From Umbilicaria muhlenbergii (Eukaryota > Ascomycota > Lecanoromycetes > Umbilicariales > Umbilicariaceae), in NCBI GenBank assembly GCA_000611775.1, contig KK106984.1:1146364-1210363 (forward strand): 64,000 nucleotides of DNA, in the 5' to 3' direction. Below are positions 1 to 64,000 of the stretch, piece after piece. Under the pieces are notes generated by a model that saw only the letters and a list, made by a program, of their open reading frames with translations, did not search any database and was not told the origin of the DNA. The position numbers and the translations under genes are program-made. Numbering within the stretch: the first letter of the stretch is position 1; the number at the start of each line of letters is the position of its first letter.

Positions 1-1906
1 GTCGGGTTCGCCATCGGATTGTGTCCCTTCGGTAGCGGTGGCGAAAGAACTTAGCGTCGACACGGATTCGACGCTGTTCTGCCTCGAGTGTGCTTTGTGC
101 CAAGTTGCAGGCGCTCGGGTACCATTGCTTTGCTCCTTGGAAGATGGTGCGCCCTTGGCTGTCGTGTCGGAGCTTTCCAAGACGGGTTCGTTGGGCCTGG
201 TGGTCTCGGCCGAGTCTGTTGAGCTGGAACTTCCTCTTCGTTGACCTCGTTTTTTACTGAAGCTGCCCATGCCGCTGTGGAGGAAGAAGTTCTGGTAATC
301 GAAAGCATCTGGGCGATCCTCATGGCGTTCGCTAATAAGTTCCGCGGAGGGCTCGTAATATTCCTCGTCTCCAACTATCTCGTCCGGTTTACTATCGTTG
401 ATGTTCTCCATCTCGTCTTCCTTCGGGTATGGATCCTCCTCTTGTCTCAGGTCTTCGAGATTCATGTCTCTCACCTTGCCCTGATCCTTGTCTAGCGCTT
501 CATCCTGGTCGGGCCTCGGCTGAACTCCACCTTTTGGTTCTGGCTGTGATGTATTGTCAAGGTGCTCTTGCCGAGAATATCTTCCGAGACCACTTTGCAG
601 CTTTGTCCGGTCTGCTTGGTTTTCCTCAGCATCATCCAAAGGCTTTCCTACACCGTTCCAGCCATGTTCGGCATTGACGTCGAAGCCTGCCATATCCGAG
701 CCACCACTTCCTGTATACCATTGCTCTGCAGCTGTAAAAGGACTCGGGTTCCTTAAGCTTTGTAGACTCCGTCTTCGCAGATGATCCTCACGCGCTTGCT
801 GTTTCAGACTCGAGATCTTTCCCCTCAAATCTTGCATCTGATCCCGCAGTTCGCGCATCTGCACTGTAGAACGTGATCTGGTAAGGCCCGTCTGTACGGG
901 AAACTTGGAGTCAAAGTCCGAAGCTGCCTGGTCAGGGTACTGAGGCTCCTCGTTGAGCAATCTGCCATTGGTTCGAGAGTGCATCTCATTAGCGTATTGG
1001 AACGACGACGGGGCTGGTCCGTCTTCATTGAGGGGTTGCAGAGAGACGTGTGGGCGATTATTATAGCTACGGCTGTGGACAAGGCCCTGGCCACGACTGC
1101 TTGCCGATACGAGATGCTCCCCTTTATCTTGCTGGTCCAAGTAATTGTGGCTCGTGCCAACGGAGGCTGTTTCACCGGTCACCCCCTCGCCTAACATGCC
1201 GTATGATGTGTTTCCCGGCAGTGTGTGCAACGAAGACGGCACTGAGGGTTCGCTAGAGACTCTTGTATGTCCTTGGCCACCAATCGATGGTACGAAAGGC
1301 GAATTGAACTGGCGGTGCTTAGAGGTCGTAAGGGTTCCTGCCTGACGATCCCCATTCGTTGTTGGGGGTGAGTAGTTTGACGCTTGATCAAGGCTACGAC
1401 TGGCAATGGATGGCATTGAGGTTGAAGGGGCGAGGAAGAGCGAGTGGCGTGCACGATTGAGATTGCCCTCCATGTTCTACAACAAACAATCAGAGAGTGG
1501 GTTCCAAAGTACAGCAGTATGGTCGTCTCACCGTCAGTCTTCTTTTGGCATCGGCAAGTATACGCTCTGCCCGTTTAGTCAAAGCAGCGTGTGACAATGG
1601 GCCCTCCTCTTCCTCCGGGAAGGGACTTCCGACGGGACTCGGAAAGTCATCGACCGTTGCTGAGCCCAAACCCTCCCAATGCGGGATCTCGAAGTCGTCA
1701 AGTGATGCATCACTTCTTCTCTTGAAATCGTAGTCATCCTGCAACGTCGGCGAGGACGCCAAAGGGAGAGAGGGTGGAGGTTGCGATTCGAAGTCGGAGG
1801 ATTGAGTAGAATTGCGCGAGGGTTCGTAGGACGGCAAGATCATATCAGGATTGGTTAGTGACGGCGACGGCGGGTCAACCGCGGGCTGGTTAGGAAGGAC
1901 GTGCAT
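1..1906 (-). CDS. Conserved fungal protein of unknown function (5' part; runs off the left edge)
   Basis: Exons 1906-1532 and 1476-1; the intron has a GTGAGA donor and a TAG acceptor, and the frame stays open to base 1. About 617 residues are visible and the C-terminus is missing. Residues 1-100 are Ser/Pro-rich. A conserved block crosses the intron (KRAERILADAKRRLT, then NMEGNLNRAR). Further on are a short predicted helix (VQMRELRDQMQDLRGKISSL) followed by RRRSLQSLRNPSPFTAAEQW, an acidic stretch, and the block PDAFDYQNFFLHSGMGSFS. I know these blocks from unnamed Pezizomycotina proteins; I cannot assign a function. The start at 1906 is the first in-frame ATG; a later ATG at MILPSYEPS is possible. 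It is divergent from the GNAT gene at 2803. Confidence 0.75.
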
Positions 1907-2802
1907 CGTGAGTAGCGGTTGCTCAACGGGTAGCTACAGACAATGGCCCGATGGTGAGGACATGCGTCAGGTAAATCTGGGGGTTGCATCCGATTCTGGT
2001 GCTTCATTTGCGAGGGCGAGACATTCCCAGTCAATTGGCCCATCAAAGGAATTGGCCGCTGTACGCGAGAGAGGGTGGACCGTGAATAGGGCGGACAGCG
2101 TGTGAGCGGTCGAATTGAGGGTCAAGTTTGTGAAGCTGTTGATGTGGCTTTCGCTTTCGGCATGGCGCCATGAGCTCATGGCCTGAGGAGCCCACTGCTG
2201 CGACCCCCCTGTCCAATGGCTGACTTTATTGGATCGCAGGGCTGCCTCCATGATAGCCTGCTGTACTGTTGGACGGATGAAGGCAGTCGCGATCAAAAGA
2301 TGGGCTAAAGTTGCGCCTCGGCTACAACTCTAGCCGACAGCATCCCAGTCTCGCCAGGACCCCGGCGAGCCCAGCACCCCGCCATCCTTGCCATCGCTCT
2401 TTCTCCTCTGTTCTGATGAGTAAGGGAAGAACTCGCTGCTGTGCTCACTCTCGCACTGCGCTTTCTATCATCGTCAATGGCTCCCTTCGTGCCGGCGACA
2501 GCCAGTGAAGACGTAGGTAGGCTGCTTGATTCCTCCGGGTCAGAATGCACTCCGACACGCTGGGGACGTAGTGCTTATGTCCCTGTTATCCGAAGATGGG
2601 GCTCAAATCAATGACTCACAGTTACACCTTTGACGAGTAGTTGCCTTGCTACTTCTTATATAAGACCCCTCGGGGACAAGACATAGGGAGAGTCCCTCTT
2701 CACAAGTGACAAAGCCCCATCATTTGTTGATCTCTTGACCGTGCTTCTATCGCAGCATTGTCAAGTTCCGCTTCTGCATCCCCATCGTTCAATTGACCTA
2801 CC
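1907..2802. other. Divergent intergenic region, no gene seen
   Basis: About 900 bp between two divergently transcribed genes. Open frames here lack conserved motifs or splice-compatible ends. It should hold the promoters of both neighbours. Confidence 0.6.
2657..2664 (+). promoter_or_regulatory. TATA box of the tandem-GNAT gene
   Basis: TATATAAG lies about 140 bp upstream of the ATG at 2803, in the sense orientation and at a plausible distance for a fungal TATA element. Inferred from sequence and position only. Confidence 0.45.
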
Positions 2803-4280
2803 ATGTCTTCTCTCGAGGTCTGCGCAGTGCGATTGAACGATGTCAAGGCAACCACTGCGCTTACTTTTGCTGCGTTTGCGAGTAGTGCTGTTACCAAGAT
2901 TCTCTATCCCAATGGTGTCACCCCAACCATAATCTCCTACTACGTCAAACGAGACACGAAAGCCTGGCACAAGGATCCATGGGTGCGGCACATGCAAGTC
3001 AAAGACACACGAACAGGGGAGATTATCAGTTATTCGCAATGGTTCATATATCCCGAGAGGTCAAGAGCAGAGCTCAGTAGGCCGATGAAACTGGAGTGGC
3101 CAGATGGCTGTGATGCAGAAGTGAACAATGGGCTCTTCAACGATGGCAAACGGAAACGAGATGAGATTATGGGCGGAAAACCCTATATGTGTACGTCTCT
3201 CCACGCTGCCCAGCACTGAGGGCTTCTCGTAGATATGCCATGTCTTCCCCCCTGTCGGTACTTCGTTCATCATGTCTCGAGTCCAGCCTTTCAAGTATTC
3301 CTTAAGCCATCCATCATTAATGCAACCACATAATAGTCCTCGCCGTATTAGTGACTTCCCCCTCCCACCAAAGACGTGGCGGTGGAAAACTGCTCCTAGA
3401 ATGGGGCCTCCAGCAAGCCCAAACCCTCAACATCCCCATCTACCTCGAAGCCACACCGATCGGCCGCCCCCTCTACGAAAGGCACGGTTTCAAACCCGTC
3501 GACCGCATCAACGTCGACCTAACCTCCATCAACATCTCCGAACCCGCCACCCGCACCTGCATGGTCCACCCCGCCCCCTCCCCACACGCACCTCCCCACC
3601 ACCCTCCCCGCACCTACGCCATCGCCCCCGTAACCTCCGAAGCCGACTTCCCCCGCCTCGCCCACATCGAACACGTATCCTTCCAAACCGACCTCATCAT
3701 GTCCCTCTGTTTCCCCGGCGAACAAAGCGTCCCCGACCGCGCGCACCAGCACGCCCACTTCTTCCGCGCCGACCCCAGCGCCCGCTTCATCAAAGCCACC
3801 GACACCAGCACCAACACCATCGTCGGCTGGGCGCGGTGGAATTTCGACATCGACCGCGTACCCACGGACGAGACGCCCTGGCCCAAGGAGTGGTCCGAGG
3901 ACGCCAACGTGCCTCTGTGCGAATACTTCTTCGGCGCCATGGACGCAAAGCGCAACGCGTACATGAAAGGCAAAGACTATTTCCTCATGGGCATCCTTGT
4001 CACGCTGCCCGAGTATCGGGGTAGAGGGATCGGCAGCAGTCTGTTGCAGTGGGGCTTGGAGATTGCGGACGAGAAGGGGGTGGAGTGCTGGATCGATGCT
4101 AGTCCGATGGGGGTGGAGCTGTATAAGCGGATGGGCTGGGTGGAGGTCGATCATGTGGATGTGGATTTAGGAAAGTATGGGGGTGAGGAGGGGAAAATCG
4201 ATCGGACCGTGTGTTTGATTCGAAAGCCTGGGGGTGGAGAGTGGAGGGTGGAGGGTGGAAAGTGGCACGTACTTAGCTGA
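2803..4280 (+). CDS. Protein with two GNAT N-acetyltransferase domains in tandem
   Basis: Exons 2803-3190 and 3337-4280 (443 aa). Splicing at GTACGT...TAG joins GGKPYM to LAVLVTSPSHQRRGGG. Domain 1 (about residues 1-205) has the acetyl-CoA motif A as QRRGGG; domain 2 (about 222-425) has it as YRGRGIG. Both halves share the order 'KPYM/KDYF - VLVT/ILVT - acetyl-CoA loop - LL.WGL - ..A.P.G..LY...GF/GW', so the protein looks like an internal duplication. Family knowledge: acetyl-CoA-dependent N-acetyltransferases of small molecules or proteins; the substrate cannot be told. Oddity: codon choice changes sharply, with ordinary codons in exon 1, C-ending codons from about 3400 to 3850 and G-ending codons from about 4020 to 4260. 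Confidence 0.85.
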
Positions 4281-4767
4281 GCGACCACACTTGAGGTGTT
4301 CCTGATGTTAGAGAAGAAGACGAAGCGTAGAGGCACGAACGAAGACCGATGGGTTGCATTCGTGATGCACCATAGAATAGGCAAGAAAATTGCAAATAGA
4401 GTCGTCAAGTAGTGGAAAGCCCTATCAGACCATGTGAAGCTGGTTCGTGACTTTAATTAGAGAGAATCTGTCAGGAGTGTAGAGCAGAATACTTTTCCCT
4501 GACCGTGGTCAGGTAAGACTTTTGCCTCCTCGCGTACTCGTCTCGCATGGTGATCCCTGGTCGACTCGAAAAGAGCTGTGTACATTAGTTTCCGAGCCGA
4601 CCATGCCAGACGCAATCCCATGCACAACAATCGTTCGCCAATGCAGCCCAATGCAGACGTGAAACCTAGGATATCGCTGTCGTTGTCATTGCCAGTGCCA
4701 TGAACATTACCATCGTCACTGCCTCGCCATAACTCCCGTGCTCGATCTCGAAGGAAGCGTAGATCTG
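4281..4767. other. 3' intergenic region
   Basis: Convergent spacer between the GNAT gene and the gluconokinase gene. A 104-codon minus-strand frame (4457-4771) begins inside the gluconokinase stop codon (ATGA overlap). It has no recognisable motif and is treated as doubtful. Confidence 0.5.
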
Positions 4768-5609
4768 TCATACGTCCTCTGCGAGCACTTCCCTCACCGT
4801 ACTCTTTACCAGCATCTGCACTTCTGTAAGACTCCTTTGACAGTTGATCTCCAACACATCTCTTCCTTGCTCCTCAACATCCGGCTCTTCCAGCATCTCC
4901 ATCTGGCTATGAACCATTGTACTTTTCATGTAATGTCCTTGTCGGGCGTTCACCCTTGCCACCAAGATGTCTTCGTCCACTCGCAAATATATGAAATGCA
5001 CAAGCACGTTGTGATTGTTATACGCGGCGATCCGCAGCACATCTCGATACTTGCGCTTAAGGGCTGAGCAGGTGACGACCACTCCGTCATGTGGTTTGGT
5101 GGTAGACGAGGTTGTAGGGCACAGTCGGGAAGCGGCGGCTTCACGAAGTGATATCAGCCAGTCCCATCGGTCCGCGTCCGTAAGAGGAATGCCCTGAGCC
5201 ATTTTTTGCTTGTTCGACGGTGGATGAAACTGATGAGAAAAAGATTGTTAGTCACACCAGTAGAATCGAATGGTAACATTAGGATGCAGCATACATCGTC
5301 GCCTTCTATGTAGGGTATAGACAATTCATTGGCCAAGTACTGTGCGACGGTGCTCTTGCCACAGCCGGCAGGACCCGTGATGATCCACATGTGGCGGTGG
5401 TGGTGATGTTGGAGGGCACCGTTGATTTGCTTGACGGAGTCTATCGCTCCGTAATTCATCGCCGCCGAATGGGTCGAATGGGTCGAAAGACCCGTGTGTC
5501 TGCCGTTGACGGAGAGCATCTTTGCATGAACCGTGCGTGCGAATTGAGTTTGAGGACGGAGATGTTCTTTCGCGCGATCTGAGGCTTCGCACACGACTAA
5601 CATTCCCAC
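4768..5609 (-). CDS. Gluconokinase
   Basis: Exons 5609-5295 and 5229-4768; the intron (GTATGC...CAG) lies exactly between EGDD and FHPPSN, restoring the family signature EGDD-FHPPSNKQKM. Reaction: D-gluconate + ATP to 6-phosphogluconate, feeding the pentose phosphate pathway in the cytosol. The Walker A loop is GPAGCGKST; LTDADRWDWL and VVTCSALKRKYRD are the usual substrate-lid and LID-type motifs. The longest frame gives 258 aa with about 73 residues before the kinase core. Internal ATGs (residues 31, 51 and 74) give the more usual length, so the true start is uncertain. Confidence 0.88.
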
Positions 5610-8164
5610 TCGCTGGGCCTAAACGATGTCAAGCTGTATCAAAGTTTGGTAGCGACGCACAGAGCAGAAAACGATCTTAACAAAAGTAAAGGATCCAGTT
5701 TATGTACGGAAGTGGGCGCATGCTGGGGTGTCACACAGATTTGTACGACCCAGGGCTTAGGGATTTCCTTGACGAAACCGCAACGCCGGGAAGGAATATG
5801 ATGGTCATGCACCCCACACTAAGCAACATGGACGAAATGAGAAAAGGGAAATCGACGAACGCAAACAAGAGGCAGCCACCGACTACTGTGTAAGAGGACA
5901 GAAAAGGGAACGATCCTAAGGGGCAAATCTGCCAGCCAGGCTGGAGGCAAAAAGGGAAGAGGCAAAAGGAAAAGGGAAAAGGGAAAAAAAGCCCAGTACG
6001 GAGAAGGTCTGAGCGTTAGACCGTTGACGTAAGTTTCGGAAGCAGCAGATGAGAGAAAGTCCGAACTTTAACAAGCTGTTCACGACTTCAACGTGCCATC
6101 CAACTTTATCGTAGGGACGAAATACGGCCGACTGCTCGTCTGCGACATCCACATTAGCTCAAGTTCCCGAGGGAAAACACTGTGCACCGATTTGCCCGTC
6201 GCAAAGCCGAGTTTTCTCGTGATGACCACGGATTTCATCGAGCATTGTTCGGAGTGATCAGTGCTGGCCTAGGTGGCTAAGTGGCTAGGTCAGCTGCGGC
6301 ATCGTGACCGAAGCAAGTGCGCGGATGAAGATAGAAAGTCTGCATGGATGACCTGGGCGCTGGCTCTGCTGGGGCTTGCAAGTGAGCAGGCCTATTGGGC
6401 CACACCAAGCGTCGGGACGGTGGCTTGCACTTCGTCAAGCCTTCGTCAAATGTCATTCGGTATTCGGGGACCCCTTGACCCCTCTTCCACCGGAAAAGGC
6501 GAGCATCGTGGACAAGCTCAGGGCCGAACCGCCCACGCTGACAGCCATGGCGCTAGGACTCCGTGGGCTCAATGGCTCAATGGCTCATGAGGAACGAGGT
6601 GGGGTCTGCTGGCCCAGTGGTGATGCATGATCCAGACGTGGGCGAGGCATGCGAGAAGAAGAAATTGTCCGCTATTGTCTGTAATCTGCGCTACAGTTGT
6701 AGCTACCTCATTCATTCGTTGGAGCCCAACAACTGCAAGCTGTAGGGACACGAACACCTCGGATCCCTGGACAGTCGTCCTTAGTGTGGCCAGAAAGGTG
6801 AGTTGGGACGGAGAACCAGTTCGCAGCGTCCGCTGTACCCCCGTACCCTTGAGCTTGGACCCCTTTACGCCTAGACGCCAGCGTCCATATGCGCAAGTCT
6901 GGAACTGGTATGGCGGAGTGCTTGATAGTGTGGGGGTTTTGGGCAAGTTGGTTGAAATGCCTCAACTGCGAAATCAACACCGTCGGAAATAATAGTCTCA
7001 CCTACCCTCAACTTCACCATCGTCTACAAGTCGTCAACGGATCTACTTTGTGTGTGTGGATGTCCGCCACGTGCTCTCAATGCCCCGCATCTTGCGATAA
7101 GTATTGGGCGTTGACTGTCAGGACCAATACCCTTTATCGGGACTCCTGCCGGTCCTATGGTTGAGGATCGATCTGGGGTATAGATCTAAACTCCCAATCA
7201 TAGGCACGTGGAACGTTTCACCATTGTTGATGAGCGGGACGGGATCTGAATGAGGCATCGAAATACCTGTTGTCGTGGTCGATACATGCCGAATTCTGGA
7301 CCTGCATGCAACACGGATAAAGTACGCATCGCCGAGTCCGAAGCCCAAGCACTCGTGGCACCGTTGCGGTTGGTGCAACCGGACCACTTGATTTTCATTG
7401 ATAGACGAGATGACCTCTCGTACGCCACTTCTCAGTGAAGGAAAGGATGTGCATGCCGAGTGTGTGAACGTAACAGGCCTATCTCCGTCCTTTGATCGTT
7501 GCAGGAGTCATCACGGCACTAACACGGTCGAAGTACTTCAAGCACGAACCAATTTTCATGAGCTTGTATACAGAGCTCCTGCCAATGCAGAGCGTATCAA
7601 GTATAATGACCTCAGAGGCCGAAAGGCCGGACAAGTTACTGGATAAGTCATCGTCAACAATGCTTATTACGAGCCAATCCGAGATGCGGAGATGTTTTCC
7701 AACGTCGGCTCTCGCGCCTAGACACAAAATGCAGCCGGCATGAGGATTAAGGAAGCGAACACTGCGAGTTCAGGATTCACGCTAGATCAACTGCTGTGGT
7801 GTTATGACTTATGAGCCTGGCCGTAGTCTGACTCTGTCTTTTGGCTGTCCAACAGCAAAGTCAGAGGCTTCAGAGGCAGGGGTCGGCTCACAACGAGTGT
7901 ACAAGTCCGTAGCTGAGGCCACGCGGTGTCGTTCAACTAAACTTCCGACGATGCGTCTGTTCCAAACGCAGGCGGTAGGGCTAAGCATGTGGCTAGCTTA
8001 TCTAAGCAAAAAGCTAAGCCTGAAGTAGCACCTACACTGCTATGCATCACCGCGGTCGAAGGTATATGCGACTCGTAAGTAACATCGACGACAACTGAGA
8101 CCTGAATGTTCCCGAGGGCCTCATATTTAGCAACGAAAGCTGTAATTGCCCCTAGAGCTCCACC
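5610..8164. other. Gene-free stretch of about 2.5 kb
   Basis: No conserved protein, tRNA or splice-consistent exon chain was seen on either strand. It has purine-rich low complexity (GGGAAAA runs near 5937-5990) and short local repeats such as GGCTCAAT near 6565. The right end must contain the VPS26 promoter. Confidence 0.5.
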
Positions 8165-9562
8165 ATGTCATACTTCTTCTCAACCCCAGTCGACATCGAC
8201 ATTGTCCTCGAGGACTCAGATGACCGGTCTATGGTGGATGTGAAGTTGGATAAGAATCGGAGGGAAAAAGCTCCTTTGTACATGGATGGAGAATCAGTCA
8301 AAGGAGCTGTCACCGTCAGACCCAAAGATGGCAAGCGGCTGGAGCATACCGGCATCAAGGTGCAATTCATCGGCACTATTGGTGGGAAACATGGAGCTTG
8401 GATTCTCGAAGCATGCAAAGCTAATACATAAATCCTGCAGAGATGTTCTTCGACAGAGGCAACCACTACGAGTTTCTTTCCTTGAATCAAGAGCTGGCAG
8501 CTCCAGGTGACCTCCAACATCCACAAAACTTCGACTTCAACTTCAAGAATGTGGAAAAGCAATACGAGTCTTACAACGGCATCAACGTTAAACTACGTTA
8601 CTTTATCCGCGTTACTGTATCACGGCGGATGGCGGATGTCCAACGAGAGAAGGACATATGGGTATACTCGTACCGCGTATCCCCGGAAACAAATAGCTCG
8701 ATAAAAATGGACGTGGGCATTGAAGACTGCTTGCACATCGAATTTGAATATTCAAAGTCAAAATACCACCTGAAGGATGTGATAGTAGGACGGATATATT
8801 TCTTGCTAGTGCGGCTGAAGATCAAGCATATGGAGCTGTCAATCATACGCAGAGAGACGACCGGAGCAGCACCCAATCAGTATAACGAAAGCGAGACGCT
8901 TGTACGGTTTGAGGTATGTGCTGCGTTTGATCGGAATACCATTCAGCGAGCTGACCGGAAATAGATCATGGATGGTTCACCGTCAAGAGGTACGATTAGC
9001 GAGTCCTATGAATGCACCCATCCGCTTCACGTCTGTTCAATGTGTTTTGGCACCTTCTTGTCGTCCTATCGTATCTTTGACGGACCGAGCTGACACGACA
9101 TTGCAGGAGAAACGATACCAATCCGGCTTTTCCTTGGTGGGTTTGATCTCACCCCTACCTTCCGCGAAGTGAACAAGAAATACTCCACGAGATACTACCT
9201 CAGCCTGGTACTCATAGACGAAGGTACGACCAATCCCGTTGGCGCTCTAGATATATATCCATTCTGCACAACTGCAATTGCCTTTTGTCTTTCGGGCCGG
9301 AAGGTCGTGAATTTATCTGCCTGGCATAAGAGCATAGAGCCTTACCAAAAGCAATCGACAAACCCCCCAACTCTAAGACATTCCCAACACCAGCACTTCT
9401 CTTCGTTCACTACATTCAACTCGCTAACGCAAACCAACAGACGCCCGTCGCTATTTCAAGCAATCGGAAATCGTTCTCTTCCGTCAAGCACCCGATGTCG
9501 TCGCCGCCCAACAACTCCAAGCACAATCGCAACCACAGCAGATAACCGGTGCCGCTGGCTAG
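8165..9562 (+). CDS. VPS26: Retromer subunit Vps26
   Basis: Five exons: 8165-8381, 8441-8913, 8965-8989 (25 nt), 9107-9223 and 9441-9562, giving 317 aa. The spliced protein keeps the arrestin-fold blocks of Vps26 throughout: KRLEHTGIKVQFIG, MFFDRGNHYEFL, SIKMDVGIEDCLHIEFEYSK, YHLKDVIVGRIYFLLVRLKI, IMDGSPSRGETIPIRLFL and DARRYFKQSEIVLFR. Role: part of the Vps26-Vps29-Vps35 core that recycles sorting receptors from endosomes to the Golgi. The first intron has a clear CTAATAC branch site. Length matches the family, and the C-terminus is Gln-rich. Confidence 0.96.
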
Positions 9563-10979
9563 CACCTCGTCTGTAACTTTCTACTGGCCTGGGTTGGAGG
9601 GTCTTCACAATTGAAGAGGCAGGTGTTCCGGTGGGCTGTCCAAATGTAAACTACGTAGCACTAGGCGTCAAGATGGCGTTTCCCGTCTCCAAGCTGAGGA
9701 TTCTATCTCGAACTGGGATAGGAAACTAAACCGTTCCATGCAAAACCAATGTAATCAGTGTAATCAACTTTACGACCTTATGTTGCAGAAGACCTAACCC
9801 GAGGGTTCTAGTAGTGTATCCGAGTGTCCGACCTAGAATCGTCACGGAAAGGCCTCGTTGTACGACAGTGCTAAGCGTTCGGCGCGGGACTCGGGGGGTA
9901 CGCCGGGGTAATCTAATGAAAAAAGGTCCGCGACGTTCGATACGGTAGATTTGCGATCACGTGGGTGCGACTGTGATTGGACTAGTCGTTGCCAAGATCA
10001 GTGGCAATCCGCAGCTGGGGGTTCTCCCCTCAACCACTCAAGAAGCAAGAAGGATTCCGTGGACCGGATAATGCAGAGATGGGAGAGTTCATGGATCTCT
10101 ATTGGTAGAGTCACTTCAAGGGTTTGAATTTCGATGGATCGCTTTCCGCCTTTGTGGTGTCCATAGGGCCCTCAGCCGGAGATTGTTATTTGTTTGTCCA
10201 TGGATACAACCGCCTGCGTTGCATGGAAATGGAGCACTTTATCATATAGGATTAAGGGCTCACGTTGCAGAAAAGCTCTGAGACAGCATTTCTTCACTTG
10301 CGGGTGTTTACGCTTAAAGCGTGATGTTAATAGAGTTGAAATGTTAGTAAGTATCCCCAGCTGTAGATACCGCTGGGAGATGATGGGGTACAAACTCCAC
10401 GTGCCGAACTGGCGTCAGAAGCCAACCTCTTGAATGGCTTTTCACCGCTCTCTGCCCGCATCGTCACAGAATTGAACTCATTTCATGGCATTGCTGTCAC
10501 GTTCCTGCAGCGCCATTGTGCGCGATCTAGAGCGTTGGAAGCAGATTTACAACATGAGATCTTGTAACACCAGGGACAATTTAGCAGAACTCTCGGATAA
10601 GGGATTCGCGAAGTTATGAAAGGCTCTGGAAATGAAAGTTTGACATTTCTTATATGTACAGGCTTTCTATTCTGGCGGTCACTTCACAACAGAAGCCCCA
10701 CGCTAATGTCCACCATCCTGTCTCCGTAACCCTTAGCCCTCTCCCCTTGAGAATTGCCTCCAGATATCAACTCATGCTACAGAGCCTGCAGCGGCTCACC
10801 GCTATCCCCCGGGGTATCAAAATATAACGCAACCCTCTCTACTACCATTGGGCCCTTTTATACGCCATGGTAGAAGCAAATGATCAATGAAGCCTAAGCG
10901 CCTGCAGGCAAATAAAAATCCAGCCTTTCGCTTTCTTAACCTGTTCCATGTCCATGATACACGAACAAAACACCAATTT
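9563..10979. other. Convergent intergenic region, nothing recognised
   Basis: About 1.4 kb between the ends of VPS26 and the zinc-finger gene. Only short frames without conserved features. Likely 3' UTRs plus spacer. Confidence 0.5.
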
Positions 10980-13274
10980 TCATGGGCTGAGCTCGGGCAT
11001 CGAGACTAGTGACGGGGACCTGTGAGTATATGTATCGTGTGAGGTCGAATTTGTTGGCGACTTCTCAAAGATTGGAGGACTCGTGGATGGCTTTTTGTCG
11101 TGAGTTTTCATGTGACGGCGGAGCCCATCTAGAGAACCCGGTATTAATTATACTCGAACACGTTGCGTGCTGGCATTTCTCATATACCTTTCCTGTTGAA
11201 GTCTTTATTGCAAATCTCACATACATACTCGCCGACCGAGTTGTGACCTACACATGAATCAGCCTAGCTGTAAAGAGCGTTGGATCTGGGCGGCTTACTT
11301 TTCCGATGTTTGGTGAGATTAGACGACTATAATATAAGAGCTTTGTAAGTGATACAAGCTTGCAGCAGCGCCACAGTTCCATGATAGACATACCTCAGAG
11401 AAAGCCTTCTGACACCCGTTGACACCGCAGATTAGTGGCTTTTCGCGGGTATGAACTCGCAAGTGGCTACCTGCTCAAGGTGTAAGTGATGAGACGACGC
11501 AAATTAGGTAGAACAAGCCTACTTAGGGCGGTGGAATAAGCGAAATGCTTGCCACATATCTTGCATGGATAGGGCTTTTCCCCGGTATGAACCCGCGTAT
11601 GTTGCTCTCGAAGAGCCTCTGTGGTGAACCCCTTGCCACAAGACTTGCAAAAGAACCTCTTGTCTAGAACACGTTCACGCTAGTTCAGATAGTGCAATCT
11701 TCAGAGATCATGCATGACGTCTTACCTTTAGTGTGCGAGAAGACATGCCTCATAAGTTTCAATTTCTGCTCGAAAGGTTTACCGTTCCTTTGGCAGTGCT
11801 GCCACTGACATTTCAGTCCCCCCACCGCGGTAAGGTCATTGACATGGACCTTATCCACGTGATCTTGCAAAAGCCGAGCGCTGGCGAAAGTAGTGCCACA
11901 TGTCGCACCAGAGGTGTGATTTAGAACCCACATGCAAGCATGCTGCTCAGGTGCAGTTGGCTCTTGAGTCTCTTGACTGAGGGTACGGTGCTTGAGATGA
12001 TCTTTCTCATAGTTACTCTGCTCGTGATCTTGCTGCTCGTGGGCGTGTCTCTCAGGGGTACGCGGCTCTTTGACTTCGAATTCGTCAGGTTCAAGATCAT
12101 GGCAGTTTGAGACAGACGTGCCGTAGACCTGGTCTGGACAGTCTCTCTTGCGGTGAGTGTCATCATTTGCGTGACTACATGACGTATGAGAAGGGTCAGG
12201 GTTTGTCAATAAAATCTGATCATGATTGTAATGATTGTTGTCTGTAGGATGGGTAATCTTCCTGCGTTTTCTAGGTGATGCTGCAACATTGACTGGCGTA
12301 GAACCCAACCCACTGTCATTGAAACCACCCGCAGGTGGTGAATTGATATCTTTGTGACGGAGTTCAGAAGTGAAAGCTGCAGGGGGAGCATGTTCGGAGC
12401 CCATCGAGAAGGATAAAATGCTTAGAGCAGGTGCCGTTGGCCCATGTGCAAAATCCCCTGGGCAGCCTTGGTCAACGTCCGTGGAGCAGATATAAGGGGT
12501 TGGCAGGAGGTCAGGGTGTGCGTTAAGGTACTGGGTAATCCGCTGTCCATGATAGGTCCCGATGTGGTATATGACTGCTTGATGTATTGTTCGCTGAGAA
12601 CAGAAACCGTAGACATGAAGGTGTAGGCCTTGAATTATTCGATAACAGTCCAAAATTGTTGAAGGGTAAGCCTCTAGACCGCCGGGGGTGCTAAGCATAT
12701 TGTGTTCGTAAGACTCGTGTGATTCCATGAGGAATGAAGCCTGCCATGCTTGCCAGTTTGCAACTGCAGGGGGTGAGTGGCAGGTATTGTTTGAGCAGAT
12801 AGGCAGTTCGGCAAGGCAAGTGCTGTCCGCACACGCAGTCATAGCACAAGCATCGGGCACCTCGCATGTGTCAGGGTTTTCGCACGGCGTAAGGCAGTCG
12901 GGTTGGCAAGCATCTTCAGAACAGCAGTCGATACAGGATACCTGACTGCACTGATCGGAGCAGATTGAGGCGTCATCGACAAACTCGTCGCATTCGTTGG
13001 TTCCAGCGCTAGAAGTATTATTGTCCTGCTGAGAAGCCATGGAGAGCTCCTGGGGCTTTAAGCCTTGAGCCAGTTGAGGACAGGAATGGCGGAACTGATT
13101 TTGGAGGGCTGAGTTATAAGATATGGGGAGCGCCGACCAAGGTGAGTCTGCGGAAACATCCCATTCGAAGGTAGAGTAGGTATCCATCGAGAATTGTTGG
13201 GGCAGGCCAGCTGCTGTCGTGGTGAAAGCGTATGGGACAGGCAGTATTGAAAAGAAATGACACGAAGAATCCAA
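10980..13274 (-). CDS. zafA: Zap1/ZafA-type zinc-responsive C2H2 transcription factor
   Basis: Six exons: 13274-11726, 11663-11523, 11470-11394, 11326-11299 (28 nt), 11247-11188 and 11128-10980; 667 aa. The last third carries a zinc-finger array in the order and spacing of yeast Zap1: CMW...C...H...H, CQWQHC...H...[35 protein letters not shown] with SSNLTKHRK, and [19 protein letters not shown]. Residues of roughly 85-175 form a Cys-rich segment with many CxxC/CxxxC pairs, as in fungal ZafA proteins where such regions sense zinc. Inferred role: activator of zinc-uptake genes under zinc limitation. The start may instead be the ATG at MDTYSTFEW (residue 29). Confidence 0.78.
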
Positions 13275-13966
13275 CTATTATTATGTGAATCTAAAGATCA
13301 GCCTCCTTTTCAGATGATTCTGCGGGTTCCATGGTAAGAAGAAGAACGCTCACCTCTCCAGGCTGGGAGCGCACCGAAGTCGGCCAAAGCGCGTGTCTGG
13401 CTTCCAGGTACCAGGTAAAGCACTGGCAGGCCGACAGAAGCCAAGTAACGTTGATAGCAAGGCGCAAATGCAAGATGCAGTACGAACCGTGGTGCTGGAT
13501 AAGGTAAGTCGAGGTCAATGGGGCAAGAGGGAGAATTATGACGCCGGCCCCCAAGGTACTCACTTTTAGCGCCGGAAATAACCAGGCAGGCATCCCCACC
13601 ACAAATCCTTATCGTAAGGCGGCCATCATGAGGCATCCGGCCTCAGGCAACAAGACCCGTCTAGAGGCATGGCAGATAGTTTCGTAGTAATCGCCTTGTT
13701 ATTAACTGGAGATATCGATCATCCTAAAGAACCGGTAGTGATCAAGATGCTATGTGATTACACTGATCAAGCACTATCTTACATGCGCCGCCATTCGGAC
13801 ATGATTGACCCCGCCGTTTCTCCCAAGACTTGAGGCTTGCGCAACACGTATCTACCCAGCATCTCCTACACCATGATGGTTGCAAAACTTCCTCACCCAC
13901 ATCCTCACGTTCAGTAGACCTGTGTCCGTCATTCTACATCAGCATATCTCCTCACTCCACATCAAA
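13275..13966. other. Divergent promoter region
   Basis: About 690 bp between the zinc-finger gene and the small acylated-protein gene. A 103-codon minus-strand frame at 13291-13602 has no recognisable domain and was not called. Confidence 0.5.
13552..13557 (+). promoter_or_regulatory. CAAGGT hexamer, possible zinc-response element
   Basis: CAAGGT lies about 280 bp upstream of the zinc-regulator start. From memory, this hexamer is the core of fungal ZafA sites, and Zap1-type genes are often autoregulated. A hexamer occurs by chance, so this is only suggestive. Confidence 0.25.
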
Positions 13967-14438
13967 ATGGGCAACCTCTGCGGCAAGCAATCCGCAGACT
14001 CAGACCCCTTCTCCTCCCCCGGCCGCACTGTCGGCTCCCTTCCCCCCCAATCCTCGAACTCCCGCGCGTCTGTACCCAGCAAAATCAGCAGTCCAGGTCG
14101 GCCCCTCGGTGGCAACGGTCCTGCTCGATCGGACACCGGTGATGCGCGCCAGGCAGCGGCGCGGGCGGCTGAGGTATGATTTCCCGAACATGATCTCCCT
14201 ACACGAACACCACATGTACTCGACAACGGTGCTGTTACTTCGATAGTTGAATGTTATGCTGATGATATCATCACGACAGGAGAGAGCGGCGCGAGCGAAT
14301 CAACCTAAGGGAAAGTTGGGGAGGGATCTAGCAAAGGAGAGGCAGCAGACAAGGACGGGCACGTTGGAGGGGATTAGTAGGGAGGGGAGGCAAAAAAGAG
14401 ATGCGGACGAAGTGGCCGAGGCGAGGAATTGGAACTGA
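13967..14438 (+). CDS. Small fungal protein with an N-terminal dual-acylation motif
   Basis: Exons 13967-14173 and 14280-14438 (121 aa). The ATG at 13967 is chosen because it exposes MGNLCGK: Gly2 fits N-myristoylation and Cys5 fits palmitoylation, predicting anchoring to the inner face of a membrane. The middle is Ser/Pro-rich; the C-terminal half is charged and Ala/Arg-rich (QAAARAAEERAARAN, KGKLGRDLAKERQQTRT) and ends in EARNWN. I recognise the layout from unnamed small proteins of other filamentous ascomycetes, but no function is known to me. The intron starts GTATGA after AAE and ends at ACAG. An in-frame upstream ATG at 13880 would bury the motif. Confidence 0.72.
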
Positions 14439-14693
14439 TGTCTGGGATTGTCTAAGGTTGCGAACTTCATGAGCGCTGTTTGATGCGTGTGTACATCTTG
14501 TGTGCGAGGAGGAGATTTGGGGCAACTCTAGGATATGGCGCATTTTGGGATCGAGTTGGTGATCAGAATTACATCAATAGAAGCCTCCTTCTGTAAATGG
14601 GGTATGCGAGAATTCACCTCTGTCAGAGGATCTACTACTTTCGAATGTGCTTGTGAAAGCTATTGCTTGGTGTAATAGAGACTATCCCATAGG

Positions 14694-17600
14694 TTAGATG
14701 ACATTATACCGACCACTGGCAGGCGCTCTGGCATCACTGTCGGCCGCTGCGATTGTACCCTCCTTCAACAACCTCATAAGCTCCCTCATTGCATTTGTGA
14801 CAACAACCTCAGTATCACCCTCCACAAGGATATACAGTTTGGGGTTTTCACCAGCCTGTGGCTCCTTTCCTGTAGGGTAGAAGCTCCCTTTGGTGGTGAT
14901 AGAGGTGCCAGTCGCTTCGAGGATCTTCGCAACGTTTGTCCGGTTCGTAACCGCCCAGCGAGCTTTTTCTGTAGAATAGTAAGCACGATGCTCAGGGGAC
15001 TTAAAGGGGACAAAGGACACTTACGAGGAAAGTCATTGATCTCCAGCGTTGCATGGAACGCACCAGCATCAGGACCCTTGTTGTCGATAGGAACTCCGGA
15101 TCGCATAATGTTTTGTTGGTTGAGCCGACTATGGATGTTGGCAACCGCTTGGCTGACCTTGTCGAGCGGATTCTTGGATGTGCTAGCTGCTGGCGCCTCG
15201 GTCCTATGAACAACGATCTTCCCATCCAGGTCAATACCTTTGGGCACGCCAGGCAAAGGCGTAGGCGCTGCGGCTGATTGCACAGTGGAGGCGGCTTTGA
15301 GGACAAGGTCATCGTCCTTGTCCTTTTTATTCTCTTCTTTGTCGTCATCCTCGCCTTCTTCACCGGTCTTGTAAGTCTTGCGCTCGCGATTGCGAGCAGC
15401 GTCACGCTCTTGATCAAGGCGTTCAAGACCTTTGCCACTAAAGCCGGAGCCACTGTACTTCTCCTTTCCGGATTCTACTTTCTCCTTGAAACTGTCGACT
15501 AGCTTCTGAAGGTCTTCTGGAACATCCTGACCGCTTTCTCTCAAAGCTTTTGCAATGTTTCCCGCATATCGTCCCTGCTCTTCCGTAATGAAAGTCACGG
15601 CGGTCCCGGTATTGCCCGCCCGTCCCGTTCGACCAGCACGGTGAACATAGTCTTCAAGATGGTTAGGGGTATCATAATTTACTACCAGTTTGAGCTGCTT
15701 CACGTCCAAGCCACGCGCTGCAACGGACGTCGCGATCATGATAGGTACGACACCAGCCTTGAAGTCCTCAATGGTCGAGTCACGATCAATCTGGTCCTTG
15801 CCACCGTGGATAGACATGCATGGGTACCCCTTGCGCATCAAGTCTTTCAATAGTCCATCAGCGGACTCTTGACGCTCTACGAAGATTAGTGCGCGGTCAT
15901 CTTCGTTCTTCTCTTCGTGATATAGATTCCCAAGTAGCTCTAAAAGCCGTAGGAACTTAGACTCTTCTGAGCGTACTTCAACGATCTGCGTGATTTCAGG
16001 GGCGACCACACTGCGCCCTCCCACCACAATCTCCACAGGTTTTGCTAGGGTTTTGCGCGCCAACGCCTCCATTGTGCGGGGAAAGGTTGCCGAGAAAAGA
16101 ACGGTCTGTCGGTCTGGACGAATATTTCCAAGGATCTTCATGACCTGTGGCTCAAAACCCATGTCAAACATCCGGTCAGCTTCGTCAAGAACAACGTAGG
16201 TGACACGACGGAGATTTGTGACTCTACCCGAGTTTGCGGCAAGCAAATCGATCATGCGACCTGGCGTGCAGACAATTATCTCCGCTCCTCGCTTAAGGTC
16301 CGCGATTTGATCTTTGATAGGAGCACCACCATATGCACATACAGCCCGTAGGTTCAGGGCCTTAAGGAAAGGCTTGCATTCCTTATGGATCTGTGTGGCC
16401 AGCTCACGGGTAGGAGTCATGACCAAACCAACCGGACCATCTAACGTATCCAGAGGCCGCTGGTCTTTGATATGCCTGAACATTGGCAGCAGAAAAGCTA
16501 CCGTCTTTCCGGATCCGGTTTTGGCGACTCCGATAACATCGCGTCCTGACATGATGGCTGGGATTGCTTGCGATTGGATTGATGTTGGCTTATCATAACC
16601 CAGCTTCTGGATGACATCCAACGACTGAACCCCAAGTCCGCACTGGGACCATTTCTGAACTGGTTTCGGGGCATCAACCCCTCGGATTTTGATACCGTCA
16701 AGCTCCAACCTCAGATCAGCGACTTCGTCCTCGGTCATTTCACTGAGTTCCTGGGGTTCGTGATAGAAACTTTTCCTGAATGGCTCGTATACTATCTTAG
16801 CATGATTGATTGTTGGCAAATCCTTCTTCTTTCTTTTACTTGCCATGGCCAGTATATCATCTGGATCAGCGTCCAAGGTTTTAATGTCGACATCGTCGTC
16901 TCCGAACATTGCTTCTGGCTCTTGAATTTGGTGTTTGGATGGCTTGATGCCGTTTCCTTTCTTCGGTTTGTTCGAAGGGTCACCCAGACCCGTCATGAAT
17001 GCATCAAGGGGATCTACTTCCTCTTCCTCTTCCCCCACCACTTTTTCCGTATTTTGTCCGTTTGACACCTCGGCCATAGGAGTATCGCCATCCGTCTCAG
17101 CGTTCTCGCCCTTGGTTGCGTCTACATCTTCACCAGCTTGATACGCTTGGTTCTGGGTCTGAAGTCGCTCTTCTCGCTTTTCAGCTGCAGCCCTAGCAGC
17201 AGCTGCCGTTTCCTCTTCTGTACCAGCATCCTGCATATCCACATCCTCATCGTCATCGCCGTCCTCTTCTTCTTCGACACCGTTAGCCATAGCCGTATCA
17301 CTTTTCAAATGATTATCCTCGAGAAGAGGGGTTGGAAGCTTTTCTAACTTCTTCCGAGACGACTCCTCCTCTCCGAAATCAAGACCGCGCTTGGTAGGAG
17401 GTTTTTCCGTTTCCGCAGAAGCTTTACTAGCAAGCCCGAAGCCGCTCACATTGCCACGAGCTTTTAGGGGTACAGTAGAAGCCGCTACAAATTTGACGTT
17501 AGCCATTTTCAGTCTGGAGCAATCAATTTTCTAGCACTTACCAGAAGCCGGAATCGCTGTAGCTGGGGATTTGTTAGCCTTCAAACCAGCATTCGTGGAA

Positions 17601-18530
17601 TTCAAGGTTGCGGACGCTTTAGCAATTTCTGGCAAGGCAATATCAGTCCCGAGTTTCGTCATTGTAGACGAAGCGCTCGTAGCTTTCTTCACAATAGCTT
17701 TGGGATCGAATTTGCCCGCGTATGGGGCTGGAGAAGCATCCCCGTCGACTGTAGCTGGCGACCTTGGGGATGCCGCCGCAGATGAGATTGTAGCCTTCTT
17801 GTCGATTTCATCAAGGAGACTTCGTGTTCCCCCGGAGGCTTCGAGTTCCTTCTGCTTGCGCTCCCTCTCTGCAGCTTGCTTTTGTTTCCAAGCTTCTAGT
17901 TTGGCCAGCCTTTCGGCCTTTTTCTCCTCATCTGTCTGTCCTGTAGGAGCCTTCGACGTCTGCGGACAATTAACGAGTTTTCAGAGATGTTAACTTATAG
18001 TAGGGAGCCGACGCACCTCAGTCTTGCTTGGATCCCTTGTTTTACTTGACGTCTTGTTTCTGGCGTCGTCATCCTTTCTGTCCTTTCGCCTCGAGTCAGG
18101 AGAATCATCGCGTCGTCTTCTTGCTCGATCACGAGAATCCTCTCGCCTGTCACGCGGATCCCTTTCTCGGCTTCTCCGTCGATAATCTTTTACCACATCC
18201 CGTTCCCGTGATCTCCGTCTGTCTCGTGACCGGTCTCTCCGACTTGATCGATAAGAGTCATCATCTCGGCGGTCTACGGAACGATCACGGCGTCGATGAG
18301 AATCCCGATCCCGATAGCGTCTCTGTGGTATAGCGATTAGACACAGCTCCGAGGTCAGAGACAAAAGGACAACATACATCAGGGCTCCTGGTCCTACTAC
18401 GCCGCCTATAACCCCTTCCATCATCGCGCCGACTCCTGTCGTAGTGATCGTCGTCCCGCCGGCTCCGCTTCGAGGAGGAGTATGAGCTGCCTACAGGTGA
18501 TGGTGAGCGAGTATCTCCGTGGCGGGCCAT
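14694..18530 (-). CDS. PRP5: Pre-mRNA splicing DEAD-box helicase Prp5
   Basis: Five exons: 18530-18378, 18322-18017, 17959-17542, 17484-15025 and 14968-14694; 1203 aa. The N-terminus is Arg/Ser/Asp-rich, followed by a charged region and DPLDAFM (about residues 450-456), a Prp5 hallmark. Helicase motifs: AKTGSGKT (about 613), [16 protein letters not shown] (about 726), SAT (about 757) and HRAGRTGR (about 907). The C-terminus ([20 protein letters not shown]) is the KH-like end of the DDX46/Prp5 family and needs the last intron removed. Role: ATP-dependent remodelling of U2 snRNP during branch-site recognition in the nucleus. An apparent ATG at 17506 lies inside intron 3 and is not the start. 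Confidence 0.95.
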
Positions 18531-19050
18531 GATTCCAGGGCTCGGTCAGTGAGTTTTACATCTATCATCCGAGTGGATGGGGAGTTTCGCCAGCGGGGTG
18601 TGATGATGGCTCTTGGAAGGGTTCAACAATAGTTGCGGCAGAGCCTCTAAGGCTAGACCGTGGACAGATGCTGAGAATGTAGTACGGCAACCGGCGTCCG
18701 AATTTTGTAACCCAAGCTGGACAACTGTTACTCTGAGTACAATTCTGACCCTTTGCAAGGTCCTGAGTCGCGATCATTGATAATTCTACACGGCAGTCTC
18801 CGCACCAGTCAGAGCCAGGCCTAATACAGTTAGAGATCTTTGAGATTGGAGCTTTGAACTTTGAGTCCCTCAGCCCTGCCAGCCACCTTGTTCCGCAGCT
18901 TGCGAGACACGCGATCGAAAGCTCGCCCACGAGTCCCGACGTCAAAACCCCTTCCCCCTTGATGGCCCTTCCCTCACGACCTCTCTTGTGAAACGTCGAG
19001 ATTGCGATCGCTCCCAAATCACATCCAGCTCCTACGCGAACGCATTGGCC
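18531..19050. other. Divergent promoter region between PRP5 and the HMG-box gene
   Basis: About 520 bp. The frames present have no conserved content. No clear core promoter motif seen. Confidence 0.5.
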
Positions 19051-20219
19051 ATGATCTTTCCAATCGTTCGAACGTTTGTTCGACGACCACAATCAACAGT
19101 AGCTGCCTTGACGGCCAACCGCGTCGCTTTCACTCTTACGAACCCCGAACGCGTAGCAAGGTCCTCCTACTCTATACTTCTGAAATGTCAGAACACACAT
19201 ATTGGCAGCAATGGTAGCTCATCTACGTCACGATCCTTTGCGACGAGGCCGGCGTCGAGACCCAAAGCACACACCGGAAGAACGACCAGTACTCCCAGGA
19301 AGAAAGCTCTTCCGGCAGCTGGGCCTGCGACAACCGAGAAAGCTACTCGGACGAAGCAGCCCAAAGCAATACCAAGGACCTCAGGGGCGAAAAGGGCCAA
19401 AGCAAAGCCTGTCCCGAAGCCGAGAGCAAAGCCGAGAGCAAAGCCTGCGACAAAGCCGAAACCAAGGGCTAAGAAGGTGTTGACTGCGGAGCAAAAGGCT
19501 GCAAAGAAGTCAAAGGCCGATCTGACGAAGCTGAAAGAGTCCGCTCTGGTTCCGCCCAAAAAACTGCCAGATAATGCCTGGACCGTCATCTTTACGGAAG
19601 TAATGAAGGGCAAACATGCTCCTGGCGCACCTTTGGTGAAAGACGCAGCGGCAAAATACAAAAGTCTCTCACCTGAAGAGCTTGAGGTACAATCACGCTC
19701 TGGTAACGCTTGATAAAATGACTGATGACTGACTCGCAACAGCATTATAACCACATCGCCAGCCAGAACAGGGCTCAAAACGTGGCCGCACAGCAGGAAT
19801 TCCTTGACTCTCATTCCCCAGAAGAAATCTACAAGGCCAATGTGGCACGCGCGGGTTTGATTGATCGTCACAAAAAGGCACGGATTGTGAGGATCAAAGA
19901 TGATAGACTTGTCAAGCGTCCACGGAACGCGTACGCCATCTTCCTCAAAGAGAGGCATGACAGTGGTGACTTCAAAGGCATCAAGCTCGTAGAAGCCGCT
20001 GTGTTGATTACAAGGGAGTACAAAGGCTTGACAGACAGTGAGAAGAAGGTCAGTCCATGCAGCTTTTTTGAACGGCAGGTCTCACATTCCGCTAACACGG
20101 TCAATTGGTAGAAATACCAAGACGCCGCAGATCAGGACTTGGCGCGGTATGCGAGGGAAGTCAAGTCGGTCTACCACCGTGATGTGAGCCCTAGGACAAA
20201 GGCCGCTCAAGCTGCTTGA
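19051..20219 (+). CDS. Mitochondrial-type two-HMG-box DNA-binding protein
   Basis: Exons 19051-19686, 19743-20048 and 20112-20219 (349 aa). The start at 19051 gives MIFPIVRTFVRRPQST, an Arg-rich amphipathic start fitting a mitochondrial presequence. Residues of about 60-165 are basic, with Lys-Pro-Arg-Ala repeats. HMG box A covers about 190-250 (NAWTVIFTEVMKGK to YNHIASQN) and box B starts at VKRPRNAYAIFLKERHD, running to the C-terminus across intron 2. Two HMG boxes behind a targeting signal is the plan of mtDNA-packaging proteins of the Abf2/mtHMG kind; that role is inferred. An upstream in-frame ATG (18988) would mask the presequence. Confidence 0.82.
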
Positions 20220-20717
20220 TCTCCTGAACCCTCATCAGGTATGGCCCTTTGGCCTCGGTTTGTACGACAGCTAGAGTGGAAGGCGTCTGTGGTGCACGGA
20301 ACCGTGTCGAGCTCTTTCATTGTCAAAATCAACATCGTTTATAGGAGCAATCCTTGTTTTCTTTACCTGCAACACCCAGCAATTCGAGACATTACTGCGC
20401 TTGGTATTTCGTGGCGGTACCATTTGTTGCCATGTCGCCCTGTCTACAGTATGTGTCAAGTACCCTCGGATTCGGAGCTTCAGGTTGGCAATCCCTTAAC
20501 CCAGTGGTACTCCTTTGACCGCCTTGATGGCGTCTCGATGGTGTACCGCTATCACGGGCGGCATTAGTGGGCTGTTTTATTTCACCGCTGGCTTTTCAAA
20601 GAACATCTAGCCCCAGTATGTACATGATTCAAACCGCAGGCTTAGTGTCCCACCTCTCTCACTGCTCCACGTGTCTCCCCGCTTCCCCCCGTCTCCTCCA
20701 TCACACATCCACAGCCC
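20220..20717. other. Convergent spacer
   Basis: About 500 bp between the HMG-box gene and the Ser/Asn/Tyr protein gene. No gene seen. The right part (20640-20720) is markedly C-rich. Confidence 0.5.
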
Positions 20718-21038
20718 TTACTTCCCACTCGGAGTGTATTTCGCCCCGCCATTCCCGTCATTATAGTATGTGGACGAGTTCGGGTTCGAGTAGTAGTAGC
20801 TCCCGTTCGAATTGCTGTAGTGGTAGCTGTTGCTGTTGCTCGGCTGCGAGCCGCCGGATGAGGATGAGGCGGAGTAGTCTCGGTGGCAGTAGTGGTTGCC
20901 CTGACTTGTGAGTCTGGGGATGACAGAGGTGGTGGTGGTGGTGGAAGGGGACAGGTGTGAAGGGGGAGTAACGGGAGGGCTTACTTGGGAATTGGTCCCG
21001 GATGAGGTGACGTTGTAGGAGTTGTTGGACTTTGGCAT
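20718..21038 (-). CDS. Short Ser/Asn/Tyr-rich low-complexity protein
   Basis: Exons 21038-20985 and 20900-20718 (78 aa). Removing an 84-bp intron (GTAAGC...CAG) joins SSGTNSQ to GNHYCHRDY, giving a compact protein with SNSYHYSNSNGSYYYSNPN and a YNDGNGGAKY tail. I recall the SSGTN-(S/N)Q-GNHYC(S/H)RDY pattern from short unnamed Pezizomycotina proteins. The aromatic-polar composition resembles prion-like, phase-separating sequences, which is inference only. If the intron is kept the frame still reads through, so an unspliced 106-residue form is possible. Confidence 0.66.
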   Translation of the reverse strand: MPKSNNSYNVTSSGTNSQVSPPVTPPSHLSPSTTTTTSVIPRLTSQGNHYCHRDYSASSSSGGSQPSNSNSYHYSNSNGSYYYSNPNSSTYYNDGNGGAKYTPSGK

Positions 21039-22616
21039 TTTGGCTGGATGAGGTTGGGCTTCTGGGTTATGAGTTGGACGGAAGAGGGTTGTAGTTGGGA
21101 ACGTAGGGGAGGGAAGAGGAGCTCTCTTATCTACTTCACAGAGGTACCTAGTTTTGCCGGGTATATGCGTCGATACGGGTATCAAACTAAACGACTGGCT
21201 AAGATACACTCTGCATTTACCTCTAATGGCTCTGGCACAGGCACCATGCACGGAGCATCTTCCGCAGCCAGTCGCTAGTCGGAGAGGAGTACGGATGAGG
21301 TACGAGTATCCTGTACTCTGTACCACACAGCTCTATTTGTTATAAGGTAACCGCTTTGACATTGTATCGGCGGAAAGCACCGGAATCCAAGATATCAGGT
21401 GCACGAAAATACCTCACGGTTGTATCTTGTGATATGCCACATGGATCGCGGCTTCTGGGGTTGGCTCTGACTGGCTGCCTTACTCGTACCAAACTGGTAT
21501 CACTGGTTCCATCACGCCTTCGTGGCGGATTCAGCGGAAACTAGCCAGCAAGGGCTTTGAAAATGATAGATTGTAAGGGATAGTGAAGCCCTGGTCTCGA
21601 ACAACGTGTCGATTGTCCACCTACCAGACCTACCATCCAAACAAGTGGCAATTCACGAAAGAGCCCTTTGATATGGTTTCGAGCTGCGCAGCTGCTAAGA
21701 TAGGAGTCATTGAGCTTTTCCTTCTGCGCTTTTGGTTTACTTGATAGGAAGTTGCCTTTCGCTAGTCCATCGTCTTGCTTGCTGAGGTTCCCCAGGATTT
21801 CCCTGCTCTGAAAGATGCACGCACCATTGAAACAAGCGGCAGTTCCCAAACAGGGAGACCCTCCGATATCTTGACGGTGAAAGCTGCGCAAATGTGATAT
21901 TGTCGGAAACCGTTGAGCTTTTCCATCCGCACTTGTGATTTACTCAATCAGATAAGCAGGACTTTCGTTATCGACTAGCTGCTGAGGATCCCCCGGATTT
22001 CTCAGACTAAGAGTGTCACTTTTTTTGACGGTGCGCCTGGTACTCCGTGCCCATAGATCCGCAACTCTCAATCCCCTGCCATCCTCGCTCCTCAACGGCT
22101 AGTGATTGCTTTCTTACAACTGTCAGTACAAGAATACGAGAATTCCTCGTTTCTAATAGGTCCAACACCCTCGGGTCCATCATGCTTGTTTTCGATGCCT
22201 TCCTCGGTGCCAAACTGTATTCGGCGTTAGAAAGCCGATGCGCTGGGATGGCTCGAGGGAACGCCGATGCGTTATTGGTGGGGCTCCGGAGCCGCTGGTG
22301 TTTGAAGGGGCCCGGAGTACGAGCAGCCAAGAATCGTAACGCTGCTGGATCTGGATGCAGAGTTCGCTCCACGGCACGCCGCATGGCGCTTTCCTTTGAT
22401 CTGCTGCCTCTTCTTTTCAGAATCAATTGATAAAGACTGCGAGTTTCCTGCTTGGCTACACGCGTTACTGTTTTTCCGGGTTTCGGTCGCTCTTTTTCGC
22501 CCCACTGTCGCTATATTCTTGGGTCATTTATTGCTGCTGCATCTGCTGCATTTGTTCGAATAATCGTACTGATCTTTTTTTGGTGATCTAACTATCATTT
22601 ACAACTATCGACGACA
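21039..22616. other. Divergent intergenic region containing a degenerate duplication
   Basis: About 1.6 kb without a convincing gene. It contains two diverged copies of a roughly 195-bp segment (see the repeat at 21630-22020). The right end is the promoter of the secreted Ser/Thr-rich protein. Confidence 0.5.
21630..22020. repeat. Degenerate tandem duplication, two units of about 195 bp
   Basis: Matching blocks recur in the same order about 195 bp apart: ACCATCCAAACAAGTGGCA versus ACCATTGAAACAAGCGGCA; AGCTGCGCAGCTG versus AGCTGCGCAAATG; TTGAGCTTTTCC with CGC/CAC-TT; and GCTGAGGTTCCCCAGGATTT versus GCTGAGGATCCCCCGGATTT. Noncoding, origin unknown. Confidence 0.55.
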
Positions 22617-23460
22617 ATGAAGTCCATATTCCTCCTCCCCTTAGCCCTCCTCACATCCTCCGCGCTGGCCAACCCGGCCCTGAACGAACGACAAGCCTCG
22701 ACCGGATCCAGCACCACCAGCAACGCGACCATGACCACAACCCCCGTCCCGACACCCCTCTCGCCCTCCCAATTCTCCGCCCAAGCCCTCGGCCTCGTCG
22801 CAACTTTCATTCCCCAATCCCTGCTCCCCGGCCTAGGCGTTGCGATTCAAGCTGCCGCCTCCTCGAATACTATATCCGGGGACATCAACTCGATCGTCAC
22901 CTCCGCGCTCATCGCACCCACGCCCCCTCCTTTCCTCTCCTCCCTCCCCACCCAATACAGCCCCTACATCTCCACCCTCGAAGCGCAACTCAGCTCCCTC
23001 CGCGCCATCGGCCAAGGCTACGTCCCCGGCCAAGCGCACGTCACGACGGCAACGGCGAACGGCACTGTGGCAGTGACGACGCTCCCCGGGGTGCTGACGC
23101 AGACGAGGAGCAACGGCAGCGTGTTCACGAGTACATTGCCGCTGTCGGGCCCGGGCGAGGTGATCGTGCTCACGACGACGAATTCGGCCGGGAGCATCTA
23201 TTACACCGGCTCCACCGTCACAAGCACGAGCACGACGTCCATGCCGACAACATCGATGGTGAGTTTTAACCGTCGGGCCGCGCTTTACAGTGGAGGAAAC
23301 GGGGCTGAATCGCACTATCTAGACTGCCTCCACTCCCAGTGCGGCGGCGACGACAGCCACGAGTTCGAAGAAAGGAGCGGCGAGGCGGACGCGGGTGCCG
23401 GGTGTGGCGATGGCGATACTGGGGCTTGCGGCGTGGGCTGGGTGGCTTGTTGCTTTGTAG
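22617..23460 (+). CDS. Secreted or membrane-anchored Ser/Thr-rich fungal surface protein
   Basis: Exons 22617-23258 and 23323-23460 (259 aa). Residues 1-18 (MKSIFLLPLALLTSSALA) form a classic signal peptide. A soluble domain of about 55-150 (SAQALGLVATFIPQSLLPG, PPFLSSLPTQYSPYISTLEAQ) is followed by a Thr/Ser-rich stretch suited to O-glycosylation. The C-terminal exon ends in a basic patch and a hydrophobic segment (VAMAILGLAAWAGWLVAL) that reaches the last residue, consistent with a GPI-anchor signal or a single membrane span. Likely at the plasma membrane or wall; no catalytic motif seen. Codons are strongly C-ending at first and G-ending later. Confidence 0.72.
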
Positions 23461-24073
23461 ATGAGATTGGGAATTGTGAGCGGTTTCCGTTGTATGTGAG
23501 TACGGATCGGTGCTGCTCGGGGAGGGAGTTGCAGGTTTTTGGGTATATTTGGTCGTCGTGTTTGCAGGGGGTTCACAAGACGTGGACGTGGAGTATTCAT
23601 TGATTTATCGTGTGGCAGGTAGGCGTATGGATAAAATAAGTGACACTCTCCAGCTAGCTGGGGGCCCTCTGGATGTTACAACAGCAAAACCGGTAAATCT
23701 AAACCTTTGAAGTGAATTGTTGCAGAGACCCGTGGCTTATCTCGATTGTTGACTGGATGGGGGGAACCCCGGCAGAGGACTACCGCTTATTTGGAGCATA
23801 CACCTGGTGCCAATAGAGAACGGTTTAATATTGCTCATGTATTGAAGGATTTTGCAAAGCCCTCGCGCCATGAGTGCATTTAAATGCCTGTCCGTGTCCC
23901 TCAGCCACATGCAGCATTGCTAATTGCCCTGTAGGACCCGCTAGACAGCCACAGAAAGAAAGAAGAAGCAAATTAGGCAGCTCCATGGGGAGCAATGCCC
24001 GGGGTATCTCCCATAAAGAAAATCTAGCCAAGCCCCAAGCCCATCACTCATGCAATAACACCCCGACAAACCA
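23461..24073. other. Convergent spacer
   Basis: About 610 bp between the surface-protein gene and the sirtuin gene. The first 130 bp stay G-rich like the end of the upstream gene. No further feature recognised. Confidence 0.5.
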
Positions 24074-25912
24074 TTAGTCCAAGAGCATAGCGATCTTCTG
24101 AGGTATGCTTCCGGTGGGTGAAATCGTCTCCCGCCTCCTCCTCTCCAACCATGAGTCTGCATCTTCCGGTGATGACGAGAGTTCCACTTTGTAGGATAGA
24201 GTGAGATTTGGAAACAGTGGTGGCTTTATAGGAGTCTGCACGGGACCGTTGTTCCGTGCGGCTTGTGGTGATAGAGGGGCCATTGGCATAGGTAGCTCGT
24301 CTTCGCTGTAAGCCTGTAGTTTCGATTTCGACTTCTTGGTCTTCGATTGGCTTGCCTTGCTGACTTTGAAGGCCATGTTAATCTTCGCATCGCTTGGTTT
24401 AGTCGATGACGTTTTCGGTGCTTTCTTGGTAGACTTCGCCTGGGCTGATGTGCTTGAACATGTCTTCAGCACTTGAGACATGGAGGCACTTTTGCCCGCC
24501 GGGTCCGCCTTCTTAGCCTTGGCTTTGGGGACGCTCAGCTTCAGCACGATCTTCGGTTTCGCTAAAGCTAGATGCTTTGGACGAGGGCTTGCCATTGGTG
24601 TGGGCATGCCCAGGCTATCTCTGCTCTTCGTCGGCGAATCAATGACCACTTTGATCTCCCCATTCCTCTGCTTCACACGTTCGACCTCGGACTCTGTGCA
24701 CTCTTTGTACTCATCCTCATTCCATCGGTGCATAGCAGCATGGTGGGCAACCTCATCGCATGGTCCTCTGACGATCAGATCCCAGCAATCCTCAAAGTCC
24801 TTGCCAACTGGCGGCGGATCTCGGTTGATCCAGACAGCCAGTCCGTCTCTTCTTCCCCTCACAACTCCGCACATCTCCCTCACAATTCGCCTCACCCCGG
24901 GTATCTTCATGCTGGTGCCCACAACAATCACAGCGTCGGGTCTAGCTCGTAAGTCTGAACTGACAACCGTTCCAATCGCTTCCTCATCCGGATTGTGCTC
25001 ATTGTAAAGGACGATCCTCGGGCGGAGTCTTCCAATCCCGTGGCTTCTTTTTCCGGCGTGATCGGTACGTACCTTGTCTGTTTCAACACACACATTACAC
25101 GGTGGTGGCTCTGGGCCGTCGAATAGCGCAGGTTCGAAATCCGAAAGGTGACTGCACTTTGAACAAACCATCTTCTCCAATCCCCCATGTAACTGAACTG
25201 TCCTGGGCCATGGCCCTTTGGTGCTGAGTGGTACACTCGTCGCGAGCGGCGGTAGTGAGGTATCAATTCCATCTACGTTCTGTGTATATAAGCGCATCAA
25301 GCGACCTTGGCTTGCTAGTGTTGCAAGCATATGGTGGAATTCGGTTGGCTTAGCAGCGTTGACCAAGTGCGACATTGAACGAACCATGTCGTGGAAAGAA
25401 GATGTCGAGGAATCGGTCTGATATACGGAAGCATCGAAGAGATGTTTACCCGAGGCCTTGAGCTTATGTTCGCTCCTGAGAGTAGTGAAGAGGCCGGTTG
25501 ACGAGCGAAAATCAGGAACTGAGGATATGTGAGCAAAGGACAGGAAATACAGTAAGCGACACTTACTGCCAGCGGACACTGAGATTCCAGCTCCTGCGAT
25601 CACGACGATTTTCCGCCTCTTCCGTAGGACTTTCAGAAGGAGGTCCAACTGCGATTTCTGATCGATCGCTGGATAGTGAGAAAAACGACTGAGATCGAGA
25701 TGTTCTGTCGTTCTTGGCTTTGGTTCCACCGTCCTCCTCTTCTTTGCCGGCGGCGGGCCATCGCACTCACGGGACTGGGATTGTTGACTAGCTGCTGCAT
25801 TTGAGTCGTAATCTTGCGATGACACGGGCGATGGGTAGTCCATGGGCGGGGGAGATAACGATGCTAACGAGCTGAGGTCGGACGACAAGTCGGAGATGCT
25901 ATCGTCGTCCAT
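24074..25912 (-). CDS. HST4: Sir2-family NAD-dependent deacetylase of the Hst3/Hst4 type
   Basis: Exons 25912-25567 and 25518-24074 (596 aa from the ATG at MDDDSISDLSSDLSSL). Splicing a 48-bp intron restores GAGISVSAG-IPDFRSSTGLF. Other sirtuin landmarks: TQNVDGID, catalytic His in QLHGGLEKMVC, zinc Cys pairs CSKC and CNVC, and RPRIVLYNEHN followed by VVGTSMKIPGVR. This combination and the long Lys/Ser-rich C-terminal tail (KPKIVLKLSVPKAKAKK) fit the Hst3/Hst4 branch, known for histone H3 K56 deacetylation and genome stability in the nucleus. A longer in-frame start at 26056 is possible but adds a non-conserved leader. Confidence 0.9.
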   Translation of the reverse strand: MDDDSISDLSSDLSSLASLSPPPMDYPSPVSSQDYDSNAAASQQSQSRECDGPPPAKKRRTVEPKPRTTEHLDLSRFSHYPAIDQKSQLDLLLKVLRKRRKIVVIAGAGISVSAGSKCRLLYFLSFAHISSVPDFRSSTGLFTTLRSEHKLKASGKHLFDASVYQTDSSTSSFHDMVRSMSHLVNAAKPTEFHHMLATLASQGRLMRLYTQNVDGIDTSLPPLATSVPLSTKGPWPRTVQLHGGLEKMVCSKCSHLSDFEPALFDGPEPPPCNVCVETDKVRTDHAGKRSHGIGRLRPRIVLYNEHNPDEEAIGTVVSSDLRARPDAVIVVGTSMKIPGVRRIVREMCGVVRGRRDGLAVWINRDPPPVGKDFEDCWDLIVRGPCDEVAHHAAMHRWNEDEYKECTESEVERVKQRNGEIKVVIDSPTKSRDSLGMPTPMASPRPKHLALAKPKIVLKLSVPKAKAKKADPAGKSASMSQVLKTCSSTSAQAKSTKKAPKTSSTKPSDAKINMAFKVSKASQSKTKKSKSKLQAYSEDELPMPMAPLSPQAARNNGPVQTPIKPPLFPNLTLSYKVELSSSPEDADSWLERRRRETISPTGSIPQKIAMLLD

Positions 25913-26820
25913 GGTCGCAAGAATGGTCGCAAGCCCCGGAGCGGGCTTGGAGAGAGATGCAATTGTGCGATGCCCGGACCATGAATTTGGGGGATGTAGC
26001 GACAGACAGACGTTGATTGGGATGGTTCTGGACACGGTGAAGGGTTGAGGAGACAAGTGAAGGTGTGGGCGCAGGAGGAGATTGACAACACAGAAGCGGA
26101 GTTGGGGATGCCAGGTGCCAGGTGCCGGGTGCCAGGTCGATGAGGTCCTAAGCGCAGTGTGGCGCTAGGCCCGAGTGCGAAGATTCGCGGGGAGCTGGGA
26201 AGTCGCTAGACCCCCATTTCCACTTTGTTTATTTTCGTAGAGCCAGAAGGCATCCACCGCATCCACCGCATCCACCGCGTCCAACTAAGCCTGGCCATTC
26301 CGGCATCCGCAACGAGGTACCCACCCGCGTTAGTTCCCGTCCATCTGGCCCACCGTAATCATACATCTAAGGTACAGCCTACGGAGCACTCGGAGGTATT
26401 CCGATAGAAAACCCCCCCGGTATGCAAACTAACAGCCAGGCAGTCTCTCTTCGCCTCTTTACAGTTTCTGCGCCCGATCTTGCTCATTAGAGGCACGAGT
26501 GCAAGTTCTTGGTCTAAGTAGCCTAGGCGGGAGCCATCTGAATAGACCGCAGCTCCATGACCGTAGCATTTCTACTGTGCACATGTCTACATGTTTGCTA
26601 AGTGGGAGCACTTAACTACCATTCGCTATAGCTTGATCAGTGATCACTCCCACTCAATTCTCCGATCTACTATCTAAGCGACTCAGTGGTCTTTGCCCAA
26701 GTCTGAATGTCCTTCGCGTGGCGCTGTTGAAAGCTTCTGATGTATTTTCGCTGGTGTTTGCATCGATATTCTCTGCGCTTTCCTGTATAATACAGATACC
26801 CATTGCAGATCTATGTGATC
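25913..26820. other. Divergent promoter region between the sirtuin and MED16 genes
   Basis: About 900 bp. Holds short tandem repeats: GGTGCCA units near 26110-26140 and four 9-bp CATCCACCG-like units near 26251-26285. No gene seen. Confidence 0.5.
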
Positions 26821-29800
26821 ATGCCTATGATGATGGATAACGATATCGACATGGACGACTTATTCGGGGACGGGAGGGATAGTGGAGTATTCGGGGACGC
26901 AGCTCCACTATCTATTCCCTCCCCGCCGACTTCCAAAGCGCTTCTTCGGCGTCTGGATGAAACAAGGCTGAGTGGCTGCTGTCAGTAAGTCGGGCACGTT
27001 CAAGAATTTATTGTCAAGTCAGTCTGAATTTCCATTAGGAGAATAGCATGGTCCAAATTGGGCTGCGTTGCCTATGTCACGTTCGATGACCTCGGTGTCA
27101 ATGTCCGCAACCTGTACTGTGAGCCCGAGGATGGGAAATGGAGCATAAGCGCAGATTACCCCGTGGACCAAGTATCGGCCGCCGTTGATAAGCATCGTAT
27201 TGTACATGTGTCTTGGAATTCATCCGGATCCGACCTTGCAGTCATTGATATATTCGGCCGAATATCCATCTTTACCATTGTGATCACCATGAATCGGCTC
27301 ACCATTACAAGACGATCTCTAGTCGATTCAGAGGATGACATGAATGCTCTGGTTGGATTGACATGGTTGAAGCCTGGAGACCGCGCGGTAAGCTGCAAGT
27401 CTGGGAGGACAACGCTTTCTGAACTAACAAACTCGTCTCAGTTCCCTTTCTATCGACCAGCGGTGAAACAAAATAATCAATGGGATTTTTCAGCTTCGCA
27501 GCACAAAGCCTGGGGCCCCTACAATCCCAGTGGCAAATCAGCGCTCGTGGCGGTGACCAGAGGTGGTACTTTGCGACTAGTGCTCCAGGGGGCTGACAAT
27601 CGCTGGCATGACGCCAGTGCTGAGATTGAGAGTATTCTAACGTCTTCTGATGTGCTCACTCATGCTGCACTATGTGGGGACAAAGGTAAGTGATATTTCC
27701 GATATTCATAGCAGACGCTGATAATCATCTCCCAGATAGTACTTTATTACTGGTGGTTCACACTATGGGCAAGCAACTCCGTCTCTTCCGTATCGAATTA
27801 GAATGGAGTCCTGCGAACTTGAAGCAGCAAGACCCTTTGATGCCATCAGTCTCTTCCCCGGTTATTCACATTCAACATGTCAAGATGGAGGGCATATGTT
27901 CTCCACTTAGTGTAACTCAGGATATTAATGATCCTACATCAGGTATAGGCAGGGGTTTTGTATCGCAAGCCCAGCTGTCGCATCTAGATCTGATGCCACG
28001 TGGACCAGAAACTCGCAACAGGGAACCAACTTATCCTACCATCCTTGCAGTGTTCTCTCATATCCCCAACCAGTATGATAAAGGCCAACTGCACGAAGAC
28101 GCTTTCAGTATTATCGCGAGGTGGGAGCTTTGTATCACCAAGGCGGGTCTACATCCAGCCTTTGATCAGCTGGCTTCTAAGAAAACTCAGGCGGCCCAGT
28201 TAGGAGATCTTGCTGTACGAATGACTCCACTTCCGTTCTGAGCTCCCATGTACTGATTTCCGGTCTTTAGTCTGACGTGAACCTGAGAAGATTAAGGGAT
28301 GTCCGTGTCGAGAAGATTATTATTGATATCCAGCAGCTAAGTTTAAGTACGGTTATCTCCACAGCGTACAGTGATGGGTTTATCGACTTCCGTGACCGAA
28401 CGACGATGGAGGTCCTGCCATCCGATGATAAGACTAAACAGATATCAAGCCTTGGACAGATAGGGTTCACAATGTCAGGAGCGGAGCCCTGTAAGTTCGT
28501 CCGCTTTATCAACTGCGGCACCTGATAGTCAACGGTTATTGACCCCCACCAGGTCTTCATATCGCTCTCTCGCCTAATTCATGTGCGGCGGTATGCTGCT
28601 ATGACCGCGTCGAATCTCTGCAGCTAAGACTGCTCCAGTACTCGGAGAGCACATCAAATGAGCCATTGAGCAACCGTACGGCTTCAACGATGTTCTGATC
28701 AGGAAAAGCTGCTGACTATGGGACAGTGATGATAGGTGCAGCAATGACCGCTTTCGCATTGCTATTTTGTATTTCTAGCATGAGTCATAACAATAACGAT
28801 GATTTACTTGCTGTCATGCAACTTTTCCGCAACCAGATGTCAGACTCACAGGTCCATTCGGGGCTTTCGGGAAGCTTTGAGCATTTGTTTCTTGGTGAGA
28901 TCTACCGCCACCTCAATGTGAATGCCGATCATTCTCTGGATCCTCAGCACGACAAGCTCTTCCGCCAAGCCATCATCCAACGTTGTCTCAGTGTGCAAGC
29001 TTCACTTGGCTACAAGGGCGAGCGCAGTCATCGAAGCCTAACAGCCAAGCTTGCGTGGACAGTGCTTAATCTGAGAACGACGTCGATGACCTTTGCCATC
29101 GCCTTTAACAAAGGGGCTGGTCCTGGGGGTGCAGGTGGTGGAGAAAGTGATCTGGGGAGACCTGGTACGTAGATGCTTCCCTGCAGTATGGGCATCAATC
29201 TGAGGCAAGCTGATACCGCTCAGAGGTTCTACAGTCTCTACTGGGCTTGGTAAAATGGTCTGTCGATCTGATGAATTTCGTCGTTGCCGAGCTCTTTGAG
29301 CTGCAGAACCTATTGAGAAGCCAAACGTCAACGGACCGAGATTTGCTTATCACGAAAGGTAAATGCCATATCCGTAGCTGAAGGTCCAGACATAACATGC
29401 TCACCGCATCAAGTCAAGGAACTTAATAACCCAGCTCTTTCTCTCGTTCTCGCCTCATCCTCCCGCGCGTTCTTGAGGTACAACTGCCGCGGCCTTCGCG
29501 GTATCAGCAACGCTGCCAACAACGCGCCGTCTTCGAACCAACCCGCCCGGAGTTTACAAGCCGTGTTTGAACAATTGCCGATCAACGTAATGCAATTTGA
29601 GCGCATCCTCGCCGAAGTTGATAGTGGCATTAAGAAAGCTTATCTAGCGGCCGGCGTCGGCGAACCTGACCGCCAGGTCATAGAGAAGGAGATGCTCATT
29701 GCAGCCGATGTTCCCGAGATCCTAGTAGGAGTTGTGCAACACCTTCTCCACAACACGCTTGAGAACCTAAATCTTGAGATCGATCCGGGAGAGCTTTATT

Positions 29801-30045
29801 TCAGGGATTACAGTTGGCTGGGACTTACAGATGATCGCAGGAGTGATGCGTTTCGACAGAATCATGTCATCGACGCCATTCGGAAGGTAGTGCTGGGAGA
29901 GGATGTAAGGGTGAGGAGGTGTACGAGATGTTGCGCTATCATGGAAGACTTGCTGCCGCAGAGAGGCAGCAACTTGTGGATGACTAACATGCAGCGGATG
30001 TGTCTTTGTGGGAGTTCGTGGATGCTCATTTCGCAGGAGTACTAG
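26821..30045 (+). CDS. MED16: Mediator complex subunit 16
   Basis: Nine exons: 26821-26984, 27039-27387, 27442-27685, 27736-28214, 28271-28490, 28553-28675, 28727-29164, 29224-29358 and 29414-30045; 927 aa. The acidic start (NDIDMDDLFGDG) and the blocks [48 protein letters not shown] and VKWSVDLMNFVVAELFEL match fungal Med16 (Sin4), with an N-terminal WD40-like region and a helical C-terminal half. CTRCC and CLC near the end could bind metal. Role: tail-module subunit linking activators to RNA polymerase II. Intron 6 (51 bp) is placed by its GCTGAC branch site; a nearer AG would leave only 27 bp. The last acceptor (CATCAAG) is chosen because it keeps KELNNPALSL. Confidence 0.88.
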
Positions 30046-31537
30046 AGTTGAAGAACACTGACGTCTCAAGCCAAAAAGGGGGCCTCTGATTGTTGCAAGA
30101 CTTGTTTGGATACTGCGGCGAAGGCTGCTCGCTGTGGGGGCGAGCAATGGCTGTGGATATTCGACAACAGGCGCAAGGTCAAAATAGGTCGCAGGCGCTT
30201 CCGGAGGACTTTTCAACACTATACATTTGGCTACAACTACCTGGATGAGAAAGATTTGTACGAGAAAGTCATAGAGCTTGGACTATGAGTTTCGCACCCT
30301 CAGGGCTGTTGACCTTCATTGGCGTCGTAAAGTTATAGAAGGAACGCAGTCTAAGAAATATCACTTTTAGAAGCCCTAAATCTAGAAGACACATCTTAGA
30401 GCCTCTCATAAATTAGCAATAGAGAAATGAATCATAACCCGCAATATAAAGAAAGAGCAGTTTGTAGGGTTAACAAACACCATCTAACCAGTGTGTTTGT
30501 AAGATTATGTAGCAAGAGTCAAGAACATGAACACAGATTTGCAAATCCTATCCTTCGTCTATCCCTTCTTCAACCCATCTTCAATTCATCTTCAATCCTT
30601 CTTGCGGAGAAGTTGTCTCCTTTCAGCCACACAGAAGCTGACAAATCTGGTGATTGCGAGACCACACCCTCTATCTGTAGCCTTCGAAGCGCAGAGGGTG
30701 AAAATGAAGAAACCTGGATCCAATGGCCCAGCCTCCCCATTTCACCTTGCATGATCGCTAGAAGTACCAAGACGCCAAGGACTAATGACAAGCAAGTTTC
30801 GGCGGTAACCTTACTTGCAACAATCGAGTCTTGAGAGCATGAGGAATGTGAACGGGTCTCTCAGTTGATTTTATGGCAGTGGATGAAGCACCTCGTGGGA
30901 TGATGATTTTGAAAATTGATCATCATCTCCTAAGTATCTTGCAGGGTGATCTTCAAGGCCTCTCGCCATGTTCTCATGAAACCGACTTCGCGGAAGGACA
31001 GCCTCTGACAGGGCAGAGGACGGGGAAGTATCAAGGGGCCGCCGTGGGAGTGGTCGGGCTCGAATTGGTTCCTGCAGCGCGGATCGCACATTCCGTAAGA
31101 TAGTCGGTCCAAGGGGTTCAGGGGGTTTCGCCGGCGTTTGATCGCTTTGGGGCTAAAAAAATGCCCTTTGTTCCTCCTCACCCGGTTCTGAGGTAGCGAC
31201 ATTTGTGAGCCGGCCGGTTCGCTGTGTGCCCATTGCTACAAAGCAATTGCTCATTGCAACCTCTGTACATAGCGCAACGTTGGAGACATATTAGAAACAC
31301 GGCTGACACCTTACCTCTTCAAGAGCTCAATCCGGTCGATAAGGGAAACCAACGAGCAGCTTAGTCCTATCACAATACAGTAGCCGGCCCGCAGCTTGCA
31401 CATTTACCTTACGCGTTGTTCATTGTTCATAGCATTCTCAATTCAGTCATCAACACCGTTTCGGCCGTGCTACGAACCGATCACTACTGCATCCGTACTT
31501 GTGCAAGATGGATATCTCCATTCATTGAGCTCGCGCC
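30046..31537. other. Intergenic region of about 1.5 kb, nothing recognised
   Basis: Lies between MED16 and the coiled-coil gene, both on the plus strand. Short frames only, none with conserved motifs. The first part is likely the MED16 3' UTR and the last part the promoter of the downstream gene. Confidence 0.5.
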
Positions 31538-34500
31538 ATGGACCGCCAACGGCCCCCTTCGCTGGGTCTGGGCATCTCAACCTCTATCTCCACTTTTCCC
31601 GCACCACGTCTGAAGCAGTCCATCCCGAAGCAAATAGACGTGCCCTCCTTCTCATCCTTTCAGGCGCAGACGCCGCGGGTCACGGCTTCACCAGTACGGC
31701 GGAAACCCCTGCCTGCGACGGCATCGCCAGTACTACCACAACTATCGTCGGGAGGAGCTGTAGTAGCAGTGGGGGAAGACGAATCCAACAGTCATCCACG
31801 TCATTCCACATACCTCGACGACCCTCCACCGACAGCTCATCATATCCCGTGGTTACCGACACTTTCGACGGGCTCTCCCACACTGCTTGTCCGAGACCTT
31901 GACCAGTGAGTATCAAGATGACCATCTGCTTGCTTCGTGTCGCTTTCAAGCGGATCATACCGGCTGCTGATTCACACCGCCCTTGCAGATATCCTCGTGG
32001 GCATTCGCCTGCTATCCTACAGTCCGCTCAAATCCCTGCCCTGACTGCAGATTACCAACGTCAAGCTTTACAGTCTTTAGATAGTAATGCCTCATCACCA
32101 ACTCGAGCTCATCATATACGAATAGCGAGCGACCCTGTCCTCCATGAACACTCGAACCTGGACAAATCGGCGGATAAGGAAGGGCTGCAACGGGCAGCCA
32201 CCATGTCGTTACATCCTGGGAGACCAGGACCATTGCATCTCGACGCTAATACCCGCAGCTTTTCGAATCACTCTCACGAATCTCACGAGTCCTCGACGAC
32301 CTCAAAGTCGAAAACTCCTGCACCAAATAAGCTTACTTCCTTCTTCGGCTGGAAAACGTCGTCCCCAGTTGCTGAATCCTCGCCTACCACATTCTCCGAA
32401 AGAAGCCATTCACCTGCACCTTCACCTCATTCGCCAGCACCTCATAGTTTAACGTTGTCTACACGGTCTTTACTACCTGCCATTGATGTATCAAAAGCAA
32501 ACGCCCCTGTGCCCGTACAGTATTTCGCAGATACTGGGTTCTCGTTACCCCCGGCCGTAATGTCAATACAAGTTGGAGAGATGGAGGAGGAGTTACGCGA
32601 AATAAGCTCGGAATTGGCTGGGTCAATTCGGCGCGAGATGGAATTGGAGGATATAGTCGAGCGCTTACAATACGAGGCCTCACAAGCACCAGAACTGAGT
32701 CGACGTACAAGTGATTATTTTTCTGACTCCGGTACCAGCTCCATCAAATATCCTCTGAGCGAAGCTGGTGGAAGCAAAGCGGAGGATCTGCAAAAGCTGA
32801 AAAGGATGTCTGAGCAAGAGATGGCCAGAGTGAAACTGGATACATCCCAGAAGCTACAGGATGAGCGTGAACGTCGCAAGCGTCTGGAGCTCCATATACA
32901 GAATCTGGAGGAGCAAATGCAGCAGGTAAAAGCCTTCCTACCCACGAGAAGTCAGCAACAACTTACACCTACTAGATCGATCAAGAGCGTGCGAGATCAT
33001 CAGGTACCACCAGCCGTGTCCGAGAATTAGAGACTTCGCTTGAAGATGTTCGAAGACGGCTGTTGGAGGAGCGGCAAATTAAGGAGAATTTCGAAGACCT
33101 CCTTACAGCACTACGCGGAGAGATTGAACAACATCGGAACGAACGTGATAACCTTAAAGATGAAGTTGTTCCGCAACTGCGGGCCCGTTTAGATGTTTTG
33201 GAGACTGAAGCTACGGACTTTCAAAAGCTTACTTACGAAAATACAAGAATGCAGCAGGAGCTTCAATCCTTGAAGGACGAGAATACAGCTTTGACCAATG
33301 CGCGGAAACTTCAACAAGAAATCCAACATCAGTCACCACGTTTCAACTCAATAGCGGAGGAGGGTAGCCCGTCAATGGTCCCTCCGTCCCCGAAGATGGG
33401 TCTTTCGCGGTCCAATACCGTATCCAGGGGTAGTGGCATGGGCGCAGGTATATCAAAGACGGTTTCCATAAGCAGATCAAATTCAGTTTCGACAAGAGAG
33501 CGGGAGTCCAGAGATTCGCTTTCAGACCGGGTCAGGGATATCGAAATGCAACGTGATGCTCTGCACAGTGCGTTGAGAAGCTTACTCGAGCGGCAAAATT
33601 ACCAAAACCGCGAGCACGAAAAGAAGGTTCGGGCATTGGAACAAGACAGGGATCGGCTTTTGCAGGCGCAGTCTCCTCGAAGGATGGGCTACGAGATGGA
33701 AGTTAAGGGCTTGCGGAACGAGATCAACCACCTGCGACGAAGAGCAGATGATGCTCTTGATCAAAAGTGGCGCTGTGAGAAGGGTCTGGGTGGGCTCAAA
33801 ATGGACCTGGATCGAGCAGAGCAGGAGACAAGCTCTTTACGAGCACTCTTGCATGAGAACGACATCCTAGTCCCTGAGCTGCCTGGCCGGTCTCCGCAAG
33901 AGATACAGGCTGACACACATGCAACTTCCGCTTCGCTCGAAAGGGCTTATAAGGATCTCCAAGCGACCCAAGCCTCGTCGATTGCTCGACTGAAAGAGCT
34001 TCACGGACAAGCGCCAACTACAGCAGAAGACGCCAACACGGCCAAGACCATGGACTTACTCCTCAAGAGCATGTCCGACGCCGAAGCCGAGCGCGACTTA
34101 GCCCAACGTCAAGCAGAAGCGTACCGAGCTCAAGCCGAATCTCTTCAAGCAACCGAAGCCTTCCATTCCGGCGAGAACCACGGGCTATTAGAACAACTGC
34201 GCGCATCGGCCGACCGAGTCGAGTCCCTCGCAGCACAAGTCCGCCACCAACTCGAAGCCAACAGCACCCTCCGCGCCCGCCTCGCCGAAGCAGTCGGCAG
34301 AGGCGAGCGTGAGCAAAAAGCCAGCGCCACCAGAATCAACACGCTCCAAGCTCGCCTCAAACTCCTCGAAGACAAGCTCATGCTCGCCCAACAACACTCC
34401 GAAGACGCCGTCTCCGCACACGAAGACGAAGTCCTCCAGATGCGCGAAAGCCACAACGCCCAACTGCAACGCCTTAAAAGCGGGCCGTTCAAACCACCCG

Positions 34501-34938
34501 CTTCCGCGGGGAACTACTTCTCGTCGCCCCCCACCACCGCCGCTATTCGCTCGCCGCTGTCGCCACTCTTCCCCGGGGGCGTCGGCGCGAGGAGCCCGCG
34601 CTTGGATAAGACGACGAGCGGAGCGGGCATGAGCATGAATGAGGCGCTGCGGACGGAGTTTTTGGAGAAGCGGGTCGAGGAGTTGGAGGGGGCGTTGGCG
34701 GAGGCGGAGAGGGAGATGGAGGAGGTGGTGCAGAGGATGAATCGGGCGCAGATTGAGGTTGGGGAGCTGCAGTCGGCTCGGTACGTTTTCTTTGCTTTTG
34801 TCTGGGTCTGGTGTGGTTGGGAGGGCATTGGCTAATCTGTTGGTGGGGGGGTTTAGGGATGAGGCGATGAGGCAGACGAGGAGACTTCAAGCTGCTATTA
34901 CGGATGAGAGGGAGAAGGTGGGGAGGCTGATGGGGTAA
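31538..34938 (+). CDS. Large coiled-coil protein, fungal, function unknown
   Basis: Exons 31538-31905, 31989-32925, 32976-34780 and 34857-34938 (1063 aa). Residues 1-300 are Ser/Pro/His-rich and probably disordered, with a LTSFFGWK motif. From about 320 (MEEELREISSELAGSIRREMELED) the protein is mostly heptad-like coiled coil, broken by a Ser-rich segment at about 510-570 and a Pro/Gly-rich linker near 965-1010, and it ends in a last coil (EAMRQTRRLQAAITDERE). No enzymatic motif. It resembles fungal proteins labelled Uso1-like or 'intracellular protein transport'; that name reflects coiled-coil similarity and I do not adopt it. Codons turn C-rich near 34060-34560 and then G-rich to the end. 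Confidence 0.78.
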
Positions 34939-35378
34939 TTATTGGGGGTGATCGAGGACGTATTGGTCGACCTAGGCGTGGTTTGGTGCTGCGCGCTGGG
35001 TATGAACTTGGTGTCTTTACTTATTGGCTGGCTGTGCTGGCTTGGGTGCATTACGCGGCTGCATCTGCGAGGGTCTTTGTTGCGAGGTGTTGTTGTTTTG
35101 GATAGTGGACAGGGCGTTTCTATCTTTATTGTACATAGATTTCTCGACGTGGTCTCGACTGTAGTATATGGGCTCGATGGGGGTATGGGGCATGGGTTTG
35201 CGGCTGGGCCTTGTGTTATATACCCTTTCTTATAGATACTGAATCGACCGGTCATTGAAGAGCATCGCAATCCAGGCTCTCAGAAGTACCATTAAGAAGA
35301 AGCCCGACCACACCATAACATATTGACATTCCTCGAGAAATCCTGCAATGCTATTCATTACTCTACTCAACTACCACC
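34939..35378. other. Convergent spacer between the coiled-coil gene and DIS3
   Basis: About 440 bp. The left part is strongly G/T-rich, continuing the skew of the upstream gene; from about 35340 the plus strand becomes C-rich. No gene. Confidence 0.5.
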
Positions 35379-38300
35379 CTAATCAACCAACTCAAGCCTA
35401 ATCTTCCTCTTCCCCGTACTCTCCTCCTTCACATCCGCAATCCTCACCCTCACCTTCCCAAACAACTCCACCCTCACCTCCCGACTCCCCCGGGTACTCA
35501 ACACATACTCCTCAGCATCAAACACCCCCGCCGGCTCCGGATTCGCCAAATCCCTCAGTCGAATCAACCCCTCGATGCCAAACCTTGGCACAAAGACCAC
35601 GAACCCGTTCGAAAACACCTTCATCACAAACCCCTCTTCTTCCAACACCCGGCCCTTGAGCGCCTGCCCGACATAATATTCTATACTCGCCCGCCCCGCC
35701 ATCTGCGCGTTCCGGTGACGCACATTGATATTCTTGCACACGCCCTCGAGTTTGCTCTTGCTGTGCAGAGTCGCGTCGAGGGGCTCGTAGTCGATAGCGG
35801 CGGCCAGTTGGCGGTGCGCGACGAGGTCGGCGTAGCGGCGGATGGGGCTGGTGAAGTGGGTGTAGATTTCGCTGGCGAGGCCGTAGTGGCGGAAGTCCGG
35901 GTAGGCTTGGGTGCCGGAGCAGAAGTATTCGGCCGACATCATGCAGCGGGTGGCCATGATGCGGACGAGGGTGTTGAAGAAGGGTTCGGCGGGGTCGGTG
36001 CAGGCGTCTAGGGAGTCGGCGACCGCTTTGGAGCTTTCGGTGTGGAGTTCGAAGCCGCGTTTGACTTTGAGCTGGTTGGCGAGTTCTTCGAAGTTGGTTT
36101 TGGGGGGGGCGGCGTGGCGGCGGAGGAGGGCAGTCTGGGGGAAGGCGGAGTAGATCTTGCCGGCCACGCTGATGTTGGCGAGAAGCATGAACTCTTCGAC
36201 AAGAGAGTTGGTGTCGAGAAGTTCTTTTGTTTTGACGTCTACAGGGTCGGACGTCTCGGATTCGGTTTGTACACGCACTTCTGGGCTGGCGAGGTTAAGG
36301 GCGCCGGCGTCCATACGCTTTTGGCGAAGCTTCTTGGAGAGTGCCAGCAGGGTCCGCATACCGACTGTGAGAGGGTCGTTTAGGGCCGCGTCATCGATGC
36401 GCAATTGAGCCTGTTCGTAGCTGAATGCTTCTCGGGAACGGATAACGGATTTGGTGAATGAAGCTGACACGATTTCTGCATTGGGTGTGATCTCCCAAAT
36501 TGTGGAGAAAGCATATCGCTCCACGTAAGGTTTCAAAGAGCATAAATCGGTCCCTAATAACATTGGAAGCATATCGATTCGCTTGTCCACCAGGTACACT
36601 GTTGTGCCCCGCATACTGGCTTCTGCATCCATTGCATTGTTGGGTTTTACGAAATGAGAGACGTCCGCAATATGAACACCGACTTCAAAGTTGCCATTGG
36701 GTAAAGACCGAGCGTGAAGTGCATCGTCAATGTCCTGGCAGCCAACTGGGTCAATACTGCAGACCAACAGATCTCGCAGATCTTTGCGTCCTCTCCATCC
36801 AGGATCCTCGGTGTTCGCGGGTACGCTCCAGTCGTGACCTTCGACTGGTAGACAATCCAAGACAGCTTTGGGAAAGGGCCGATATTGAACATCATATTCT
36901 AGTAATAGAGCTTCAGTCTCGGCGCCTTTTGTCTCCAATTCACCAAGAGACCGCACAAAATGGCCGACCGGGTAACGGGACTCCTGGTCCCAAGAGTCGA
37001 TGGTCACCAACACTCGCTTGCCCATCAGCTCATCTGCTTGGCGAGTGCGTACTCGAATCTTCGGTATTCGCTTGTCCATCGGTATTAGAAACACTGTCTG
37101 CTGCTTCCGGCCTTGCTTGGCCACGGAGCTGGAGTTATTGTCAATATGACCGACATACTGACGCCAATTTCGTTTGATGACTCCCACGACTCTTGCGGTG
37201 GGTTGCGGCCTTCCCTCAATGCTTTTCCCCTGGGTCTTCTTAACTTCCTCCTGTAGCGCCCTTCGTTCCTGCTCGGTCACGACTGCTTCATCCTCGTCTG
37301 CATCCGCATTCTCGTTCTTGTTAAGTGTTTCTTCTTCTATGATCTTGGTTGATGGTGCCTTCCACTGTGCCATCGGCAGAACCTCGACTACCACAACATC
37401 GCCCTGGACGGCTCTGTTGCTGTTGTCTCGACCAAGTATCAGGAGAGACTTGTCGAACGCAGGGACATGAACCGAGCCCTCTAAGTAATTGTACGGAGAG
37501 ACATTGAATATGCCTTGATGCAGCGTGCCAGCTTTGATGCCAGTCATCATTTTCGACAGTGAGAAGTACTCAGGGTATAATAGTTCCACTTTCCCGATTC
37601 TTGCTTCCTGGCCTTCGCGAGAAGCACTAATCATGTCAAGTAGACGGTTAGCGTCGTCTAACCCAGAGACATACTCTTTGAGAGAGCATGCGCTGAGCTG
37701 CTCGGTCCTTGCCTTTCGCAGGTTCTCCTTGTCGTCACTTAATATAACGATACTTGGACAGACTTTCGACCTTGAGCTACCCTTGACGGCCTGCTGTAGA
37801 TGTTCGCCATACCACTTTGCGGCTTGCCGTACAGCTCTATCGTTACGATCATTGATGGTCTCCCCATGCTCTCTGGTGATGTAGGTCTCCAGCCTGAATT
37901 CGTTAAAGAAGACATAGAAACGCTTGTCCTCGCTTTTAGTCAGCCCAATCAGGCGATTGTAGATAGGTAATGAGCGGTTTCTAAGCTCCTCAAGAACAGT
38001 CTGTAGAATGATAACATCATAAAAGGCAGAATTCTGCTCGAACAGGTCCATTGCATTAAGCAAAGCGTTAGTATCCGGCATTAGGTAGTGGCCATTTGGA
38101 AATGCTTTGGTACCCGCTGGACGCTCGGACAGAACGAATGGAGACACTATGACTGGGTCAGACGCTCGTAAGGGTGACTTGTAGAGTGTAGAGGATTTAC
38201 CAACACCGTTCGCATCTGCTGGGGCACTTCCCTGACAGGTCCGGCATAGCTTGGAGGAACAGGGAATGTCTTGTCGAAGATATAGCTCCCTTACTATTTT

Positions 38301-38396
38301 CTGTACTTTCCCATTCCTTGTAGACCTTACAAAGACCTTGCTCGAAATATTCGAAGCATGAGGGTCAGCAGTTAGAGATCTTTTGAGGCTTGTCAT
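35379..38396 (-). CDS. DIS3: Exosome catalytic subunit Dis3/Rrp44
   Basis: Probably two exons, 38396-38201 and 38146-35379 (987 aa). The 54-bp intron starts GTAAATCC, has a CTGAC branch site and ends CATAG; it is a multiple of three without stops, so an unspliced 1005-aa reading looks intact but inserts residues between ADANGV and SPFVLSERP. Domains: CR3 zinc-type cysteines (CSSKLCRTC), PIN endonuclease (LMPDTNALLNAMDLFE, catalytic Asp near residue 90), two cold-shock folds, RNB exonuclease (GCQDIDDALH, about 534-543, with the catalytic Asp cluster) and an S1 fold at the end (GFVVFVPRFGIEGLI). Role: processive 3'-5' RNA decay and processing in nucleus and cytoplasm. Confidence 0.96.
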   Translation of the reverse strand: MTSLKRSLTADPHASNISSKVFVRSTRNGKVQKIVRELYLRQDIPCSSKLCRTCQGSAPADANGVGKSSTLYKSPLRASDPVIVSPFVLSERPAGTKAFPNGHYLMPDTNALLNAMDLFEQNSAFYDVIILQTVLEELRNRSLPIYNRLIGLTKSEDKRFYVFFNEFRLETYITREHGETINDRNDRAVRQAAKWYGEHLQQAVKGSSRSKVCPSIVILSDDKENLRKARTEQLSACSLKEYVSGLDDANRLLDMISASREGQEARIGKVELLYPEYFSLSKMMTGIKAGTLHQGIFNVSPYNYLEGSVHVPAFDKSLLILGRDNSNRAVQGDVVVVEVLPMAQWKAPSTKIIEEETLNKNENADADEDEAVVTEQERRALQEEVKKTQGKSIEGRPQPTARVVGVIKRNWRQYVGHIDNNSSSVAKQGRKQQTVFLIPMDKRIPKIRVRTRQADELMGKRVLVTIDSWDQESRYPVGHFVRSLGELETKGAETEALLLEYDVQYRPFPKAVLDCLPVEGHDWSVPANTEDPGWRGRKDLRDLLVCSIDPVGCQDIDDALHARSLPNGNFEVGVHIADVSHFVKPNNAMDAEASMRGTTVYLVDKRIDMLPMLLGTDLCSLKPYVERYAFSTIWEITPNAEIVSASFTKSVIRSREAFSYEQAQLRIDDAALNDPLTVGMRTLLALSKKLRQKRMDAGALNLASPEVRVQTESETSDPVDVKTKELLDTNSLVEEFMLLANISVAGKIYSAFPQTALLRRHAAPPKTNFEELANQLKVKRGFELHTESSKAVADSLDACTDPAEPFFNTLVRIMATRCMMSAEYFCSGTQAYPDFRHYGLASEIYTHFTSPIRRYADLVAHRQLAAAIDYEPLDATLHSKSKLEGVCKNINVRHRNAQMAGRASIEYYVGQALKGRVLEEEGFVMKVFSNGFVVFVPRFGIEGLIRLRDLANPEPAGVFDAEEYVLSTRGSREVRVELFGKVRVRIADVKEESTGKRKIRLELVD

Positions 38397-38736
38397 GATG
38401 CTGGTATTAGATATCGATCTGAGCCCTCGTGCACATGTACATGAACCTCACAGATCAGGTCCCATATATTTCGTGCTGTCCAGGAGTAATGGTTGTGTGG
38501 AACTATCACATATCGATGTTGCCAGCATGGATGGAGTAGGGCTGCTCAGGAAGTTGCTTAGGAAGTTGCTCTGAGGTTTTCGAGCTAATCTAGGCAGGTG
38601 AGCCGAAAAGAAGCAACCTTATGACGCCGAGCTCCACGTTCATGCGACGAGATCTATAGCTCTCTCTGTACAGTGTCCAGCGAGGCCAACCCCTAGAGTT
38701 GTCTCCTCTGCTCAGCAGAGCATCGCAACATCCACG
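38397..38736. other. Divergent promoter region between DIS3 and VMA13
   Basis: 340 bp separating two divergent start codons. No TATA-like box stood out. Confidence 0.5.
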
Positions 38737-40422
38737 ATGTCTCTGGATCCGCCAACCTACCTCAATTCTCTGCAGAACAACATTCGTGCTCGGCCGATAC
38801 CATGGGAAGGAGCTGTTCGCAAAGGAACTATCACAGATAATGAGTTGAGGAAGATCAAGGCTGTCGATAAGGTCAGGAAAGAGCAGAGGAAACAGACTGT
38901 GGAATCTGATCTCGCTTCTTACCGGTCACTACTGGTAGGGGGAGATGATGGGAAGAGCGTGTTGGAGTCCGCCGCCAAGCAGGCAGATGTCGTTCAGTAC
39001 ATCCTTGTTCTAGCTGGGGACTTGATAAACGGTACAAACATCTGGAACCTGTTTGGAAATTCTGGTTGGCTGGCGGCTTATATGGTGGCATCTAGATATT
39101 CCATCATTACCATCTGCGCTCCTCGAATCCTCAGACCCTTACAAGCCTTTCTTCCCGCTGCTTAGCCAGTCCACAAATCCAGAAGACCCCATACCACTTC
39201 TTACATCCTCCGTACTCACTAGTCTCATATCCAGCGCCCTATTTGCCAATACCAAGTCCACGCCTAAGACGGATGAAGCGCTACCAAAGCTTTACAGGTA
39301 TCTATCCACCCTTACCAAAAGCCAAGATAGCGGCTTGCAAGATATCGCAGTGCAGGAATACTCCGCCCTGCTCAAGACGAAGAAATCGAGGGAGCTTTTC
39401 TGGAAGCAACGCGAAGAGACGGTGAACCCTTTGATCGATATCTTACGAGCAGCTGCTGGCACCGCTAACGATAACGGCTCGACGCTATGGAATGGGAGCG
39501 GAGGCAGCATTCGAAGCACAACCGACGCCGGACTCAGCGGGGGTGTTGGCCTGCAGCTTCTATACCACGTGTTGCTCGTGATTTGGCAACTGAGTTTTGA
39601 AGGTTCTATGGTAGGCCAAGGCCTAGAAGAGTACATCTCCCAATTTCCACCAAACCCAATTCCACCACTAACCCCGCCCCAGAGAACAAGAAATAATCCC
39701 CCTCTACACGCAACTCCTGCGCCTCTCCCCCAAAGAAAAAACCACCCGCCTCCTCCTCTCCACCCTCCTAAACTTCCTCTCCCCCCCCCCCCCCCCCCAC
39801 CTCAAAGGCCGCCACCTCACCGACCCGGACCTCCTACCACTAACCCCGCCCCAGAGAACAAGAAATAATCCCCCTCTACACGCAACTCCTGCGCCTCTCC
39901 CCCAAAGAAAAAACCACCCGCCTCCTCCTCCCCCTCGCCGTAACCGTCCGCCTCCCCGCCCTCCTCCAAAACCTCAAAGGCCGCCACCTCACCGACCCGG
40001 ACCTCCTCGACGACCTCGCCTCCCTGTCCGAAATGCTCGACGACTACACCAGCGCGCAAACGACCTTCGACGAATACGCCTCCGAAGTCCTCAGCGGCCA
40101 CCTGCGCTGGAGCCCGCCGCATCGGGACGCGACTTTTTGGCGGGAAAACGCGCGCAGGATCCTCGAGGAGAACAAAGGGGAACTGCCGAAGAAGTTGGCG
40201 GAGATTATGGGCAAGAGCTGGGATAGCGATAAACAGGTGCTGGCGATTGCGTGTAATGATGTCGGGTGCTTGGTTAAGGAGGTGCCGGAGAGGAGGGGGC
40301 AGTTGGAGAAGTTGGGGCTGAAGGGGAGGGTTATGGAGTTGATGGCGGAGGCGGATGAGGGGGTTAGATGGGAGAGTTTGAGGGCTGTGGGGGAGTGGTT
40401 GCGGTATAGTTTTGATGGGTAG
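38737..40422 (+). CDS. VMA13: V-type ATPase subunit H (Vma13), interrupted by a 172-bp duplication
   Basis: Exons 38737-39031, 39096-39630 and, if the second acceptor is used, 39855-40422 (465 aa). Matches to subunit H: YLNSLQNNIRARPIPWEGA at the start, LQLLYHVLLVIWQLSFEG, EIIPLYTQLLRLSPKEKTTRLLL, LKGRHLTDPDLLDD, then HLRWSPPHRDATFWRENA and KQVLAIACNDVGCLVKEVP near the end. Subunit H links V1 to V0 on vacuolar membranes and is needed for ATP-driven proton pumping. A tandem duplication (39664-39835 and 39836-40007) shifts the frame if the first acceptor is used. Skipping to the second copy's acceptor keeps frame but lacks about 14 residues expected before PLAVTVRLPALLQN. Sequencing or assembly error in a poly-C tract is a strong alternative. 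Confidence 0.88.
39664..39835 (+). repeat. 172-bp tandem repeat in VMA13, copy 1
   Basis: The first 95 bp and last 35 bp are identical to copy 2. The middle 42 bp (39759-39800) encodes STLLNFLS followed by a run of about 18 C's. It includes an intron 3' end and exon start. Confidence 0.85.
39836..40007 (+). repeat. 172-bp tandem repeat in VMA13, copy 2
   Basis: Starts immediately after copy 1. Its middle 42 bp (39931-39972) encodes PLAVTVRLPALLQN instead of the copy-1 segment. The two middle segments together give the length and order expected of one intact subunit H. Confidence 0.85.
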
Positions 40423-41468
40423 GGGGTGGGTGTGGTGGTAGTGGTTGTATAGCTTATTGGGGAGTTTTTTGTGTGGCTTCGTGTCGGCGATCATAGTGTG
40501 ATTGGGGCTGTGGTCAAAGTGCGTTAGAGATGTCAGGCTTGTGTATAGTTCTTTTTCCTACTTTGCAAAAGGCCTCGGTGCTCAATTGATTCATACCGTC
40601 GATGATTGGATTGTCAAACTTCGACACCTCAACCCCAGTCAGCTGCTTGACCAGTTTCGAGACAGCCAAGTCACTGTCTTGTACGTGCTTTGACTCTGTA
40701 AGTTAAGATTGTGTGCATAGTGGAACAAGCTTGGGACCTAGCTCCCGTCGTCTTCCAGATTGTGGAAGACATTATCAAACAGTAGTTTCGGCCTACTGCC
40801 GAAGGCACGGCGGTGAATCAATAGGGTTGAAGAGGGATGCTTTCCATGCCATCCGGATGAGAGAGATGTGATGTGGTAACCGGCTGAATAGGACGATACA
40901 GCTTTATATCTCGACTGTCTACTTGCACCAGTGGTGCGAGGATGCAATAGATGTCAACCCATGCACTTGCACGACTTGTCCCCAGAGATGATAATGGCTT
41001 AACGTCCGATTCATTCGTACACATTGGGACTAAAATTACACATTCATCATTAAGCCCCGCGCCGAGTGCTCCTCCACTCCAACACTAGGTGTATCCTCCC
41101 TCCCACATGCGAACCCACAATGTCCAACGTACAAGCACAAGTCTATCGGGACGACGCTGGAAAAAAAAGGCCAAAGTCGCTCCATGAATGCCTCCGCACT
41201 GGGTATTATTAATCCTCCGCGTAGAAAATTAGCATTACCGGAATAAAGGTTTGTTATAGGTTCTGTCCCGCGCGGCAAAGAAGGACGATTTTGGTTCACT
41301 GCCACCTGGGCCGGTTGTGTGGCCCGTAAAAGAGCATAGAGAGAGAGCTTGTGCGCTTCGTGTGTTGTGCGGGGGGCGCTCATTTGCTCTGGAATGCAGT
41401 CGTTACCCGTAAATATAGTGACGGGCCGACGGCGCCAAGTCACACATCTTTAGCAAGACCGCACGACT
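40423..41468. other. Convergent intergenic region, nothing recognised
   Basis: About 1 kb between VMA13 and the homeobox gene. Short frames only; probably two 3' UTRs and spacer. Confidence 0.5.
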
Positions 41469-43663
41469 TCAAAAATCATTAGGTCCCGCGTTTTGGAAGA
41501 TGTAGTTCTTTGGTCGATGAGGCTCTTTCGGTGGTACCTGAGCACCTTTGGGTTCAGGAAACTTTTGGAGGACAAACTCCATTTCTTTTGGTGTACCATT
41601 ACCGTAAAAGTCGTGAGGAGCGCCCATGGGCGGAGACATGTGCATAGCAAACTGTGGCTGACCAGGGAACAGCCCCATGTGAGGATGGTATCCTGCCATT
41701 GCGTGGTGTGGTTGCGGCATGTGGATTGCCGAGGGATAAGGATAGGCATCGGAGAAGGTCATTGGGGGAGTGTTCCAGCTGGATGCATGTGGCTGCGCAG
41801 TTGGAAAGGGCGGCGAGCTGTGTGGGAATGAGGTGAATTGCGGAGGCGCAGACAGTGGAGGCGAAGAATACTGGAGATTATATTGCTTCATGTGGCCAAG
41901 CATCTCGGCGGTAAACGGAGTTCTTGGAGGTGAGGTCGCGTCTGCGCTACCATGATAGCCAGTGGGTACATAACATTGGTGCTCCATGCTCCAACTCATT
42001 GCTGTTGATGGATTTGCGCATTCACTGGTCCAGTCAATTGGTGTTTGCTGTTGCTCAAATCCCGTCTGTGAGTGAGGTGTTGGGGGAGCATTACTCCCAT
42101 TTGGGGACATCTGAGAGCTGTCGCTGTCTCGTGGTGGCGTGAGGTTCGCGCTGTCAAAGGCTTCAGCCTCGGCGAATGTTTGAAAGTTCAACGGGGATCG
42201 TTGCGTTGAGACGAAACCAGGTTTCTGTATCCGACCACTGAGCACGTTAAGGCTGTGGCCCGTGGACTTGATGCGACGAACAGATTGTGAACCAAGGTGA
42301 GGGGCTTTAGTGGTTGGCGACATCGTCAGTGGACCAGCGTGTGAGTAACTCCGCATCGCAGCAATACCAAGTTGGGCCGGTCGTTGTTTCTTCCTCCTTG
42401 CTGCTATACCTATCTCCCGAGGTGACACCGCTGGCACTTTAAAGTTCTCGTCGTCTGAGCCTTGTCCCTGGCGAAGGTGGATGGTGCCGAGGTTGCTTGC
42501 GAGTTCGGATGAATCTGAACCACGCCGGGAGAAAGTCTCCTGGAGAAGCAGCGGCGGATGCGGCACAATCCTGAGTGGACTGTTGGTCTGGGTTTCGGTC
42601 TTGACGGCTGGAGACCATGGAATGGTGGAGGTCTGGGTAAGACCACAGAGTTCATGTGCTTCAACCGCACTCTGATACTTCGCGAACATTTCTGCGTCAA
42701 TGGGTGGCTGCGCAGCAGCGTTCTGTTGGGGGTATGTCGGTGTGGCTGCTTGTTGAAGCAGAACATTATGGCTCTCAAAAGGATCCTCGATTTGCTGCGC
42801 AGGAGTCCAGATCACCGAAGGAGCCCGACTACTGCCCCAGTCTGAGAAGACTGACGGGGGTATGTTGGACGGATTGCTCTCGTTGGAAAACGTACGGACT
42901 GGTTGCGATGCTTCGACGACTTGGGTACTTGGTTCGAAACTGTGTTCTGCAATAGCATCGCTGAAGCTGTCACGCGCTGCTTCGGCCGCTGCAAGCGCTC
43001 GCTGCCAAGACTGGTAGGTTGCTTCAACTCCAGAGTCATACGGGTATGAAGCTTCTACAGCAGCATCATATCCAGGGTGTGCGGCATAGGGCCCTTGTGT
43101 TGACTGTCTAGGAGTCGAGGCTAGCTCGGAGGACTGGTAGTTGGGTTGAAAGTGGACGCTGGGAGACGAGAAGTCTCTCCATAGAGCAGCTGGGTCACTC
43201 AGATGCGTGAGTTCCACCACCTCCTGTCTCTTCTGTTGTTTGGCCTTCGCTCTTCGATTTTGGTACCAATTCTAAATTGATGGTAAGCATCCTGCAAAAA
43301 GAAAAAACGCTTGGAATTCAAAAGTCGACGTACATTGACGCGTTGCAGCGAGAGCCCAATTTCTAATGCCAATTGCTTTTTGATGTCTGTATTTGGCTTT
43401 GGTTGATGTTTGAAATGTTCCTCTAGCACATTGATCTGTTCTTGTGTCAAGCGGGGACGACTTGCTGTATCCATGTCCTCCGCGTCCTCGACGGCAGATC
43501 CATTATGTTCGTCGGTTTGTTGTTCGACTGTCGGACTGGGAAGGAGGTCGCTAGCAACGAGCTGTTGCTGAGGTAGGGCGTTAGGCAGAGGCATCGCATG
43601 AGGCGTAGACTGGTACGTATATGGTGCAGACCTCTCGTCGTGGTAATAATGGGTGTAGTCCAT
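41469..43663 (-). CDS. Homeobox transcription factor (Htf1/Hox2-like homeodomain)
   Basis: Exons 43663-43334 and 43271-41469 (710 aa). A homeodomain spans about residues 67-127: RPRLTQEQINVLEEHFKHQP, then SLQRVN-NWYQNRRAKAKQQ, with the 62-bp intron falling inside recognition helix 3; Trp, Asn and Arg of the WxxNRR core are present (Tyr replaces the usual Phe). The rest is Ser/Pro/Gln/His-rich and likely disordered. The homeodomain resembles the fungal Htf1/MoHox2 group, which controls conidiation; the resemblance is from memory and orthology is not proven. It is preceded by a long gene-free upstream region, common for developmental regulators. Confidence 0.85.
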
Positions 43664-44765
43664 TCTTCGGACGAATGCAGGCGTGCGTTATGGCTGATGC
43701 CGTGAACAAGACCGTGTGGGAAGGGCGGCAAGTTATTGCGCTCGTGAGATTAGCAGTCGAAGTGGTTCAGGCCTCAGGGGCGGATGAGGTTAGCGGTGTG
43801 CGATGCGTCGTCGATCGGTATCTCTAGCTCGTGAACGACAGTGGTACGGAAGCGACGGGAGGTGAGGAGGTGAAAGTGCTGGTGTGGGAAACGAATGACT
43901 ACTGATGCAAAGCGAAAATGGCACGAAGAACGAGCGTGAGGGGGCCGGTAGTCGGTTTTGCCGTTCTAGAAGGGCGGAGGTGTCGGTGATGGTGGATGTC
44001 GCGCGGTTCTTAGGTGCTGGAGGCAGATGGAGCTAGGATGGAGGCCGAGCCCTGTCGTGCTTACGGGCTCACGGACCAAGGTGTGGAGGCGGAGGGTGCC
44101 CAGTGAAATCAGCTACCAAGCAGTGTCGTCGTGAGGGACAGGCACAGCAATGCAAGACGCAAGCGAGGTCTATTTGTTCAAGGACCAGGCAGCGGTTGCA
44201 TGAGCTGCAGGCTGCGTTGTTGGGCTGGGGGGGTGGAAGAAGGCGTCAAGGCAAAGTTGGCACACGAATGGGACGACTATTCCACCCTCCACGACCTTTC
44301 TTCCGGATGGGCAAGCCAGCGGATCAGGCAAGGCCCAGAAATAAGTAAGGGCAGATCAGGGAAGAGGCAGAGGCAGAGGCAGAGGACAGGAAGATTAAGG
44401 ATGACGGTACCGCGGGCGGCACCTCTGGGACGTACGGGGACTAATTAAATGGACGACGTATGAAGTATGAACTATCGTGTTCCGTATTACCTGACATATC
44501 TCCTTGCAGCGCTTCTCTGCTCCACGCCGGACGGGCCATGTCCACACTAGGGGAGCCTTGAGGGGCGAGCCTAGAGCAGCCGGGTACCTTTCGTCGGGGA
44601 GCTAGCTGATCGACACTCGCTCGACTCTCGACACTTACTCCGAGCAGGCTCGACCCGCTACACGACGCCGAGGCCGCTGGAGGAGGAGGCCAGTGGAGAC
44701 GGGCCAGTCAAGGGAAGGGGAAGGGAAACGGGACCGTTCGGACGGGCCAGGGTGCGTGGAGCTGG

Positions 44766-44836
44766 ACTGCTGACTGCTGGCTGCTGGCTGCTGGCTGCTG
44801 GCCGCTGGCTGCTGGCTGCGCACTGCTGGCTGCTGG
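44766..44836. repeat. Microsatellite of CTGGCTG units
   Basis: Roughly nine near-perfect 7-bp units. Translated in one minus-strand frame this gives a Ser-Gln-Gln-Pro-Ala repeat, which explains a spurious frame there. Confidence 0.8.
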
Positions 44837-47399
44837 ACCTTGGGCGTGAGCCATGAGCAGAGAGCATGGGATTGAGCACATGAGAAGATTAGCACTAGCA
44901 ATGGCATTGGCGTGATTAGCCTTCGGGCCAAGCCGCGCTGCTGTTGGCTGTCGCCGTGCAGCGGCGCAATGTGCCTCTCGCTGAGTCGCTGGAGGGCAAG
45001 TTCCAGAGGTGCACCGACTCCAGACGCCTGCTGCTCGAGTCGCTCCGGTCCGGTACGGTGAAGTCACTAGGCCCCATGATTTGCAGGCTAGTGCGTCCCC
45101 CATGTCATCGGTCGTCAATCTTCCCTTCGCTTCCGCGTTGCGAGACCTTCACAAGTCTGACTCGACGGAAGGTCCCTGCCAGCGGCCTGCCAGATCCCTG
45201 CTGCACCCCTGCTGCACCCCTGTCCGATCCCTCAGCACCGCTCCACCCAAGAGGGCAAGGCGCGCTCCACTCTTGCCCGAAAGAGTCCAGGCAAGCTCCC
45301 GTTGATTTGGCTTTAACTGCTTTTCGCCGTCACCAAGTCTGAGCGGTCTGGCGACGGAAGAAAATAGTCACCGATTGACCAGAGAAGTGTCTCTGAGCGA
45401 CCTTAGTGAGAAAGCATCATGTCGCTACTGCATCCTCCTCCCCTGGCCCCTGACATAAGTTCCCGTCGGGACACGGCAAAAGTGTTCCTCCAGCAGCAAT
45501 TGGGCCCCGGTCTCCCATGTCTTTTGCCGCGGGGGATCTGATCGGACTGGTCATGGTCTCATGGATACGAAGTCACCCCCCATCCCCTCAATCCTTCCTC
45601 GACGCAGGAGTACGCAAAAATAGCCTCGCCTTTGCGCGCAGTGACCTTGCCTTGCCTTGCCTTACCTTACTTGATTCTGACTAATACTGCTTGAAATTCG
45701 AAGCTACCGTACGGGATACGATGCTAAATTGAGACAGCCTGGTTGACATCGTGACCATGATGCTATCGCGCGTTAGTTTTAATTTCCAGCGCGTCTTGAA
45801 ATCATGCTACATCCACGTGGGATTAGGGATTACCAGCGCTGAGTACAGCGTACCTACATCTAGCCTACCTATGCCCGCTGCAAGACGTAAGTTTGCCCCT
45901 GAACGGTGATAGTTCCGGGTAGTCGAACTCGTCGTGTCTTAGAATTCAACGGCAGGAAAAATACGCCCTCATTTGTGCGGAGTACGAGTGCTCGGTAAAC
46001 GACAAAGGAAGAAGATCTTTAGCGGCAGTGGCTCGAGTGGTAGTTAGTGGCGACGGGAGTATCCAGCGTTCCGATGGACATTGAGAGCACAGTCACACAA
46101 CGACTGAAATTTACTTTCATCCACAGCACAGCCGAGTGGAAAAGGTATCGTATTAGATCATGATGGGAATTCTGTCAGCTCTCTGTGCAACGTGCAATCC
46201 AAGATTCTTTGTGGAGAATAGGGAACACAAATCCCGGAGTGTCCGATAGATACGAGAGACATGCATTGCAAGGCAAAGGCTTTGGGTGCAATTTTAACTG
46301 TTGGTTGGGGATGCTTCGGACAAGCGACTCTGCCCAGGGGAACCCTACGATATCAAGACTAAGGCCTTTGGCGTGCTTGTCGTCAGCTGCGGAAGTCGTA
46401 CAGGCCTCCAGGGTGATTTGATATTTTACCTTACCTTACCTTACCTTTAGGTTCTTAGGCCGACGTACCCGCAACTTGGCAGACTTGCATCATGCTCAGC
46501 CTGATGCCGTGGTTTTGCCTTAGCTCTAGAAGTTTGTGGATGGGATCTCGAGATCCCGAGCAGAGGAATATCCGACATCTCAAAGTCAAATATGCCGGTC
46601 GGGCCACGAAAGACTTCGGTTCCAAGCCTTCGGGCTCTCTCAGCCTTTGGAGATGGAGACGAGCGTGCAGCACGCTGAATGTCGGGCGCTTAGCATGAAA
46701 ACAAGTGTAACAATGCTCGCCACGAGGTGATGTAGTCACGAAAAGTCTTTTAGCATCGACTTAACCCATTCAATCGTAGTATCAGCATCACCAGATCGCA
46801 ACTCCGCAACGTGACGGATCATGGCCCTGTGTCCCCGACTCCCCTGTCGATCCTTTCACGTTGACATTCGCTGCCGTTGCGCCTGGCGCGCGAGGGTGAG
46901 TCGGTAGGCTCTCCAGCATGACCTCAAGAGGCTAGACTTCAGGGGCATGAACGGAATGGCTCTGGGGTGTCTCATCATTCATCTCGATCTACCCGTATTC
47001 TCAAACAGCCTCCATCCATCATCACCCATGATCCGGAGGCTAAGTTCCATAGAACCGAGGACTACTCTGCGAGGATCAGCCGCCCAGAGCCAACACGGCA
47101 ACTTGGCGTCGAGACGTAAGCGGGCGGCGTCAGGCACATGCAGGCCTTCAGCTGGGTCTGAGAAATCCAGAGAGCGCCACAAAGCCTTGCCACTGCGTTG
47201 CTTGACTTCGCTTCTGCTCCAAAGGGTCGCTCCTTCTCTCTTTGGCAGGCACGGCAGGCTGAAAATGCAGAGCACGGCGATTTCCATCTAGCTTCGCGCT
47301 CTGTTAACCACTACCCGCATAAACAACGTGTCGCACAAGTCTTCTTTCGTTTCTCGGGCTCCCCAAAAAGGAGACTTTATGGTTCCATGTGGCATTTGG

Positions 47400-48070
47400 A
47401 AACTCACGTGGAAATCAGCTGATTTCCTTTGTTCTCGAAGGTCCCAGCACCAATGGAGTGGGATTGCCACGCAAAACCGTGCACCGGCGCCACTTTGACT
47501 CTATGGGAAAATTTAAATTCATCGGTCATCATTGCCCTTCGTGGTTAACGTCGACTATGTCCAGGCTCGCTAATCGGTTCGCGTGGATTCCACGTGAGAG
47601 CATATCGTTTTCTTTGTTTACAAAGCCCTATCTCGTGGGGAAAGGTGTCTTGCACCAAGAGATCGGGACCACCAGAAAACTGTGTTTGGACGCAAAAGTT
47701 GACTTTACGAAAAGCAACACAGGACTTTGCACTATTCCACCTATTTCTTTTTATTTCATCGTATTATGTTTCCTCGTGGAATCCACGTAGAACTCGCTAG
47801 CTCCTGTTCTTTGTTCACAAAGGTCTTGCGCTGGAAGCCGTTACTGCCACCCAATGGTATGGAGGGTCAAATCCAGGCAACATGAACTGTATCTCTGGGG
47901 TTTAGGAAGTATCTGGAAAGGACTGGAGACTATAGTTGCTCCGTCTGACCTTTTCAATCACAATCGCACCCAGCCAAAACAGTGGTTCTCACATGGAGCT
48001 CTAGTAAAAGTGGTTCCAGTCGCTTTGACTACCATGCGAGAAAACCTTACGCGAAAGGTCATTCGTCCAC
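47400..48070. repeat. Degenerate repeats with palindromic heads, spaced about 175-195 bp
   Basis: Three sites start with CGTGGA...TCC-type palindromes (47407, 47582, 47775), followed by TTTGTT(T/C)ACAAAG-like sequence, GCACCAA...GGGA and a TTTGACT block. 47410-47427 is an 18-bp perfect palindrome centred on CAGCTG. A weaker fourth tail is seen near 48010. Confidence 0.4.
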
Positions 48071-48846
48071 CAAGAGACTACCCCAAATCAAGGCAACATA
48101 GCCTCGAAAATGCCACGACTTGATTAGACTCTCTTTCACGGAGTACAACGAGGATAACAAAGTAAGTATTCTATCATGTGCTATATCGTCTATGCGCCCT
48201 CGGAGAATGAAGACCGTTCCACCACGCCCCTTAACTCCTTCTTCCATGCAACGCTGGACGGCCTCAAAGCCTCAAAGCTCCACTGATCTCAATCTTTACT
48301 GCTCCGGTCTTTTCGTCCCTACCCGAGTATCGAACACCGCTTAGATCCTTCAATATCCAATCGGCTCCTGCCTCCTTCACCTGCTCGATAGAGTGGGTTG
48401 TCGTCAGTCCGACAACCTTGTATCCGGCTACCTTACCAGCTCGGATTCCAGCAGGTGCATCTTCTAGCACCAGCATTGCAGCCTCAGGATCCAACCCTAG
48501 GAGCTTCGTACCCAGTCTATAGCATGTCGGATCCGGCTTCCCAATTTCCACATCCTCCGCGGACACCAGTTTCTTGGGAAAGGGGAGTCCCATCACTCTG
48601 AACCAAGCTTCCACGAGGACCCGGGTACCCGATGTTACAATCGACCATGGCGCTTTTGCTTTCTCAAGGGACGAGAGCAGGTTCCTTGAACCAGGAAGTT
48701 CCACCGCATCTGCTGCGTACTTCTTAGGGATAATTTGCTCGACGTGGCTCACATCTAGCTTGATTCTTAACATCGATCAACAGTGTGGACATTTGACTTA
48801 TATACTCACAATCCCAATTAGCTTTGCTCTCATCGTATAGCTTTAT

Positions 48847-48956
48847 TGTTGAATTTATTCAACGGATTGACTAGAGTTCGATTGCTACGAAAAGTGGTGC
48901 GAATATATAGAGGGGGGATGCCAAGCCACTAAGCAGGCGACAGTGAAAACTCAACA
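48847..48956 (-). repeat. 3' LTR of the TRIM
   Basis: 110 bp, identical to the other LTR as read by eye. It begins TGTTGAAT and ends CTCAACA on the plus strand. Confidence 0.95.
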
Positions 48957-49036
48957 CTCCCCCTCACTGCGACTGCTCCCCCACGACCCTAAAACCACAA
49001 CCTCATTTTCTCACTCAAATCCCTATACTCTCAAAG

Positions 49037-49171
49037 GAATGGCCACCTCTGTGGGCTTCCGATAAGTGCCTTGTAGGCCCGTAATGCCTCTGCGTGGAGG
49101 GCTTCTGAAGTGGAATGGCCACCTTTGTGGGCTTCCGTGACTGAAACGCCACCTCTGTGGGCTGGCTTCCG
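49037..49171. repeat. Three internal repeats within the TRIM
   Basis: Copies at 49037-49061, 49113-49137 and 49143-49171 share GAA(T/A)(G/C)GCCACCT(C/T)TGTGGGCTTCCG. The third has a 4-bp insertion. Confidence 0.85.
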
Positions 49172-49257
49172 TTACTGCCTCCGTAGAGGGCTTGTTTGCA
49201 TAGTCTTTAACGTCCTCTCAGCATGGACGGAGTCAATCCGCAGCGCCTTTGCGCTGA

Positions 49258-49271
49258 CCGGGCTCATAACC
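49258..49271 (-). other. Primer binding site (half initiator tRNA-Met)
   Basis: GGTTATGAGCCC complements the GGGCUCAUAACC anticodon arm conserved in initiator tRNA-Met, and it directly abuts the 5' LTR. Confidence 0.8.
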
Positions 49272-49381
49272 TGTTGAATTTATTCAACGGATTGACTAGA
49301 GTTCGATTGCTACGAAAAGTGGTGCGAATATATAGAGGGGGGATGCCAAGCCACTAAGCAGGCGACAGTGAAAACTCAACA
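49272..49381 (-). repeat. 5' LTR of the TRIM
   Basis: 110 bp, identical to the 3' LTR, which implies recent insertion. It contains a TATATAGAG-like box on the plus strand. Confidence 0.95.
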
Positions 49382-49925
49382 TTTATGACGTCTATAGTCC
49401 TTCTTCCATGAGATGCTGCCAATATTACATTGGGGTCTACACCCAGTTCCTCGCCTACGCTGCAACAGGTGAGACTTGAGCCATGAGACCGCCCGAGATT
49501 TCGCACCGACCTGTACCAATGCTTTACAATAGCATTTGTAGAATCTATAACAGTCCCATCCATATCAAAAAGTAGCCCTGCAAAGTAGTGCGTTTCTGCA
49601 GGGCTGGTAAAAGTCGGCCCATCATCGATTGACGGCATATTCTTCAAGCGTCACACAATGAGACAACGATGAACAGACGGTCTATAAATACGGGAAGGTG
49701 ATACTCGAGCTGCGTCCTTTCAAAGATTTCAACACGAGATCTGACCGTCTAGATATAATATTTTTGATAGGCTTCGGCAGACTTGCCTCGGACAACGAAT
49801 TCCGGCTAAGTTCAACGGAGGCGGAAAAACGAATTACTGCGCAAAATCTTGGCACACAGCGACACGAGGTGCACGCAGTGGAAACTTTTTGAAGCTAGCA
49901 GTGTCTGGAGCATCTATCACCAGTA

Positions 49926-51656
49926 ATGGTCAAAATAAGTACGTGCGTTTGATGAGCTGTTGAGACCCCATATTAATCAAGGTGGGCAGAACAAAAGTCG
50001 AAGCGTACGCCAGTCAGGCTGAGGCACAAGATCGAGAAGGCGGGCGCAGCGAAACAACGGAAGCAACGCAAGGAAGCCAAAAATGTACGGCATTTCCCCC
50101 ATTGATCAGCAGGACGGAGCTATCCTAGGATGTGCGTCATGGCTAATGGTCTCAACCAGAATCCACAATGGCGGTCACGATTGAAGAAAGACCCGGGCAT
50201 CCCCAACCTATTCCCTTACAAGGATCGACTACTTCATGAGATCAAAGAGAAGAAGCGGTTAAAAGAGGAGGAGTTTGTCAGGAAACGAGATGAGGCAAAG
50301 GCAAGAAAAGGAATGGTAGAGGCCGCAGTAGATGAGGACGTTCCCGACGCCGCCGAAGCCGATAGCGAAGAAGTGCTCCTTGACGACGAGGAAATGGACG
50401 AAGATATAGACGACGGTTCCGCAAACCCTATGGCGGCGCTCTTAGCATCCGCAAAAGCACGTGCGGCTGAATATGAAGAAGCATCAGAAGACGACGAGGC
50501 AATGGACGAAGACGACTCGGAAGGCAGTCTCGAGGTCGACTCCACACCCACCACCAGCATCGCGCACTCCCTAGAATCCTCCCGCCGCGCCTTTGACAAG
50601 GTATTCAAAACCGTCCTCTCCTCCGCCGATATCCTCCTCTACGTTATCGACGCCCGCGACCCCAACGGCACACGCTCGCGGGACATAGAGCGACAAATTA
50701 CCGCCCTGGACGGCGGCTCCAAACGCCTCATCCTAATCCTTAACAAAATCGACCTCGTTCCCCCACCCGTTCTGAAAAACTGGCTCCTCTACCTCCGCCG
50801 TTATTTCCCCACCTTACCCCTTCGCGCCAGCAACCCCGCGCCCAATGCGCGAACATTCGATCATAAGGCCCTCACCGTGAAAGGTACATCAGAGACGCTG
50901 CTGCGCGCTCTGAAGACTTACGCCAGCGGCCGCCAACTCAAACGCAGCATCAGCGTCGGTGTAGTCGGCTACCCAAACGTCGGCAAATCCTCCGTCATCA
51001 ACGCCCTGACATCGCGTCTGGGTGGCAGTGGGAACGCCGGATCTCGAAACAACAGCACCGCTTGCCCTGTTGGCGCTGAAGCGGGCGTGACGACTGCGCT
51101 GAGGGAAGTCAAAATTGACAATAAGCTCAAGTTGCTGGATTCACCGGGAATAGTCTTCCCGTCGGCAGCGGAGGGGGAGAAGACGAGTAGGAAGGACGAG
51201 CAAGCCAGGCTCATCCTCCTGAACGCCATGCCGCCCAAGCAGATCTCAGATCCCATCCCAGCTGTGTCGTTGCTGTTGAAGAGGCTTTCGTCATCGCAGG
51301 AGTCGATGAAGAAGCTGATGGATGTTTACGGCTTACCGCCTCTCATGACCACTGGGGAAGACGCAACGACGGATTTCTTGGTACACGTTGCGCGTAAGAG
51401 GGGCAGGCTGGGGAAAGGTGGGGTGCCGAATATCAACAGCGCGGCTATGACTGTGCTGATGGATTGGAGAGATGGGAGGATCCAAGGGTGGGCTGATGCG
51501 CCTGTCATTGGGGTTGCGGATGCGAGTAAAACGGCTGATGCGGCTGAGGAGACGGGAGATCGGAAGGAGATTGTCAAGGAGTGGGCGAAGGAGTTTAAGT
51601 TGGAGGGGTTGTGGGGGAATGGGGCTGCGGATGGGGAAGAGGTCATGCAGGTATGA
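49926..51656 (+). CDS. NUG1: Nucleolar/nuclear GTPase Nug1, 60S ribosome assembly
   Basis: Exons 49926-49938 (13 nt), 49990-50084 and 50160-51656; 534 aa. The first two exons supply the basic start (MVKIKQKSKRTPVRLRHKIE) typical of the family, joined to NPQWRSRLKKDPGIPNLFPY. The GTPase is circularly permuted: G4 (LNKIDLV) precedes G1 (GYPNVGKSS) and G3 (DSPGIV). An acidic stretch lies before the GTPase and the tail contains WADAPVIG. Role: assembly and export of pre-60S particles. An ATG at 50130 lies in intron 2. Codons are C-rich at 50530-50900 and G-rich from about 51010. It shares a 278-bp divergent promoter with the phosphatase gene. Confidence 0.93.
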
Positions 51657-51869
51657 AGGGGTTACGGACGGAGTGTTTGCATGGCGCTTGGAGTTTCTTC
51701 CTGCTTCGGCATAGATATTGCGGTAGCAAGGCAGGGATCTTTCGTAGACGTGGTGGAATCTCACCCGTTCTACTTTGATTACCAATGTTGGGCAATGACA
51801 CCGCCCGTTGAGAGCCCCTTTCAGATGAGCGTCAAAGACTTTCTTGCAAGTCTACGCCGACTTACCGTT

Positions 51870-52583
51870 TCATGGCCACCTCGAGGCTTCAGTCCTTCCA
51901 TCTTTGATGGCGCATGCAACTTTGCAAGCTATGCCTCGGGAACTTGTGATCGCACGCAGATAGTCCGCAATGAGCTCTCGAACCCGCCCCGGATCATCTT
52001 CGACAACAACATCGCGCACCTCGAAATACGAAACCGACTCCAAAAGCACCAGCGAATCCAGTATCCAGCGTTTCTGCTCCCACGGTCCACCTTGTGTGTC
52101 ATCCGACCACGATATCTCCACGACCCGCAAGGCCGGCAACGCGGACAGGACTCGACAGGTCTTTTCGGCGTTGATCTTGGTCTGGTGGCAGTACTCGGTC
52201 AAGCCAAACGAAGGGTATTCTTTCAGCAGACTGTCGCAGAGGGAGAAGCGGAGGTGGAAGCGGCACATGTGCAACAGAAATGACTGCTGTTTCAGAGCCG
52301 CGAGGCTGTTCAGCAGGCGGAAGAAGTTGAATTGGTAGCTTATGCCGACTTTCCAGGTGTTTTCGCCGTAGAAGACTCGTTTGGCTTCTTCGGCGATCTG
52401 TTTGTTTAGGCGCAGGATGCTGGGGTAGAAGGTGTATGCTGCGGAGGTGATGAGGAGGCGGTCGAAGGGGTAGGCGCGGGGGCGCTGCTTTGTTAGGTGG
52501 CGGTATATTTCTAGGCGGATCTCGATGGGGAGGCGGAGGAGACCGGGCGGCTTGGGGGGAGAGGAGGACGCCATTGAGGACAT
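51870..52583 (-). CDS. F-box-like fungal protein with LLRLPIEIRLEIYRHL motif
   Basis: Single exon, 237 aa. LLRLPIEIRLEIYRHL near the N-terminus (residues 14-29), followed by ILRLNKQIAEEAKRVFYGENTW, is the signature of the large Dothideomycete/Pezizomycotina F-box-like family (2EXR-type). These often act as substrate adaptors, but the substrate is unknown. The rest has no known motif. It lies tail to tail with NUG1 (213 bp) and head to head with SLD3 (281 bp). Confidence 0.78.
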   Translation of the reverse strand: MSSMASSSPPKPPGLLRLPIEIRLEIYRHLTKQRPRAYPFDRLLITSAAYTFYPSILRLNKQIAEEAKRVFYGENTWKVGISYQFNFFRLLNSLAALKQQSFLLHMCRFHLRFSLCDSLLKEYPSFGLTEYCHQTKINAEKTCRVLSALPALRVVEISWSDDTQGGPWEQKRWILDSLVLLESVSYFEVRDVVVEDDPGRVRELIADYLRAITSSRGIACKVACAIKDGRTEASRWP

Positions 52584-52864
52584 GAGATGTTTGTGACCAT
52601 GAGTTGCTGTGCCTGCGACGGGTCGTGTTAAGCTGCTAGGTGCAGTCTTATGGCATTACATCTTCGTTGTCTGTGACAAGGCGGACGAAGGCTTGAGGGG
52701 AGGGGGTGGACAACGACGCCCCGCAACGCAAGGGGTCCAGTCCTACGCGAGATCGAAACGCGCTAATCCGGACGCGACAGCTTTTCGTACTGCATGCCCG
52801 CAGCAGTGTATCAGCAATAATTCGCTGGTCAGTGGGATGACGGGAGTGTCTTCAGCTTCTCGTG

Positions 52865-55800
52865 ATGTCCGGCGCATGGTGCTACCCACAAGCATGTGCT
52901 CCCGCGATATCAGAAGGGCGTGGCATTCTGACGCCCGTGGGGGACAATTCGCTCAATATCGGTAGCGGTCCCAATCCCAATAGTAGGAAACGCAAACGAA
53001 GTGGTGGCGATGATCAAGGTGACGTCGGGGAGCCTTTCGTCTTACGAGTAAGAGCCTCTTCTCAATCTCCTTGTTGAGGGTCCCAACTGGTAACACTTAC
53101 TCGATTAAGCCCCACCCATCGTCTCCGTTCGACAAGCCATTGCTACTTACACCACGATTGGTGCTTTGTCGATCCCTCTTACCTTTATCATGTCTCGATC
53201 CTGTCACATCCTCAAGTCCGTTCCCTGCCACACGCCTCTTCTCAACAGCAAGCCTCCCGTCACTTGAAGCCCCGCTGCACGAGGAACGACGCCCTAAAGA
53301 ATCCACTGTCTTGATCGCTGAATTAGAAGGACATGGGTCTCTTTACGCCGTGGAGAGAGTACAGCATCGTATATACGCTCTATGCAAGCTGGGTGACTGG
53401 GTAAAATTGGAGGATTTTGACAAGTCGGTTTCGAAAAGCTTAGGTACTGTTTCTCGACCGGCACAACGTCCGAGGCAGAACAGCCCTTCAAAGAGCGATT
53501 GGTGGAGCAATGCAGCTATAGAGGTCTATGACACAGACTCGAATAGCCAAATGGATGTATGGAAAGGGAGACATGCCCGGAAAATACAGCTTTGCATGCA
53601 GCGGCCACGACGCGAGCTTCAACCAGCGGACTCTGAGCCTTGTGAGAAGGGACATTTGAACCACCAAGTTTCCGAGAACCTAGTACAGGAGCGCATTGTG
53701 ACGGACGGACATCAACTAGGAGATTGTGGAGCGCTACTTCCAGAGGAGATATACGAAATGATTCGGGTACAATACCAGGAAGCGCTTTACATCTCAAAGG
53801 TAACAGATTTTGCTCACTTTGTTTTGAAAGGCTCTAATTGCAGCAGACATCACTGGCATACTTTGCAAAAGGTCCTTTATCGCGAGCCCGCGCTGCTATC
53901 TCAAACCAAGCTGGCTCGTCACCAATGGCTTCCGACCTCATCGAGTTCTTGCGATCCATCATTTTGGCGCTTCCTAGTCTGGACACGAAGTATCGGAATG
54001 CTTTGCCCAGTCTGGTGCAAAATCTGCCTGCTGTGGATTTCTCTGAAGAAGACGTGGGTCAAATTTCGGTGTCACTAGGCGGCGCGGGGCGCAAGCTTAA
54101 GCAGAGGAAGAAAGTATGGAAGAATGGCTTGTTTCCAGGTGAAGAACAGTACCTTGCAAAGTGGTGGGTCCAAAGGGATCTGTCTGGTGGTGGCGGTGAG
54201 GGTAGAGATGCAGAACTCAAGAGACTCCTCATTGAGCAAAGAGTAAGAGAGACGGAACTACAAATGATAGTCATCCTCGAGACTCTTGCCCTCGAAGCGT
54301 TGGAAGCCAGTACCAAAATGATCGAGGGTTCTTCAACCACTGTTGCCAACGACGAGGACGACTCTCGATCAAAAAAGAAGAAGCGCAAGAAGCCGCAAGA
54401 CCTGAATACACTGTTGGAGCTGCTCATGGACAGGCTTTGCATTTGGCAATCGATGGGCCACGATGAGGCCAAGCTTTCCGAGACAAACTCGAACGTAGAA
54501 TTCAAGCAAGGTCGTGACAACACAGCGATGAAAAGTCAAGGCAATGATCGATTGCGTGACTTCTGTATCGAGGTTGTTGTCCCATTGTATGTGATGTCCT
54601 TGCGAGTGGAAAGCCACAAGACTGACAGTACACAGCTATGGGGCACGCTTGCCTGAATTGTCTGCTACCATCTGCCAAAAGCTTGGTGGACCAACAATCC
54701 CATCTCCAGTGCGCAAGCCATTGGCCAAAGCGGCCAGTACTTCTCACGTGCTGCCTCGACCGGGTGCCCCAATGCAGCGGCCACAGATGCGAAAACCTCG
54801 TAAGACTCTTGAGCGCGTATTGACTGATGAAGCGTCTGTCCCCCGGAGGCCCCACCCGTCGTTGTCACGATCTGCCACGGACTCGATGATACCGGGCTTG
54901 AAACGCGAGACTAGCGACACATCGTTAGCAGCCGTTCCGGTGGACAGGAGCGGTATCCAGAAATCCAAACGCTTCAGTCAGCGCGAAGTCGATCTCAGCG
55001 CTGTGTCTCAGGCCACCGAAGCCAAGCTGAAGAAGAAGGCAAGCGTGGAGCAGGAATTGAAAGGGGCCATTGCGGCCTTGAAGAGACCAAATCCACGACT
55101 GGCAGTCAAGGAGCTCGTAGAGTCCGCAGAGAGACGAGCAGCGGGATCTGGGTCGAATGCGAGAAGTAGGTGAACCGGTAGCACCGTTATTTTGCATAGT
55201 CTAATCTCAAGCAGAATCCAAGCATCCGGTCAGAAATCCCTTCGCACAAAGCGTCCAAGTTATAGCTACACCCAAGGGCAACAGGCGGAAGGATGTGTTT
55301 GGAGGCCTCCCTCGCCTTCCTCAATCGTCGCTGGTCAAGCCCGAGGAACTGGAGGCAGTTCCACCATCCAGCGATGCCAGGATTCCTTCGTCATCCGTAC
55401 GTCGACCGGCAGTACCCAAGTTCCCTGTTGAAGAGCCGCGAGTACCGCAATCGGTGAGGAAACAGTCACGGCCAATGATAGAGCAGACCCCGACTCGCAG
55501 ATTGTCCGGTAGTGGCAGGTTCTCCTTCATCCCACAAGGCGGCGGTCTTGTCGAGGAAGATGAACTGTGCCAATCTTCACCAGAATTGCCCAGGTTCAAG
55601 CCTCCGCTCGCTACATTCAATTCACTTGGACCCCTTTCGCAAAGGACTACTCCACAGTTGTCACCTGCCGCACTCGAAATCCATCAGCGAACCCCATCTA
55701 GGAAAGTGCCGCTGGCTCCAATAGGCGTTGGCCGGGGTCAAGGAATACAAGAAACGCCTGTAAAAGCCTCCATGACGATTGACATACGTTCAGGGGCTGT

Positions 55801-55897
55801 GACCCAACATGTATCGTCCGAGTTGGAGCCTGTTGATGTTGATGAATCCATCTATGAATCTTTGGGATGGGACGACGAGATTGACGATTTAATGTAG
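52865..55897 (+). CDS. SLD3: DNA replication initiation regulator Sld3
   Basis: Five exons: 52865-53047, 53110-53799, 53847-54586, 54636-55165 and 55215-55897; 941 aa. The conserved core LLPEEIYEMIRVQYQEALYISK-TSLAYFAKGPLSRARA, spanning intron 2, identifies the fungal Sld3 domain. Other features: a Lys-rich segment in the middle, SPVRKPLAKAAST and Ser/Thr-Pro sites, and a C-terminal SLGWDDEIDDLM. Known role: loads Cdc45 at origins and, once phosphorylated by CDK, binds Dpb11. Intron 2 ends in GCAGCAG, a NAGNAG acceptor that could add one Gln. Exon 1 is supported by splice fit (FVLR to PHPSSPF); its exact ATG is less sure. Confidence 0.86.
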
Positions 55898-56352
55898 GGA
55901 GGATGTACGGTGTTTACATATGGCGCTGGCGTTTTAGGGTGGTCTATACATGGGGGCCGGAGTACGAGTACAGCCGTCCGAAGTCGGCGTCGCATTTGAT
56001 ACCCTCCAGCTTGATGGCATAGTCACGAAGCACGAATCAGTCCTAGAGACGTTGTAAAGACAAGCCAATGATAGAAGACGCGTCCAGCGCCTGTAGTTCG
56101 CGTAGCAAGCCCTGGCTGCACGTCGGTCCATTCGCAGTTGGGTTTCCGTTATCATGCCCTCCACTCTTAAGCTTTCCAGCTCGCCTTCTGCGCATATGCA
56201 CCTGTACTCGTACAACTAAGGCCCAGATGGATCCCAGAACAACCTCACCGAATTATCTTACTCAGAACCAAGCCTCTGTGGCCAGTTGATCCTTCGATCC
56301 AAGACTGCTCCGTCACCACCCTTTTCCAACTCCACCTTCGACCTCTCTCACT
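55898..56352. other. Spacer between SLD3 and DPB4
   Basis: About 455 bp, both neighbours on the plus strand. Nothing recognised beyond the likely DPB4 promoter. Confidence 0.5.
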
Positions 56353-57406
56353 ATGCCCAAACCACCCCGCAAGAGCAACGTCTCCATAGTACCAGCCACT
56401 GGCGACGAAGGCACACCCTCGAAAGAGAAGGAAAAGGAAAAGGAAAAAGATGGCATCAGTATTGAGGTAAACCCCCTTCTCCACATCATCAACCTCATCC
56501 AACACTTGGAACCCATTGTTTCGTCCGATCTCTCTACTCCCCTCTCACACAGAATACATCCCAAGACGAACACAATTGACCTTTCCACCTCAATTCTTTA
56601 CAGGACCTCTCCCTCCCCCGAACAATGGTCCAACGCCTCGCCAAAGGCGTCCTCCCACCCAACACGCAAATCCAAAAAGACGCCATCACAGCCATGTCGA
56701 AAGGCGCCACCGTCTTCGTGAACTACCTCTCCAACGCGTAACCCTCCCTACCTTCCAACCCCCCCCTCCACCATCAACCCCCCTGGCCCGTTCTCCTTGC
56801 TTACACCTATTCCTGGCACACAGAGCAAACCAACACACGCACGCATCCGCCAAAAAAACCATCACACCAGGGGACGTCCTCCTCGCCATCCGCGACCTCG
56901 AATTCGACAATTTCACCCCGCGCCTGGAAGCCGAACTCGCCAAGTTCAACCAGGTGCAGACGGGGAAGCGGAATGAATACCGCCGGAAAGTGCGCGAGTC
57001 GGGGGTCGGGGCTGCGAAAAATGGCGGCGCGGGGGCGGGGGCAGGGAGCGGGCGGGATGAGGTGATGGTGGGGAATGGGGGGGAGGAGGAGGGGAGGGCG
57101 AGTAAGCGGGTTCGGAGGGAGGAGGGGAATGCGGAGGGGAGGGAGGGGGTGCAGAATGGGGTGGAGATGGGGAAGGGGGAGGAAGGGCAGGGGGCTGATG
57201 ATACGGTCGATGAGGATGAGGGCGAGGGGGAGGGGGAGGGGGAGGGGGAGGGAGAGCCGGAAGGGGAGGTGGGCGATGATGTCGAGGACGAGGAGGAGGA
57301 AGAGGAGGGGAGTGGCGAGGAGGGGGAGGAGGGGGATGTGGATGTCGTTGATAGGGACGAGGAGGCGAGCGATGAGGCGTTGGATGATGCCGAGGATAGC
57401 GATTGA
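56353..57406 (+). CDS. DPB4: DNA polymerase epsilon histone-fold subunit Dpb4
   Basis: Exons 56353-56466, 56604-56737 and 56824-57406 (276 aa). The spliced histone fold reads DLSLPRTMVQRLAKGVLPPN, then TQIQKDAITAMSKGATVFVN with YLSNA, and TITPGDVLLAIRDLEFDNF, as in CBF/NF-Y-type Dpb4 proteins, which pair with Dpb3 in polymerase epsilon and also occur in a chromatin-remodelling complex. From about residue 125 the tail is Gly/Glu/Asp-rich and almost wholly acidic; the DNA is a near-pure G/A repeat around 57220-57260. The tail is longer than I expect for the family. Confidence 0.88.
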
Positions 57407-57654
57407 AGCCGGCTTGGGGCAGGTAGCCTGCTACTTTTTGGAAGGGTTCGAGTGCATTGCATGGTGTTTGGTAGAGTGGGAAGACTATCCCGGAAAAAAT
57501 AGTGTCACGTTCGTAAAGCAGATTGGTTTGATGTTGATGAGTATTGTAAGATTACCACATCAGATATCGTTACGACATCAAACGACCATCTCGACTCTAC
57601 ATCCTTACCAGCGACAAGATTCGCTCTCCCGCAACGCCCTCCAACCTCCCACCC

Positions 57655-59189
57655 CTACAGCCTCTCCCCCTTCTCCATCTTCATCGCCCCATACTTCTTC
57701 AACCGAATCGCCTGCACACTAATAAACCCGCCCGTCTCACTCGGCTCAAAACTCCCAATCTCATCCATACTACTCTCACTCATATCATACAGCTTCTCCG
57801 TCTGACTACTCCTCCCCAACACGCTAAACCCCCCCTTATACACCCTGCACCGCACCTGCCCATTCACATGCGTCTGGCTCGCCACGATCGCCTTCTCCAG
57901 GAACTCCCGCTCCGGCGAGAAGTACAGCCCGTTGTAGAGGACTTTGGCGTACGCGAACGTCACGAATTGGTCGCGCAGGGCACGCACTTCCCGGTCGAGC
58001 ACGAGGCCTTCGAGGTCGAGGTGCGCGGAGCGCAGGCAGGTGAGACCGGGCGTTTCGTAGCAGCCGCGGGATTTGAGGCCGATGAAGCGGTTTTCGACGA
58101 TGTCGATGCGGCCGACGCCGTGGCGGCGGGCGATGGTGTTGACGGCGAGAAAGAGGTCGAGCGGGTCGGTGAGAGTTTTCGAACTACCGTTCTCCGTGTA
58201 GACGAGTTTGGAGGGGAGGCCTTTGTCGAAGAAGAGGGTGAAGTCTTCGGGGGTGTCGGGGGCGCGGGTGGGGTCGACGGTCAGTTTCCACATGTCGGCT
58301 GGGGGGGTGGTGTCCGGGTCTTCGAGGATGCCGGCTTCGTAGGAGCAGTGGGCGAGGTTTTCATCCATGCTCCAGGGTTTGGACTTGGTGGATGTCACGG
58401 GGATGTTTTGCTGGGAGGCGTAGTCGAGGAGGTCGTTGCGGCCGGCGAAGCGGGTGTAGAATTCGGGGATGCGCCAGGGGGCGATCACTTGGATGGTGGG
58501 TTGGAGGGCGTAGAAGGCGAGTTCGAAACGCACTTGGTCGTTGCCTTTGCCGGTGCAGCCGTGGGAGACGGCGACGCAGTTTTCTTTCTGCGCGACGGCG
58601 ATTTGGGAGCGGGCGATGACGGGGCGGGCGAGGGATGTGCCTGGGGGGAGAGTCATCGCGTTAGGGGAATTCCAGAGCGGGGAGTAAGGGGCCACTACAC
58701 GTACCAAGGAGATAGACGTTCTCATAGATGGCATTGCACTGGACGGCGGGGAAGCACAGCTCTTCGATGAACTCCCGGCGCAGGTCTTCGACGTAGACCT
58801 TTTCGGCACCAATCTTCAGTGCCTTCTGCTTTGCGGCCTCAAAGTCCTCTTTACTTCAATCTTAGCATCGACCATCCAGCGATGTCTCTCCAAGAATGCG
58901 TACCTTCTTGCCCAACATCGGCCACTGCCCGTCGTTGTTAGCAAGGCTGAGTCATTGCGAGTGCAGACTGTAGAGAGGGCTTACTGAAGCAAATGACACT
59001 GTAGCCCTTCTCGATGAGCCATGCCACTGTGGGAAAGTCAAAAAGGGCGTGTAGAGAGCATTCGTCCGCAATTGCCTACATATACAACTCGTGTCCAGTC
59101 CACCACTGTATGCAAGACAAACCTATTCCTAGGGTTAGTTTCCATCGATTGGACCCAAGACAAGAGCCTCGTACCTTTTCTTTCGCCAT
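57655..59189 (-). CDS. ARG1: Argininosuccinate synthase
   Basis: Six exons: 59189-59175 (15 nt), 59122-59080, 59026-58985, 58924-58904 (21 nt), 58848-58705 and 58640-57655; 416 aa, the family's usual length. ATP motif AYSGGLDTS lies at residues 9-17; [18 protein letters not shown] needs the 21-nt microexon; then [46 protein letters not shown] and [18 protein letters not shown]. Reaction: citrulline + aspartate + ATP to argininosuccinate, the penultimate arginine step, in the cytosol. It converges on DPB4 with 248 bp between stops. A 300-codon frame on the opposite strand is a composition artefact. Confidence 0.96.
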
Positions 59190-60637
59190 TTGATCCCAGT
59201 ATCAGGGTTATGAATATGGTCCTTGGTGTTTTAATTGCTGTGCGACACCCAATGGCAAGTCCAGAAAGAAGTCGGAGGAGTCGGTCAAGTTTCTATATCG
59301 CAGACGAGCCGCAAGCAAACGATTTTCCCTTGGGCGGCCAGGACGGCCTTCGGTTTTATCGGCGAATGCCAAGGAAGTGCTTATCTTAGCGTCCGTTCTC
59401 GCTCCGCAATCCAAAAGTTCATTCGCAATGGAAGGTTGACCAACAGCGCCGTCGGAAAATCACACATGCCCGCCTGCTCACATCGCCAGAGACTATATCT
59501 TGGGGCACTTTGGGCGGCGTGCAGCTGCAAGAAAAATCCGAGTAGGAAGTTCTGCTTCTAACTGGCCGAGCTTGTAATCCATGTAATCCATGCACGCAAT
59601 CCTGCTCCGTGCTTGCCAATTACTCTGTTGACCATGTTCACCCCAGTCTTCCCCACCTGGCTCTTCCCATGTTTTTCTTAAGGCCTCTGAAAGGACGTCA
59701 AATCTGCAGAATACGCTTTCAGTCTTTTCGAGTATTGTTCTCAGATGGCTATGCAGTTCTGAGACGCTTCTCACTGTTGAAATGATTTCGGTAAAGACAG
59801 ACTTATTGCTAAAACAAAGGAGAATTCGCCTAATTATGAGGCCATGGCTGAGGAGCCTGAACCCCGAAATCCACCCTGAAATCTAACCCCGAAATCACCC
59901 CGATAAGCGACTGCCGTAAGCCGGCAGCGCCTAAATTCAACACTCACGCCACTAAAAACAAACTGAAGCATCTGAGGTGTATATCAACGTCTATCAAGTA
60001 TTGCGGCTATTTGCTTTCTGGTACTTGCTCTTGGGGCTCATGGGACATTCTACCGACCAAGGTGGTCATTACCTTTCATGTTCATGACAGAGGACGAATA
60101 ACGTCTAGATTGGTTGACGAGTACATTCTACTGAGGCCAAGGCTAGTTATTATTATTGGTATGATGGCTCGCCTCGATCTCATGTGCATTCTAGCTTATA
60201 TCATGACCAGCGAAGTATTTGATATGCAGCCCCTCGCTCTGCAGCCCTGATGCAGAGCTAGCAGTTATTTGGTAGCATCGAGGATAGTAGGGCTTCCTCA
60301 AGCTCTTAAAGATTCAGGATCCTACAGTGTACCTGAGTGATCGATTGCTGTGAACACCTAAGGGATGGGCTCAATCCATTCGGGACTCATTGACATATCT
60401 TATACTGGCAAAGTAAATCTTTATGAAAACATAAGTGTCCTTGCTTCCTAGAGAAAATAATCTAGCAGTGAACGAAGGGTGACTGATCTGAACGCGGTTC
60501 TCCGACATCTTAGCTGGCTTGGCACTCTATGCCTAATTCGGATAGCGTGGTAATTATTGGCCGCACAAACTGACTGTCGCCGTTTACAAGGAACCTGATG
60601 AGTATACAGTTACTGTCCACTTGCTAGATCATTCAAT
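59190..60637. other. Divergent intergenic region between ARG1 and eIF3h
   Basis: About 1.45 kb. Holds an exon-like minus-strand frame (59493-59774) and short CCCCGAAATC-type repeats near 59861-59906. Otherwise A/T-richer and featureless; the right end is the eIF3h promoter. Confidence 0.5.
59493..59774 (-). other. Doubtful exon-like open frame
   Basis: A 93-codon frame with protein-like content (LRTILEKTESVFCRFDVLSE), preceded by a possible acceptor (TTTCAACAG). No family recognised, and neighbouring frames do not extend it into a gene. It could be a remnant exon or chance. Confidence 0.2.
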
Positions 60638-61926
60638 ATGGCGGACTCTCTATTGTATGCAATTTCTTGCGCTCACAGATACTGATCTTTCTGCTAACGA
60701 TTCGTAGGAAAGAAGTGCCACTCAAAGCGGTGCAGGTGGAAGCATTGGTACGGCATTTTAGACGGCGCTACACGCTGCAGTTCGATGTTGAGAGATCGCA
60801 TGGCTAATGGGAGACTAGGTGGTGATGAAAATCATTAAGCACTGCTCTCAAGCCTTCCCTACTACCGCGACCGGCTTCCTTGTGGGCATGGACGTAAGCG
60901 GTACCCTACAGGTTACGAATTCTTTCCCCTTCCCCACGGTCGAGATCCCGAACACAGACGGACACCATGACAACAACGCGGCTTCGAATCTCGCCGCCGC
61001 AGCACCTCGTGCTAAAATCAATGCTGCGTATCAGAGCGAGATGATCAGGCAACTGAGGGAAGTTAACGTGGACGCGAACAATGTTGGGTGGTACACAAGC
61101 GCGAACATGGGCAATTTCGTCAACCTCAATATGATTGAGAATCAGTACTATTATCAAAAGGAGTTGAATGAGCGGACTGTGGCCATTATACACGACGTTA
61201 GCCGAAGTTCTCAAGGAAGCCTAAGTCTGCGGGCCTTCAGACTATCTCCTCCTTTCATGGCAGCATACAAGGAGGGGAAGTTCACAACGGAAAGGTCAGT
61301 GGGTAGACATTGGTATGTCGAAGCTCAATGCTAAAGAAGCGCACAGTCTACAGAAGAGCAATCTTCGTTACCAGGACATATTGGTGGAACTGCCTCTAGT
61401 CATTCACAACTCTCACCTACTCACATCGTTCCTCCATCAATTACCGTCGGCACCTCCGACTGAAGAACTCAACTTCCCGTCGAACCTTGCTGCTCTCACG
61501 AAAGATGCGAATACACCGCAACAACCACTCTACCCAAACTTCGATTCCCTGGACCTCTCCATCGACCCCTTCCTGGAGAAAACGTGCGACCTTCTTCTCG
61601 AGAGTATAGAAACACACCATACCGAATTGAACAACTACCAATACTATCAACGCCAACTAGGCCGTGAGCAGGCAAAGATCACAGCATGGCAGCAAAAGAG
61701 GAAGGCGGAAAACGCTGCTCGCACTGCGTCGAAGCAAGATCTACTACCTGAGGACGAGTGGACGAAGCTGTTCAAGTTGCCCCAGGAGCCGAACAGACTC
61801 GAGGTACTTCTAAACTCAAGACAGGTCGAACAGTATGCCAGACAGGTAGATGGTTTCACGGCCAGTGTCACCGGGAAGATGTTTGCAGTGAAGAGCAATC
61901 TAATCCCAGGTGAGCTCGAATCATAG
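60638..61926 (+). CDS. eIF3h: Translation initiation factor eIF3 subunit h
   Basis: Exons 60638-60654 (17 nt), 60708-60747, 60819-61294 and 61347-61926; 370 aa. An MPN domain covers about residues 8-150: [77 protein letters not shown]. It lacks the JAMM His/Asp metal ligands, as expected of the inactive MPN of eIF3h. The C-terminal half ([18 protein letters not shown], then the [19 protein letters not shown] helix) is also typical. Intron 3 is placed at GCACAG because this yields [16 protein letters not shown]. Part of the eIF3 scaffold on 40S ribosomes. Confidence 0.93.
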
Positions 61927-63208
61927 ATACGGTGGTATGTGGTTGTATTGCGCAATGCATCGGCATCAAGGGGTTTGTTCTACGCGGCCATGTCATCGGC
62001 GTTCAAAAGGGTTCTAGATCCCCTGGTATTGGCCAGTCTGGACTGGTAAAATAGCAATAGTGGGTGGCGCATGATAGAACTCACCGAGCTAGTGATGTGC
62101 TACCAGCTTCTACGACATAGTAATGAACTTTCTCTTCAAGCAATGCACGTGTTGACGTAGCGTCCTTGGAGAAACTAGAACTTACATGAACACAGAGCCT
62201 TATGATTAAGGCCCTGCGAATGCTACGGTAAAGGTCAATATGTAGAAATGCCTCAGACTCGCGCCTTCGACGCAAAATGTCTCATCATAACCTAGACCTT
62301 GAAACCCTATGTAGAGGCGATAGCGAATTCTGAAAGATGTCTCCAGCCGACACTGCTCTGCAACAAAAACGAATATCTTCTCATGGGCTGAAGAGGATTT
62401 AAAGAGTAGAAATCACATGGCAGGTCCAAAAAATCCCAAAAAACATAAAACATACAACAGCAGGGATTCGCTGGTGGTTACCCACCCAACTACTGATCTG
62501 CCGATCTCAAGCTTATGTATGGCAGAGCGGACGGGATGCCCAGTATCTCATGGGTCTTGTTAATATTGCTCCATTAAGTGATGGCTGCGGTGCCGTTTTA
62601 GGCTCCCATGAGCCCAGTTGTGGCTCCTTTTGGTCTTAACGCTGGAATTGTAAACATAGCTGCTTTAGCACATTGCTTCCTGACCCTTGTGTTGGCTCAT
62701 GCGCCGCCTCAGGTACTCAGCTGAGCGCTTACATGCAGCTACCAGGTTCAGGCTCGTATCAGCAGGCAGGAATCTGAACTGACACCTGAGTATTCCCGTG
62801 GTGCGCCTCCCCTTCCAGTTAGCCCTGTCCTGGACCGGCAACGCGCCCCTCACGTTGCCCGCATGTGCTGTCGCCTGAGCCACCTCCCGGGGTCGCCAGT
62901 GCCCCCTGAGTGGTCAGTCATCTGAGTGTGGGTCACTGGAGTGTCGATCACCCGTGTGTTGGTCATTTGAGGGACATGATCTGCCGGGGAGGGATATCTG
63001 ACGGGCTGAGCTTCACCGCTCAACGTGAGGGAGATGAAGGAGGCAGGCCTGAAGGCAGAGTCATGCGCCGCCTCAGGTACATACCCAGCTGAGCGCTTAC
63101 ATGCAGCTAGAATCAAGGCATCAGTAAGGTAATCTGTGCCGGCCTCACCCCGCATGAAGATCAGGGTGAGCGCTGCCTTATGATCACGTGACTTGAGTGA
63201 TTGTCACG
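61927..63208. other. Intergenic, repeat-bearing region
   Basis: No gene seen. Contains a duplicated 45-49 bp segment (62697-62741 and 63061-63109), a loose run of TCA-CTGAGTG-like motifs at about 62910-62975, and a 20-bp tandem pair with CACGTG (63184-63223). Confidence 0.5.
62697..63109. repeat. Duplicated segment of 45-49 bp, 364 bp apart
   Basis: 62697-62741 and 63061-63109 both read TCATGCGCCGCCTCAGGTAC, then CAGCTGAGCGCTTACATGCA and GCTA. They differ by a 4-bp insertion/deletion in the middle. Confidence 0.85.
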
Positions 63209-63223
63209 TGACTTGAGTGATCC
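63184..63223. repeat. Two 20-bp tandem units with a CACGTG core
   Basis: Units at 63184-63203 and 63204-63223 match except for the last two bases; each holds TCACGTGACTTGAGTGAT. They mark the left edge of the CpG-free stretch. Confidence 0.8.
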
Positions 63224-64000
63224 TGAGGATAATTCTGAGTGATCATGCCTCCTGAGAGGGTCAGCTGCTGCCTGCTTAATTTTCAGGAACCTTTACATTG
63301 CTCTTTCACAGTCATGTGCAGGTCATTATTAAGGTAGTCTGTAGTATCCTCACACAATCTGCTTCTCATTTTGTTACTGTTCACTCAGACCTGCATTTGA
63401 AGTGCTATGCTACTCAGCTGCAATGATCACTTTCAGCTTTAACATCACTGACCTCAGTTTGAAAGGTTTTTCATCACAGTCACAACTTTTCATGCTTCTT
63501 GTGTCATCATCCTTATCAGCAGCAAACTTCATCAAATGTTAACTCTGAAAATGACATCATGTCATGACAATTTTGAGCCTGATAGGGTCATGATATGACC
63601 TTGTTGAGGGTTAGAAATTGAGGAATTTTGAGGAGCCTTCAGTGAGAGAGAGTGTTGAATTTAACTGCTGTCAGCTCTCAGGCATCAGATTTCAGGGTGA
63701 GTTTCAGAGTTCAAGCCCCTCACTCATGACCTTATAATTAAGCATCTCTCACTTGTTTTTAGGAGTTAGTTGATTCATTGAATTAAATTCAACAAATATA
63801 TGATAGCAATACTATAGAAAGTAGAATCAGAACTATCAGCAGGCAGTGATGCTTTTGAGCATCTGAAATGTTGAATGCTCATCTTATAACTGTTCTGACA
63901 CTTCTGCAAGAAAGTGAAAACTTTTCTCAAGTCAGTGATAATACTGTCAGTAATGATTGATAACTCTGCTTCAGCAGATGTACTTAATAGCTAGTGTTAC
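63209..64000. other. CpG-free sequence to the window end
   Basis: No CG dinucleotide in 792 bp although C and G are both common; TG and CA are frequent. No open frame of note. It includes the LTR-like relic at 63653-63794 and probably belongs to a decayed transposable element. Confidence 0.8.
63641..63794 (+). mobile_element. Probable decayed LTR with polypurine tract
   Basis: 63653-63794 (142 bp) begins TGTTGAATTTAA and ends with its inverse, TTAAATTCAACA. Directly upstream is AGTGAGAGAGAG (63641-63652), like the polypurine tract of the TRIM (AGTGAGGGGGAG). The last 20 bp also resemble the TRIM LTR end, with CA where the TRIM has CG. No target duplication is visible, so it may be the 3' end of a truncated or larger element. 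Confidence 0.5.

Follow-up and report, generated by a model that had tools for sequence, protein, structure and literature searches.

A probably Copia-dependent TRIM element with an initiator tRNA-Met primer site, inserted in a HAD gene of Umbilicaria muhlenbergii

A 535-bp element with identical LTRs interrupts a HAD gene

We analysed a window of 64,000 nucleotides of Umbilicaria muhlenbergii DNA, and read in its sequence an element of 535 bp at 48847-49381, with the minus strand as its sense strand. Its two LTRs (the 5' LTR at 49272-49381 and the 3' LTR at 48847-48956, both on the minus strand) are 110 bp each, are 100% identical and run TGTTGA...TCAACA, that is, with TG...CA ends. The pentamer TTTAT (plus strand; ATAAA on the minus strand) flanks the element as its target site duplication, with the 5' side at 49382-49386 and the 3' side at 48842-48846. 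On the minus strand, GGTTATGAGCCCGG (49271 down to 49258) abuts the 5' LTR without a gap and forms the primer binding site, and the polypurine tract GAGGGGGAG (48965 down to 48957) lies immediately before the 3' LTR. The 5' LTR contains a TATA-box-like TATATAT (49328-49334, minus strand), a predicted Pol II promoter.

Feature mapping divided the internal domain (minus strand) into a 5' part of 105 bp, INT5, at 49167-49271, and a 3' part of 79 bp, INT3, at 48957-49035. Between them lies a 76-bp repeat unit (49061-49136), followed by 25 bp of a further unit (49036-49060). The longest open reading frame that is fully internal to the element has 55 aa, and those of 97 aa and 47 aa overlap its edge. 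The earlier note had described a 535-bp element with identical TG...CA LTRs, a TTTAT duplication, a primer site and a polypurine tract, and without coding capacity, and each of these features is seen in the sequence. When the RNA of the internal domain was folded and compared with shuffled sequences, no unusual stability was observed (z +1.34; 95 of 100 shuffles folded at least as well).

TRIM elements have a total length under about 1 kb and short LTRs. The element in the window is of this size, has the primer site and the polypurine tract between its LTRs, lacks coding capacity, and belongs to a set of dispersed copies with 5-bp duplications (see below). Its 5-bp duplication and the signals that it has in common with Copia elements of the same genome place it with Copia; the pol order integrase - reverse transcriptase is absent, the element being non-coding. 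It is thus filed as a dependent of Copia and not as a coding member.

The element lies inside a coding exon; neither this position nor the minus-strand sense is given in the earlier note. The first coding piece of the host gene (49387-49638, minus strand) contains LLFDMDGTVIDS, which we recognized by eye as HAD motif I, and a Pfam search with this piece returned nothing. The last coding piece (48267-48758, minus strand), after an inferred intron, matched HAD_2 (PF13419) with a Pfam E-value of 3.1e-12. When the flanks were rejoined with one copy of the duplication, a frame that includes the HAD motif DMDGT spanned the insertion site. With the element present, this frame stops within the LTR, and a genome search found no close second copy of the gene (best match 27%). 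From this, we predict that the insertion knocks out the HAD phosphatase gene, which lacks a close paralogue, provided that the element is not removed by splicing. Removal of the element as an intron, leaving a functional HAD gene, seems very unlikely to us: the element and the gene do run in the same direction and both coding pieces are stop-free, but reading on from the gene meets the stop within the LTR.

The element belongs to a dispersed family with a variable internal repeat

The assembly searched comprises 34.8 Mb in 7 contigs (C1, C3 and C4 below are contigs of this assembly). A search with the whole element gave at least 80 matching stretches (best 40 of 55 candidates scored), and a search with the 110-bp LTR, which had been suggested as the way to find other copies, gave at least 40 LTR matches (best 40 of 62 candidates scored). 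About 16 of the 40 listed LTR matches, as read from the tables, have no adjoining internal-domain match and are solo-LTR candidates. Feature mapping covered 26 loci and the window, and among these the same 110-bp LTR was present at both ends of 10 copies, all 10 with a perfect 5-bp target duplication. The 80 stretches, the 40 LTR matches and the ten duplications, as found among the listed matches, establish a family beyond chance.

The two-LTR copies measure 533 to 992 bp (n=10) and have a common internal layout: INT5 (105 bp), a 30-bp link, 76-bp repeat units, and INT3 (79 bp). The number of repeat units varies between copies, up to a maximum of 7 full units, and some copies have partial units only. 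To our knowledge, this variable-number 76-bp internal repeat is the present family's own in comparison with plant TRIMs.

The LTRs of the window copy and of the copy at C1:101231-101765 are identical both within and between the two copies, and over the whole element these copies differ by 4 transitions. The window insertion therefore looks recent. Summed over the 10 copies, the differences between the LTRs of a pair were 42 transitions and 3 transversions, an excess of the kind that RIP or another process turning cytosine into thymine would give. We rejected the classical CpA-type RIP, since the LTR-pair differences, though nearly all transitions, were not concentrated at CpA in the pairs examined. 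Between two Copia loci compared on the same strand (L029 and L035), we counted 38 transitions against 0 transversions, and CpA sites did not account for most of these changes.

We also observed one copy, L012 (C1:7833151-7833596), in which a TRIM LTR is inverted at one end and which is without the primer site. It has TTCTG on both sides, and is an aberrant but integrated product.

The primer site is the exact complement of nt 26-39 of the initiator tRNA-Met

The genome contains the primer 12-mer GGGCTCATAACC 61 times (including the tRNA gene itself) and the reversed control once. We read the primer site at 31 loci (30 loci and one short region). All 14 nt of GGTTATGAGCCCGG were present in 30 of the 31, where 12 of the 14 positions were fixed by the search and only the last two bases are independent; the sole deviant, L059, differs at position 13. 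The bases that precede the site form a CA end in 24 of these loci and a TA end in 7. The sequence after the site differs between families: TCAG follows the 14 nt in 10/10 TRIM-type rows and in 11/14 rows of the Copia families CopA and CopB, and is absent in the family CopC.

To find the host initiator tRNA, we used a pattern for its 3' half, and obtained one gene, on the minus strand of C4. The two sequences, as read, are complementary at 14/14 nt, the primer site pairing with nt 26-39 of the initiator tRNA-Met. These nucleotides comprise the anticodon loop together with the 5' strand of its stem, plus two further bases. The earlier proposal that the primer site pairs with the anticodon arm of this tRNA was thus borne out by alignment to the host gene. 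The primer of copia is a 39-nt half of the initiator tRNA-Met. The earlier note had also named copia and Ty5 as precedents, and priming from the tRNA anticodon loop is indeed stated for Drosophila copia and yeast Ty5 (PMC10886601).

Copia families of the genome carry the same signals

There are 55 matches to the RVT_2 profile in the genome. Comparison of 20 RVT_2 loci assigned 5 to CopA and 13 to CopB (18 of the 20 together), two related families that are 76-86% alike over the aligned part. Single LTR copies of CopA and CopB are 267 and 255 bp long. We observed that CopA, CopB and CopC all carry the TRIM's primer site and a polypurine end in GGGAG. These polypurine ends are GTGGGAG in CopA and AGAGGGAG in CopB, both before TGTTG, and AGTGGGAG in CopC, before TGTCA. 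Both of the CopB elements measured have 5-bp duplications.

All 18 of the CopA/CopB RVT_2 matches examined contain stop codons, and only 2 of the 55 matches in the genome are without a stop. CopC (L021, C3:352855) has a stop-free RVT_2 match in a 1505-aa frame, and CopB LTR sequence has taken the place of most of its 5' LTR. The CopC LTR starts differently from that of the TRIM but has the same end, TTCAACA. The other stop-free RVT_2 match, a piece of 100 positions, is at C1:4324691; the distance from it to a primer site of the CopA type (L046) is 3.3 kb.

The earlier note had suggested a search for an autonomous Copia element sharing the TRIM's LTR ends, primer site and polypurine tract. The Copia families do share the primer site, the polypurine end and the 5-bp duplications, but no Copia element with the TRIM's own 110-bp LTR was present among the matches listed. 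The link between the TRIM and Copia runs via the primer site, the polypurine end, the 5-bp duplications and the LTR hybrids described below, and a CopB-like Copia is favoured as the helper of the TRIM. That the helper is instead CopC, whose RVT_2 frame at C3:352855 is open, or else some Copia that was not found, is a tenable if somewhat doubtful alternative. The 14-nt primer site and the TTCAACA end that CopC has in common with the TRIM speak for it, and the stops in the CopA/CopB RVT_2 matches disfavour CopB. However, the TGTTGA start of the TRIM LTR and the hybrids point toward CopB, and CopC lacks the TCAG behind the primer site.

In addition, at C3:2079203-2079758 two CopB-type LTRs lie in inverted orientation, 34 bases apart, possibly an arrangement like that of the aberrant product L012.

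The TRIM internal domain occurs with other LTR types

Ordinary reverse transcription yields two like LTRs. At C3:2207253-2208123, we observed a CopB-type 5' LTR, the TRIM internal domain and a TRIM 3' LTR, with CCATA on both sides. The CopB-type LTR of this hybrid has 260 bp, and matches that of a second hybrid at 247/262 aligned positions. The second hybrid, at C1:2944374-2945942, has its parts arranged likewise, and is nested in another TRIM copy within a rearranged cluster with repeated pieces. It has CCTCT on both sides, and the last base of its LTR has apparently changed. Only the hybrid at C3:2207253-2208123 is clean. LTRs of the CopB subtype seen in the hybrids are dispersed in the genome (at least 45 matches; best 40 of 165 candidates scored), and among the matches listed there was no same-strand pair of such LTRs around a TRIM internal domain.

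Such a hybrid could form by intermolecular second-strand transfer at the common primer site, with both RNAs in one particle. Copia plus-strand strong-stop DNA, ending with the primer site, would transfer to the TRIM minus strand, and the product would have a CopB 5' LTR and a TRIM 3' LTR. From two different LTRs inside one target duplication we therefore infer that both RNAs were in one particle, and consider the hybrid at C3:2207253-2208123 good evidence, from one clean case, for co-packaging of Copia and TRIM RNAs. Alternatively, chromosomal copies already inserted might have recombined to give the hybrids, and the rearranged, nested cluster with repeated pieces around the second hybrid would agree with such an origin. 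We regard this as unlikely, as both ends of C3:2207253-2208123 bear CCATA, an agreement that an exchange between loci would not produce (about 1 in 1,000 by chance).

A third LTR type, T2, was found in three elements, at C1:6191656, C1:6666255 and C1:8517961. These are 1216-1420 bp long with LTRs of 165-177 bp, and each has a perfect 5-bp duplication. Inside they carry INT5 and repeat sequence, without a match to INT3. The 5' part of the TRIM internal domain is thus also found with two other LTR types, making three in all. The T2 element L055 (C1:8517961-8519176) has 706 bp of its own sequence, including CWHCKRSGHKEDRC, in which we recognized a CCHC zinc-knuckle pattern by eye, and a long simple repeat of the GGTCGTGGTCTT type. 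A piece of the T2 element at C1:6666255 is 80% similar to this own sequence. A Pfam search with the gag-like piece gave nothing up to an E-value of 1, and tblastn against the loci examined found it in T2 copies only, and in none of the CopA, CopB and CopC parts. Judged from these features, the T2 elements may keep a gag remnant, and may mark an intermediate stage on the way from a coding Copia to the TRIM. The window itself contains a T2 solo LTR at 59775-59942 (minus strand) and a partial T2 LTR at 63688-63770 (plus strand).

A proposed half-tRNA-primed cycle in Copia particles

The LTRs, the primer site and its tRNA complement, the polypurine tract, the duplications, the further copies and the Copia-LTR hybrids are all seen in the sequence. 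Taken with them, the window element is very probably a recently inserted, non-autonomous TRIM of the Copia type with a half-tRNA-primed cycle in Copia particles, where transcription, packaging, tRNA cleavage and the helper are the inferred parts. In the proposed cycle, Pol II would transcribe the TRIM from the LTR, and a Copia of this genome would supply the particles that package the RNA. The 39-nt 5' half of the initiator tRNA-Met, paired with the 14-nt primer site, would prime reverse transcription, the polypurine tract would be the start of plus-strand synthesis, and the Copia integrase would insert the TRIM copy, creating the 5-bp duplication. Counting against this cycle are the stops in the CopA/CopB RVT_2 matches, which leave a living CopB helper in doubt, though two TRIM copies have identical LTRs. 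Other points against it are that no Copia with the TRIM's 110-bp LTR was present among the matches listed, that a single hybrid is clean, and that the internal RNA folds no better than shuffled sequence.

The family offers a natural and compact illustration of how retroelements without genes may borrow Copia machinery: one internal domain occurs with three LTR types, a hybrid has two different LTRs inside one target duplication, and a host gene was apparently hit recently.

Relation to known elements

TRIMs have been described in fungi, ascomycetes included (PMC4112212, PMC5689174, PMC4646964, PMC6110257), and half-tRNA-iMet priming by fungal TRIMs is also in print (PMC10886601). Thus, of the interpretation given in the earlier note, the TRIM identity, the half-tRNA-iMet site and the Copia affinity stood up to genome-wide tests, but the element is of a kind already in print and not a new one. 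We consider the family new, as judged within this genome only, but its kind known; its points of interest are the hybrids between LTR types and the repeat of variable number. Among the papers listed in our literature search, none was plainly about the present TRIM family. The available part of PMC3562529 merely defines the term TRIM, and the main text of PMC3248453 contains neither 'tRNA' nor 'primer'.

A close comparison in priming is with Helenus. The primer mode is shared by the majority of Helenus families in fungi, and the Helenus elements of fungi have 5-bp duplications (PMC10886601). The LTRs of Helenus carry a tRNA-like Pol III promoter (PMC10886601), and we detected none in the present TRIM: an Rfam scan of the window element gave nothing at E-values up to 10, and the best joint score of an A-box and a B-box in the LTR was equalled by 188 of 300 resampled sequences. 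Moreover, the TATATAT stretch fits Pol II. The two are therefore alike in priming, but the defining feature of Helenus is missing here, and fungal Helenus is reported from Pucciniales and some Agaricomycetes (PMC10886601). That the window element is a Helenus-type TRIM, transcribed from a tRNA-like Pol III promoter in its LTR, is in our view extremely improbable, and we retain the Copia-type TRIM.

The TRIMs of Cochliobolus heterostrophus are likewise non-autonomous elements of an ascomycete, and seven of them are related to Copia and tied to a Copia family (PMC4112212). In the available part of that paper they are counted only, and neither a primer site nor a hybrid is described. Plant TRIMs resemble the present TRIM in size class, layout and insertion in genes (PMC4717578; Katydid-At1, PMC4646964), but are from another kingdom. 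Drosophila copia and yeast Ty5 share with it the anticodon-loop priming and the Copia superfamily (PMC10886601). Unlike the TRIM, copia and Ty5 code for their own proteins.

The initiator tRNA-Met gene is split by two intron-like sequences

The only initiator tRNA-Met gene that we found in the assembly (L073, C4:1007223-1007401, minus strand) has its D-arm split by two GT-AG intron-like sequences of 55 and 52 nt. The 55-nt insert (GTAAGT...CCAG) lies after nt 11 and the 52-nt insert (GTGAGT...CTAAC...CAG) after nt 22. The joined exons were called by ARAGORN as a 72-nt tRNA-Met and fold into a cloverleaf, and a T run lies downstream of the gene. On genomic sequence, ARAGORN found no tRNA in the window, the 30 primer-site loci or the initiator tRNA locus. 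The 13-mer GGGCTCATAACCC, which is part of the initiator tRNA and absent from the primer sites, occurs once in the genome, in the C4 gene. Patterns for a contiguous initiator tRNA found no copy in the genome, and this fits a split gene.

Introns in the D-arm of tRNAs are known from a red alga (PMC9602550), and the available parts of a review and a tool paper (PMC4090602, PMC8450103) give unusual tRNA introns or permuted tRNA genes for archaea and algae only. None of the papers listed in our literature search dealt with nuclear tRNA genes that carry spliceosomal introns. On balance, we think it probable, though with considerable reserve, that the initiator tRNA priming the TRIM and at least three Copia families comes from a gene, the only one found for it in the assembly, with two spliceosome-type introns. 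If the spliceosome removes these, translation start and retroelement priming would both depend on spliceosomal tRNA splicing, a dependence described in none of the papers that our searches listed. The split tRNA genes may surprise more than the TRIM itself.

A pattern for further split tRNA genes gave 1 match, the known case, against 3 in the reversed control, and so no sign of more. An Rfam tRNA search listed 19 matches (best 63 of 1258 candidates scored), and 2 further genes among these have a GT-AG intron-like sequence in the D-arm, after nt 24. The first (L090, C3 about 3883134-3883258, plus strand) is a tRNA-Phe gene with a 50-nt intron-like sequence. Against a split Phe gene, an alternative ARAGORN call at this locus is tRNA-Met with an intron of the ordinary type, and the joined Phe sequence has no minimum-energy cloverleaf, though ARAGORN accepts it as tRNA-Phe. 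The second (L092, C4:2856416-2856550, plus strand), a tRNA of uncertain identity, has a 52-nt intron-like sequence, and was called by ARAGORN as Gln on genomic DNA and as Ala or Asp once joined.
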